DNA of 42,023 bases from a virus, in IMG/VR virus record IMGVR_UViG_3300002835_000391, positions 1-42,023 of that record. One strand, 5' to 3'. The position numbers and the translations under genes are program-made. The notes beneath the pieces are model-generated. The model worked only from the letters and a program-made list of their open reading frames with translations. It had not been told where the DNA came from and did not search any database. Of this stretch, positions 1 through 42,023 are shown in pieces (within the stretch, counting starts at the first letter, position 1; each line of letters begins with the position of its first letter).

Positions 1-702
1 AACTGGGATGCGTGGGCTGGTCACTGGAAGCCGAAGTGCGTCGGCAAGCCGCAGGTGATCGCCGCCGAAGGCATCTCGCACAAGCTGAAGGACTGCTGGG
101 AGGCCAAGGTCGAACCCGGCACCAAGCTGGTGGAGTTCAAGTCCTCCGTGAAACTTCCCGCCCAGCCCGCGTTTGACAGCATGGGCATGGACCTTCCGGG
201 CCGGGACGCAAACGCACTGGTGGCGATGGTGACGCAGTTCACGCAGTCGCACGGCCGCCCCCCGGTGGTGTGCGAGGTGGGCTCCTGGGCTGGCAAGTCG
301 GCCGTAATCATGGCCAAGGCCGGGGCCAAGGAAGTCCTCTGCATCGATACGTGGGAAGGCTCTGGGAACGACGAAGGGTGCAAGGCATACGACGGTTCCC
401 GCGGCACGCCCATCCAAGTGTTCCTCCGCAACACGCAGGGGCTTCCGATCCAGGCATGCTGTGCCCGTTCGCCGGAAGCCGCCGAGCGGTTCAAGGACGG
501 TGAGTTCGACATCGTCTACATCGATGCCGAGCATGACTACGAATCCGTGAAGGCTGACATCGAAGCGTGGAAGCCCAAGGCCAAGCACATCTTGGCGGGC
601 CATGATTACCATTCCTTCCCCGACGTTCAGCGGGCTGTGAAGGACTGCGGGATTACCCCGCATGTCGAAGGCAACGTGTGGATGACGAGTGTCGGAGCCT
701 GA
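1..702 (+). CDS. SAM-dependent methyltransferase, 5'-truncated by window edge
   Basis: The frame is open from base 1, so the start lies outside the window; an internal GTG at 55 is not needed. The C-terminal ~150 residues look like a class I methyltransferase of the small-molecule O-methyltransferase type: a motif-I-like glycine loop (VCEVGSWAGKSA, coded near 270-305), an acidic residue after the next strand (LCIDTWEG), and a DIVYIDAEHDYESVKADI segment that fits the post-II/metal region of that family. The ~75 residues upstream of the fold are not recognised and could belong to another domain. It lies directly before the packaging genes and overlaps the next gene by 14 nt, so they are probably co-transcribed. 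Substrate unknown; modification of a virion glycan or host metabolite is only a guess. Confidence 0.6.
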   Translation, partial: NWDAWAGHWKPKCVGKPQVIAAEGISHKLKDCWEAKVEPGTKLVEFKSSVKLPAQPAFDSMGMDLPGRDANALVAMVTQFTQSHGRPPVVCEVGSWAGKSAVIMAKAGAKEVLCIDTWEGSGNDEGCKAYDGSRGTPIQVFLRNTQGLPIQACCARSPEAAERFKDGEFDIVYIDAEHDYESVKADIEAWKPKAKHILAGHDYHSFPDVQRAVKDCGITPHVEGNVWMTSVGA

Positions 703-1315
703 GAAAGTCTGCATAGAGTGCGGGCTAGCGTGGCCCGCCACCACGGCTCACTTCCACAAGTCCAAGGATGGATTCCACGCCCGCTGTCGCAAGTGCCGGA
801 ACAAGAAGATCCGGGGTGACCGCAAGGGGAAGCGGAACAAGAAGCTAGACGAGATTGAGAAGGGCGCCGTCAAGCACTTCGTTGCCGCGGCCCGCGTGGG
901 TGGAGCGACCATCCCGCACTCCTCGGAACTCCTAGAAGTTCTGATGGAGTATTTCGGCGGCACCCGCGGGTTCGCCAATCTCTTTATGAAGCAGTTCTAC
1001 GATGCGCCGGTCGGCGGTGCGTTCAGGACCAAGATGCTGGACACCGTGGTCCGGCTAGTGAAGGACAACACGGCCATGGGCGGAGCCAAGAAGCCCTTGG
1101 AGCTGATGACTGAGGAAGAGTTGGAAGCCGAGCTGCGGCGGCAGGTGATCGAAGCGGCCATGCAGATGAAACACATTGAGGTCGTAGATGAAGTGCGAGG
1201 ATTGCCGCTGGTGGATTCCAGTGGAGGAAGAGATGCAGGGGGAGTGTCACCGGTATCCGCCGACGCTCCTCGGGCAGAGGGGTTGGGATCGCTCCCCCGA
1301 GACGATGCCCACTGA
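689..1315 (+). CDS. Zinc-finger protein, candidate terminase small subunit
   Basis: 208 residues from a GTG that overlaps the preceding gene. The N-terminus has a C-x2-C ... F ... C-x2-C knuckle (CIECG, then a Phe, then CRKC) followed by a very basic stretch (KKIRGDRKGKRNKK), then helical sequence ending in an acidic region (TEEELEAEL). Position immediately before the large terminase, DNA-binding-like N-terminus and size fit a small terminase subunit that recognises the packaging site; no direct motif proves it. The last 43 codons overlap the small Cys-rich gene at 1188 in another frame and look like low-information tail. The same Cys knuckle recurs in the genes at 30617 and 34857. Confidence 0.5.
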   Translation: MSEPEKVCIECGLAWPATTAHFHKSKDGFHARCRKCRNKKIRGDRKGKRNKKLDEIEKGAVKHFVAAARVGGATIPHSSELLEVLMEYFGGTRGFANLFMKQFYDAPVGGAFRTKMLDTVVRLVKDNTAMGGAKKPLELMTEEELEAELRRQVIEAAMQMKHIEVVDEVRGLPLVDSSGGRDAGGVSPVSADAPRAEGLGSLPRDDAH

Positions 1316-1373
1316 TTTCTGTGGCGAATATGAAGAAACACCCCCGCCAAATTCAGCCGCCCCAAACTCCTGA
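1188..1373 (+). CDS. Small Cys-rich protein overlapping both terminase genes
   Basis: 61 residues. The order CEDCRWW, then GECHRYPPT, then PTDFCGEYE is a pattern found in short phage and bacterial proteins, with four cysteines positioned to bind one metal ion. A GAGG sequence about 7 nt before the ATG is a usable ribosome site. The gene overlaps the end of the preceding gene by 128 nt and the start of the large terminase by 53 nt, each in a different frame. The conserved-looking first 48 residues argue that this is the real coding frame here. Function unknown; a role near packaging is suggested only by location. Confidence 0.6.
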   Translation: MKCEDCRWWIPVEEEMQGECHRYPPTLLGQRGWDRSPETMPTDFCGEYEETPPPNSAAPNS

Positions 1374-3009
1374 CGAGCCGCTGGGGGATATGACCCAGCA
1401 CCAGCTCGGCCAGCTCAAGGACGTTCAGGTCGCTCTCACGGAGCGGCGGCTGGAGGCCCTGCGGCTGTATGAGCCCATGCCTCACCAGGACGAGTTCCAT
1501 CGCTGCACGGCGTCGGAGCGCATCGTTCTGGGGGGTAACCGCGGCGGCAAGACGCTGGCGGTTGCAGTGGAAGCCGCCCGCGCGGCTACGGGCCAGGATC
1601 CCTACGGCAAGTACCCAAAGGAAGGCGGCAACCTCGCCATCATCGGCCGGAACTGGCCCCACATTGGATTGGTAATTTATCCCATCCTCCTAAAAGCCGG
1701 GGCGTTTCGGATCATCAAGGACGAGAAGACTGGCCAATGGAGATCGATCCGCCAGGGCGATGACAAGAGCAAGAGCAAGCCCGCGCCTCCGCTGATCCCG
1801 CCGCGGCTGGTGAAGGATGTGTCTTGGGTGCTGAAGAACGCTGGGTATCTCAACAAGCTGGAACTCACCAACGGCTGGACGATCTGGTGCTTCTCGTCGG
1901 AGGGAGAGCCTCCGCAAGGCTATCAGGCCGACCTTATTTGGATTGACGAGGACGTAACGAATGAGGCTTTCGTCGGTGAGTCTCAAGCGCGGCTCGCAGA
2001 TCGCAAGGGCCGTTTTGTGTGGTCGGCCATGCCGTGGAGCCGGAATGATGCGCTCTTGGGTCTATGCGAGCGGGCCGACCGCGCAGTGGAGGAGGGGCAA
2101 GAACTTCCAATCATCAAGAAGTTCACGTTCCGGTTTTTGGATAACGCTTTTATCGATTCGGAAGAAAAGCGAAAGAACATAGAGCGGTGGAGTGCGCTGG
2201 GGGCCGACGAGGTCCGAATGCGTGCCGAGGGTGAGTTCACCACCGAATCCACGCTCATGTACCCGACGTTCAATCGCAGCGTGCATATCCTGCCGCGGGC
2301 GGAGCTAAAGGACGGGATCATCCCGCCGGACTGGACACGGTACGTGGCGATTGACCCGGGCCACGCAGTCATGGCCACCATCTTCGCCGCCGTGCCACCG
2401 CATGAGCGGTTCATGCTGATCTACGACGAACTGTACATCCGGAACTGCAACGCGCTGATCTGGGGCGAGCAGTTCTATGAGAAGGTCCGCGAGCAGCACA
2501 TCCACGCAGCGATCATGGATATGCACGGCGGCCTCCTCCGCGACCTGGGCTCGGGCCGACTGCCGCATGAGCTGTATTCGGAAGAACTGAAGAAGCGGAA
2601 GATCCGCTTCACCATCGGCGGGCACGGATTCATTCCTGGCTCCGATGACATCCCCGCCAGAACGGCCATCGTCCGGCAGCTCCTGCACATCCAAGGCGAC
2701 GGGACAACCCGGCTCAAGATTCTGGAGGGCTCCTGCCCCAACCTGCTGCGGGAGCTGAAGCGGTATCGCAAGAAGACAACGACGGTCAACGGGCAGGTGT
2801 TCGTCACCGACCAGCCGCAGACCCGAGGCGAGGTCCACGCTTGTCAGTCGCTTGAGTACCTCTGTGCCTACGAACCCAAGTACCACGCCCCACCGCGGAC
2901 TTACGGTCCCGATCCTTGGTGGGTGAAGTGGCTGTCGGAGCGCAAGCGCCGTCAGCGGGAGTCCACCGACCCCCACATCAACCTCGGGCCCAGCAGGAGA
3001 TTGCCGTGA
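1321..3009 (+). CDS. terL: Terminase large subunit (ATPase-nuclease)
   Basis: 562 residues from GTG 1321. The packaging ATPase has a Walker A GGNRGGKT at residues 71-78 and a Walker B LIWIDED with D209-E210 as the catalytic pair. The C-terminal RNase-H-like nuclease shows its first acidic strand at YVAIDPG (D345) and a second at IMDMHGG (D400). The enzyme pumps DNA into the prohead through the portal and cuts the concatemer. Length and motif spacing are normal for phage large terminases. The order small subunit, large subunit, small unknown, portal is conventional. The stop overlaps the next start (GTGA at 3006-3009), indicating translational coupling. Confidence 0.93.
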   Translation: MANMKKHPRQIQPPQTPDEPLGDMTQHQLGQLKDVQVALTERRLEALRLYEPMPHQDEFHRCTASERIVLGGNRGGKTLAVAVEAARAATGQDPYGKYPKEGGNLAIIGRNWPHIGLVIYPILLKAGAFRIIKDEKTGQWRSIRQGDDKSKSKPAPPLIPPRLVKDVSWVLKNAGYLNKLELTNGWTIWCFSSEGEPPQGYQADLIWIDEDVTNEAFVGESQARLADRKGRFVWSAMPWSRNDALLGLCERADRAVEEGQELPIIKKFTFRFLDNAFIDSEEKRKNIERWSALGADEVRMRAEGEFTTESTLMYPTFNRSVHILPRAELKDGIIPPDWTRYVAIDPGHAVMATIFAAVPPHERFMLIYDELYIRNCNALIWGEQFYEKVREQHIHAAIMDMHGGLLRDLGSGRLPHELYSEELKKRKIRFTIGGHGFIPGSDDIPARTAIVRQLLHIQGDGTTRLKILEGSCPNLLRELKRYRKKTTTVNGQVFVTDQPQTRGEVHACQSLEYLCAYEPKYHAPPRTYGPDPWWVKWLSERKRRQRESTDPHINLGPSRRLP

Positions 3010-3326
3010 GTTCCTACGACATGCCCAAGGCTGACCTGGGCGACATTGTGCTGTTCTACGCCCATGAAGGGGCCACCCCGGTCCCGGCGATTGTGTCCGT
3101 GGTCGCCTCTCGCACGCTCACCCTCTGGGCGATTGCGGGCGAACTGGGCGGCGTGGTGAAGCCCTCGGTCCACCACCTGACCGACCCGGGGGTCAACGAC
3201 TTCCCCGATTGGAAGCGGTATGGCTACTGGGAACACAAGCCCAAGGATCCGACGATCTCCATTCTGAGCGAGAAACTCAGCCTGTTGGACAAGAAAGTGT
3301 CCGCTACAGCCCCGAAAAAGGCTTGA
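3006..3326 (+). CDS. Hypothetical protein between terminase and portal
   Basis: 106 residues. GTG 3006 is chosen because AGGAG stands about 7 nt upstream and the start forms a GTGA overlap with the terminase stop; ATG 3021 is the alternative. The protein has a compact beta-rich N-terminal half (GDIVLFYAHEG, PVPAIVSVVA, LTLWAIAGELGG), then HHLTDPGVNDFPDW and an aromatic stretch, and ends in a helical Lys-rich tail. It resembles small phage proteins that sit beside head genes, but I do not recognise a family. A head-completion or packaging-accessory role is inferred from position only. Confidence 0.6.
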   Translation: MSSYDMPKADLGDIVLFYAHEGATPVPAIVSVVASRTLTLWAIAGELGGVVKPSVHHLTDPGVNDFPDWKRYGYWEHKPKDPTISILSEKLSLLDKKVSATAPKKA

Positions 3327-3330
3327 CCGG

Positions 3331-3349
3331 ACACTAGTCGGTAGGAGAA
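3331..3349 (+). promoter_or_regulatory. Leader element shared with the 13.97 kb gene
   Basis: The bases ACACTAGTCGGTAGGAGA stand directly before the portal start. A near copy, ACATTAGTAAGTAGGAGA, stands at 13972-13989 before the gene at 13994. The GTAGGAGA part supplies the Shine-Dalgarno; the conserved TAGT part further upstream is not explained by ribosome binding. It may be part of a phage late promoter or transcript leader. Confidence 0.35.
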
Positions 3350-3353
3350 CTCC

Positions 3354-5345
3354 ATGGCTGACGAGAACCCGCTGCGCCCCATTTGCAAGCGCTGGCTTGA
3401 GTGCATCAAGCAGGCCGAGAAGTACAAGAAGCCTTTCTCCGAGGACGCCGCGGAAGCCATGGGGTTCTTTGCCGGTGACCCCGACTTTATGTGGAAGGAT
3501 TCCTACGCTCGCGGTGAGCGGGGATACATCAAGGGCATGGACCCGCCCCCGTTCCGCATGATGGTCAACCGTGTGTGGGAGGCTGTTCGTCTCTTCACGG
3601 CAGTCATCCACCACCGCAACCCGACGCGGACGGTGTCGCCCAAGGACTACCCCATCCTGGGCCCGCAGCTTCTGGGAATCTTCCCCCAGCCGCCAGTCCC
3701 GCAGATGGGGCCGGATGGCCTGCCTGTCATGGGCCCAGACGGCCAGCCGGTGATGATGCCCGATCCGGGGATGATGCAGTACCAGCAGATGCTCCAGCAG
3801 CAGCAGATGATGCTGGAGCGCCGCAAGGTGGTTGCCAAGCTCTTGGAGGACTACCTCAACTACACGCCCAACGAACTCAACCTCAAGCAGCACTCACGCA
3901 AGGTGGTGGAGGAGGCGTTTATCAAGGGCGCGGGTGTGTGGTGGCATGAGCTGTACACACCTCCCGGCGGCACGGTGAAGATGGCCGGGTCGTTCTACGA
4001 CACCATCGACAATCTTGTCTGGGATCCGGACGCCGACGAGTTTGAGGACATCCGCTGGGCCGCGCGCCGCCGATGCCAGCCCATCGACGAAGTGGCCGCC
4101 AAGTTCGGGGTGTCTCGGGAAGAGCTGAAGGGCGGTATCGAATCCTACTCCCGGCAAGCCGATGTCTCCGACCGCGGCTATCAGCATGAGAAGAAGACCG
4201 GGAAGACGAACGACCTGATCGTCTACTGGGAGATTTATTCCAAGACCGGCTTTGGCGACAGGCTCAAGGACGCCGGCCAAGACCTGCGGGGCAAGTTCGA
4301 CGCCCTCGGGCCCAACTGCTACATCGTCGTTGCCGAGGGTGTGGATTTCCCGCTCAACATTCCTCCGGCGATGATGCAGGAGGAGGTCGATGAGTCCGGC
4401 ATCCCCCCTACCCTGTTCATGGCTGCCCAGTGGCCGATCCCATTCTGGGCCGAGCCGAGCGGCTGGCCGTTCACGCCGCTGGTGTGGCACGGCAAGCCGG
4501 GCTACTCCTGGCCGATCTCGCTGATCCGCCCTGGCATCGGGGAATTGCGATTCATCAACTGGGCGATGTCGTTCCTCGCCACCCGCATTGCCACCTCCAG
4601 CCAGACGCTCATCGGTGTGGCCAAGCATGCCGACCCGGATCTCAAGGCCAAGATCCTGGAGAAGAACGAGGGCGGGTTCAACATCGTTGAAATCTCCGAG
4701 GCTGTCGGGCGGTCGGTGAACGATGTGATCTCGGTCTTCCAGATGCCTGGGGTCACCCAGGACATGTACCAGATCATTGCCGAGGTGACGAACCTGTTCG
4801 ACCGCCGCGTCGGTTTGACCGAGTTAATTTACGGCATGACCAGGGCGAGTTTCAGAAGTGCCGCTGAAGCCGCCGTGAAGTCGGAGCAGATCAGCGTCCG
4901 GCCTGACGATTACGCTTCGATTCTGGAGGACGCGCTGTCCGAGGTCGCTCGCAAGGAAGCGCTCCTCGCCCGCTGGATGGTCTACCCGCAGGACGTTGCT
5001 CCCATTCTGGGACCGATGGCTGCCCAAGCGTGGCAGTTGCATGTGCAGGGCGAAGACCCTGAGTCGGTGGTCCGTGAATACTCCTACCGCGTGGAGGCGG
5101 GTTCGGCGCGCAAACCGAATATCGCCACCAAGGTGGAGAACATGAACAACGCCATGCAGATAATGATGCCCGTGGCGCAGGGCCTGATGCAGGCCGGTCA
5201 GCCGCAAATCTTCAACGCCATGTTGGAGGACTGGGGTGAGGTGATGAACGTGGACATCAGCCGGTACATGGTCCCGCCTCCCCCGCCGCCTCCTCCCGGC
5301 CCGCCACCTGAAGCCCCACCCGAAGCCCCTCCCCAAGGCCAATAG
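3354..5345 (+). CDS. Portal protein
   Basis: 663 residues with a clear GTAGGAG site upstream. Size, position after the terminase, and the helical core with many Trp, Arg and acidic residues fit the large portal proteins of short-tailed phages, which form the dodecameric DNA gate at one head vertex. Typical-looking stretches are FRMMVNRVWEAVRLF, NLVWDPDADEFEDIRWAARR and the late TRASFRSAAEAAVKSEQ helix that precedes the tunnel region. A Met/Gln/Pro-rich insert lies near residues 110-160. The C-terminus ends in a proline-rich tail of about 22 residues, probably a flexible extension. The only oddity is the absence of recognisable scaffold and capsid genes right after it. Confidence 0.8.
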   Translation: MADENPLRPICKRWLECIKQAEKYKKPFSEDAAEAMGFFAGDPDFMWKDSYARGERGYIKGMDPPPFRMMVNRVWEAVRLFTAVIHHRNPTRTVSPKDYPILGPQLLGIFPQPPVPQMGPDGLPVMGPDGQPVMMPDPGMMQYQQMLQQQQMMLERRKVVAKLLEDYLNYTPNELNLKQHSRKVVEEAFIKGAGVWWHELYTPPGGTVKMAGSFYDTIDNLVWDPDADEFEDIRWAARRRCQPIDEVAAKFGVSREELKGGIESYSRQADVSDRGYQHEKKTGKTNDLIVYWEIYSKTGFGDRLKDAGQDLRGKFDALGPNCYIVVAEGVDFPLNIPPAMMQEEVDESGIPPTLFMAAQWPIPFWAEPSGWPFTPLVWHGKPGYSWPISLIRPGIGELRFINWAMSFLATRIATSSQTLIGVAKHADPDLKAKILEKNEGGFNIVEISEAVGRSVNDVISVFQMPGVTQDMYQIIAEVTNLFDRRVGLTELIYGMTRASFRSAAEAAVKSEQISVRPDDYASILEDALSEVARKEALLARWMVYPQDVAPILGPMAAQAWQLHVQGEDPESVVREYSYRVEAGSARKPNIATKVENMNNAMQIMMPVAQGLMQAGQPQIFNAMLEDWGEVMNVDISRYMVPPPPPPPPGPPPEAPPEAPPQGQ

Positions 5346-5351
5346 TCGTAT

Positions 5352-5882
5352 ATGACATACCCTCCTGAAGTCGAAGCCGCTGGCGAATGGGCCAAGAGCC
5401 GCTATGAGAAAGCCCTGCCCTACGGGGAGAAGTGGGCCGCTATGGTCGCCCTTCAGCAGCCGCCTGGAACCAAGGGCAGCGACCGGGCGTTTCTCCAGGG
5501 ACGGCAGAACAACGAGCAGTTGGACGAGATGCCGAAGCGTCAGGCGCAGTACGTCGCCCGTGAGGCCCGGCAGGCAGGGATCAACATCTCGGGGAAATAC
5601 TATTGCGCCGGGATAGCCGACAAGCGCGGCTGGAAAGACCCCGCAGCGTGGGTCAGCAGCAACGACGATGTTCTCAGCGTGGCCCGCAAGCGGCGCCTGC
5701 ACGTTACGGGAAGCGTGAACTACGACCCCGGCGAAGCCCCGCCGAAGCGCGTGGTGCTGTCGGAGAGCATCATCAACGACGAACTCCGCAAGGAGAAACG
5801 CAAGAACCCCAACGCCAAGGTCGGGGAGCTGCGAGAGAAGATCATTGACAAGCACGCATACAAGGTGAAGGGAAGACTATGA
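5352..5882 (+). CDS. Hypothetical virion-block protein
   Basis: 176 residues, starting 6 nt after the portal stop and ending in an ATGA overlap with the next gene. It is charged and mostly helical at both ends; the middle has GINISGKYYCAGIADKRGW, AAWVSSNDDVLSVARKR and LHVTGSVNYD, giving a possible small mixed alpha/beta domain. The slot after the portal is where scaffold or capsid genes usually sit, but nothing in the composition identifies it as either. A head-assembly accessory role is possible. Confidence 0.6.
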   Translation: MTYPPEVEAAGEWAKSRYEKALPYGEKWAAMVALQQPPGTKGSDRAFLQGRQNNEQLDEMPKRQAQYVAREARQAGINISGKYYCAGIADKRGWKDPAAWVSSNDDVLSVARKRRLHVTGSVNYDPGEAPPKRVVLSESIINDELRKEKRKNPNAKVGELREKIIDKHAYKVKGRL

Positions 5883-6208
5883 ACGAGATTGCACGGCACT
5901 TTTCTCCCGGCTCGGTGATTACGGCCAACTCCTCGGCCGCCACAACGGCAGGCATGATTCCTTTCGGCCGTTTTGGCGGTGCGTGCGTGATGATCGCCGC
6001 AACCAACTCCTGCACGCAGATCAACTGGCACGGCACCGTGGACCCTTCCGTGACTCCGCGGGCCATCTATTCGGACGGAGCGGCCGTCACCTCCGCCGTC
6101 ACGGTTGGGATCATCCCCGTGCCAGACGCCTGTTTCGCAGTGAACTATGTGGTTCCCGTCGTTGTTGGCGGGACAACGTGTGCAATGACCGTGATGGCAA
6201 AGGGGTGA
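5879..6208 (+). CDS. Small beta-rich structural protein candidate
   Basis: 109 residues, starting in an ATGA overlap. The protein is almost entirely small and beta-forming residues (Ala, Thr, Val, Gly, Ser), has few charged residues and no predicted membrane helix, and ends in TTCAMTVMAKG. Such composition suits a capsid decoration or fibre-base protein. It is too short for a normal HK97-fold capsid protein. Start and stop couple it to neighbours on both sides, so it is probably made together with the portal-block proteins. Confidence 0.55.
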   Translation: MNEIARHFSPGSVITANSSAATTAGMIPFGRFGGACVMIAATNSCTQINWHGTVDPSVTPRAIYSDGAAVTSAVTVGIIPVPDACFAVNYVVPVVVGGTTCAMTVMAKG

Positions 6209-6211
6209 GAA

Positions 6212-6475
6212 ATGGCGTTTGAGTTTGCTCCTGGAACCAATGGCCCTGTGCGGCTGCGGGAGTCGGTCGTTGCGGCCGAAGTGCCCGTGGCGAATGAGTT
6301 GGCCGAAGGCGAGCTGGCGGTGAACTCCCAGGATGGGACGCTGTACTGCAAGTCGGCCGCCACTGTGAAGGGCTTCCCGAGCGCCGTTGGCTTCAAACGC
6401 ATCGTCGCGCTCTCGCAGGCGGCGTATGACGCGCTGACGCCGGACGCCGAGACGCTCTACATCATTACGTCCTGA
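6212..6475 (+). CDS. Small tail-fibre-like protein
   Basis: 87 residues. The middle, NELAEGELAVNSQDGTLYCKS, matches a phrase seen at the N-terminus of many phage tail fibre and adhesin proteins. The end, ALSQAAYDALTPDAETLYIIT, resembles the short domain often found next to such modules. It follows the previous gene by 3 nt. A virion attachment or fibre-assembly role is likely, but as a free-standing 87-residue polypeptide it may act as an adaptor or trimerisation piece rather than a whole fibre. Confidence 0.55.
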   Translation: MAFEFAPGTNGPVRLRESVVAAEVPVANELAEGELAVNSQDGTLYCKSAATVKGFPSAVGFKRIVALSQAAYDALTPDAETLYIITS

Positions 6476-6493
6476 CAGAGAGGCTCTAGCGAC

Positions 6494-7090
6494 ATGAGCG
6501 TGAAACTGGGAAGCACCGACGCGAGCCTGTACCTGGGCAGCACGCCGGTTGCGGCGTATCTGGGGGCCGTGCAGGTGTATTCGGCGGCGGCCACGCTGTA
6601 CTTCGACGGTGCCGTGGACAACGACTGGGCGACGGTCGGCAACTGGTGGCTGGACGCGGCAGGGACGGAGCCTGCCGGCCGCCTGCCGGCGTCCGTGGAT
6701 TCCGCAGTTGTGCTAGGTGCCGTTTATACTTCGGCATCCCCAGTTGTGTTGGCTTCACTGACTGTCAGCAGTAGTGACGAGTTCTATGGCCAGTACACGG
6801 TTTTAGGTTCAACGTCTTTCACCGACAATAGCGTCAACTTTGCTCAGATAACCGGCAATGCGACGTTTAACGACACTTCGACTAACGGCGGCACCGTCAC
6901 CGGAAACGCGACGTTCAACGATAGTTCGTCCAACAGCAGCGATGGCACCGTCAGCGGCAACGCGACGTTCAACGACAGTTCGCAAAACTACGGCAACGTC
7001 ACCGGCACGGCCACCTTCACCGGCTCTGCCTGCAACGATGAAGGCACGGCTGGCACGTTCGTCCCCGACCCGCCGCCGTCCTGCCCGTAA
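6494..7090 (+). CDS. Repeat-containing adhesin / beta-solenoid-like protein
   Basis: 198 residues. The N-terminus (LGSTDASLYLGSTPVAAYLG) resembles phage surface proteins, followed by a YFDGAVDNDWATVGNWW segment typical of secreted or adhesin-like beta-proteins. Residues ~118-185 hold about four repeats of V-[TS]-G-N-A-T-F-N-D-[TS]-S with short Asn/Gly/Ser linkers, expected to form rungs of a beta-solenoid. Likely a receptor-contacting fibre or spike part. The repeat DNA is also conserved, so unit number may vary between relatives. A weak GAGAGG site stands upstream. Confidence 0.55.
   Translation: MSVKLGSTDASLYLGSTPVAAYLGAVQVYSAAATLYFDGAVDNDWATVGNWWLDAAGTEPAGRLPASVDSAVVLGAVYTSASPVVLASLTVSSSDEFYGQYTVLGSTSFTDNSVNFAQITGNATFNDTSTNGGTVTGNATFNDSSSNSSDGTVSGNATFNDSSQNYGNVTGTATFTGSACNDEGTAGTFVPDPPPSCP
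6849..7020 (+). repeat. Tandem ~48-54 bp coding repeats in the adhesin gene
   Basis: Four imperfect units begin with (A/G)CCGGCAA(T/C)GCGACGTT(T/C)AACGA or close variants, each followed by a short variable Ser/Asn-coding linker. They keep the reading frame and encode the GNATFNDSS rungs. Confidence 0.6.
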
Positions 7091-7124
7091 CGGCGTCACA
7101 TCACCACTCTACGGACATAGCCCG

Positions 7125-8609
7125 ATGGCAATGAACCCTCGCCTGTTGCGGCCCACGGCTTCCGGCTTCAACCCGGCCAGCATCTTCGGCCTCGCCAACT
7201 GGTGGGATGCCAACGACGCCGCCACGGTGACGCTGAACTCCGGTGCCGTCGAAACGTGGACGAGCAAGGCTGGACTCAAGAGCGCCGCCACGCAGACCAC
7301 GGCCAACAACCGGCCCGTTACCACCACAGTGAACGGCAAGACGGCTTTGTTGTTCGACGGCACTAACGACGGCTTGGACTTTACGGGCACGGCGCGAACG
7401 GATGAGACGTGGATCTGCGCTGTTGCTCAGACGGCAGATCAATCCGGGCAGCGTTCGTTTCTGAGCGATGCTGGCGACGGTCTGGGGATGAGCGCAACTA
7501 AGGGTGCAGCAAAGTTTCTTGAAGCTTGCTTCGGCAGTTTCACGGAGGGTGTAGGCCGTTTGAGGCCAGTATATGCAGTTTCACCCTCGGCTCTTCTCGG
7601 GCCTGCTGTCTGTTCGGTAGTCAGATCGGCGGCTTCCGGTGGTTTTGTTTTCATTGACGGCACGGCACGCATCAGCGGCGTAAATAGCGAGGCGTCCTTC
7701 ACAACCAGTGCGTCAGTGACTATTAAGCGTATCGGCTACTACTCATCCACGCTGTTTCAGTTTCAAGGCTGGATCGGTGAAATCTTGTGCTACAGCCGCG
7801 CCCTAACGTCGGCAGAGCGCAACGCCGTGGAACTTTACCTAGGCCGCAAGTGGGGCATCGCCGTCACGCAGGTGCCGTCTGTCAGCAACGCCGACGCCCA
7901 AGACTGGGTGAACCGCGTCTATGCCGCTGGCTCTACGGTGTCTCAGCCGGTCGCCAACGCTGTTAACGCGTTTGTGGCTGGCTGCCAAGCTGACGGCATC
8001 TGGGACGCGATGAAGTCGGTGGTTCTCTTGGCCGGAGCCGACACGCTTGCCGGTGCATTGGTGCCACTAAAGGGTGCGGCTCCGACCAACAACGGGCCGT
8101 TTGTTGCGGGCGACTACGACCGGAGAACGGGGCTAGTGGGCAACGGATCAACCAAGTGGCTGGACACCGGGCGAAACAACAATGCTGATCCGCAAGACAA
8201 CAAGCATTTTTCGGTTTACAGGTCGGTGGCAGCAACGAATGACTCCGGCCTGATCGGAAGCAACGACACAGGCACGGGTCACTCGCACATCTACTCTGGC
8301 TTCGGGGCGTTCTATTTCCGTCACAACACGGCAACCGCCGACACCCAGGCGTTGAGCATCAACACCGGCGCAGTTTTTCTGGGCGCGTCTCGCTCGTCGT
8401 CCTCTTCTTACGGCTATCGCATCGGTGCCAACAACTACACGGCGACGGTTGCTAGTCAGACGCCAGCCAACGCAAACTTCCGCGTCTTTGAGACGGCCGG
8501 GCGCACCAACGCACGCCTAGCGTTCTATTCGATAGGCGAGTCGCTAGACCTTGCGTTGCTGCGGACGCGGGTCGATGCGCTCATCGCCGCAATACAGGCA
8601 GCCATATGA
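7125..8609 (+). CDS. Receptor-binding protein with two ConA/LamG-like domains
   Basis: 494 residues from ATG 7125 (ATG 7131 is possible; no strong ribosome site for either). Residues ~15-250 look like a concanavalin-A/laminin-G-type jelly roll: FGLANWWDANDAATVTL at the start, KTALLFDGTNDGLDF in the middle and GWIGEILCYSRALTSAERN followed by YLGRKWGI at the end, a signature of that fold in phage and secreted proteins. Residues ~270-490 form a second lectin-like domain (TGLVGNGSTKWLDTGRNNN, KHFSVYRS). Carbohydrate binding on the host surface is the likely role. It sits in an adhesin cluster between portal and head-tail adaptor. Confidence 0.7.
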   Translation: MAMNPRLLRPTASGFNPASIFGLANWWDANDAATVTLNSGAVETWTSKAGLKSAATQTTANNRPVTTTVNGKTALLFDGTNDGLDFTGTARTDETWICAVAQTADQSGQRSFLSDAGDGLGMSATKGAAKFLEACFGSFTEGVGRLRPVYAVSPSALLGPAVCSVVRSAASGGFVFIDGTARISGVNSEASFTTSASVTIKRIGYYSSTLFQFQGWIGEILCYSRALTSAERNAVELYLGRKWGIAVTQVPSVSNADAQDWVNRVYAAGSTVSQPVANAVNAFVAGCQADGIWDAMKSVVLLAGADTLAGALVPLKGAAPTNNGPFVAGDYDRRTGLVGNGSTKWLDTGRNNNADPQDNKHFSVYRSVAATNDSGLIGSNDTGTGHSHIYSGFGAFYFRHNTATADTQALSINTGAVFLGASRSSSSSYGYRIGANNYTATVASQTPANANFRVFETAGRTNARLAFYSIGESLDLALLRTRVDALIAAIQAAI

Positions 8610-8917
8610 CGCTCTCCGACCTGACTCTTCCGGTGTCCTATGAATGGGGCGTGGCTCACGCTCTCCTGTTCGACGCTGCCCTGGCCCAGCGGCTTGCGGA
8701 CGTACAGGCCGAGCATGGCGACCCGCGCCATGTGCCAAGCCCACGCAGCCTGACAGACGGGCGATTCATGCTCACTGCCGACATCCTGACTGAGTGCCTG
8801 CCGGGCGGGCTGGTCTGCGGTGGGTTCCGCCATTTGGACGCGGCCCGGTTTGACGAGATCGAAGTGGTGCCGCTGGCAGAGGCGGTGGCGTTGCTGCCGG
8901 TGGCGCCGTCGCCATGA
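8606..8917 (+). CDS. Hypothetical protein
   Basis: 103 residues, joined by ATGA overlaps to the gene before it and to the tiny membrane gene after it. No recognised domain; the sequence is moderately hydrophobic and mixed, with an Ala/Leu-rich C-terminus. Tight coupling to the receptor-binding gene suggests a fibre-associated or chaperone role, without direct support. Confidence 0.5.
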   Translation: MTLSDLTLPVSYEWGVAHALLFDAALAQRLADVQAEHGDPRHVPSPRSLTDGRFMLTADILTECLPGGLVCGGFRHLDAARFDEIEVVPLAEAVALLPVAPSP

Positions 8918-9006
8918 GCCTCCGCCATTTCCTCCTGTTCATGGTCCTCTCCGCCGCCTTCCTGGCCGCCATGATGGCCGGTTTTCTGGTGTTTCTGCGG
9001 GCCTAG
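8914..9006 (+). CDS. 30-residue single-span membrane peptide
   Basis: ATG at 8914 overlaps the preceding stop (ATGA), stop TAG at 9004-9006. The peptide has a short basic start (MSLRH) and then about 22 consecutive hydrophobic residues ending in RA, that is, one transmembrane helix and almost nothing else. Coupled position and composition argue that it is translated. It could be a pinholin-like or other membrane-active peptide, but its place among virion genes is odd for a holin. Confidence 0.45.
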   Translation: MSLRHFLLFMVLSAAFLAAMMAGFLVFLRA

Positions 9007-9011
9007 TTCTG

Positions 9012-9021
9012 GGGCAATAGT
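9012..9021 (+). promoter_or_regulatory. GGGCAATAGT motif, copy 1
   Basis: This exact 10-mer occurs three times on the + strand: here, 11 nt before the adaptor start; at 29954-29963, 4 nt before the gene at 29968; and at 32907-32916 inside a gene. The adaptor gene lacks a good Shine-Dalgarno, so the motif may have another role. A phage promoter or leader element is possible. Confidence 0.25.
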
Positions 9022-9031
9022 CCCTAGAGCC

Positions 9032-9919
9032 ATGCCTGCAACCACCTACGCCAATCTCGTCCAGTACCTCATTGTCTCGTCCTACGGGGGCCCGCAGGAC
9101 GCAGAGCAGAAGGACATTAAACAGGCCATCATCCGGGCCTACGACGAGCTGACCACCATGCGGGACTGGTCCTACTACCATGTCCACGGGCGGGTCATTT
9201 TGGAGGCCCCGTATTCGACCGGGACGGTCACCTCTAGCGGTGTGACCGTCACGCTGACCGGCGGAACGTGGCCCACATGGGCGGCTACTGGGGCGTACCT
9301 GAAGGTAGGCGAGGAAATCTGCCGCGTGGCCACCCGCAGCTCCGGGAGTGTGGTCGTCCTTGATTCAACGCTGAAGCTGAAGGCTGATGTCACAGGCGAG
9401 TCCTACACCCTGTACCGCAGTGTGTACCCGCTGCCGTCCGACTTCCGAAACATGGACGAGCCGAGCGACGAATACAACTGGTGGTCTGGCCTGTACGTGA
9501 CTCCGGACGAGGCCATGAAGATCGAACGGGTGTCGAACTCCTCTGGCGAGCCGTACCACTGGACGGTCATCAAAGACCCGGACTCCGGCGGGTGGGCCAT
9601 TAAGCTGATCGGCTATCCGACCAAGCAGGAAACCATCGACTTCACGTATCGCCGCTCCGCCACGGACATTTCCTCGCTGGCCCCAGACAGTGCCACTGCC
9701 CTGGATATTCCGGCCCACATGTCCACGGCCATGCACAGCGCCGCTGAGTATTGGCTGGCCCGAATCCGCAAGACTGGCGAAGACAAGGCATACCAGTTCT
9801 ATCAGCGTGATCTCCGGCTGGCATTGGAACAGGATCAGCTTGCCCCGCTTTCCGGACGTTCCCGTGAGATATGGCATGACGGTGGCTGGCGCAGCCCGCT
9901 GAGGCCCGACGTAGGATGA
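9032..9919 (+). CDS. Head-tail adaptor (T7 gp11-like tail tubular protein A)
   Basis: 295 residues. The N-terminal helices (LVQYLIVSSYGG, DIKQAIIRAYDELTTMRDWSYY) and the C-terminal helical part (MHSAAEYWLARIRKTGEDKAYQFYQRDLRLAL) fit the adaptor proteins that dock below the portal of short-tailed phages. A beta-rich insert with LPSDFRNMDEP lies between. It directly precedes the nozzle gene, which is the conserved gp11-gp12 order. The ATGA overlap at 9916-9919 couples the two. It has no evident ribosome site. Confidence 0.75.
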   Translation: MPATTYANLVQYLIVSSYGGPQDAEQKDIKQAIIRAYDELTTMRDWSYYHVHGRVILEAPYSTGTVTSSGVTVTLTGGTWPTWAATGAYLKVGEEICRVATRSSGSVVVLDSTLKLKADVTGESYTLYRSVYPLPSDFRNMDEPSDEYNWWSGLYVTPDEAMKIERVSNSSGEPYHWTVIKDPDSGGWAIKLIGYPTKQETIDFTYRRSATDISSLAPDSATALDIPAHMSTAMHSAAEYWLARIRKTGEDKAYQFYQRDLRLALEQDQLAPLSGRSREIWHDGGWRSPLRPDVG

Positions 9920-10185
9920 TCGTCATCGACAAGTGGCAAGGGCTGATCACCAACGCCTCTCCGTACGCCATTGCTAGCGGTGCCGCGGTGACGCAAGTCA
10001 ACGTGCAGGTCATCGTCCCAGGCCAACTGACAGTCCGGCCTGGCATGGTGGCGGCTACGTGGTCATCGTTGTCTGCTGGAACATCGCCCGTCAGGCGTGT
10101 GTTCCGCGCACCCTGCGGCGGAAGCGAGCGGCTGATTTACCAGGACGCGGCCGGCATTGTGAGAGCAGGCACAGGGCCAGCATGA
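9916..10185 (+). CDS. Tail nozzle N-terminal segment as a separate cistron
   Basis: 89 residues. WQGLITNASPYAIASGAAV and QVNVQVIVPGQLTVRPGM are the phrases normally found at the start of gp12-like nozzle (tail tubular protein B) proteins, where they are fused to the beta-propeller. Here the frame stops at TGA 10183-10185 and the rest continues from the overlapping ATG 10182 in the -1 frame. Either two polypeptides assemble, or a frameshift joins them, or a sequence error or mutation split the gene. No canonical XXXYYYZ slippery heptamer is visible at the overlap. Confidence 0.65.
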   Translation: MIVIDKWQGLITNASPYAIASGAAVTQVNVQVIVPGQLTVRPGMVAATWSSLSAGTSPVRRVFRAPCGGSERLIYQDAAGIVRAGTGPA

Positions 10186-12773
10186 CGCTTGCAGCCAGGA
10201 CCAGCGGTGGCGTGGTGGCAGCCGGCATTTCGGCCGCTGGCACCGGCTACACGGCTCCGCCGAGCGTCGGTTTCTCCGGCGGCGGCGGCGCTGGTGCAGC
10301 GGCCGTCGCCCACATGGCCGGCACGCAGATTGAATCGATTGTCATCACCAATCAGGGGACGGGATACAGCAGCGCCCCGACTGTGTCTTTCACGGGTGGC
10401 GGCGGAACGGGGGCTGCGGCGACCGCGGCGGTGTTCTCCGGCACCCTGCTGCCGATGTCATTTTTTCAGGGGCGGTCAGGCGAGGTCTATGGCGTCGATG
10501 GTGCCGGGAGAGGGGTTCGCATCGACTGCGGAGCCACGCAGGCCATCAGCATTGGCGTTCAGAAGCCCGCCTTGGCCCCGGCTGTGACGGCGGCGGCGAC
10601 GGTGACCGGCAGGCATGTGGCCGCCATCCAGCTCGTCCGGAGCGGCATCGGCTATCACTCCACGCCGAGCGTGACCATCAGCGGCGGAACGCCGACCAAG
10701 GCCGCAACCGGGCGAGCCGTTATGCGTAACGGGCGGCTGGAGGCGGTGATCGTTCAGGAGGCCGGCGCCGGGTATAAGTCGCAGCCGAGCGTCACTATTA
10801 ATGGAGGTTTTGCCAGCGAGCCATCCTTCGGCCTGTCTGTTTCCGGCAAAGTGGATTCGGTTTCGATTGTCAGCGGCGGAGCGGGATACGTTTCCGACGA
10901 AACCAAATCCCCAACCGTCGTCTTCAGCACGGCACAAGGCCTGACGAATGCTTACGCCGTTCCGCTAGTAGATGAGCAGGGGAGGATCTCTGCCATCCAG
11001 GTTCTGGCGGCCGGCACTGGCGCCACTACGACAGGCGTTACGGCTTCCATTGTCGGCGGCGATGGCTCCGGGGCATCTCTGGCCGTCTCGCTGCGCTATA
11101 CCGTCACTGGCGCAACGGTGATCTCCGGCGGTACGTCGCATGCAACGCCGCCAGTGTTGACCTTTCGGCCAGCCTTGCCGGACGCAAGTGGCTTTGGCGG
11201 GCTGGCCTCGGCAACGATTTCGTCTGGCGCCGTGACCGGTGTAACGATCATTGCCGGAGGCGATTACGCTGCGCCGCCATCCCTGGTTGTCGAAGACACG
11301 CGGGCCGACGCGGTAGCCGTTTTGGAGCCTGGCGTCCTCGGTAAATACTTCTGCGCCGTTCGCTACGTGGACGAAGCCAGGAACTCAGTGTCGTCAATCT
11401 CTGACCTGAATGAGGTGGAGACGCTGAACGGATCGGATGGCTTCTCATGGTCATTCACCCACACGGCCGTTGACCCGCGGGTCAGCGCCATGGAGCTGTG
11501 GCGAACAACGGCCAACCAGGCTGTCCTGCTGTACCGCGTTGCAACCATCAAACGAACGGACCCTGAGTGGAGTGCGGGGTACACCGACACACTGACCGAC
11601 CGCAGCCTGACTGACGCCGACCGAGCCGGCTACGCCATGATGCCCGTCACGCTCCCAAGCGGCCAGATCAACGCCCGTCGCTTCGGCGTCCTGCCAGGCA
11701 ACTATGCGGTCGGCGTCATGTTTCAGGACAGGGCCTGGTTTGCAGCCGACACGTCAGGCAATGCTCCAAACAGCCTGATGTTTTCGGAGGTTGACGAGCC
11801 TGAGAGTGTGCCGCTTGAAAACGAAATCGTCTTGCAGGAGAACGCAGGCGAGAGGGACTCTATCGTCACGCTAGTGCCCCTGGGTGGCGAGATGCTGATA
11901 GCCCAGACAGGCCACCTGTACTCGCTGAGGTACGTGGCGCAGCCGGTCATTGACGCCTCCTTCACCCTGGTCGCCTACCGCGGCGTACTGAACTCCCGAT
12001 GCGCTGCGGTAATGGGTGGAGTGGCGTTCTTTGCCGACAGCTATGGGGTGTATGCGTTTGACGGTTCGCAGGAAAAGCCGCTCTCGGCGGCCGTGGACAA
12101 CTACTGGCGTGACGGCATTATCGATTTCAGCAATTCTCACTTGTTCCACGTCTCCACGGACTACGACACCAAGGTTGTCCGCTTCCACTATTGCAAGTCC
12201 GGCGACTCCGAGCCGACACGCGCCCTTTGCCACTGCCTTGCCACGGAGGCGTGGTGGGAGGAGGAGTATCCAGCGGCCGTGACGGCGTCAGCTCCGGCCG
12301 TGATGGCGGGCAGGCGGTCCAAGGTTTTCGGCACCGGGGCGGGGGGGTTCTTTAAGGCCAGCGGAACCAGCGACACGGCAGGATCGGTTGCCTGGCTCTA
12401 CCGTTCCGGCAACATGGTCCTGAACAATGATCCGGCCCGCAGCATCGGATTTGTCTACAGCCCCACTGCGACATCGACTCCCTTGCGGCTCTCGCTTCAC
12501 TACAACGGCAGCACGGCAGCTAGGACGAACGCGGTTGCATCCGACCGCGGGAATGGCTTTGTCAGTGCGGCCGGCGCAACGCAGGCCGTGCTAGATATGG
12601 CCTCTACACGTTCCTCGCTTGGCCCGGCCACAGGTTACGCCCAGGCCATGTTTGCGGGCCGCTTAGATCCGCGTTCGGCCGGGGCTGATCGCCACGTCGC
12701 CATTGGCATGGCCGGAACACAGTCGGCATCGCCCGTCAAGATCCACGGCGTAACCGTAGAGGGAGTCGGCTGA
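10182..12773 (+). CDS. Tail nozzle (T7 gp12-like tail tubular protein B), main part
   Basis: 863 residues starting in an ATGA overlap with the segment carrying its usual N-terminus. Residues ~18-250 contain about five repeats of G-x-G-Y-x3-P-x-V with a Gly-rich tail, in two groups separated by FFQGRSGEVYGVDGAGRGVRID, which looks like a propeller strand. The part after ~residue 400 carries typical nozzle phrases: GKYFCAVRYVDEARNSVSSIS, GEMLIAQTGHLYSLRYV, GGVAFFADSYGVYAFDGS. The protein should form the hexameric tail tip through which DNA leaves. The Gly-rich repeats are an insertion relative to T7 and may reach the host surface. Confidence 0.72.
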   Translation: MTLAARTSGGVVAAGISAAGTGYTAPPSVGFSGGGGAGAAAVAHMAGTQIESIVITNQGTGYSSAPTVSFTGGGGTGAAATAAVFSGTLLPMSFFQGRSGEVYGVDGAGRGVRIDCGATQAISIGVQKPALAPAVTAAATVTGRHVAAIQLVRSGIGYHSTPSVTISGGTPTKAATGRAVMRNGRLEAVIVQEAGAGYKSQPSVTINGGFASEPSFGLSVSGKVDSVSIVSGGAGYVSDETKSPTVVFSTAQGLTNAYAVPLVDEQGRISAIQVLAAGTGATTTGVTASIVGGDGSGASLAVSLRYTVTGATVISGGTSHATPPVLTFRPALPDASGFGGLASATISSGAVTGVTIIAGGDYAAPPSLVVEDTRADAVAVLEPGVLGKYFCAVRYVDEARNSVSSISDLNEVETLNGSDGFSWSFTHTAVDPRVSAMELWRTTANQAVLLYRVATIKRTDPEWSAGYTDTLTDRSLTDADRAGYAMMPVTLPSGQINARRFGVLPGNYAVGVMFQDRAWFAADTSGNAPNSLMFSEVDEPESVPLENEIVLQENAGERDSIVTLVPLGGEMLIAQTGHLYSLRYVAQPVIDASFTLVAYRGVLNSRCAAVMGGVAFFADSYGVYAFDGSQEKPLSAAVDNYWRDGIIDFSNSHLFHVSTDYDTKVVRFHYCKSGDSEPTRALCHCLATEAWWEEEYPAAVTASAPAVMAGRRSKVFGTGAGGFFKASGTSDTAGSVAWLYRSGNMVLNNDPARSIGFVYSPTATSTPLRLSLHYNGSTAARTNAVASDRGNGFVSAAGATQAVLDMASTRSSLGPATGYAQAMFAGRLDPRSAGADRHVAIGMAGTQSASPVKIHGVTVEGVG

Positions 12774-13969
12774 TGCTTACACAGATGATGCCGGCTCTCA
12801 TCGACGCCCTCAGGCAAGCGTTGCCGCCTGCTGCGATTGGCCCCCTGGCTCAGTCTCTAGGCAACTGTGCGCAGCCGCTGACGCACCGGGCTGGCATCAA
12901 TCTCCCGGGGGCCCGCCGGGCCAATCAAAACGGCACTGTGGGCAGCGGCGCCTGGAACCCGTCGCAGTACCAAAACCTCTTTCCTGGGGGCGACACGTAC
13001 AACTCAGCCAACTACCACACACAGGTGGACATCGGCGGGATGAACGTGAACTGGAACGAAGGCAACCGCTACGACTCGCAGTTCTATTTTCCGACCAATC
13101 AGGTCTTTCAGCAGAATCAGTATTTCGGCGGCCCGACCATTAACAACACGGGCGGCGCCAACATTGACTACATCACCAATGAGTACTTCGACGGCGACAC
13201 CATCAACGTCACCAACCTGACGACGACAGTCATTAATGGCGACCCAGTTGCGGGGCCGGCTGGACCGCCCGGGGCTCCCGGAAAAGACGGTCAGCGCGGC
13301 GCGCCAGGAGCGCCCGGTGTTGGCTTTGGTGCGCTGCCTCCTGGATTCTTTGGGCCGATCCGCTACCTGTCTGGCGACCCCGATGTCCAGTTTCAGACTC
13401 GCCTGCCCATGAAGAAGCACAGGTACATCAAGGATGCCTGGGTGCGAAAGGAGATCACGGTTGGCGTGCCCACTAACGCCATCTCTGGCGGCACTGTCAC
13501 CATGACGGCGAGTTCAACAAACTTCACCATTCCGACTAACGCCATATCTGGCGGCACGCTGACATTCTCCCCGGAGCCCGTCCAGGTTGTCGTCCCAACC
13601 GCGCTGACATTTGACCCCGAAGCCTGCGCCGTGACGGTCAGCGCAACCACCACCTTTTGGGCGTTTCCCTATTTGCCCTCCTACCAGACCGTCAATGGGC
13701 AGGCGGCAAGCACGCAGACGGTTACGGTGGCCGCCACCACGGCCGTTACGGCGTCCTTGTCTTCGGTGGCTGCTAACGCCATGACCATTTACGCCGCCAC
13801 CACGGCCGCCAGCCAGAAAGCGTCAGTGCAGGCAGCCGGCGGGTTTGTGGTCAAGGGGGCAGACGCGGATTTCTGGGAGCGGAACCCGGACACCGTGGAG
13901 GTTTCCCACATCACAAACAAGAAACTGGCCGGCATTAAGTCCGTGGACATAACGGTTTACCGGAAATAG
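12773..13969 (+). CDS. Collagen-like fibre / virion protein
   Basis: 398 residues, starting in a TGATG overlap with the nozzle stop. The N-terminal half is Asn/Tyr/Gln-rich. Residues 161-185 are a collagen-like run of Gly-x-x triplets (GPAGPPGAPGKDG and GAPGAPGVG), which usually form a triple helix in trimeric phage fibres. After it come two near-identical segments, VPTNAISGGTVTM and IPTNAISGGTLTF, encoded by similar DNA, then a Thr/Ala/Val beta-rich region. A trimeric tail fibre or head fibre attached near the nozzle is the best reading. Confidence 0.6.
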   Translation: MLTQMMPALIDALRQALPPAAIGPLAQSLGNCAQPLTHRAGINLPGARRANQNGTVGSGAWNPSQYQNLFPGGDTYNSANYHTQVDIGGMNVNWNEGNRYDSQFYFPTNQVFQQNQYFGGPTINNTGGANIDYITNEYFDGDTINVTNLTTTVINGDPVAGPAGPPGAPGKDGQRGAPGAPGVGFGALPPGFFGPIRYLSGDPDVQFQTRLPMKKHRYIKDAWVRKEITVGVPTNAISGGTVTMTASSTNFTIPTNAISGGTLTFSPEPVQVVVPTALTFDPEACAVTVSATTTFWAFPYLPSYQTVNGQAASTQTVTVAATTAVTASLSSVAANAMTIYAATTAASQKASVQAAGGFVVKGADADFWERNPDTVEVSHITNKKLAGIKSVDITVYRK

Positions 13970-13971
13970 GG

Positions 13972-13989
13972 ACATTAGTAAGTAGGAGA
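13972..13989 (+). promoter_or_regulatory. Second copy of the portal-type leader element
   Basis: ACATTAGTAAGTAGGAGA before ATG 13994 matches the element at 3331 at most positions. It includes the ribosome site GTAGGAGA. Confidence 0.35.
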
Positions 13990-13993
13990 CATC

Positions 13994-15316
13994 ATGTTTC
14001 GACCCTTGAACTCACGGTCTGGCGGCGGCTCTGGCCAGTACCGGTTTAGCGGCAGCCCCGAGGCCATCCTGGCTGCATCCAACGCCCACCAGGCCGAGAT
14101 GCAGGCCAATGCCCAGATCGGCGCTGCGCAGGCCCAGGCTGCCGGGCAGGCGGCCATGGCACAAGCCAACCAGAACGCCGCCCTGTACCAGCAGCCAGCC
14201 AACTTCGCCAACGCATTTGGCAACGCATACAACTCATACGCCCAAGGGATGGGCGGTGCATACGCCGCCCAGGCTGGCGGGCTGGGCAGCATTGCCACAG
14301 CTCTCGCCAATGAGCGTGGCAACCTGTATGGCGCCAACGCCATGATGGAAGCCGCCCGAATGGGGGCCCTTGGCAACCTTGGTTCGGCCGGCATTGGGGC
14401 CTACGGATCCATGGGCAACGCGGCCATGGGGGCATGGGCTCAGAACCAAAACGCCTACAACACCGCTGCGGCCACCATGCACGCAGCCAATCAGTCTGGC
14501 CTGGCTGGATACGGAGCTGCTAACGCCGCAGCGCAGGGCAACGCCTTGGCCTCCCAGGCGTCTGCGGCAGGAAACATCGGCGCGGCCAGGGCGGGGGCCA
14601 TGGGCCAGATCGGACGCGCCCAGATTGGCGCTAATGCGATTGCCGGGCTTGGCCTTGGAGGCCCTGGGTTCGGAGGATCATTCAGCGCAAATGGCGTCGG
14701 CGGCCCCATTGGCAGCGGATCATTCTCTGGCCAAGGCATCGTCCCTACTCCTTCTCCCGGCGGCGGCATGGGCCGATTTATGACCGAAGCCGATGTGTTC
14801 GGGGGCGGCCCACTTTCAGGTCTCAGCGGCAGCGTGAGCGATCCTGGCATCGTCAGCGGACTTCAGTTCAACGCCAGGGCCGGGATGAGGCAGCTGGATG
14901 ACCAGCACTACTCATCCCGTGGCATGCCGTCCCAGATGATGAACCAAGGGCTCGCCGGGCTGCTTGCCCTGACCAATCAGTCGCAGGGCGCCCTTCGTTC
15001 CGGCGCTAATCAGTTCTACGACAACCAGAGGTACGCAGGCGATCAGGCCATGAGCCGTTTCGATACGCTTGCGAGCGGAGTCCAGGGCGGCCTTGGCGGT
15101 GCGATGACGGGGCTGCAATCAGGATTTAACACGGTTGGCAACCAGATCCAGGGCATGTGGGACACCTCTCTCGCCAACCTTCCGCAGTTTACGACTCCCA
15201 GCAGTCAGCTCCGGAGAGCCCGTGACGCCCAGATGCTCCAGGAGCGGTACAGAAACGAAGACAACGCCGCCGGCCGCCCTATGGGCGCCCGTTTCCCAAC
15301 AGTCCGCTACATGTGA
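13994..15316 (+). CDS. Ala/Gly/Gln-rich internal virion protein candidate
   Basis: 440 residues with a strong leader (AGTAGGAG). The first ~230 residues are very rich in Ala, Gly, Asn, Gln and Met with no long charged stretches (QANAQIGAAQAQAAGQAAM), followed by a Gly/Ser/Pro-rich hinge and a more ordinary C-terminal part ending in ARFPTVRYM. This fits internal or ejection proteins that leave the head with the DNA, which are helical and low in complexity. It begins the run of such genes that continues to 22.9 kb. Confidence 0.55.
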   Translation: MFRPLNSRSGGGSGQYRFSGSPEAILAASNAHQAEMQANAQIGAAQAQAAGQAAMAQANQNAALYQQPANFANAFGNAYNSYAQGMGGAYAAQAGGLGSIATALANERGNLYGANAMMEAARMGALGNLGSAGIGAYGSMGNAAMGAWAQNQNAYNTAAATMHAANQSGLAGYGAANAAAQGNALASQASAAGNIGAARAGAMGQIGRAQIGANAIAGLGLGGPGFGGSFSANGVGGPIGSGSFSGQGIVPTPSPGGGMGRFMTEADVFGGGPLSGLSGSVSDPGIVSGLQFNARAGMRQLDDQHYSSRGMPSQMMNQGLAGLLALTNQSQGALRSGANQFYDNQRYAGDQAMSRFDTLASGVQGGLGGAMTGLQSGFNTVGNQIQGMWDTSLANLPQFTTPSSQLRRARDAQMLQERYRNEDNAAGRPMGARFPTVRYM

Positions 15317-15645
15317 TGCAACTCACATACAACACCAACCTGCCGTTTCAGCCTCCTGTCCCAGACAGGCAGCAGGCGCTTGAGAGCCTGGCTGCCGCCC
15401 CCAGGCACCCGCAATACGGGTCCAACTACGCGGACCTCAGCCGGGCGTACGCCATGGAAAATGCCGGGAACTACAACCGCGCAGCAGACCAGGCGAACTT
15501 CGCCTACGCCGCTGGGCAGCAAGGCGCGCAACAGCAGCTTGCGCTCAGTGGCCTGCGAGCCATGGCCGGCGAACAACAGCTCCAGCGAGGCCTTGGCATG
15601 TCTAGGCTTCAGACACTTCAGGGAGCGCTCAGCGCACTCCTATGA
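15316..15645 (+). CDS. Small Gln/Ala-rich virion protein candidate
   Basis: 109 residues. ATG 15316 overlaps the preceding TGA (TGATG). The C-terminal two-thirds is helical with repeated Ala, Gln and Leu (AAGQQGAQQQLALSGLRAM), like the neighbours. Probably a further component of the ejection complex. The stop overlaps the next start by 4 nt. Confidence 0.55.
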   Translation: MQLTYNTNLPFQPPVPDRQQALESLAAAPRHPQYGSNYADLSRAYAMENAGNYNRAADQANFAYAAGQQGAQQQLALSGLRAMAGEQQLQRGLGMSRLQTLQGALSALL

Positions 15646-16037
15646 CAAACAACCAAGTCAATCTCTGGCAGGGGCTCCCGACACCCCCATCGACGGCTCC
15701 GAGCGCGTCTGGCACGGCCAGGGCCTACGCTTCCGCTGACCCTCGCTTCAATCTGAAGCGATATGACCGCGCCGGCATGAGCCGCGGCCGGGGGCAGGCG
15801 GCCATGGCTGGGATCAGCGCCGCCCAGAACTTCTCTCAGGGCATCGCAGACGTTTACGACAATCAGCTCAAGCAGCAGACGGCCAATGCCGACGCCATGC
15901 TTCAGTTGCAGCAAGGCCGGGAGGGTTACGCACAAGCGCTTGGCGGGCTGCAAGCGCAGGCCAACTACGCCGATCAAATGGCGGCCCTTCAGCGGCAGGG
16001 CATTTTGTACGGACTTCTCGGGGATGTGATGGGGTAG
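15642..16037 (+). CDS. Small Gln/Ala-rich virion protein candidate
   Basis: 131 residues starting in an ATGA overlap. A Pro/Ser/Thr-rich N-terminus precedes a helical region rich in Gln and Ala (NQLKQQTANADAMLQLQQGR) ending in a hydrophobic GILYGLLGDVMG tail that could contact a membrane or another subunit. Same composition class as the two genes before it, so probably part of the same assembly. Confidence 0.55.
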   Translation: MTNNQVNLWQGLPTPPSTAPSASGTARAYASADPRFNLKRYDRAGMSRGRGQAAMAGISAAQNFSQGIADVYDNQLKQQTANADAMLQLQQGREGYAQALGGLQAQANYADQMAALQRQGILYGLLGDVMG

Positions 16038-16039
16038 CC

Positions 16040-16309
16040 ATGAAACTTGACCTTGATTTGGATGACATGCTGGAGGGGTTTACCCGCGACGGCATGAAGA
16101 AGTTTGTGAAGAAGCTGCTCACGGCCAGCGAGGCCGAGGAGAAGAAGCTGATGTCCAAACTCAACGGCAAGCCCGCCAAGAACGACTTGGCCGACTTGGA
16201 TGAGGAGATGCATGGCAAGCATCCCGCTCCCGAAGTCACGGCCGATGACTTGGAGTACGACGGCGATGACGAACTGCCGGATGTGCCGAAGAAGAAGGGG
16301 AAGAAGTAA
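16040..16309 (+). CDS. Small highly charged protein
   Basis: 89 residues. The N-terminal half is helical with alternating acid and Lys clusters (KKFVKKLLTASEAEEKK); the C-terminal half is acidic (ADDLEYDGDDELPDV) and ends in a Lys/Gly tail. It resembles a chaperone, scaffold-like or DNA-mimic protein, but no family is recognised. The stop overlaps the next start by one base (TAATG). Confidence 0.5.
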   Translation: MKLDLDLDDMLEGFTRDGMKKFVKKLLTASEAEEKKLMSKLNGKPAKNDLADLDEEMHGKHPAPEVTADDLEYDGDDELPDVPKKKGKK

Positions 16310-17676
16310 TGTCCAAGTGGACCGATCTGGTCGAAGGTTACTTGAGCCATGCGGGCCGCAACCCGCGGTCGGCGCATGTTGCTTCGCAGGTGGCCAGCAA
16401 CCCGGCTCTTCAGCGCGAGCTGGAGGAGGCCGCGGAGATGGGGCGGCAGAACAAGGTCTTTGCGCAAGTGGCGGGCACATACGAAATGCCGACCGTGGAT
16501 CGCGCCGCCGGGGCGTACGGTGGCCGAGGCCAGCCAGGGCGGCGTTCGGTAGAGGAACTTGCTCGCGAGGGGGTGGCCGAAGAGTTGGGGCCCTACTTCC
16601 GCGAAGCCCCGATGGCCCAGGTCAACGACGCTCAGTCGCTTCTGAACCCCACCATGGGCGGCGAGGATTTGATCGCACGGCTAGAGGGCATGACCCCAAA
16701 GCCGCAGTACATGTACGACTTGCTGCCCGACACATCGATGCAGTTTGAGTTGAGCGATCTGACCCCCGGCCAGATGGCAGCTATGAATCCGCCGCGCGCA
16801 CCGGAGCCCGATCTCATGGCCGCCTTCCGCGGCGACTTTGAGCGACAGGGCGACCGGCTGGCGGCAGAGATGAGTGCGCTGGGTGATGATGTTGCCGCCC
16901 AAGCTGCTCCGCCGCCACCCAAGGCGGCACCACCCGCGCCGACACTTGACGCCGAGGGCCGTGCATATCTGCGCGCCGCCATGGACCGCGCACACCCAAG
17001 GGGCGCTGACTATCTGCGTGGCGACATCGGCCTACCGGACCTGCGTGGCCCGCGCGCCCTGGACGACATCGAAGTGCCCACCCGCTCGCCGCGCGGTGCC
17101 GATCCAAGCAGGCCGCGAGTCAGCGACAACGCTCGCCGCGCCGCGGCGGCCGCTGGCATTGGGGCTCTCGGTGTCGCCGCAAACCTGGGAATGCGACAGG
17201 TGGTCGATCAAATCCCAGGCGGAACAACGCGCGGCTCCAGCACGGCCGACCTCGCAGCCGAGACTTCGCCGCCACCCTCGGTCACTACGCAAGAGCCTGC
17301 ACCAATCGATTACGCGCAGATGGCCCGGGACAAGATTCGGCAGGCCAATGAGATTCAGTTGCGTGAGGGCCGCATCACGCCTGAGTCGGCAGCCTTGAGC
17401 CGCGAAGCCGATGCTCTGTATCTGCGTGCTGCCGAGGGAAGGCGGGCGGGGAACCAGCCGCCCATCATGCCAGTCGAACAACAGAACGCCCAGACGAGTG
17501 CCATCCGCGCCCGGCGTGGGCCAGAGGGCGCTGATCCCCGATCTGCCGCTCGCCGCATTATGGCCGACCTCAACGCTGGCCGACTTCCCCCAGCCCAGCG
17601 TGCTGCCGCCCAGGCGGAAATGCAGCGTCTGTATCGGATGGCCGACCAATACGACAACGCTAGGAGAGCCGGATGA
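16309..17676 (+). CDS. Internal virion / ejection protein candidate
   Basis: 455 residues, mostly helical, with Pro-rich linkers (APPPPKAAPPAP near residues 200-215) and a short hydrophobic stretch AAAAAGIGALGVAANLGM near residue 290 that might insert in a membrane. The C-terminal part is helical and Arg/Ala-rich. Size, position between nozzle and the largest virion gene, and ATGA coupling downstream fit the medium-sized ejection proteins of podoviruses. No enzyme motif seen. Confidence 0.5.
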   Translation: MSKWTDLVEGYLSHAGRNPRSAHVASQVASNPALQRELEEAAEMGRQNKVFAQVAGTYEMPTVDRAAGAYGGRGQPGRRSVEELAREGVAEELGPYFREAPMAQVNDAQSLLNPTMGGEDLIARLEGMTPKPQYMYDLLPDTSMQFELSDLTPGQMAAMNPPRAPEPDLMAAFRGDFERQGDRLAAEMSALGDDVAAQAAPPPPKAAPPAPTLDAEGRAYLRAAMDRAHPRGADYLRGDIGLPDLRGPRALDDIEVPTRSPRGADPSRPRVSDNARRAAAAAGIGALGVAANLGMRQVVDQIPGGTTRGSSTADLAAETSPPPSVTTQEPAPIDYAQMARDKIRQANEIQLREGRITPESAALSREADALYLRAAEGRRAGNQPPIMPVEQQNAQTSAIRARRGPEGADPRSAARRIMADLNAGRLPPAQRAAAQAEMQRLYRMADQYDNARRAG

Positions 17677-19136
17677 GGACGCTCACTTCCCGCCAGATGG
17701 ACCTTGGCCGTCGCCAACTGGATATTGAGGACGAACTGATTGCGCAGGGCATGGCTCCGCGAGACGCTGCCGCGGTTGCCGCTCGCAGTGTAATGTCGGC
17801 GGGCAACGGGGCAGAGCTTGACAACCTCGCCGCCGCCGCCACTCCTCTCAGCGTTGAGCCGATGGTAGGCGTCAGCCCAGAGTCGCTGCCCGCCGATGAG
17901 TATGGCGCTGTCTCCGGGCGGGCGGTACGCGAGGCCAATCGCTCGCTCCCAGACGCCGAGGCCGCCTTGGCCCAAGAGCAGGGCTTGGCACGCGAGATCA
18001 TGCGCGGCTTCCGCGAGTCGAATCGCAACTGGCAGGCAGAGGGCGACAGGCAGTACGCGCAGGAGTATGGCCTGGGTGGGTTTGAGAATGGGGCTGGCGC
18101 CACTGACCTAGACTTGCGCCGTCAGATCCAAGATCAGCAGGGCTACATTCGCACTCAGCAGGGCATGGTTCCCGTTGGGCCGCAGGTGACGCCCGAGCGG
18201 ATTGAGGCACGGCGTGATTTTGCTGAGTGGGCCAACGAAACCCCAGGCTCCGAGCGGCAGGCTCAGTACGACCCCGGGAGCTATGAGCAGTTCCGAGAGG
18301 GCGTGCGGGACGATATTCGCAATCGGGCGCAGTGGGAGGAGATGACGTTTGGCGCGGGCCCCGACCGGGCCGTGTCACCGCTCCAGAAGCAGAACCGTGC
18401 AGCTCGGCGTGCTTCGGAGGGCCGCGTGCGTGACGCCCAGCGTGGTGATTTCTACAAAGATCGCCTGATGGTTGACGCTGGCGTGAGCGGGCCTGCCCCG
18501 GGGCCTGACGCTCCCCTGGAGGAACTAGAGCGCGCCGCCTACCGCGAACGGTACGCCGCCCGGCAGAACGAACTGGCTGCCCGCGAGCAGGCCGTGGAGC
18601 GCCGCCGGATGGCACAGAGCAATCCTCTGGAGTACATGAATCGCAACGACATCAGCGATTGGAATCGTTTTGCCGCGGCGCAGAGTGTGCTGGGCGGCCG
18701 GGTGCGTGGCGCTACGCCGAATGATGTAGCGGAGGCCCACAATGCACAGCTCACGCAGCTTGGGCTGCGGGTGGCGCAGGGCCAGGGATTCCAGCAGACG
18801 CCTCCTGGGCAGGCGGAGTTGATCCAGCAAAAGATCGATGAGGGCAAGCCCGTTCAGGTCCGCGCCCAAGAGGCTGTTGCCGCAGGACGCCTGAACGACC
18901 CCACCATCCTGTCGTACGCTGACGATTTGGTGCATTCCAACTACAGCTCTCGCCCTGGCATGCTTGGGGTTTCGACGTACTTCACTGACAACGAGGTGCG
19001 GCTTGCCGCCCAGCGGCTGGCCGCCGACACGGGCCTCAAGTTGCCCGAAGCGGAGCAAGTCCTGCGGCGGATACAAGAGGACCGCAACCGCGGCGCCAAT
19101 GCGTCCAACATCGCATCCTTCTTCTACGACCAGTAG
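17673..19136 (+). CDS. Internal virion / ejection protein candidate
   Basis: 487 residues, starting in an ATGA overlap. Long amphipathic helices rich in Arg, Glu, Ala and Gln (ERAAYRERYAARQNELAARE) predominate, with DLDLRRQIQDQQGYIRTQQG near the middle. The C-terminus (DNEVRLAAQRLAADTG, VLRRIQEDRNRG) is again helical. No transglycosylase or protease motif was found. Likely a structural ejection protein. Confidence 0.5.
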   Translation: MRTLTSRQMDLGRRQLDIEDELIAQGMAPRDAAAVAARSVMSAGNGAELDNLAAAATPLSVEPMVGVSPESLPADEYGAVSGRAVREANRSLPDAEAALAQEQGLAREIMRGFRESNRNWQAEGDRQYAQEYGLGGFENGAGATDLDLRRQIQDQQGYIRTQQGMVPVGPQVTPERIEARRDFAEWANETPGSERQAQYDPGSYEQFREGVRDDIRNRAQWEEMTFGAGPDRAVSPLQKQNRAARRASEGRVRDAQRGDFYKDRLMVDAGVSGPAPGPDAPLEELERAAYRERYAARQNELAAREQAVERRRMAQSNPLEYMNRNDISDWNRFAAAQSVLGGRVRGATPNDVAEAHNAQLTQLGLRVAQGQGFQQTPPGQAELIQQKIDEGKPVQVRAQEAVAAGRLNDPTILSYADDLVHSNYSSRPGMLGVSTYFTDNEVRLAAQRLAADTGLKLPEAEQVLRRIQEDRNRGANASNIASFFYDQ

Positions 19137-19139
19137 CTC

Positions 19140-22100
19140 ATGGCGCGATCCCCGTTATTCGACATCTACGATCCCTACGGGGAACTGGAAGAGCGTGCCC
19201 GCCTGGGCATGTTGGATGACGAGGACTACCTCCTCGCTGGCCCCGTAGAGCTTCGCAAGCCAACCCTCTCCGACCTCATGCCAGAGGAGGAGAAGAAGGG
19301 CTGGCTCAACAGCCTTGCGGAGATGGGGTCTTCGGGCCTTGCCACGGCAGGATATCTGCTAGACACGCCCGGGGCTATCGTTCGCGGCGTGTTGGCTGGT
19401 GATCCTCTCTCGGCCTTTGGCTCCAGCGAAGACCGCGTCACTGGCCGCGAGTTGCTGCGGCAGTACGGGGCGATTGGCGAGGATGACAATTGGGGCAACT
19501 TCGCAGGCGGGGTGGCGGCGGAAGCCCTTTTAGATCCGTTCACGTACGGCACGCTCGGTCTTTCTCTTCTCGGCCGCGGGGCGTTGAGCCAGACCGGCAA
19601 GGCCATGAAGGCGGCGGGGCTGCTCCGGGATAGCGCCGTTGACTCTGCTGGACGCCTGAATGCGCTCCGGTTTCAAGACAACCTGCCGCTGCGTAATGAC
19701 CCCATCCCCACCCCTCGCGTGCGTGAATACAATCGCCGCCTGACCCCCGAGCGGGCGATTGCGTTCTTGGATCCCGCAGACCAAGCCGCGGCTACCGCCA
19801 GACTGCAATCGCAGTTTGAGAGATTCGGCGTCGATCCCGTAGCAGGCATGACTCAGCGCGCCGGAGTGCTGGACAACATCCGCATCCCTGGAACGAACGT
19901 CGGCTTTGAGATTGGCGGCGGGGCGCTCGGTGATGCGATTGCGGAAGGCTTTGATAGATTCGGCAACTTCACCAAGATGGCGCCCGTTATCGGCCCAGTG
20001 ACCCGCACCGCCGCGGCGTTATTCGACCAGAACGTCGGCGGCCTTGGCACAGTTAGTTCCAACATGGAGCTAACAAACGATCTTCAGTTCGCCAAGCGTG
20101 CCGCCAGGGTCAATGCCCGCAACAAACAGGAGGCTCTGGATCGGGCCTACTCGCTTCTCCAGTACGACGCTCGCAACGCCGATGTCCCTGATGCGGTCCC
20201 AAGCAGCTACCTGCCGGGAGGAGCCACCATCCCCAAGGAGCTGCGAACCTTTGATAGCCAGACGCTTTGGGATCGTCTGGCAGATTACGTGGAGGCCCGC
20301 CCGCTTCCCGGGCCAACTCTGACCGGCGCGCCGCTGCGGACAACCGGAGACGATGTCGCTGACTACGTCCTAGAGAATGTTCCTGAGTTCCGTGCCATTC
20401 GGGATCGGTTTGCCAACCTTGGCCCCGAAGCCGTGCAGGCCGCCCGAGACGCCGGACTTGCCACCCCCGTCGCGCAATCCCGCGGAGCCGGTGGGTTCAT
20501 TCCGCGGCAGCTTCGCCGGTTCTTGGACCCGTCTCCGCCCGACATCCCGGGCGGCGAGCCCTATGACTTCCGGTCTTGGGGCCGGGACGAGCGGGCGTTC
20601 TCCGTGCAGGACAACTTCGGCCGCTCCCGCGATCCTGCCTACGATCTGCCCGGCGGGATCCGGGCCTTCCGATATCTGACCGGCAATGTCGATCCGCTTC
20701 TGGATTCCCGGGCCCTCCAGCAAGACCTAATCGCCGCGCCTTCGGACAAAGCTCGGCGTGTCCTTTTGCGGCGTGCCCTGCGGACGCTGGGCGACATCGA
20801 TGACGCCGCGTTCACATTTGACGGCAAGACCAACCCATACCGCTATATCACCGAGAACGTGCGGAACTCTCGGGCCTATCAGGCAGCAGACCCGGCCGAG
20901 CAGGCAGCGATGCTCGCAACCGCACAGCGGGAAGTGAACACCAACTATGAGAAGCTCGGCCAGCTTCTGATGAAGGCCGACACGCAGTTCGCGGATCAAG
21001 GCGTTGGCATTTTCGACACCCCGTCCTGGAACAACGCGCTGCGGTATGAGCGCGGCCAAGCGGATAACCTTGCCAACGCTGACCAGCTCTTCGCCATGCT
21101 GCGGCGGCGGGTTGACCCGACGCCCGCCGGAAGGGTTGTGGGTGGGCAGAGCGTATCGCTTGCTGACGCCGCCCGCGAACTCGGCTTCGATCCCAAGAAC
21201 TTCGCCAACCGTTGGATGCAGCAGGCGCCACCCGCCCAGCGGGTGCCACTGGATGAACTGTCGATCCCGCGGCAGTTTGTGGACGCGATGCGTGTCCTGA
21301 CTCCGCAAAGTCGACTGGCGCTTCCGGAGCGCGGCCTGCTCAACGCTGCCGATCAATTCACCAGCGCCTTTAAGATCGGCGCCCTCGCAAGCCCAGCATT
21401 CCATGTGCGTAATCAGTACAGCGGCATGTACAACGCCGCCACGGAAGGGGCCCTCAATCCGCTGGACATGATCGCCGCCGCCCAAGCCAGCGGTGGCAAC
21501 TACGAATCGTTGGCCCGCCGTGCCCAAGGCGGGCGGTCGCCGTATCGCAACCTCTCCACCGCCGAGGCCCTGCGGCAGTTCATTGGCGACTCCAGCTCCC
21601 AGAGGCTTGCGTCTGGCAATGTGATTAGCGACATCTCCGGGGTGGACGACCCGGGTCGCATTGGCGGCATGTTTGTCGGATCGGGTCCGACGATTGCGGA
21701 GTCCCCCCGCCAAGCCTTGCAGCAGGGCCGCCGGGCCGATCCCGCCAACCGGACTTGGGGCAACTTCCTTGGCGACCTGCTTTCGATGCGCGGCGTGGGC
21801 ATCACCCGCGAGCCCCGGCCGTACCAGACCAACCCGCTCTTGGCCTTTAATGACGCGGTCGGCAACCGCACGGAAGACACGCTGCGGATCGGCACGTTCC
21901 TCACCCTGATTCGCCAAGGCGTGGATCCGGCTGAAGCGGGCGACACGGTACGCCGCCTGCTCGTTGACTATTCGCCTTCTGCGTTCACCGACTTTGAGCG
22001 CAACGTGATGAAGCGGGTCGCGCCGTTTTATAGTTTTCAGAAAGGAATTTTGCCGAGCATTGCGGAGAACACGCTCTATCGTCCCGGCGGGTTGCAGGGC

Positions 22101-22880
22101 CAGACCATCCGCGCCGTGACCCGAGGCACCGAGCCGAGCGAAGACAACTTCATCCCTGAGTACCTGCGGCAGTCGGCTGCGATTCCACTTCCAGAAGGCT
22201 GGCCGTCGCTCCTGGGCGGCGAGCCAGCGGAAGGGTTGCAGCGGTACATCACCAACATCGATCTGCCGTTTGAGTCCACGCTTAACCTGTTCACCCCAGG
22301 CGTGGGTACGACTGCTGCGGCCCGGCTTGCTGACACCATCCAGAAGACGGGCAGCAACATCCTCGGGCAGACGAACCCGCTCATCAAAGCCCCGTTGGAG
22401 TACATCACCAACCGGCAGCTCTACACGGGCCGGGATATGTCCGATCTGTACTCCGTGCTGGAGCAAGACCTCGGGCCCATCGGCCGACCGCTGGAGCAGG
22501 CGGTCATCAACTTCGTCCCGTTCGGGGCCCGCGGCATCAGCATGTACCGGCAGTTCAATGATGACCGGCTGGACCCCGTCGATGCCCGGCTCAAGGCAGC
22601 GTTCAACGTCCTGGCTGGCGTGAAGCTGACCGACGTTGACGAGGAGCGGACCAAGCGACAGGCCGCCCGGGGCATGCTCAACCAGATCTTGGAAACCACC
22701 CCAGGCGTCCGGACGTATGAGAACATCACCGTCCCCGACGATGCCCTGCGGTCAATGCCCGAGGATCAGCGGAAGCTCTATCTGCTGTACCGCATCCTCC
22801 AGAGCGATGCCGCCAAGCGGGCCCGCGAGCGGAAAAAGACCGCTTTGGATCCGCTGGAAGTGCTAGGGGCTGTCCGCTAA
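19140..22880 (+). CDS. Very large ejection / polyvalent-type virion protein
   Basis: 1246 residues, the largest gene in the window, 3 nt after the previous stop. A hydrophobic Gly/Ala region lies near residues 60-150 (AVAAEALLDPFTYGTLGLSLLGRG type). Near residue 740 stands FKIGALASPAFHVRNQYSGM followed by ATEGALNPLDM, and later RTEDTLRIGTFLTLIRQG and ERNVMKRVAPFYSFQKG. These phrases resemble the conserved C-terminal domain of large phage proteins that contain 'membrane-associated ejection' or large-polyvalent-protein domains. It probably enters the host with the genome. No catalytic motif was identified in the N-terminal half. Its end overlaps the convergent integrase by 18 nt, leaving no room for a terminator. 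Confidence 0.6.
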   Translation: MARSPLFDIYDPYGELEERARLGMLDDEDYLLAGPVELRKPTLSDLMPEEEKKGWLNSLAEMGSSGLATAGYLLDTPGAIVRGVLAGDPLSAFGSSEDRVTGRELLRQYGAIGEDDNWGNFAGGVAAEALLDPFTYGTLGLSLLGRGALSQTGKAMKAAGLLRDSAVDSAGRLNALRFQDNLPLRNDPIPTPRVREYNRRLTPERAIAFLDPADQAAATARLQSQFERFGVDPVAGMTQRAGVLDNIRIPGTNVGFEIGGGALGDAIAEGFDRFGNFTKMAPVIGPVTRTAAALFDQNVGGLGTVSSNMELTNDLQFAKRAARVNARNKQEALDRAYSLLQYDARNADVPDAVPSSYLPGGATIPKELRTFDSQTLWDRLADYVEARPLPGPTLTGAPLRTTGDDVADYVLENVPEFRAIRDRFANLGPEAVQAARDAGLATPVAQSRGAGGFIPRQLRRFLDPSPPDIPGGEPYDFRSWGRDERAFSVQDNFGRSRDPAYDLPGGIRAFRYLTGNVDPLLDSRALQQDLIAAPSDKARRVLLRRALRTLGDIDDAAFTFDGKTNPYRYITENVRNSRAYQAADPAEQAAMLATAQREVNTNYEKLGQLLMKADTQFADQGVGIFDTPSWNNALRYERGQADNLANADQLFAMLRRRVDPTPAGRVVGGQSVSLADAARELGFDPKNFANRWMQQAPPAQRVPLDELSIPRQFVDAMRVLTPQSRLALPERGLLNAADQFTSAFKIGALASPAFHVRNQYSGMYNAATEGALNPLDMIAAAQASGGNYESLARRAQGGRSPYRNLSTAEALRQFIGDSSSQRLASGNVISDISGVDDPGRIGGMFVGSGPTIAESPRQALQQGRRADPANRTWGNFLGDLLSMRGVGITREPRPYQTNPLLAFNDAVGNRTEDTLRIGTFLTLIRQGVDPAEAGDTVRRLLVDYSPSAFTDFERNVMKRVAPFYSFQKGILPSIAENTLYRPGGLQGQTIRAVTRGTEPSEDNFIPEYLRQSAAIPLPEGWPSLLGGEPAEGLQRYITNIDLPFESTLNLFTPGVGTTAAARLADTIQKTGSNILGQTNPLIKAPLEYITNRQLYTGRDMSDLYSVLEQDLGPIGRPLEQAVINFVPFGARGISMYRQFNDDRLDPVDARLKAAFNVLAGVKLTDVDEERTKRQAARGMLNQILETTPGVRTYENITVPDDALRSMPEDQRKLYLLYRILQSDAAKRARERKKTALDPLEVLGAVR

Positions 22881-23768
22881 CTCCAGCGGCGGGGCCGAGG
22901 GTTGCTCCCGCTTTTCCTCGGCCAGCAGCAGCCTGTCTATGTAGTAGACCTTCATGCCGGGGGTCTTGTGACCTAAGTGTCCACTGGCATCTTTGCCCGC
23001 GATTTCCGCGTAAGTTGCCCCGGATCGTCGCAGAAACTTAGTGCTTCCCGACATTCCGGCCGCCTTGCAAAGACGCCGCATTTGGGCCAAAATCTTGTCT
23101 CTGCAAATCAAGTCCCCGAATATGCGGGGGCCTCGCCGGGGCAGCTTTGCAATAGCCGCCAAGGCGTTGGCATCCAGATAGCAGACATGCGGTTCGCCGG
23201 TCTTGAACTGGCGGATTAGGAGTCTATGGCCACGGATTTGGTCATGTCGAATTTCCAACAAATTCGCCAATCGCAGCCCGGTGGAGTACGCCACCAGCAG
23301 CCATGCTTGCATGAGCGTGCCGTGCGCACACTTCGCTCCCCCAGTCAACTTCGCGGCTACCGACATCAGCCTGCGAATCTCGGCATGGGACCACGCAACT
23401 GGGCTGGGCGGCAGCCGCTTGACCCGTCTGAGGGGGCGAACTATACTCCCGTCCACCAACCCCTCGCTGGCGGCGAAGGCCAACAGGCGCCCGAGCATGC
23501 GGCGGTGGTTGTACACCGTGGAGGGTGCAAGATGGGCAAGAGCTTCGGTCAGGTACGTGTCACAGAGATCGGGAGTCAAGCCCCCGACCTTCCACGGCAG
23601 GCGGCGACAGAAGACCTCAAGCTGCTCCAAGTAGCCGGGGCTCCCGCCGACGCGGTTGCAGTAGGCCCGGGCGAGTTCCAGGATGGTCATGGGGGCTTCC
23701 ACCGGGGGGTCCACCTCCCAACTTACGTCCAGGAGGCTGTGCTTGCATCTCGGCGGAAAAACCGTCAT
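22863..23768 (-). CDS. int: Tyrosine integrase
   Basis: 301 residues. An N-terminal SAM-like core-binding domain (LELARAYCNRVGGS to LVDGSIVRPL, ~30-112) precedes the catalytic domain with R166 in STGLRLANLL, K189 in QFKTGEP, R247 in KFLRRSG, H267 in SGHLGHKTP and the nucleophile Tyr in VYYID (275 or 276). The box II His that normally stands three residues before the second Arg is Lys244 here, a known but less common substitution. ATG 23768 has no good ribosome site; ATG 23690 is an alternative that trims 26 residues before the core-binding domain. It should recombine attP with a host tRNA gene; a candidate attP dyad lies 12 bp upstream. Confidence 0.9.
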   Translation of the reverse strand: MTVFPPRCKHSLLDVSWEVDPPVEAPMTILELARAYCNRVGGSPGYLEQLEVFCRRLPWKVGGLTPDLCDTYLTEALAHLAPSTVYNHRRMLGRLLAFAASEGLVDGSIVRPLRRVKRLPPSPVAWSHAEIRRLMSVAAKLTGGAKCAHGTLMQAWLLVAYSTGLRLANLLEIRHDQIRGHRLLIRQFKTGEPHVCYLDANALAAIAKLPRRGPRIFGDLICRDKILAQMRRLCKAAGMSGSTKFLRRSGATYAEIAGKDASGHLGHKTPGMKVYYIDRLLLAEEKREQPSAPPLELADSP

Positions 23769-23780
23769 AACCGGAACTTC

Positions 23781-23809
23781 GGGCAGCTAGCTCAGTTGGT
23801 TAGCCGCCC
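23781..23809. other. Candidate attP core: tRNA 5'-end sequence within an inverted repeat
   Basis: From 23781 the + strand reads GGGCAGCTA, then GCTCAGTTGGT, then TAGCCGCCC. The outer 9-mers are inverted repeats with one mismatch. The first 23 bases reproduce the acceptor 5' strand, bases 8-9, D-stem and D-loop of a typical bacterial tRNA (TAGCTCAGTTGGTTAG), but no anticodon or T arm follows. This fits an integrase core site: two inverted recombinase arms around a central overlap that matches a host tRNA gene. The partial tRNA cannot be functional by itself. Confidence 0.6.
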
Positions 23810-24026
23810 GTTCTTCTGGCTCGCTTTCCGCCGCTGGCCCATTATCCGCGCGGCCTGGGTTGCCATTCTGGTGACCCGCTTCTGGCTCTCTGCCGCAGGG
23901 CTCGCATGCCTGCTTGTCCTTCTTGGACAGTTTCGCAAAGCCCGTTTGGCACTGTTTCGGCCACGGGGGGGATAGACGGATCGACGCTGCCCCACGGAGG
24001 GGGCTTTTTCACGGAGGACTGAACGC
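23810..24026. other. Intergenic control region, no convincing gene
   Basis: Between the attP dyad and the exonuclease gene both strands contain only short ORFs with poor composition and no ribosome sites. The region holds an inverted repeat TGTCC-N5-GGACA at 23915-23929 that could be an operator, and a terminator-like hairpin at 23989-24009. Confidence 0.4.
23989..24009 (+). terminator. Rho-independent terminator before the recombination operon
   Basis: GCCCC (23989-23993), loop of six bases, GGGGC (24000-24004), then TTTTT. It points along + and lies 17 bp before the ATG of the exonuclease gene, so it could end a short transcript starting upstream or attenuate the operon. Confidence 0.5.
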
Positions 24027-24887
24027 ATGGACAGCGAGATTAATTGGGATGCCCTGCCGGTGATGGTGACCGGCATGGCCAATCAGGCGTACCACCAGAA
24101 GAAGGAGTTCGACGGCCGGTCGTTCCTTTGCTCGGTGCAGAAGGGTGGCGGCGAGGCCCAACTCTGGATGGATCAGGGCCGCTCCCTCTTCGGGGGGAAC
24201 TCGGCCACCACCACGGGCAGCGAGTTTGACGAGATCGTCACAGGTGTCCTTGGCGGCAAGAAGTTCGATGACATGGTGGTGGTGCCACCGGACGATGTCC
24301 TCGGTGCGAACGGCTCCCGCAGCACCAAGGCATACAAGGAATGGGCTGCGACCCAGACCGGCATCTGCGTCACGGCCGACAAGAAGTGGCAGTACAGCAA
24401 GATGCTGGACGCCATGCGGGGCAACGACTCAGTCTATGAGTTGATGACCCTGACCACGCGGACCCAGTTGTCCGTGTTCTTTGAGGCTCACGGCCACAAG
24501 CTGAAGGTTCGGCCGGACGCCTGCACTGAAGGGTTGTGGTGGGATCTCAAGACCACCAGCAGCCCGTGGGACCGCCTGTTCCGTAGCGCGCTGGACTACG
24601 GCTACCTGGAACAGGACTGGCTCTACCAGCAGGGGGCGTACGCCATTGGCTACCCGCCGTTCCGCATGCCGTTTGTGTTCGTCCAGACCATGCCGCCGTT
24701 CTGTTGCCGGGCGTTTGTTCTGCCCGAGCAGATGGTGGCCGAGGCTGGCAAGCGGCTGATTAGCACCATGGAGGAAGTCCGACTGCGACGTTCGACGGGG
24801 GCGTATGTCCCGGCGGATGCGGAGGAGATTCAGGAGATGGCCTTCCCGCAGTGGGCCACACGCCAGGAGGAGGTTGTTGAACTATGA
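24027..24887 (+). CDS. RecE-like PD-(D/E)XK exonuclease
   Basis: 286 residues, GGAGG 9 nt before ATG. The nuclease core is visible: E66 in GSEFDEIVTG, D164 in RPDACTEG, D173-x-K175 in DLKTTSS, and Q196-x3-Y200, the QxxxY helix of RecE/lambda-exonuclease-type enzymes. It should degrade the 5' strand of double-stranded ends to expose 3' single strands. Its immediate partners, overlapping by 4 nt or adjacent, are an ERF annealing protein and SSB, which together make a complete phage recombination module. Confidence 0.82.
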   Translation: MDSEINWDALPVMVTGMANQAYHQKKEFDGRSFLCSVQKGGGEAQLWMDQGRSLFGGNSATTTGSEFDEIVTGVLGGKKFDDMVVVPPDDVLGANGSRSTKAYKEWAATQTGICVTADKKWQYSKMLDAMRGNDSVYELMTLTTRTQLSVFFEAHGHKLKVRPDACTEGLWWDLKTTSSPWDRLFRSALDYGYLEQDWLYQQGAYAIGYPPFRMPFVFVQTMPPFCCRAFVLPEQMVAEAGKRLISTMEEVRLRRSTGAYVPADAEEIQEMAFPQWATRQEEVVEL

Positions 24888-25513
24888 CTGATCACACGGA
24901 AATCTTGGGGCCGTCATCGTCCCCTGCCACGGGCAAGCTGACCGAGGCGTTGGCCAAGGCCCAGGCTGAGTACCAAGCGGTGAAGCTGGACAGTGCTAAC
25001 CCGCACTTTAAGAGTCGCTTTGCTTCGTACCAGCAGTGCTGCGAGTCCCTTCGGGGTCCGCTCACTGCGAATGGATTGTGCCTGCCTGACTTTCGCCCAG
25101 GCTTGGTGGCTGGGCAGTGGGTGCTGGTGGGCACGCTTCGGCATACCAGCGGTGAGTACATCCAGGGATGTGCCCCGCTGATCAATCCGAAGAACGACAT
25201 GCAGGGCTTCGGCGCGGCGATGACCTACGCCAAGCGGACCTTGCTCATGGCCCTGACGGGCGGGTTCAGCGGCGAGCCGGATGACGATGGCAACGCCGTC
25301 CAGTCCACCGCTCCCAAGACGGGCGATGTCTACAAGTCCATGGCCTACGAGCAGGGGGCCAAGAAGGCGATTGCCGAAGCCGAGACGAAGGCCGAGGCGC
25401 AGAAACACTTGGACACGGTGCGGTTGCGGGCGAAGGAAAAGTCCGTAGCGGCCGAGGTGTTCAAGCGGTGTGAGGAAGAGTTCAACCGTGTCTGGCGGAA
25501 GGAGGCCAAGTAA
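24884..25513 (+). CDS. ERF-family single-strand annealing protein
   Basis: 209 residues, starting in an ATGA overlap with the exonuclease. The typical ERF features are present: an N-terminal helix (LTEALAKAQAEYQAVKLD) with HFKSRFASYQ, then GFGAAMTYAKRTLLMALTG and the acidic EPDDDGN shortly after. The protein coats 3' tails and anneals complementary strands. The C-terminal ~60 residues are a charged helical tail. The stop overlaps the SSB start by one base, so the three genes are tightly coupled. Confidence 0.85.
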   Translation: MTDHTEILGPSSSPATGKLTEALAKAQAEYQAVKLDSANPHFKSRFASYQQCCESLRGPLTANGLCLPDFRPGLVAGQWVLVGTLRHTSGEYIQGCAPLINPKNDMQGFGAAMTYAKRTLLMALTGGFSGEPDDDGNAVQSTAPKTGDVYKSMAYEQGAKKAIAEAETKAEAQKHLDTVRLRAKEKSVAAEVFKRCEEEFNRVWRKEAK

Positions 25514-25845
25514 TGGGTTACCAGTGCGTGATGATCCTCGGCAACGTGACCAAGGATCCTGAGATTCGCCAAGTCGGTGAGAACCAAGTGGCGAAGTTCT
25601 CCGTGGCCGTCAACGGCTACAAGGACAGCGTGGAGTTTTTCGACTGCGAGTGGTGGTCGCCCAACGGGGCATTGGGCTTTGTGGCCCGAGGCACCCCGGT
25701 GTTTTGCTCGGGCGAGATCCAGACCCAGAAGTGGGAGAAGGATGGCCAGCAGCGGTCGAAGCAGGTGCTGAAGGTGAAGACGCTTCAGCTTACCGGCAAG
25801 AAGGAACCAAAGGCCGAGCCTGAGTTCGCCTCAGACTTCGCCTGA
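25513..25845 (+). CDS. ssb: Single-stranded DNA-binding protein
   Basis: 110 residues. The OB-fold start GYQCVMILGNVTKDPEIRQVG, NQVAKFSVAVN, the aromatic FFDCEWW and GTPVFCSGEIQTQKW are standard SSB positions. The protein is shorter than host SSBs and its tail ends in EPEFASDFA, an acidic-plus-Phe tip reminiscent of the interaction tail but ending in Ala. It protects single strands during recombination and replication. A strong terminator follows. Confidence 0.9.
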   Translation: MGYQCVMILGNVTKDPEIRQVGENQVAKFSVAVNGYKDSVEFFDCEWWSPNGALGFVARGTPVFCSGEIQTQKWEKDGQQRSKQVLKVKTLQLTGKKEPKAEPEFASDFA

Positions 25846-25860
25846 CGATAGTGCGCGCCG

Positions 25861-25903
25861 CCCGGGGCGGGGGCTCACCCTCCACCCCCGCCCCGGGTCT
25901 TTT
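25861..25903 (+). terminator. Very strong Rho-independent terminator
   Basis: A perfect 13-bp stem pairs CCCGGGGCGGGGG (25861-25873) with CCCCCGCCCCGGG (25885-25897), with an 11-nt loop and TCTTTT after. It ends the exonuclease-ERF-SSB transcript. Confidence 0.9.
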
Positions 25904-25927
25904 CATTGGGAGGGACGAGGGAACACC

Positions 25928-26191
25928 GTGAAGGTCTATCGCACACAGGTATGGGATCGGATCGACAACCGCGGCATTCAGTTGTTTGCTGACAGCGCCG
26001 AGGTGGTGGAGGTCAACGGCACGGAGTACGTCAGCTACGGCCACCACATGGTGCGCCGCGACAACTCCTGGCATGAGTCGGAGGGGCAGGCTGCGGAGGC
26101 TGCCGCTCAGAAGATTGAGGAATACGCCGGGCTCCTGCTGCGGCAGGCACGGATGCTACGCAAGCAGGAGGCCGTCCATGCTCCTGCGTGA
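25928..26191 (+). CDS. Hypothetical protein
   Basis: 87 residues from GTG 25928, with GAGGG upstream. The N-terminal half is beta-rich (KVYRTQVWDRIDNRG, VVEVNGTEYVSYGHH); the C-terminal half is an amphipathic helix (AAEAAAQKIEEYAGLLLRQ). It overlaps the helicase start by 14 nt and contains the helicase ribosome site. Function unknown. Confidence 0.55.
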   Translation: MKVYRTQVWDRIDNRGIQLFADSAEVVEVNGTEYVSYGHHMVRRDNSWHESEGQAAEAAAQKIEEYAGLLLRQARMLRKQEAVHAPA

Positions 26192-27689
26192 CTACCAAGA
26201 CATCAGCGTGGAGTCCCATCTTGCTGCGTTGGCAACTGGCGTACCCTCCACATTGACGGGCCTGTTCACCGGGGCGGGGAAAACGGTGGTGTTTGTGGAA
26301 CTGGCCAATCGCATCTCTGGCCGGACCCTCATCATCGCCCCGCTCCGGGAACTGGTTTGGCAGGCCGTTGACAAGGTGCGGTCGATCATGGGCATCGACC
26401 CTGCCTTGGAGATGGCGGAGTTTCGCAGCCAGGAGGACGAGTGGTGGAGTCCCAAGGTGGCGGTGGCCTGCAAGCAGACGCTCATCAGGGGCCGCTACAA
26501 GAAGTTCACCGACGTTCAGTTGGTGATTGTGGACGAGGCTCACATGCAGTTCTCGCCCGCCTGCCTGGAGATGTTTCGCTGGTTCAACGAACGCGGGGCC
26601 ATGGTCGCTGGGTTCACAGCCACGCCGTTTCGCATGAGCGGCGAGGCGATGCAGGACTACTACCAGCGTGTCTTGGGCAACCTGGACATGCAGTGGGCCA
26701 TCGACAACGGCTGGTCCGTTCCGCCGCTGTGCAAGATCGCCCGGGTGGAATCGCTGGATCTGTCGGGCGTCAGCGTGTCGGGTGGTGACTTCAATCAGAA
26801 GGAACTCCAGGCCGCGGTGGATAAGGAGGCGAACCTCCACCGGATCGCCCTGATCACCAAGGAGGAGATGTCGGGTCCGACTGTGGTGTTCACTCCATCG
26901 GTCGCCTCGGCCAAGGGTGTCTGCCATTACCTCACCAACAACTACGGGATCCCTGCCGTGTATGTCCACGGCTCACAACCAGAGGAAGAACGCAATGCGG
27001 CCATCCTGGATTTCAAGTCGGGCCGAGCGAAGGTTCTCTGCAACTGCGCCGTGGTTGCTGTTGGTTTTGATCATCCTCCTGTTTCGACACTTATTCTCGG
27101 CCGTCCGACACGCTCCCGATCATTTTGGCTCCAGTGTGTCGGGCGAGCGACTCGCGCCTTGGGCGGAGTTGTTGATTTCCCAGGCAGCACAGCGGAAAGC
27201 CGCATCGCCGCCATCGCTGCCAGCGACAAGCCGCGCTTCAAAATCGTTGACTGCACCGACGCCTCGCTAGATCACCGGCTGATCACCGCCGTGGACATGT
27301 TCGTCACCACGGGCGACAAGGAAATCAGGCAGGCCGTGAAGCGGGCTGCGGAGGCCCAGCCGCTGACGCAGGCAGAGCTGGATGCCGTCGCTCAACAAGA
27401 ACTGGAGCGGCGGCTGATCGCCCAAGAGATCGAAGCCCGGCGACGGCGGATGGCCGGTCAGGCTGCTGGTCGGGTTGTGGGCCGGGAGTTCGATCTGGCT
27501 GCGGGTGGGAGCCGGACCATCGGCACCTACATGAACCCGCTCAAGGGCAAGTACGGCGGGATGCTGATGTCGCAACTCCCGGGTCACTACGTGGAGTGGG
27601 CATGTAACAACCCCGGCATCAAGGGCTGGATCAAGAACAACTTTCTCAAGGAAAGGAGCCGCAGGCGTGAACTCACAAAAGCGGTCTGA
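26178..27689 (+). CDS. SF2 DNA/RNA helicase (DEAH type)
   Basis: 503 residues. ATG 26178 is chosen because AGGAGG stands 6 nt before it; the same frame is open further upstream but there overlaps the preceding gene. Motif I TGAGKT 31-36, motif II DEAH 119-122, motif III TATPF 148-151, and motif VI QCVGRATR 319-326 mark an SF2 helicase of the Rad25/UvrB-like phage group. The C-terminal 140 residues after the core are a charged helix and a separate small domain (NPLKGKYGGMLMSQLPG). Likely unwinds DNA in replication or recombination; no nuclease or primase fusion is seen. Confidence 0.88.
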   Translation: MLLRDYQDISVESHLAALATGVPSTLTGLFTGAGKTVVFVELANRISGRTLIIAPLRELVWQAVDKVRSIMGIDPALEMAEFRSQEDEWWSPKVAVACKQTLIRGRYKKFTDVQLVIVDEAHMQFSPACLEMFRWFNERGAMVAGFTATPFRMSGEAMQDYYQRVLGNLDMQWAIDNGWSVPPLCKIARVESLDLSGVSVSGGDFNQKELQAAVDKEANLHRIALITKEEMSGPTVVFTPSVASAKGVCHYLTNNYGIPAVYVHGSQPEEERNAAILDFKSGRAKVLCNCAVVAVGFDHPPVSTLILGRPTRSRSFWLQCVGRATRALGGVVDFPGSTAESRIAAIAASDKPRFKIVDCTDASLDHRLITAVDMFVTTGDKEIRQAVKRAAEAQPLTQAELDAVAQQELERRLIAQEIEARRRRMAGQAAGRVVGREFDLAAGGSRTIGTYMNPLKGKYGGMLMSQLPGHYVEWACNNPGIKGWIKNNFLKERSRRRELTKAV

Positions 27690-27891
27690 CTTACTGCTGG
27701 AGGATACGGTCCAGCAAATCACGGAGGTGTTTGAGGTTTCGCACGCCTTCCCCAAGGCGTTCATCAAGGAGGAAAAGCGACATGGGTTCTGGAAGCGATT
27801 GTGGATTCGTCTTGCGTCATGCTTTGGCTCACGCCGACGAGCTGCACCGAAGCGTGATCGTCAACCGCGAAGCGATCTCCCGCGTGGCTGA
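27667..27891 (+). CDS. Small hypothetical protein
   Basis: 74 residues from GTG 27667, with AAGGAG 8 nt upstream inside the helicase end. The first ~45 residues are helical (RSDLLLEDTVQQITEVFEV); the remainder is Arg-rich and overlaps the next gene by 110 nt in another frame, so the true end of the functional part may be earlier. No family recognised. Confidence 0.4.
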   Translation: MNSQKRSDLLLEDTVQQITEVFEVSHAFPKAFIKEEKRHGFWKRLWIRLASCFGSRRRAAPKRDRQPRSDLPRG

Positions 27892-28333
27892 GAGGATGAA
27901 GCTCTCATTCCCTCAGTGCCGTGGCGTGGTGCGTTTGCTGCGAGTCTCGGGCTACATCCCGAGCCCGGAGCGGCTCGCCCTGGTTTCCATGAAGGACTGG
28001 GGGCTGGAGGACGCAGACATTGCCGAAATGTGGGGCCGCCCAACGGAATGGGCTACCCGGGTGAGGGCCGACGCCAAGAAGCTCCGCAAGTCGGAGCCGA
28101 TTGCGGACCACCTGGAATACCTGGACGAGGGGCTCTGCCCCGGCGATCCGTGCCCCGAAGAACTGTATCGCAGGGCCGCTGAGATCAGGGCCAAGCGAGA
28201 CAGAACGTGGTCGCACGCCTTGAGCGGGCGTCCACTTAGTGCCCCGACGCAGGGCGGGATGCGTCACTACGCCTGGGATGGCCGCTATGCATCGTTCGTT
28301 TCGATCCTCGCTTCAGGCTGGTCAAGACGCTGA
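27782..28333 (+). CDS. Hypothetical protein with HTH-like helices
   Basis: 183 residues. ATG 27782 has AGGAGG 9 nt upstream. EAISRVAERMKLSFPQCRG and LEDADIAEMWGRPTEWATRV have the spacing of helix-turn-helix units, so it may bind DNA as a regulator or replication accessory. The C-terminal 50 residues include SGRPLSAPTQGG. No catalytic motif. The end overlaps the next gene by about 56 nt. Confidence 0.5.
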   Translation: MGSGSDCGFVLRHALAHADELHRSVIVNREAISRVAERMKLSFPQCRGVVRLLRVSGYIPSPERLALVSMKDWGLEDADIAEMWGRPTEWATRVRADAKKLRKSEPIADHLEYLDEGLCPGDPCPEELYRRAAEIRAKRDRTWSHALSGRPLSAPTQGGMRHYAWDGRYASFVSILASGWSRR

Positions 28334-28907
28334 ACGCCGCTGGGTCGATAGCCTTCGGGCTATCGGCCGGGCGGTGGCTCACGGACTGAAACTTCGCATC
28401 AAGAAACACTGCAAGGTTAACGACCATGTTGAATCGCCAGATGCTTGCCTCCTCTTGTCGGTGGAGATCAAGGAACGCTCCCTGTCCTTCACCTCTCCGG
28501 AGGATTACCCGTACGACACCGTCTTTGTGGATGACTGTCGGGGCCTTGCCCGTGAGAGTTTCGGTCACTTCGCCTACGTCTACCTTTCCAAGCCGACCGG
28601 CCAGTGGGTCTGGCTGTCTGTCCTGGACCGTGACGAGACATGGACAGAGACGACTACGTTCGACCGCGGGCGGGGCCATGAGGTGCCGGTCCTGGTGGCG
28701 CCGAAGGGGCATCTCCGACCAGCCCAGCAACTGATTGATTTGATCTATCCGCACCATTTCTTGGATTTAGTCGATGGAGAAACCGGAGCCTTCGTCAGCG
28801 GAGGTGGAGAGGTTGCGGAACGAGAACGCTACGTTGCGAAAACGCATCCGGACGCTGGAGGACGAGTTACGCCGCCTCCAGGCAAGAGTCGTAAGCACAT
28901 GGGGTGA
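28278..28907 (+). CDS. Putative PD-(D/E)XK nuclease
   Basis: 209 residues from ATG 28278 (ATG 28287 possible; neither has a strong site). The catalytic pattern is visible: E19 in GQDAERRW, D55 in SPDA, E63-x-K65 in SVEIKER, in the spacing of phage PD-(D/E)XK nucleases. YPYDTVFVDD and FGHFAYVYLSKPTGQWVWLSV form later core strands. It could trim DNA ends, resolve junctions or restrict host DNA. The last 45 codons overlap a small coiled-coil gene in another frame and look like tail sequence. Confidence 0.55.
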   Translation: MAAMHRSFRSSLQAGQDAERRWVDSLRAIGRAVAHGLKLRIKKHCKVNDHVESPDACLLLSVEIKERSLSFTSPEDYPYDTVFVDDCRGLARESFGHFAYVYLSKPTGQWVWLSVLDRDETWTETTTFDRGRGHEVPVLVAPKGHLRPAQQLIDLIYPHHFLDLVDGETGAFVSGGGEVAERERYVAKTHPDAGGRVTPPPGKSRKHMG

Positions 28908-28914
28908 GGCATGA
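28774..28914 (+). CDS. 46-residue coiled-coil protein
   Basis: ATG 28774, stop TGA 28912-28914. The sequence has a clean leucine-zipper heptad: VERLRNENATLRKRIRTLED then ELRRLQARV. Such regularity is unlikely by chance and shows that this frame, not the overlapping nuclease tail, is the coding one here. It probably dimerises; partner unknown. Its stop overlaps the next start (ATGA). Confidence 0.6.
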   Translation: MEKPEPSSAEVERLRNENATLRKRIRTLEDELRRLQARVVSTWGEA

Positions 28915-29054
28915 GCGGGACGTTGATCATCATCACCGGCTGCATCTACGCCTACGTGGCTTGGGAGCAGCTCATGAAAGGGAACGACGGCATGGCCCTG
29001 GCCTACATGGGATACAGCGTCAGCAACATCGGCCTCTGGATGGCAGTGAAATGA
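28911..29054 (+). CDS. 47-residue membrane protein
   Basis: ATG 28911 overlaps the coiled-coil stop; stop TGA 29052-29054. One N-terminal hydrophobic segment (TLIIITGCIYAYVAW) and a second weaker one (MALAYMGYSVSNIGLWM) give a small one- or two-span membrane protein. No charged catalytic residues. Function unknown. Confidence 0.6.
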   Translation: MSGTLIIITGCIYAYVAWEQLMKGNDGMALAYMGYSVSNIGLWMAVK

Positions 29055-29071
29055 AGCTAGGGGAGGAACAT

Positions 29072-29272
29072 ATGGACGATAAGCCCTGCCCATACGTCAC
29101 AGGCACCGTGACGCACCACTGCACGCTGACGCCGTTCACGCTCACCGACGAGGAGCGGGAGGCGATCCAATGGGCCGTCGCAACGCTGGACGCAGAGGCG
29201 GCCCTCGGGGATGGCGAGTTTGAGGCGCGACAGGCCGCCACGCTGCGGGGGCTGCTGGGGCGACTGAAATGA
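29072..29272 (+). CDS. Small hypothetical protein
   Basis: 66 residues. ATG 29072 is preferred because GGGGAGG stands 5-6 nt upstream; ATG 29051, overlapping the previous stop, would add 7 residues. A short N-terminus with two Cys and a His (PCPYVTGTVTHHC) precedes a helical part (LTDEEREAIQWAVATLDAEA). Unknown. The stop overlaps the next start by 4 nt. Confidence 0.55.
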   Translation: MDDKPCPYVTGTVTHHCTLTPFTLTDEEREAIQWAVATLDAEAALGDGEFEARQAATLRGLLGRLK

Positions 29273-29907
29273 ACGCCGACATCCCATTCTTCCGGTGCTG
29301 GGTCCGGCTCCCATACATCTCTCGCCAGCAGGGCGTGGAGGAGGGATACGCCTTTGCCGTCCAGTCCTACCCCGGGCGGGCGCTGGCGTTCCATGTGATG
29401 CTCAAGTCGGGGGCTCACTACCGTGGCGTCCCGATCCACGCCTTGGCGTTACAACCTGACGCTCCCGTAAGGATGGTCGGTGAGCTGCAATTATGGGACT
29501 GCTTTACAGCGCGGCCGATAGTCCATTGTTACAACTACCTGCGGGACCATCAGGCCAACTGCCGCCTGAGATACTCCACCGAGGCCGGGGTGTATCTCTT
29601 TACTGTGGACTGGCTCCCCGATGACTCTGGGCCGGGGTTCACCCACCTCCCCGAGCAAAACAAATGTGCCCACGTTCTGGCCCTGGATGACGGGAATCTG
29701 TGCGCCCTGCCCACCAACCGGATCGCTTGGCTGGACGGGTACTTTATCGGCCGGAACCCCGACCCCCGGTCCCGCCAGTACACCGTCCAGGAGGAGGTCT
29801 GGCAGGCCGAGGATGCCGGGTTCGATGCCAGCCTGGATACCAATTACATCTATGAGGCCCAGGATGGCCCTGGGGCGGCCGATCCGGGGGCCGACCACCC
29901 AGTTTAG
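29269..29907 (+). CDS. Hypothetical protein
   Basis: 212 residues starting in an ATGA overlap. The sequence is a mixed globular protein with many aromatics: FRCWVRLPYISRQQG, YAFAVQSYPGRALAFHVML, GELQLWDCFTARPIVHCYN, VYLFTVDWLPDD, LDGYFIGRNPDPRSRQYTV. The beta-rich pattern recalls phage proteins of unknown function conserved next to recombination genes. No motif was recognised. The acidic C-terminus may be flexible. Confidence 0.6.
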   Translation: MNADIPFFRCWVRLPYISRQQGVEEGYAFAVQSYPGRALAFHVMLKSGAHYRGVPIHALALQPDAPVRMVGELQLWDCFTARPIVHCYNYLRDHQANCRLRYSTEAGVYLFTVDWLPDDSGPGFTHLPEQNKCAHVLALDDGNLCALPTNRIAWLDGYFIGRNPDPRSRQYTVQEEVWQAEDAGFDASLDTNYIYEAQDGPGAADPGADHPV

Positions 29908-29967
29908 ACCCCCAGATTCACCACCCCACAGCGGTCAAATTTGGGCCTCTGGCGGGCAATAGTAAAT

Positions 29968-30183
29968 ATGGCGCAGAAGCGGCGGCGGGATTACGACTAC
30001 ATCGCTAGACTGCGGGCGGCACACCGCTCGGCAGAGCAGATGAGTCTGTACGCCGGTCGGCTGCTGGAACAAATCGACTCCCTCCAAAGGGACTTGCAGG
30101 CCAGGGACGCAGTGATCTCGGCGCTGAAGTCGGAGCTGGAGAGGCGATCCGCCGCACAGGACTCAGATTGCTTTCGCGCGTAG
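29968..30183 (+). CDS. Coiled-coil protein
   Basis: 71 residues. A basic N-terminus (MAQKRRRDYDYIARLRAAHR) precedes a long amphipathic helix (AGRLLEQIDSLQRDLQAR to LKSELERR), suggesting a dimer that may contact nucleic acid. ATG 29968 follows the GGGCAATAGT motif rather than a normal ribosome site. The last gene before the structured RNA region. Confidence 0.55.
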   Translation: MAQKRRRDYDYIARLRAAHRSAEQMSLYAGRLLEQIDSLQRDLQARDAVISALKSELERRSAAQDSDCFRA

Positions 30184-30189
30184 ACTGCC

Positions 30190-30536
30190 AGCGACAGGAG
30201 ATGTTTGGATCGGCGGCGCGGGTTGGGATTAACCTTCTGGCGCGCCTCCGTATTACCTCGCAACCAGAAGGGATTGTGCTGCAAGCGAGGGGGCCAGCCG
30301 CAAGCGACAGGGCTCAAGCACACGGGTGACCGGATGCACCCGATAAGCAGGTCGCAACTCAGTAGCCTCCGGTGGCATGCTGGGCGCCTTCAGACCGTCC
30401 TAACGAACTGCGGACAAGGCGGCGGCCAACCCTAGCCACGGCTGGGGATTGGTCGCCGTGCGCCTTGACCGAGCCTTCAAACCGCGAACATGGGCTGCCG
30501 CATCCGAGACATGAAGTTGCTTGAGGTTTGATTAGA
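30190..30536 (+). ncRNA. Structured RNA candidate upstream of an HNH gene
   Basis: This stretch has no credible gene on either strand and is full of paired segments. By eye: CCTTCTGG 30233-30240 with CCAGAAGG 30264-30271, interlocked with CCTCGC 30256-30261 and GCGAGG 30285-30290 (a pseudoknot); GCGAC 30304-30308 with GTCGC 30351-30355 enclosing the hairpin CGGGTG/CACCCG (30323-30342); CAAGGCG 30415-30421 with CGCCTTG 30461-30467, enclosing a long imperfect hairpin 30422-30456; and TCAAACC 30477-30483 with GGTTTGA 30525-30531. Size and complexity are those of a ribozyme, HEARO/omega-type RNA or other mobile structured RNA. The group I P7 consensus was looked for and not found. The class is unknown. 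Confidence 0.6.
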
Positions 30537-30616
30537 AGAAGGAGAAACTCTGGACTGGTGAATGGAACAGCCGTACACTAGCGGCACTACCTGGAGGGGT
30601 AGATCGGTGATCACGG

Positions 30617-31117
30617 ATGATCGTCATTGCTACGAAGCGGTGCAGCGGCAGGCACGGATGCGGCTTGGTTCTGCCGGTGAGCGATTTCTCCGTGCGCAAG
30701 GACGGGAGGCTCCACACGTATTGCCGAGCCTGTGCGTGCCAGTCCGCTCGCGAGTGGAGCGTAGGCAATCCGGATCGCCGCGCCGCTACGGAGCGGGAAT
30801 GGCGGCAAAACAATCCGCTTGCCGCAAAGGCGTACAGCCTTGTTGGTTCCGCCATCCAGTCAGGCCCGTCCGACATCGACGTTGGCTGGGTGCTGGAGCG
30901 GCTGGAGCGTGGCGTCTGCGAGTTTTCTGGCGTGCCGTTCGTCTACGAAAAGCGGCACCCATTCATGCCGTCGATTGACCGGATCGATCCCGCGCAGCCC
31001 GGCCACATGAAAGACAACTGCCGCGTGATTCTTTGGGGGCTGAACGGCTTTAAGGGCGCGGCCACCGAGGAGGTGTTTCGGGAATGCCTAGAGAAGGTGC
31101 ATGCCGCGTTTAACTAA
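30617..31117 (+). CDS. Zinc-finger HNH endonuclease
   Basis: 166 residues. An in-frame stop at 30608-30610 fixes ATG 30617 as the first start; only GGTGA 6 nt upstream can serve as ribosome site. N-terminal zinc knuckle: C9, C15, C36, C39. The C-terminal HNH-like domain shows C101 in CEFSGVPF, SIDRIDPAQPGH (119-130), N134 and N143 in WGLNGFKG, the pattern of small phage HNH proteins. No RuvC domain is present, so it is not an IscB. Probably a homing-type nicking or cutting enzyme. It immediately follows the structured RNA, and the two may form one mobile unit. Confidence 0.7.
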   Translation: MIVIATKRCSGRHGCGLVLPVSDFSVRKDGRLHTYCRACACQSAREWSVGNPDRRAATEREWRQNNPLAAKAYSLVGSAIQSGPSDIDVGWVLERLERGVCEFSGVPFVYEKRHPFMPSIDRIDPAQPGHMKDNCRVILWGLNGFKGAATEEVFRECLEKVHAAFN

Positions 31118-31502
31118 AGATGACAAGCTCCTGTTTCAGGAGTTCGCCGCGGAGTTTCGATCCTGCGCCATCTGCTGGTGGCCGGAGTCGGACATGCGGC
31201 GGCGGATGGAGATCCACCACATCTGCGGCGGCTCGGCCCGCAAGCATGACCGCCGAAATCTTTTAACAACCTGTGCGCGCTGCCATGGGTTGTACCACAA
31301 CGGCAAGATCGACGGCAACTTTCCGGACATCACCAAGGGGATGATCCTCACAGCCAAGAAGGAATCCGATCCCGATCACTACGACCCGGAGTTCCTCGCA
31401 TGGTTGCGCCATCGCAAGCATCTGGGATACGACCCGCAGCCCATCGATCCGTACTACCTAGAGGAGCGCGAGCGCAACGTCGGCCAATGTCGGAAGCCAT
31501 GA
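31101..31502 (+). CDS. HNH endonuclease
   Basis: 133 residues, overlapping the preceding HNH gene by 17 nt. Zinc and catalytic residues are clear: C22-x2-C25, H39-H40 in MEIHHICGGS, N53 in DRRNLLT, C58-x2-C61, H62 and H66. This is a compact classical HNH domain with a 60-residue tail rich in Tyr, Pro and Arg. Phage enzymes of this type take part in packaging, DNA repair or homing. It is distinct in sequence from its neighbour, so the pair is not a duplication. Confidence 0.78.
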   Translation: MPRLTKDDKLLFQEFAAEFRSCAICWWPESDMRRRMEIHHICGGSARKHDRRNLLTTCARCHGLYHNGKIDGNFPDITKGMILTAKKESDPDHYDPEFLAWLRHRKHLGYDPQPIDPYYLEERERNVGQCRKP

Positions 31503-31861
31503 CCTGTCAGGTGATCCGCGTCACGCGGCCGGACACCATCTTGATCCGCACGTATAGCGCGCCCGTCCAGGCCAGCGTTCACGTTCACCTCGTCCTGGAA
31601 GGGGTGAAGTGCAAGCGTGCGGCGCGGCAGGAAATCCTGGATTGGATTGAGATCCACGCCGACGCCGAGCGACTGAGCCTCATCACCTGGGAGTGGTTCC
31701 GCGATTCATACGGCCGGGTGCTGGGCGATCTGGCGGATCGTCAGACGGGTGAAACCCTGACCCAGTGGCTGATTGACCGCGGGGTCGCCCAGTCCAGGCC
31801 CGACCACTATCTGGAAATCCTGCGTTCGATGGTCGCCAGCGAGGAGCCGGACCAATGCTGA
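31487..31861 (+). CDS. Staphylococcal-nuclease-like OB-fold protein, probably inactive
   Basis: 124 residues, 16 nt overlap with the HNH gene. Strands VIRVTRPDTILIRTY and HVHLVLEGVKCK, a helix AARQEILDWIEIHA, then SYGRVLGDLADRQTGETLTQWLIDRG follow the SNase order. The YGR arginine is kept, but the Arg and Glu of the usual R-x-L-x7-E site are replaced (His/Val and Lys), so nuclease activity is doubtful. It may bind nucleic acid or act as an adaptor. Confidence 0.6.
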   Translation: MSEAMTCQVIRVTRPDTILIRTYSAPVQASVHVHLVLEGVKCKRAARQEILDWIEIHADAERLSLITWEWFRDSYGRVLGDLADRQTGETLTQWLIDRGVAQSRPDHYLEILRSMVASEEPDQC

Positions 31862-32097
31862 TCGGGAACAGTGCCAAGACGAACAACTTCAAGTTCACCT
31901 TCTTCTGGCCCTCACTCGGAGAGGGCAGGGACTTTGCGTTCGCCAGTCAGGTCGGAACCTGGGTGGGGCAGAACGCCAAGGTGCTGGACAAGAAGCGTCC
32001 AGGCGAAGCGGTGCGTCTCCTGTCCGAGCAGTTTGAAGACCTCAAGGAGATCGATGCCATCTCCTTCAACGGCCCCCTGGCGAGGATCCGGAAATGA
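31855..32097 (+). CDS. Small hypothetical protein
   Basis: 80 residues overlapping the SNase-like stop by 7 nt. An aromatic beta-rich N-terminus (FKFTFFWPSLGEGRDFAFA) precedes a helical part (PGEAVRLLSEQFEDLKEI). Unknown. It ends in an ATGA overlap with the resolvase candidate. Confidence 0.55.
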   Translation: MLIGNSAKTNNFKFTFFWPSLGEGRDFAFASQVGTWVGQNAKVLDKKRPGEAVRLLSEQFEDLKEIDAISFNGPLARIRK

Positions 32098-32519
32098 CCG
32101 ACAGCCGTGCCAAAGGTGCAAGAGGCGAGCGGGAAGCCGCCCGTGCCTGGACTGATGTCTTTGGCGTAGCCGCGCGGCGAGGCCAGCAATATGCGGGTGG
32201 AACGGAAAGCCCGGATGTGATCACCGGCATGCCGGGCATTCATGTAGAGGTGAAGCGCGTTGAGGCTGGCAACCCCTACGTGTGGATGGATCAGGCCGTC
32301 CGGGACGCTGGCCCAAAGGCTCCGGTCGTTCTTCACCGCAGGAACAACAAACCTTGGCTGCTGATTGTGAGGCTGGACGATGCCCCAAGACTGGCAAAAG
32401 CGATTGCTCAAGCATCTCAAGGCGTGGGCGGAGGAGCGGTTCCCGGTGACTTACCCGATCCGGGTCTACCTCCGACCAGCGGCGAAGATGGAAAACCATC
32501 TCGGGTTTTTTACCTTTGA
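32094..32519 (+). CDS. Putative Holliday junction resolvase (PD-(D/E)XK)
   Basis: 141 residues. KGARGEREAARAW with E12 or E14, SPDVITG with D41, and IHVEVKR with E52-x-K54 give the archaeal-Hjc-like or phage PD-(D/E)XK resolvase pattern; PWLLIVRLDD is a late strand. It should process branched recombination or replication intermediates. The core ends near residue 100; the last ~45 codons overlap the next gene in another frame and are Gly/Pro-rich, so only part may be meaningful. Confidence 0.7.
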   Translation: MTDSRAKGARGEREAARAWTDVFGVAARRGQQYAGGTESPDVITGMPGIHVEVKRVEAGNPYVWMDQAVRDAGPKAPVVLHRRNNKPWLLIVRLDDAPRLAKAIAQASQGVGGGAVPGDLPDPGLPPTSGEDGKPSRVFYL

Positions 32520-32724
32520 CGATGACGAGGAACGCGGGGTGATCAGCATCTTGGAAAGCCAAGACCGCGTTGGATTGATTGATACGTTTGTGGAGGAGTG
32601 GGCTCACGCCCGCACGGTGTACCTAATCGACACGGAGGACCATGATGAAGACCCATTTCACCATCCCAGTTTCTGGAGCGAGTACGGCCGAATACAGCAG
32701 GCCGCAAGGCAGCGAGCTTGGTGA
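32380..32724 (+). CDS. Zincin-like protein with altered HExxH site
   Basis: 114 residues. GAGG about 8 nt before the ATG. The order IDTFVEEWAHA (65-77) then HHPSFWSEYGRI (94-105) matches phage metalloprotease-like proteins that carry DT-hydrophobic-HEWAH and H-D-x-x-F-W. Here the first His of HExxH is Glu (EEWAH, 72-76), so a zinc site is probably incomplete. Overlap of 140 nt with the resolvase end, in a different frame. Either a degenerate enzyme or a structural or binding relative. Confidence 0.5.
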   Translation: MPQDWQKRLLKHLKAWAEERFPVTYPIRVYLRPAAKMENHLGFFTFDDDEERGVISILESQDRVGLIDTFVEEWAHARTVYLIDTEDHDEDPFHHPSFWSEYGRIQQAARQRAW

Positions 32725-33031
32725 CCCGTACCAGGAGATTTGTCAGACCCTGCACACCCTGCTCACCCGGAAGCGTGGATATTACGGCTGCCGGGAGGAG
32801 GGGCCGCTGGATAACGCTCTCGGAGTGGCGGAACAGGGTATAACCCCGTGGGTTTATCAGCTCGCCCGAATCGGGGAGAAAGTTCGCCGTTGCGGGGGGC
32901 TGCGGGGGGCAATAGTCGATGGGCAGTTTGAGCGGATCAGAGAGACACTTCTAGATATCGCCGGTCACGCAGTTGTGGCCATAGCGGTTCTGGACCATGA
33001 GGAACAGGCGAATGAACGTGAAAGTGATTAG
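32642..33031 (+). CDS. Hypothetical helical protein, MazG/nucleotide-modification-like
   Basis: 129 residues. YQEICQTLHTLLTRKRGYYG, GITPWVYQLARIGEKVRR and ETLLDIAGHAVVAIAVLDHEE resemble phage helical proteins distantly related to MazG-type or modification-associated domains (a K-x2-R and a D-x2-G-H-A pattern). No clear catalytic quartet. Could act on nucleotides; low certainty. Overlaps its neighbours by 83 and 20 nt. Confidence 0.4.
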   Translation: MMKTHFTIPVSGASTAEYSRPQGSELGDPYQEICQTLHTLLTRKRGYYGCREEGPLDNALGVAEQGITPWVYQLARIGEKVRRCGGLRGAIVDGQFERIRETLLDIAGHAVVAIAVLDHEEQANERESD

Positions 33032-33341
33032 CTGGCTGCTGAAGCACCGCGAGCTGCTGCTGGCCGTGGTGGCCGTGGCGAAGAAGTTCGACCGGGACGG
33101 CACCTACATCTCCCAGTGGGAGGTGGTGGACGAGATCGCCCGGCTGGTGATCCCGGTCTTTGAGCGGGAGGGCGTGGATGCCGCCAGCGTGCTGGCCTAC
33201 GACTGGGATGAAACCGACGAGGTGTCGGCATTCGCCCTCGGTGCCGAGGTCCAGGCTATGGGCGTGGACTGGCAGGCCGTGATCCAGATCGTCCTTCCGA
33301 TTCTGATCGCCATTCTCAAGGCGCTGTCGCCCGATGAGTGA
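33012..33341 (+). CDS. Hypothetical protein with C-terminal hydrophobic helix
   Basis: 109 residues. ATG 33012 chosen for GAGG 9 nt upstream. Helical, with a hydrophobic N-terminal segment (LLLAVVAVAKKF) and the C-terminal VIQIVLPILIAILKAL, which could be a membrane anchor. It overlaps the subtilase by 8 nt. Opening the membrane/protease block, it may be a holin-like or anchoring protein. Confidence 0.5.
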   Translation: MNVKVISWLLKHRELLLAVVAVAKKFDRDGTYISQWEVVDEIARLVIPVFEREGVDAASVLAYDWDETDEVSAFALGAEVQAMGVDWQAVIQIVLPILIAILKALSPDE

Positions 33342-34278
33342 CTTCGTCCACCTCCCTCCGTACCGGGTTGATCTCCAGCATGTACCGCATTCGGTACAGG
33401 AGGGGGTGGATTGGGCTGTCGCCAGCTACGGGATCCCCGGTCTGTGGAAGCACAGCAAGGGCGAGGGCGTGACGGTGGCGGTGATCGACTCGGGAGTATC
33501 GCCACACTCCGCGCTCAAGGATGTGGTGGTGGACTACCGCAACTTCTCTTCGGACTCCAATGTCTACGACACGCTCGGTCACGGGACGCACGTAGCGGGC
33601 GTCATCGGTGCCCGGTCTGGTCTGGCAAAGGGCATCGCCCCAGGCGCCAAGCTGATCAGCATGAAGGTGCTGGGTCACTCGGGCATGGGCAGCAACGAAG
33701 CGGTCGCAACTGCGATCACCCATGCGGGCGAGGCCAAGGTGGATCTGGTGTGCATGTCGCTCGGCTGTTCCCGGCCGGACGCCAGGGTGCATGACGCGAT
33801 CCGGCACATCACCTCCAAGGGCGTGATCGTTGTGTGCGCGGCCGGGAATGATGGCGGGGCGGTCAACTATCCCGCGGCATTCACCGAGACGATTGCGGTG
33901 GGTGCGGTGGACAAGGATGGCAACGTCTGCCAGTTCTCCTCTCGGGGCAAGGAGATTGTGGTTGCCGCTCCTGGTCAGGACATCACCAGCACGTGGCTCG
34001 CGGATGGATACGCGACCATCTCCGGAACCAGCATGTCCGCGCCGTTCGTCACCGGAGTCCTGGCGTTGTGGGTATCCGACGCCAAGAAGACGGGCCAGAA
34101 GGTCAGCGGTGCCGCCGCAGTCAAAGCCCTCAGTGAGACTTGCCGAGACGTTGGGCAGCAGGGCAGGGATCCGGAGTACGGCTGGGGTCTGATGGACCCG
34201 CACAAACTCTTGAACTACACCGCCACCGCCAGCATTGAGGGCGTGACCATCTTCATCCCCGGGGCCCGCATCCTATGA
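33334..34278 (+). CDS. Subtilisin-like serine protease (S8)
   Basis: 314 residues. The S8 triad is complete: D52 in VAVIDSGV, H83 in GHGTHVAGVIGA, S233 in SGTSMSAPFVTG, with the oxyanion Asn N172 in AAGNDGG. The core starts after a ~35-residue N-terminal stretch; there is no signal peptide and no I9-type propeptide of normal length, so secretion would need another route (virion, lysis or a holin). Phage-encoded subtilases are rare. Neighbours are membrane and secreted proteins and a papain-like protease, suggesting a shared task outside the cytoplasm or in virion maturation. Confidence 0.9.
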   Translation: MSDFVHLPPYRVDLQHVPHSVQEGVDWAVASYGIPGLWKHSKGEGVTVAVIDSGVSPHSALKDVVVDYRNFSSDSNVYDTLGHGTHVAGVIGARSGLAKGIAPGAKLISMKVLGHSGMGSNEAVATAITHAGEAKVDLVCMSLGCSRPDARVHDAIRHITSKGVIVVCAAGNDGGAVNYPAAFTETIAVGAVDKDGNVCQFSSRGKEIVVAAPGQDITSTWLADGYATISGTSMSAPFVTGVLALWVSDAKKTGQKVSGAAAVKALSETCRDVGQQGRDPEYGWGLMDPHKLLNYTATASIEGVTIFIPGARIL

Positions 34279-34472
34279 CCGCATCGCAGATTGCCAGTCT
34301 GATCGTTGTTGCCGCAGTGACGGCGTACTTCTACCTGCCGAGAATCAAATGGCCAGCATCAAAGCCAAACAGCATGCGGCAAGTCGAAGCCGTGTTGAGC
34401 ATCAGGGATTCCAGCTCCAGCCCCGAGGTACGCAAGGCATGCACGCAGCTCTTGCAAGCTCTACTCCAGTGA
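34275..34472 (+). CDS. 65-residue membrane-anchored protein
   Basis: Starts in an ATGA overlap. An N-terminal transmembrane segment (ASLIVVAAVTAYFYLP) precedes a charged helical tail. The N-in anchor plus helix resembles an i-spanin shape, but the partner lacks a lipobox, so this is weak. The stop overlaps the next GTG start (GTGA). Confidence 0.5.
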   Translation: MTASQIASLIVVAAVTAYFYLPRIKWPASKPNSMRQVEAVLSIRDSSSSPEVRKACTQLLQALLQ

Positions 34473-34864
34473 AGCACCTGTTCCTGGCTGCGGCGGTAGC
34501 GTTTGCCGCCCTGCAATTTGTCCCCCAGCGGTCGGCCGCACCCGGCCCCGTCGCAACGGCCCTCGCCTCCGCCTCCTCCGCGGATCGGGCCAGAGTCGCC
34601 AGCGTCTACGCCTCGCTGGCTGATCTCATCGAACGGGATGGTGGCAAGCTGATCCCCACCACTGCCGTGTGGCGCGCCATCTATGCGGACGCGCTCCGGC
34701 TGGCCGCTGGGGGCACCGCCCTGCCGGGCAAATACCCCGGCCTGGACAAGGCTGTTGAGGAGGTGCTGGCCCAGCACTACCCGCTGGACAACCTGCCTAT
34801 CGACACTGCGATGGCGGGCAAGATTGCCGCCGGATGCCGGGCCGTGGAGAACCAGTGTGAGTGA
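34469..34864 (+). CDS. Predicted secreted protein
   Basis: 131 residues from GTG 34469. The first 23 residues are a signal peptide: K near the start, LFLAAAVAFAALQF, and a likely cleavage after SAA. The rest is helical with DRARVASVYASLADLIERDGG and KYPGLDKAVEEVLAQHYPL. No lipobox cysteine. Placed between the two proteases; could be an inhibitor, chaperone or periplasmic partner. Overlaps the endonuclease VII gene by 8 nt. Confidence 0.55.
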   Translation: MKHLFLAAAVAFAALQFVPQRSAAPGPVATALASASSADRARVASVYASLADLIERDGGKLIPTTAVWRAIYADALRLAAGGTALPGKYPGLDKAVEEVLAQHYPLDNLPIDTAMAGKIAAGCRAVENQCE

Positions 34865-35528
34865 TCGCAAGCGATGCACGCAGTGCCAGCAGTGGAAGCT
34901 GCTGAACGATTTCAGTCCGTGCCGAAGCGGTCTGCAACCTGCGTGCAAGCGTTGCCGGAATGAAACGGCAAGAGCCAAGCCAGCGGTGATTGCGGTGGCG
35001 GAAAAGGCGTGTATGACATGCAAGCAAACGCTGCCAGCCAGTGCGTTCTGGAAGGCTCGGCACAACGCCACCGGCCTGCAAAAACAATGCAAGGCGTGCT
35101 GCGGTGCCCGAAAGGCAACGGTGCGATTTGCTGTCACGCTGTCCGAGAAGACCTGCCGGGACTGTGGCGTCACAAAGCCCGCCTCAGAGTTCTGCATCCA
35201 TGTCAAGCGAAAGGGTGGCCTGCGGTCGGAGTGCCGGGAATGCACCAGCGTGCGCACCCGGGCCAGCGTCTACAGCCTAGACCTTAACGCTGCGAAAGAG
35301 CTGTGCGACCGATGTGACTGTGGAATCTGCGGCGTCACGCTCGCCACACAGGCGGAGAAGCACATTGATCACTGCCACACCACCGGCAAGGTGCGCGGCG
35401 TGCTGTGCGGCCCGTGCAACCGAATGCTGAGTAACGCGCGGGACCGCAGTGACGTACTGCTTTCCGGCGCGCAATACCTCCGAGACTCCGGAACGGACAA
35501 GGCTCAGAAGGAAAAGATAAGTGCCTGA
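34857..35528 (+). CDS. Endonuclease VII-like HNH resolvase with three zinc knuckles
   Basis: 223 residues from GTG 34857. Three copies of a C-x2-C ... F ... C-x2-C knuckle come first (C7/C10/C30/C33; C52/C55/C78/C81; C100/C103/C126/C129). The C-terminal domain matches T4 endonuclease VII: CGICG (C155/C158), IDHCHTTGKVRG with D171-H172, and CGPCNRMLSN with C184/C187 and N188. It should cleave branched DNA, clearing junctions before packaging. The triple knuckle is more than needed for the zinc site and suggests extra DNA or protein binding. Confidence 0.82.
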   Translation: MSDRKRCTQCQQWKLLNDFSPCRSGLQPACKRCRNETARAKPAVIAVAEKACMTCKQTLPASAFWKARHNATGLQKQCKACCGARKATVRFAVTLSEKTCRDCGVTKPASEFCIHVKRKGGLRSECRECTSVRTRASVYSLDLNAAKELCDRCDCGICGVTLATQAEKHIDHCHTTGKVRGVLCGPCNRMLSNARDRSDVLLSGAQYLRDSGTDKAQKEKISA

Positions 35529-36471
35529 CGACTTTGACAATCCGATGCAGTTGCTCATGGCCTATGAGGATGGGCTCACGGGCTACATCGATAGCCCGCG
35601 AGATCGCGGCTTGTTCTCGGAGTCGCAGAAGCAGCCCGTGTATTCGGAGCCCAATATTGCTGGCAGCGGCCAGGGGCAGCGGGCACTTCTATGGCAGTAC
35701 ACGCAGGCGTTAGACCCGCTGTCGTTTACCGAGCGCCAGACCACTGGAGATTGTACGAGCCACTGTTCGCGGAACGCGCGAGACACAAGCCGTGCGACCC
35801 AGATTTGCGTGGAGCGACGGCCCGAAGATTTCATTGTGCGCGGGGCGACTGAGCCTACCTACGGTGCGCGTGGGCATGCTGGCGAGGGTATGTCTCCTGC
35901 CCGCGCCGCCATGTTTGAGAATGAGGTGGGCTTCCTGATCCGTAAGAAATATGACCCCGTCGATCTTTCGGTGTACAAGTCCACCATCGGCACAAACTGG
36001 GGTGGGCGGGGCGTGCCCGAGGATGTCAAGGCACTGTGTCGGCAGAACAAAGTAGGCATCATCCGCCAGCTCACGCGCATCCAAGACGTAGTGGACGCGC
36101 TCTTCAACGGGTACTGCGTGGCGTCTGGGCAGTTTGCGGCGTGGTCGCCAACTCCGAACAAGGATCACATTCACCCGCGCACTGGTGGCGGATGGAGTCA
36201 CGCGATGGCTACGGTCGGCATGGACTTCACCCGTAAGTTCTGGCCTTTCGATGTGTTCTTCATCGCAAATAGCTGGGGCCCGTGGTGTCAAGCGCCAAAG
36301 GAATGGCCAAGCGACTACCCCAAGTATCTGCCCGGCATGATTGTGACGAAGGCAGAGGACTGGGAGGTGTGCGTGCGCGGCGGTGACTGCTACGCATATG
36401 GATCAGTCGATGGTTTCCCTCCACAGAAGCTGCCCGATTACGGAACCGTAGGACTCCTGCGTCATGGCTGA
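35521..36471 (+). CDS. Papain-like cysteine protease (C1 fold)
   Basis: 316 residues from GTG 35521. The papain order is present: Q73 and C78 in QTTGDCTSHC (oxyanion Gln and nucleophile), H227 in GGWSHAMATVGMDF, N250 in FFIANSWGPW. No signal peptide. A ~70-residue N-terminal part may be a pro- or adaptor region. Two cysteines, C78 and C82, stand close; C78 fits the Q-x4-C spacing. It overlaps the endonuclease VII end by 8 nt. Phage C1-like proteins are sometimes virion or lysis proteins; here it pairs with a subtilase nearby. Confidence 0.78.
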   Translation: MPDDFDNPMQLLMAYEDGLTGYIDSPRDRGLFSESQKQPVYSEPNIAGSGQGQRALLWQYTQALDPLSFTERQTTGDCTSHCSRNARDTSRATQICVERRPEDFIVRGATEPTYGARGHAGEGMSPARAAMFENEVGFLIRKKYDPVDLSVYKSTIGTNWGGRGVPEDVKALCRQNKVGIIRQLTRIQDVVDALFNGYCVASGQFAAWSPTPNKDHIHPRTGGGWSHAMATVGMDFTRKFWPFDVFFIANSWGPWCQAPKEWPSDYPKYLPGMIVTKAEDWEVCVRGGDCYAYGSVDGFPPQKLPDYGTVGLLRHG

Positions 36472-36739
36472 ACTGCTGGCCCTCATTGCCTCTCTCTTCG
36501 CAGCCCCGGACATGACGGGCCCGGTCGCAGTCCATGCGTCGTACGTGATCCACACGCAGCAGACCGACACCCCCGCCAAGAAATGCTGCGGCGAATGCAA
36601 GGGTGGGTTCATCGTTCACGGCGACGGGCACAAGACCCCCTGCCCCTGCCCGCCGGACTGCGAGTGCAAGGCCGTGAAGCACCCGCCCGTGGTCATCTAT
36701 CAGAACTGCCCAGACGGGAAATGCCCACCGACCAAATAG
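36464..36739 (+). CDS. Cys-rich, probably exported protein
   Basis: 91 residues. The start MAELLALIASLFAAPD looks like a short signal or membrane-associated segment. KKCCGECKGG, then GDGHKTPCPCPPDCECK and CPDGKC give nine or more cysteines in tight spacing, suiting disulfides outside the cell or metal binding. The GDGH-x-TPCPCP phrase occurs in small phage proteins of unknown role. Overlaps neighbours by 8 and 19 nt. Confidence 0.55.
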   Translation: MAELLALIASLFAAPDMTGPVAVHASYVIHTQQTDTPAKKCCGECKGGFIVHGDGHKTPCPCPPDCECKAVKHPPVVIYQNCPDGKCPPTK

Positions 36740-37095
36740 TCTTCGACTGCCTGCGGGACACTGGTGCCCGTGGCATGAGCCAGCATTCAGAGGAGATCGC
36801 CCTGCTCGGGCTGGTCTTCGCCCCACTGGCGGGTCGGAAGCGGCGGCAGGCGATGCGGCAGGCGTTCGTCCAGGGCCACCCCGAAGTCGGCTCGGTGTTC
36901 CTGGTGTTGGTGCTGCCCATCCTCATCTCGGTAATCAGCGCGTGGATAACGAAATGGATTTTAAATCGCAAGGATTTGAGGCACGTTCAAAGCGCGGCGT
37001 ACGACGCATTAACCGAGCTATCGCCTGCTACGACGGCCACACTTACGTCTATCAGTACCCGCCCGACGAAGCCGACCGAGCCCGACGCATGGTGA
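36721..37095 (+). CDS. Membrane protein, holin candidate
   Basis: 124 residues from ATG 36721. One strong transmembrane helix (VFLVLVLPILISVISAWI) follows a basic region (GRKRRQAMRQAF). The C-terminal 45 residues overlap the next gene for 142 nt and are Thr/Pro-rich, so the functional part probably ends soon after the membrane span. Position in the protease/membrane block makes a holin or anchor plausible. Confidence 0.45.
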   Translation: MPTDQIVFDCLRDTGARGMSQHSEEIALLGLVFAPLAGRKRRQAMRQAFVQGHPEVGSVFLVLVLPILISVISAWITKWILNRKDLRHVQSAAYDALTELSPATTATLTSISTRPTKPTEPDAW

Positions 37096-37181
37096 AATTG
37101 CATGTGGAAGAGGGATCCCTGCATCCGTACGCAGGGCTGATGCTAGTGAGCATGATCCGGAGGGCGGATGATGGAGCTTGA
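36954..37181 (+). CDS. Small hypothetical protein overlapping the membrane gene
   Basis: 75 residues from ATG 36954. VRRINRAIACYDGHTYVYQYPPDEADRARRMVKLHVEEG is well-ordered mixed sequence, unlike the overlapping frame, so this gene is probably real. Function unknown. No good ribosome site, so translation may depend on the upstream gene. Confidence 0.5.
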   Translation: MDFKSQGFEARSKRGVRRINRAIACYDGHTYVYQYPPDEADRARRMVKLHVEEGSLHPYAGLMLVSMIRRADDGA

Positions 37182-37392
37182 GTTCTGGATGGTGATATTG
37201 ACCTGCGCTTGCGCGGTCATCCCGTGGGCGTTCAGCATCCACGCCAAGGTGGCTGTGATTGCGAGCGCCGTGCAGGGCCTGCCCGAAGTTGTCGATGAGC
37301 TGCGCGACATTCTGCGCGAGCATGAACATCGACTAGACGAACATGCAAGTAAGATCCAAGCTCTCCAAGAAACGACAAAACTACGTCGTTGA
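37171..37392 (+). CDS. Membrane-anchored coiled-coil protein
   Basis: 73 residues. ATG 37171 has GGAGG 7 nt upstream; ATG 37168 is adjacent. An N-terminal transmembrane helix (WMVILTCACAVIPWAFSI) precedes a coiled coil (LPEVVDELRDILREHEHRLD). Such one-span-plus-coil proteins occur beside phage lysis genes. It overlaps the sigma-like gene by 50 nt. Confidence 0.55.
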   Translation: MELEFWMVILTCACAVIPWAFSIHAKVAVIASAVQGLPEVVDELRDILREHEHRLDEHASKIQALQETTKLRR

Positions 37393-37960
37393 GTACATGC
37401 CATTGGCCTCAATGCTGGCCAAGTTTTTTGTTCAGACCCGCCCGAGCTGGCAGCGTGGCGTGCTGTTCCCAGACCTTCAGTCCGAGGGATTCCTCGCCCT
37501 GACCAAGGCCGCCCGTACATACGATCAGTCCCGGCTCCCGTATCCGAAAGCCTACTTCGCACGGGCGATAATGAACGCCATGTACAAGTGGATCAAGCGG
37601 GCTACCCGGCAGCCGTGCGAGTGGAAGCTCTCGCTCATGGAGGCCGAGCAACTGCTGCCGATCACGGAGCATCCCGACTACCTGCGGCTGGCCATCGAAG
37701 ACCTGCCCGAGGAGGACAGGGAGTTGGCGCAGAGTCGGTTTGAAGACTCGCTCACTCTGCGGAAAATAGCAGAGGAGCAACAGATTTCAGTTCGTCTAGC
37801 TTCTGTCCGCAGCCGGGATCTCGCCAGAAAACTGGCGCAATCTTTGGATATCCGGCTTCGGCCGCCCGTACAAGAGTGCGAACATCGGCAACGTGGTAGT
37901 ACCCGGAACCGTTCTTCCTCACCTCGGGCTTCCGGCAATCCATACAAGCGACGGCGATAG
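37343..37960 (+). CDS. Sigma-70-like transcription factor
   Basis: 205 residues. Residues ~42-90 match sigma region 2 (FPDLQSEGFLALTKAARTYD, then PKAYFARAIMNAMYKWIKR), and ~117-168 match region 4 with an HTH (EDLPEEDRELAQSRF, then LRKIAEEQQISVRLASVRSR). There is no region 1 or 3. It may direct host RNA polymerase to phage promoters. Codons after ~137, including the HTH, lie antisense to the 3' end of the serine recombinase; the basic tail beyond residue 170 is probably not conserved. Confidence 0.7.
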   Translation: MQVRSKLSKKRQNYVVEYMPLASMLAKFFVQTRPSWQRGVLFPDLQSEGFLALTKAARTYDQSRLPYPKAYFARAIMNAMYKWIKRATRQPCEWKLSLMEAEQLLPITEHPDYLRLAIEDLPEEDRELAQSRFEDSLTLRKIAEEQQISVRLASVRSRDLARKLAQSLDIRLRPPVQECEHRQRGSTRNRSSSPRASGNPYKRRR

Positions 37961-38522
37961 TGTTCCAAGAACACCCAGCCCGGCGCATGACGAGCATGCG
38001 GTTGCCGGAAGCCCGCTCCTTGGGTAGCGGCACCCACTTCTGATCCGTGCGTATCCAGCCCCACGGTCTGGTCCCGCCATAGGGCTGGCCCGTCTTCTTT
38101 CGGTGGTCGATGCCGCGCTTGATCCGCCTCCCGATCATCTTCCGTTCGTACTGGGAGAACACCGCACCCTGGAGGAACACCAGTTCCCCCTCGTCCGTGG
38201 TGAGATCCACGGGGAAGTCAATGATGTGCAGCCTGATCCCCTGCTCCCGCCAGAGCATCAGCGTGGTGGCCGCATCGACCAGGGAGCGGAAGCCGCGGTC
38301 CCTGGTGGTGACCACCACCGTGTCGCCCCGTTGCAGCCGATCCCACATCCGCTTGCCTGACGGCCGGTCACGCAGGGGCACGGACCCGCTGACATCCTCA
38401 TCGGAAAACATCTCGGCCAGCGTCTGATTCGTACGCTTGGCGTACTCCTCCAGCGCCGCCTGCTGTGCCTCGGATGAGGCTTCCTGCATGTCCGTGCTTA
38501 CCCGGCAGTAACCGTACAGCAT
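37752..38522 (-). CDS. Serine recombinase / resolvase
   Basis: 256 residues. ATG 38522 is chosen because AGGTG precedes it and the catalytic motif starts at once: Y5-x-R7-x-S9 in YGYCRVSTDMQ, the nucleophile being S9. TTRDRGFRSLVDA and SQYERKMIGRRIKRGI carry the other conserved arginines and the long E helix. The C-terminal part (YGGTRPWGWI, RRAGCSWNTIAVACM) has an HTH of recombinase type. Length is between small resolvases and large serine integrases. It could invert or excise a segment, or act with the integrase. Overlaps the sigma gene by 209 nt, tail to tail. Confidence 0.85.
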   Translation of the reverse strand: MLYGYCRVSTDMQEASSEAQQAALEEYAKRTNQTLAEMFSDEDVSGSVPLRDRPSGKRMWDRLQRGDTVVVTTRDRGFRSLVDAATTLMLWREQGIRLHIIDFPVDLTTDEGELVFLQGAVFSQYERKMIGRRIKRGIDHRKKTGQPYGGTRPWGWIRTDQKWVPLPKERASGNRMLVMRRAGCSWNTIAVACMDCRKPEVRKNGSGYYHVADVRTLVRAAEAGYPKIAPVFWRDPGCGQKLDELKSVAPLLFSAE

Positions 38523-38526
38523 TGGT

Positions 38527-38601
38527 TCACCTGTAGGAGGACCAGAACAACATGCCACCAATGATCACCACTGCCACCATGAAGTCCGCAACTTCGCTCA
38601 T
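38527..38601 (-). CDS. 24-residue membrane peptide
   Basis: ATG 38601 with GGAG 8 nt upstream, stop at 38527. It starts MSEVADFMVAVV and continues IIGGMLFWSSYR: one hydrophobic span with a basic end. It overlaps the next upstream peptide gene by 4 nt (ATGA). Good ribosome site and coupling argue for translation. Confidence 0.45.
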   Translation of the reverse strand: MSEVADFMVAVVIIGGMLFWSSYR

Positions 38602-38672
38602 CGAATGATCTCCACAAGGATACGCAACACAACGATCACCAACTCCAGAATCACTGGGGCATCCGTGCCCAT
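38598..38672 (-). CDS. 24-residue membrane peptide
   Basis: ATG 38672 with AAGGAG 8 nt upstream, stop at 38598. After MGTDAPV come mostly Leu, Ile and Val in a single span, ending in ...EIIR. Same length and design as its downstream neighbour, but different sequence. The pair might be a two-peptide membrane system or toxin/holin-like peptides. Confidence 0.45.
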   Translation of the reverse strand: MGTDAPVILELVIVVLRILVEIIR

Positions 38673-38683
38673 AGGGAATCTCC

Positions 38684-39046
38684 TTATGCAACGCTGAACT
38701 TGGATGGAACACCGTAGGTCAACACAACCTCGGCCACCACCCGCTTGCCATGGGGATCGACATACAACGTCACCTTGCCATCGGCTGGCGGTGTGGGCTT
38801 GCCGGAATGATTGACCTCGGGGAAGGCATCGTCGCTTTGCAGCAGCGAGGTCATCACCGTGGGGCCAACCGCACTGGCGAGCTTGAGATACGCAGCCAGC
38901 ACATCGTCGGCCGAAGCCTTGGAGGTGATCGCAGCATCAATCGCACGCTTGCCAGTCACCAGCGACGGCACACTGACCGGCCAGTTGAAACAAGAACCGA
39001 CACGGTCCAGGTCAAAGAACCATTGCACAACATCAAGGTCATCCAT
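38684..39046 (-). CDS. Hypothetical protein
   Basis: 120 residues; ATG 39046 with AGGAGG 8 nt upstream. N-terminal half mixed helical (VVQWFFDLDRVGSC, GKRAIDAAITSKAS); C-terminal half beta-rich (GKVTLYVDPHGKRVVAEVVLTYG). Unknown family. Overlaps the next gene upstream by 8 nt. Confidence 0.55.
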   Translation of the reverse strand: MDDLDVVQWFFDLDRVGSCFNWPVSVPSLVTGKRAIDAAITSKASADDVLAAYLKLASAVGPTVMTSLLQSDDAFPEVNHSGKPTPPADGKVTLYVDPHGKRVVAEVVLTYGVPSKFSVA

Positions 39047-39272
39047 CAACGCTATCCCTCCTGATCTGATCGGCCCACGCCACAATCTCACTCACCTTCC
39101 CGCGGATCACCCAACGCAGGTGATCCTCGTCGGCCCATCCCTCCGCTAGAAGGATGTCCATGTACTTCGCCAGCCTGGGGGAAGCCAGCACACGTTGCCG
39201 AGCTTCGGAGTACAAAGCGGCCGACTCAAATGGGCGCACACACCTCGGGCCGTAAGTTATCCAGCCATCCAT
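39039..39272 (-). CDS. Hypothetical protein
   Basis: 77 residues starting with MDGWITYGPRC after an exact copy of the punctuation element. Helical with several Trp (LLAEGWADEDHLRWVIRGK, EIVAWADQIRR). It shares the MDGW start with the protein at 39836-40096. Unknown function. Confidence 0.55.
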   Translation of the reverse strand: MDGWITYGPRCVRPFESAALYSEARQRVLASPRLAKYMDILLAEGWADEDHLRWVIRGKVSEIVAWADQIRRDSVDG

Positions 39273-39283
39273 CACTCACCTCC

Positions 39284-39571
39284 TCACGTATCCAAGAAAG
39301 GAAACTGCTCCCTCGCAAACTCTGCATCCGCCTCACGGCCAAGCAGGCCCTGCACCAAACGGAATGCGGCAAGGCATCCGCTGTTGAAGCCGTGCTGCCA
39401 GTTGCTGTCATCAGACCGCAGCTCTTCTAGGTCGGCAGACCATGCCGCCTCTACCCGCTTGCGCCCCGCCGCGCTGACCGGATTGTCCGGCGTGGTGCGG
39501 GCATACCAGACAAGGTCGAAATACTTCTTCTCCCAGGCGTGAAGCTCAACGGCAAATTCAGACTTCTTCAT
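39284..39571 (-). CDS. Hypothetical protein
   Basis: 95 residues from ATG 39571, chosen for GGAG 7 nt upstream; ATG 39598 is an alternative. Charged helical protein: KSEFAVELHAWEKKYFDLVW, AAGRKRVEAAWSADLEEL, CLAAFRLVQGLLG. It looks like a genuine small phage protein; role unknown. Overlaps its upstream neighbour by 14 nt. Confidence 0.55.
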   Translation of the reverse strand: MKKSEFAVELHAWEKKYFDLVWYARTTPDNPVSAAGRKRVEAAWSADLEELRSDDSNWQHGFNSGCLAAFRLVQGLLGREADAEFAREQFPFLDT

Positions 39572-39836
39572 CTTGCTTCTCCAGGCTTCGGGTGTCATCG
39601 GGCGGTAGCATCCAGTTGCCCGCCGGATACCAGACTACGGCCGGGCCTATCCAGGGTTGGTTCAGGCATCCAAGCGGCAGATCGGACGGGCCTAGACGCC
39701 GATGCTCCCAGCCGTATCGGGTGCCCCAAACATCATGCAGTGCGTAGGGGGCGCCGAAGTGTAAGGTCAGCTCGGCGCATCGGTGGGACGCACCGCAATC
39801 TGCGATGGACCGGCGGTAAATCTTGGCGGCTTTCAT
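39558..39836 (-). CDS. Hypothetical protein
   Basis: 92 residues. Start follows the exact punctuation element. RSIADCGASHRCAELTL and WYPAGNWMLPP are notable; many Trp, His and Cys suggest a small compact domain, perhaps metal-binding. No family recognised. Confidence 0.5.
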   Translation of the reverse strand: MKAAKIYRRSIADCGASHRCAELTLHFGAPYALHDVWGTRYGWEHRRLGPSDLPLGCLNQPWIGPAVVWYPAGNWMLPPDDTRSLEKQDEEV

Positions 39837-40096
39837 CACTCACCTCCAGGGTAATCGCTAGGGTACGGCGCAGTCGGCGCGGCTGGCTTGTCCTGCCCGG
39901 CGAACGGCTGCCACCACGGAGCATCCATGCGATCTACCACGCCGGGCGATTCCCCGCAGTGGATCAGGTGGTGAGACACCGGATCGTCAGGGGCGTATGC
40001 ATACGTGCCACGCCATACGCCGATGTCAGGCCCGTAGTAGTAGATTGTCTGACCAGCCACGGGCAGCCGGTCGAAGAAGCTAACCCAACCGTCCAT
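39836..40096 (-). CDS. Hypothetical protein
   Basis: 86 residues; start after the variant GGAGGTGAGCGATG. MDGWVSFFDRLPVAGQTIYYYG resembles the DUF551-like beginning seen in small phage proteins, where a WI-x3-D-x-P-P start is usual; here it is only partial. Many Trp and Tyr. The C-terminal GGE is coded by the punctuation element of the next gene. Confidence 0.5.
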   Translation of the reverse strand: MDGWVSFFDRLPVAGQTIYYYGPDIGVWRGTYAYAPDDPVSHHLIHCGESPGVVDRMDAPWWQPFAGQDKPAAPTAPYPSDYPGGE

Positions 40097-40099
40097 CGC

Positions 40100-40438
40100 T
40101 CACCTCCCTTTTGTTAATCCATGTGCCTTGTCCCAAGCTCCAGCCAGGGGGACAACCCAGCGTGCCTCCGCCCATGCGAACGGCGGTGAAACCTCCTGCC
40201 TCTCACCATCCGCGCCACGCACAAACCAGCGGATGCTGTCATGCCGCTCCTCGCTGGGGTCAATCGCCTGATCGCCAGAGTAGTACAGGGCATGACACAT
40301 GCGTACCGTCTGCATGGCACTGGCGTCGGACAGGAACAGCCCCAAAAGCTCGCAGGCCGGGTGCGGATCGACACTGCTAGTCTCCGACCAGCAGCCAAAC
40401 TGCGGGGCCCAAACCTCGGGTCGCTTCTTCTTAGCCAT
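40100..40438 (-). CDS. Hypothetical protein
   Basis: 112 residues after an exact punctuation element. It starts MAKKKRPEVWAPQFG, then HALYYSGDQAIDPSEERHDS and AWAEARWVVPLAGAWDKAHG. The MAKKK start is shared with the gene upstream, though the rest differs. Unknown. Confidence 0.55.
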   Translation of the reverse strand: MAKKKRPEVWAPQFGCWSETSSVDPHPACELLGLFLSDASAMQTVRMCHALYYSGDQAIDPSEERHDSIRWFVRGADGERQEVSPPFAWAEARWVVPLAGAWDKAHGLTKGR

Positions 40439-40449
40439 CACTCACCTCC
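40436..40449 (-). promoter_or_regulatory. Operon punctuation element GGAGGTGAGTGATG (representative copy)
   Basis: Six exact copies occur on the minus strand: at 39270-39283, 39834-39847, here, 40837-40850, 41059-41072 and 41944-41957. Variants are at 40094-40107 (GGAGGTGAGCGATG) and 41280-41292 (GGAGGGAGTGATG). Each holds an extended Shine-Dalgarno (GGAGGTGA), a TGA stop and an ATG six bases after GGAGG. In four cases the upstream gene ends in Gly-Gly-Glu-stop read from the element itself. Confidence 0.8.
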
Positions 40450-40839
40450 ATTAAGGGACGCAGTCCACACGCCAAAAGAATGCATCGGCCTGGGGATCTG
40501 CCGAAGGAACGCCCACAGCCGGGGCATGTCGCTCTCATACTGCTCGCGGACACACTCGTTCTCGGGTGTGTACATGTCGGTAAACATGATGACCCGGTCG
40601 GCATGGATGCGGGCGCCATACAAAGAGTACACGCCGGATGGGCACACCCGCCCGTCCAGGTCGAACCCGATGCCGATGCAGTCCTCGTCTGCATCGCACC
40701 AATGCTCCGTGATCACATCATCGAACGGCAGTAAGGAAGCCGCCTGCTCTAGCAGGTGTGGCACTTTCTTGCGAACCTCATCTAAGAACCTGTACTCAGC
40801 AGCGTCAGTCTTCTTGGCCGCAGTCTTCTTCTTAGCCAT
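40438..40839 (-). CDS. Hypothetical protein with histone-like start
   Basis: 133 residues. MAKKKTAAKKTDAAEYRF is a lysine/alanine-rich start like that of small DNA-binding proteins, but the remainder is ordinary globular sequence: PFDDVITEHWCDADEDCIGIG, VYSLYGARIHADRVIMF, MPRLWAFLRQIPRPMHS. Ends in GGE from the next punctuation element. Role unknown. Confidence 0.55.
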   Translation of the reverse strand: MAKKKTAAKKTDAAEYRFLDEVRKKVPHLLEQAASLLPFDDVITEHWCDADEDCIGIGFDLDGRVCPSGVYSLYGARIHADRVIMFTDMYTPENECVREQYESDMPRLWAFLRQIPRPMHSFGVWTASLNGGE

Positions 40840-40842
40840 CAC

Positions 40843-41061
40843 TCACCTCCCGTGAACGTGCAGTAGTTTGTCGATCAAGGAATCACACCAACTCTTCACT
40901 TCTTCCAGCACAGCAACGGCCTCGCCATGATCAGCGACAGTGCTTGTGCTTGCGCTTCCGCCGTCTGCCACGGACTCCAGCAAATCGTACAACGCACGGT
41001 ACTCGGACTGCCCGACCGCATCTGGGTCAGGCATGTGGTAGTCACCGATCTTTAAGGTCAT
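40843..41061 (-). CDS. Hypothetical protein
   Basis: 72 residues after an exact punctuation element. Helical: SEYRALYDLLESVADGG, DHGEAVAVLEEVKSWCDSLI. Its last codons (Gly-Arg-stop) lie inside the ribosome site of the next gene. Unknown. Confidence 0.5.
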   Translation of the reverse strand: MTLKIGDYHMPDPDAVGQSEYRALYDLLESVADGGSASTSTVADHGEAVAVLEEVKSWCDSLIDKLLHVHGR

Positions 41062-41282
41062 CACTCACCTCCCTCTGGAAACACCTCGGTCAACAGCCAC
41101 TGCACACGCTTATGCTCGTCGGCATAGCCCTTCTTGTCAGCCGCGGATAGTCCGCTGGGCTGCGTCTCGGTTAGATACTGCTGCCACACCAGAAGGGCAC
41201 TGCGCATGGTGGGCAGGCAACCTTCCAGCTTGATGCGATTGACGGCATCCATGATGTTGGCACGCACAGATTCAACGCTCAT
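41061..41282 (-). CDS. Hypothetical helical protein
   Basis: 73 residues; ATG 41282 after the variant GGAGGGAGTGATG. Helical: SVRANIMDAVNRIKLEG, MRSALLVWQQYLTETQ, ADEHKRVQWLLTEVF. Ends in GGE. Unknown. Confidence 0.5.
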   Translation of the reverse strand: MSVESVRANIMDAVNRIKLEGCLPTMRSALLVWQQYLTETQPSGLSAADKKGYADEHKRVQWLLTEVFPEGGE

Positions 41283-41292
41283 CACTCCCTCC

Positions 41293-41475
41293 TCAAAACG
41301 GTATTGCTTCTGCCTCAGTCGGCAACTTCCGCAGTATATCCACCGCCGAGGCATACGCAGCCTGGGCGTACTCATCTTCCCCGAACATGACGATGTCTCG
41401 GGCATCCTCCATGTCCCGCTCCACGGCAGCCCGCAGATAGGCAAGCTCCGTGAGGGTCAGCGTCACTGTGATCAT
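41293..41475 (-). CDS. Small hypothetical protein
   Basis: 60 residues; GGAGG about 4 nt before the ATG. LTELAYLRAAVERDMEDARD and AYASAVDILRKLP are amphipathic helices. Its stop is followed by the variant punctuation element. Unknown. Confidence 0.5.
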   Translation of the reverse strand: MITVTLTLTELAYLRAAVERDMEDARDIVMFGEDEYAQAAYASAVDILRKLPTEAEAIPF

Positions 41476-41609
41476 GCGTCCTCCAAAAGAAAACGCCGGA
41501 TCTCCTGGTAAAGGTCCGGCGCCACATGCTTCAGTTCAGCCTCCGCCAGCACAAGCAGGCGAACGGCCTTGTCTACCAACTCGTCAGTCCAATGATCGCT
41601 CCTTGCCAT
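41472..41609 (-). CDS. 45-residue helical protein
   Basis: ATG 41609 with GGAGGG about 6 nt upstream; stop overlaps the next start by 4 nt. One long helix (DELVDKAVRLLVLAEAEL) plus a short second one. Unknown. Confidence 0.5.
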   Translation of the reverse strand: MARSDHWTDELVDKAVRLLVLAEAELKHVAPDLYQEIRRFLLEDA

Positions 41610-41946
41610 TGGTTCCCTCCATGGGTTCTGTCTGGTAACGTCGCCACGCCGATCCCTCCGGCCACAAGCCACCCGCCCACTCCAAGGCATTGGGCCACTG
41701 GTCGCTCTTCAGCCAGCGACTGAGCTTGGGCACCCAATACTGGGTGTAGCGGGGTGTGAATCCCAGCTTCTCCAGGCTGGCCTCCAAGATGGTGTGGTTG
41801 TCCTCGCCCGGCACGTAGATGAACTCGCCTTTGCGTGGGTTCTTCTTGAGGACGCCGCATTGCAGGGCGATATCCAGTGGGTACTCCACCCACGGGGTGT
41901 CATCATCTACTATCTGTCGCAGCGCGAGACGTTTCTTGCGTGGCAT
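41584..41946 (-). CDS. Hypothetical protein
   Basis: 120 residues after an exact punctuation element. A basic start (MPRKKRLALRQ) precedes a globular region: VEYPLDIALQCGVLKKNPRKG, FIYVPGEDNHTILEASLEKLG, RYTQYWVPKLSRWLKSDQW. Unknown. Overlaps the next gene by 26 nt. Confidence 0.55.
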   Translation of the reverse strand: MPRKKRLALRQIVDDDTPWVEYPLDIALQCGVLKKNPRKGEFIYVPGEDNHTILEASLEKLGFTPRYTQYWVPKLSRWLKSDQWPNALEWAGGLWPEGSAWRRYQTEPMEGTNGKERSLD

Positions 41947-42023
41947 CACTCACCTCCAAATGCCTTCTTGATCGCAGCCTGGGCCATCATAACCGCATCG
42001 TCCGCAGACTTGGTGTAGTTCTG
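41946..42023 (-). CDS. 3' end of a gene cut by the window edge
   Basis: Only the last 25 residues are visible, helical (SADDAVMMAQAAIKKAF) and ending Gly-Gly-Glu-stop within the punctuation element of the next gene. It shows that the operon continues beyond the window. Confidence 0.6.
   Translation of the reverse strand, partial: QNYTKSADDAVMMAQAAIKKAFGGE

What the first reader, a model, noticed from the sequence alone, without database searches (positions are those of the whole stretch)
30190..31117. Large structured RNA coupled to a zinc-finger HNH nuclease without RuvC
A 430-bp gene-free gap contains at least six complementary pairings, including an interlocked pseudoknot (CCTTCTGG/CCAGAAGG with CCTCGC/GCGAGG) and a 40-nt hairpin closed by CAAGGCG/CGCCTTG. 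It lies directly before a 166-residue HNH protein. Known HNH-associated RNAs are group I introns and HEARO/omega RNAs (with IscB). This protein has no RuvC domain, and the group I P7 consensus is not apparent. It may be a new RNA-HNH mobile unit, or a divergent member of a known RNA class.
Basis: partly seen in the sequence, partly recalled or inferred. Interest (0 to 1): 0.78.

Follow-up and report, generated by a model that had tools for sequence, protein, structure and literature searches.

The report
New structured RNA in uncultured phages
A gene-free stretch of this virus encodes a complex folded RNA that matches no catalogued RNA family, one of three RNA classes that replace each other at the same spot in a group of uncultured bacterial viruses, and two of the three carry a matched pair of short sequences that looks like a built-in guide and its target.

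Summary
The RNA is real; its coupling to the 166-residue HNH protein is not. Window 30204-30494 belongs to an RNA family with 12 helices, several of them interlocked. In 25 distinct sequences 97.4% of pair cells pair, and 29 of 71 pairs show changes on both sides (shuffles 11.8, slid structures at most 9). No Rfam family reaches its gathering score. HEARO, group I intron, IscB, TnpB and IS110-recombinase models give nothing over cut-off in 10 virus records. Relatives carry the RNA without the 166-aa gene. The conserved neighbour is the next gene, a 133-aa HNH gene: of 75 loci fetched by that gene, 61 have upstream exactly one of three RNA classes (6 type I, 33 type II, 22 type III), 14 none; no hit lies on the opposite strand. 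Type I, and 22 of 26 type II loci checked, end in a short R2 repeating an internal R1. R1 and R2 change together, and 23 of 25 type I differences are G in R1, A in R2. This suggests that R1 pairs, with G-U wobbles, with the strand complementary to R2. My best mechanism, a self-directed RNA-DNA hybrid priming replication like ColE1 RNA II, is inferred.

The parts
30204..30494 (+). type I structured RNA (conserved unit)
   Evidence: covariance model hit 253.7 bits at 30196-30497 (the window is one of the model's own sequences); nhmmer 30200-30494; covariation
30214..30247 (+). helix 1, 30214-30220 with 30241-30247; the stretch between holds the 5' side of helix 2
   Evidence: 4 of 7 pairs with both-sided changes; coordinates
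   Evidence: 2 of 5 pairs with both-sided changes
   Evidence: 2 of 5 pairs with both-sided changes; at one of them 12 of 25 sequences differ on both sides
30275..30322 (+). helix 4, 30275-30280 with 30317-30322
   Evidence: 6 of 6 pairs with both-sided changes, 100% paired
30292..30314 (+). helix 5, 30292-30295 with 30311-30314
   Evidence: 2 of 4 pairs with both-sided changes
30304..30355 (+). helix 6 (pseudoknot with helix 5), 30304-30308 with 30351-30355
   Evidence: no both-sided change in 23 sequences; one compensatory pair in L220
30323..30342 (+). helix 7, 30323-30327 with 30338-30342
   Evidence: 2 of 5 pairs with both-sided changes
30329..30373 (+). loop-loop contact (helix 8), 30329-30332 with 30370-30373
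   Evidence: 3 of 4 pairs with both-sided changes
30359..30383 (+). helix 9 hairpin
   Evidence: 4 of 8 pairs with both-sided changes, 93% paired
30397..30415 (+). helix 10 hairpin, whose loop and 3' side hold most of R1
   Evidence: 98% paired, no both-sided change
30406..30419 (+). R1: internal copy of the repeat
30418..30464 (+). helices 11 and 12: long hairpin between R1 and R2
   Evidence: helix 12 98.4% paired, 2 of 15 pairs with both-sided changes; helix 11 1 of 3
30480..30493 (+). R2: copy of the repeat at the 3' end of the conserved unit
30617..31117 (+). 166-aa zinc/HNH ORF, endonuclease VII-like; a neighbour in this lineage only, not part of the RNA system
   Evidence: PHROG 1035 E 1.8e-21, no Pfam family at E<=1; absent next to the RNA in L010
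31101..31502 (+). 133-aa HNH gene, downstream neighbour of all three RNA classes
   Evidence: PF01844 E 2.6e-06; alignment A3

Best explanation
The window carries one member of a new family of phage non-coding RNAs (type I, about 290 nt). It is one of three exchangeable RNA classes kept at the same locus, upstream of a small HNH gene and near the phage's helicase and recombination genes. Shown here: covarying fold, fixed side and strand relative to the HNH gene, mutual exclusion of the three classes, and the R1/R2 repeat with its G-to-A rule. Inferred: R1, held in a hairpin of the nascent RNA, pairs with the template DNA strand at R2 as transcription passes it, using rG-dT wobbles where R1 has G and R2 has A. 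This fixes the RNA 3' end on the DNA as an RNA-DNA hybrid, which serves as a primer or opening for replication by host enzymes, as RNA II does for plasmid ColE1. Own estimates: real conserved RNA 0.97; independent of the 166-aa HNH 0.95; R1 recognises the strand complementary to R2 0.45; that hybrid being a replication primer about 0.25.
For: RNA fold. Locus: 61 of 75 loci with exactly one class upstream on the same strand, 0 hits on the opposite strand, 0 downstream. Repeat: 14 distinct type I segment/R2 pairs from 25 sequences agree at 10.07 of 12 positions with their own R2 and 6.91 with others at best offset; 14 of 14 have their own R2 as (joint) best; 0 of 20,000 permutations reach the observed sum; 23 of 25 differences are G to A. 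Control over 70 loci, some of them copies of each other: repeats with one kind of mismatch are of the G-to-A kind in 30 loci upstream against 6 downstream, the other 11 kinds in 3-13 upstream and 3-15 downstream; exact repeats 10 against 2. Other repeat sequences in type II obey the same rule. No further copy of R1 or R2 within 2 mismatches in the window except an R1-like site at 36150, none in the 55-kb contig of L149. No complement of R2 at a fixed place in its own RNA. No family A polymerase or DnaB domain at E<=0.01 in 10 records. G-rich, A+T-richer non-template strand 42-72 nt from the start of R2 in 8 type I loci (skew 0.47).
Against: No GC-skew switch at the RNA in the window or in the 55-kb relative; the cumulative maxima lie at 36.4 and 51.4 kb. 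No sigma-70 promoter-like site in 29800-31200. Type III shows no clear R1/R2 pair, and 4 of 26 type II loci show none. In the window itself R1 and R2 differ also by T-C and A-T. The permutation tests ignore relatedness. R1/R2-like sites with 2 mismatches occur elsewhere in L093 (one each, minus strand) and L113. The G bias after R2 is weak in 18 type II loci (0.10 at the same offset) and may reflect gene starts. No transcript data. Nothing shows how these phages replicate.
Confidence: 0.3

Rival explanations
1. RNA-guided nicking or cutting: R1 is a guide and a nuclease, perhaps the 133-aa HNH protein encoded next door, is led to the R2 DNA; this could start recombination-dependent replication or drive exchange of RNA classes.
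For: The small HNH gene is a neighbour of all three classes; R1 equals R2 like a guide and its protospacer; weak match of that HNH to the HNH part of the IscB model (20 bits, E 3e-4).
Against: The IscB cut-off is 175 bits and the same weak ring is seen in 10 of 14 control genomes; loci were fetched by the HNH gene, so plain synteny can explain adjacency; R1 DNA itself would be a better target than R2; AlphaFold2 model too poor to use (pLDDT 43); 14 of 75 loci have the HNH gene and none of the three classes.
Confidence: 0.12
2. R1 and R2 are two binding sites of one RNA- or DNA-binding protein whose specificity drifts, so both sites change together; the RNA is a protein scaffold or a control element.
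For: Concerted change of two sites at 72-76 nt spacing is what a dimeric or two-site binder would give.
Against: The nearly one-way G-to-A rule fits base pairing better than protein contacts; whether any protein varies in step was not tested.
Confidence: 0.25
3. Cis-acting control element of the downstream HNH/PDDEXK genes (attenuator, antiterminator or riboswitch).
For: Fixed orientation upstream of the same gene; alternative pairing of the middle strand of the 3' hairpin.
Against: RNA and gene are separated by about 25 nt (L173) to about 970 nt (L149), in the window by the 166-aa ORF and in L149 by an ORF on the other strand; no terminator-like site at the RNA's end; no expression platform was recognised by eye.
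Confidence: 0.2
4. Free-standing large ncRNA with another role, for instance a multimer-forming RNA like GOLLD or ROOL, or an anti-defence RNA; class exchange reflects an arms race.
For: Size, pseudoknots, phage origin, and exchange of whole RNA classes between phages 81-85% alike in the flanks.
Against: No Rfam family at gathering score; does not by itself explain R1/R2.
Confidence: 0.15
5. One reading: an RNA plus 166-aa HNH mobile unit or a self-splicing intron with its homing nuclease.
For: Adjacency in the window; an ORF of similar look follows a different RNA in L009 (read by eye).
Against: RNA without the ORF in L010 and in other lineages; group I and HEARO models negative; the RNA lies between genes, no exons recognised.
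Confidence: 0.03

Closest known systems
ColE1 RNA II (plasmid replication primer)
   Same: untranslated RNA, no plasmid-encoded initiator, persistent RNA-DNA hybrid cut by RNase H and extended by Pol I (PMC5043065, passages seen); R1 = R2 could give such a hybrid
   Different: no Rfam match to this RNA; phage, not plasmid; the G-rich loop / C-rich template pair of ColE1 is recalled, not read here; no skew switch
HEARO / omega RNA with IscB (RF02033, NF040563)
   Same: structured RNA upstream of an HNH gene
   Different: RF02033 no match in 10 records; no IscB over cut-off, only 15-18 bit HNH-part matches in 5 of 10
IS110 bridge RNA
   Same: RNA loop matching DNA of the element's own end
   Different: no DEDD recombinase in 10 records; bridge RNA features are from abstract starts and recall
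GOLLD, ROOL and other large ornate RNAs
   Same: large structured non-coding RNA, some phage-associated (PMC12286853, abstract start in the listing; phage link recalled)
   Different: no Rfam match; smaller; one locus with three exchangeable classes
Group I intron
   Same: a short stretch GATAAG..GTC resembles the J8/7-P7 region (recalled resemblance)
   Different: RF00028 no match; by eye no P4-P6-like domain where it would have to be; no exons

Membership tests
HEARO / IscB omega RNA | match to RF02033 covariance model | tested here: not met
   0 of 10 virus records at E<=1; window no Rfam hit at gathering score
HEARO / IscB omega RNA | adjacent IscB (RuvC + HNH) | tested here: not met
   0 of 10 over the 175-bit cut-off; 5 of 10 have 15-18 bit matches to the HNH part only
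TnpB omega RNA | TnpB / Cas12f-like protein in the replicon | tested here: not met
   PF07282 0 of 10 over cut-off, one 18.7-bit match in the phage of L164
IS110 bridge RNA | DEDD_Tnp_IS110 recombinase | tested here: not met
   PF01548 0 of 10 at E<=0.01
Group I intron | match to RF00028 | tested here: not met
   0 of 10 records at E<=1
Group I intron | self-splicing between exons | not testable with these tools
   RNA lies between genes; no spliced product can be seen in DNA
ColE1 RNA II-type primer | internal RNA segment alike to the non-template strand near the RNA 3' end (feature recalled) | tested here: met
   R1/R2; near-identical, not identical
ColE1 RNA II-type primer | sequence homology to known RNA I/II | tested here: not met
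   at E<=10 the region 30100-31200 gave only two unrelated hits below gathering score; that Rfam holds RNA I is recalled
ColE1 RNA II-type primer | replication starts at the RNA 3' end | tested here: inconclusive
   no GC-skew switch in two records; skew is a weak test in a phage
ColE1 RNA II-type primer | no own replicase or initiator | tested here: inconclusive
   PF00476 and PF03796 absent in 10 of 10 records at E<=0.01; records may be fragments and other replicases were not searched

The most novel reading that the evidence does not exclude
A self-aiming RNA system outside CRISPR, IscB/TnpB and IS110: exchangeable structured RNAs whose internal guide R1 directs recognition of the phage's own DNA at R2, with built-in G-T wobbles, possibly with the small HNH protein encoded next door as nickase, to start replication or recombination.
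Probability: 0.15. Interest if true: 0.95.

Novelty: categorically new. Interest (0 to 1): 0.78.

Why it matters
It adds a covariation-supported RNA family, and two sister classes at the same locus, that the Rfam copy searched here does not recognise. The matched R1/R2 pair with its nearly one-way G-to-A rule makes a sharp, testable prediction of RNA-guided recognition of the phage's own DNA without any known effector. If it is a replication primer, it would be a ColE1-like start in tailed phages; if a guide, a new RNA-guided mechanism.

Tried and rejected
Single-sequence folding gave no signal. The idea of a group I core (J8/7-P7 look-alike) was dropped: model negative and by eye no room for P4-P6. 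A partner for R2 inside the RNA was sought by duplex energies: no fixed place in type I, and in type II own RNA no better than foreign (-10.84 against -10.52 kcal/mol, 16 loci). Further copies of R1/R2: one R1-like site with 2 mismatches in the window, none in the 55-kb relative; in the partial loci L093 one R1-like and one R2-like site, in L113 one R1-like site. Origin by GC skew: not supported. Host: the only cellular hit of the 19-base pattern that is the RNA, 1 of 13, is a 55-kb contig in a Pirellulaceae MAG. In its family 2 of 241 genomes match, that one and a 20-bit match that I take for chance. The HNH profile matches 1 of 392 phylum and 1 of 241 family genomes at E<=1e-15, the same one. 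So the host is a hint, not a finding. The AlphaFold2 model of the 133-aa HNH was useless (pLDDT 43) and no fold search was run. Solved structures gave only weak hits for either HNH. The phage and plasmid collections gave no match to the RNA, the phage collection none to the 133-aa HNH. Type II support is rough: 2 stems of at least 4 pairs with at least 2 both-sided pairs on 14 sequences, 0 in five column-shuffled controls; type III was only aligned. Rfam at E<=5 on ten loci gave three hits below gathering score: Twister-sister outside the RNA in L220, and mir-306 twice, on both strands of the R1-hairpin-R2 stretch of L191. Nine paper searches found no description of this RNA; only listings were seen, and passages of PMC5043065.

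Rows dropped or chosen: L122 (chance 19-base hit) and L136 (cut by the contig end) were left out of the type I alignments; L109 (partial) too. One search was given 51 of the 78 loci. One search used 67 of the 75 loci plus window, L029 and L149; one search repeated it with all 75 and no others. The HMMs of types II (17 sequences) and III (3) were built from loci whose phages partly lie in that set, so those counts are not independent. One search used 26 of 33 type II loci (copies left out), and its scoring favours G-to-A mismatches; one search is the control without that bias. One search listed only G-to-A or exact repeats. In one search R1 was chosen as the best fit to its own R2; one search gives foreign R2s the same choice. 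The 10 records include the window, its near-twin L090 and one more type I lineage, and may be fragments.

Full report
What is there. The window is a 42,023-base virus record. It carries terminase, portal, exonuclease VIII, helicase and a RusA-like/PDDEXK nuclease. The three spelled-out pairings are present. Rfam at gathering score finds nothing in the window, and at E up to 10 on 30100-31200 only two unrelated hits below gathering score. The single sequence does not fold better than its shuffles (z -1.07).

Relatives. The 133-aa HNH gene downstream (31101-31502) led to L010, which has the RNA (77% identity over 271 bases) and no 166-aa ORF. Exact-pattern scans of viral contigs with conserved stretches gave 12, 16 and 43 stretches. 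Of the 43, 42 hold the RNA, by the covariance model or by an identical core; L122 is a chance hit. Over all loci held, 25 distinct cores were grouped, among them L122 and the truncated L136; the other 23, window included, were aligned. The model finds all 34 contigs given, many of them its own sequences, and none of the 51 loci given that had been fetched by the neighbouring ferredoxin-like gene. It finds a relative at 226 bits in L149, a 55-kb phage-like contig in a Pirellulaceae MAG, and L220 at 199 bits.

Structure. Twelve helices were written down with pseudoknots. On 23 sequences 98.3% of 1,631 cells pair, 25 of 71 pairs have both-sided changes (shuffles 11.1, slid structures at most 7), 96 cells (shuffles 23.1). 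With L149 and L220 added: 97.4% of 1,772 cells, 29 of 71 pairs (11.8; slid at most 9), 112 cells (26.7). Only helix 10 has no both-sided change. Helix 6 had none until L220 supplied a compensatory pair. Helix 2 interlocks with 1 and 3; 5 with 6; the loops of helices 7 and 9 contact each other (helix 8), 3 of 4 pairs covarying. G-U pairs, one of them in 25 of 25 sequences, put the RNA on the + strand. The outer three pairs of the 3' hairpin have a competing partner further 5' (86% paired).

Not tied to the 166-aa protein. That protein is endonuclease VII-like (PHROG 1035). A scan for close relatives found only three contigs, 99.98-100% identical to the window over 6.2-6.5 kb. In L149 the place after the RNA holds an ORF on the other strand, in L010 none. 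L009, with a different RNA, has an ORF of similar look there, read by eye.

Three RNA classes at one locus. A phage 81-85% identical to the window on both sides (L029) has a different conserved intergenic element instead. Comparison of the same gap in relatives gave type II (L029, L009, L019, L027) and type III (L015, L017, L021). An alignment of 11 HNH proteins brought 75 loci. In up to 2.2 kb upstream of the HNH gene, profile searches at E up to 1e-4 assign 33 loci to type II, 22 to type III, 6 to type I and 14 to none; no locus has two classes, no hit is on the opposite strand, none downstream. With identical HNH gene sequences merged, 48 of 58 have a class. Many of these contigs are 56-63 kb long. 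In type II two stems covary while five column-shuffled controls give none; types II and III were not given a full structural analysis.

R1 and R2. In the 25 type I sequences the segment around the 3' side of helix 10 (R1) recurs 72-76 nt further on as the last conserved segment (R2). With the best offset allowed for every comparison, 14 distinct segments match their own R2 at 10.07 of 12 positions and other R2s at 6.91; for 14 of 14 their own R2 is (joint) best; 0 of 20,000 permutations reach the observed sum, a test that ignores relatedness. Of 25 differences among 13 distinct 12-mer pairs 23 are G in R1 and A in R2; the other two are in the window. In type II 22 of 26 loci checked show the same layout with various sequences, R2 lying 17-25 nt after an invariant GGAGTC; L172, L189, L194 and L213 show no convincing pair. 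A count without that scoring over 70 loci finds one-kind G-to-A repeats in 30 loci upstream and 6 downstream; no other kind exceeds 13 upstream and 15 downstream. Type III shows no such pair, though a segment there can pair with its 3' hairpin. R2 has no partner at a fixed place in its own RNA. Further copies within 2 mismatches: one R1-like site at window 36150, none in the 55-kb contig, one each in L093 and one R1-like site in L113.

Reading. Two segments that stay alike while free to drift, and that differ by G against A, are what is expected if both pair with one strand carrying U or T there. The strand complementary to R2 is the simplest such strand. If it is the template DNA, R1 of the nascent RNA can invade behind the polymerase at R2, as I recall it being proposed for RNA II of ColE1. 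A review states that ColE1 uses no plasmid-encoded initiator and that its transcript forms a persistent hybrid, cut by RNase H and extended by Pol I (PMC5043065, passages). The phages show no family A polymerase or DnaB domain in 10 records. The strand after R2 is G-rich and A+T-richer in 8 type I loci, only weakly so in 18 type II loci. There is no skew switch. So the pairing is plausible, the replication role a guess.

Not a member of known systems. HEARO, group I intron, IscB, TnpB and IS110 recombinase were searched in 10 virus records without a match over cut-off. The 133-aa HNH has a weak match to the HNH part of IscB (20 bits), of a kind that also rings in 10 of 14 control genomes. Nine searches of the paper library found no description. 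The library lacks most subscription journals and nearly all preprints, so absence from print is not shown.

Verdict. Observation confirmed and strengthened; interpretation half right. I call it categorically new as a set of RNA classes; if the primer model holds it would work like a known kind.

Noticed in passing
window 30617-31117; L009 about 2579-3013; L030 between about 5090 and 5530: Endonuclease VII-like zinc/HNH ORFs seem to sit just after the RNA in different phages (L009 and L030 read by eye, not searched).
   Followed up: partly
L149:4269-5126 (minus strand): A 285-aa ORF that by eye looks like an ADP-ribosyltransferase occupies the spot of the 166-aa HNH; a gene elsewhere in the same contig, L156:6145-6960, has an ART-PolyVal match just below its cut-off (28.9 against 31.2 bits).
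   Followed up: partly
L093:3765-4457 and L131:6597-7301: The small HNH domain and a RusA-like/PDDEXK domain are in one 230-234 aa gene; in the window the two are separate genes.
   Followed up: no
IMGVR 3300049595_001870 (117,778 bases): Seems to hold copies of two different phages (the window's, and by matching hit values that of L032/L161), so it may be a joined contig.
   Followed up: no
L165, L168, L197 and other type III loci upstream of HNH: Type III RNA has a segment (GCYGAG..) that can pair with the 3' strand of its last hairpin, in competition with that hairpin's 5' strand (by eye).
   Followed up: partly
type II loci, e.g. L164:2164-2489: A conserved loop CGACTCC is complementary to the invariant GGAGTCG near R2 in most type II sequences (by eye); possible switch or pseudoknot.
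   Followed up: no
window 33334-34278: Probable subtilase-like protease gene near the RNA locus (the gene in the same place in L154 matches PF00082).
   Followed up: no
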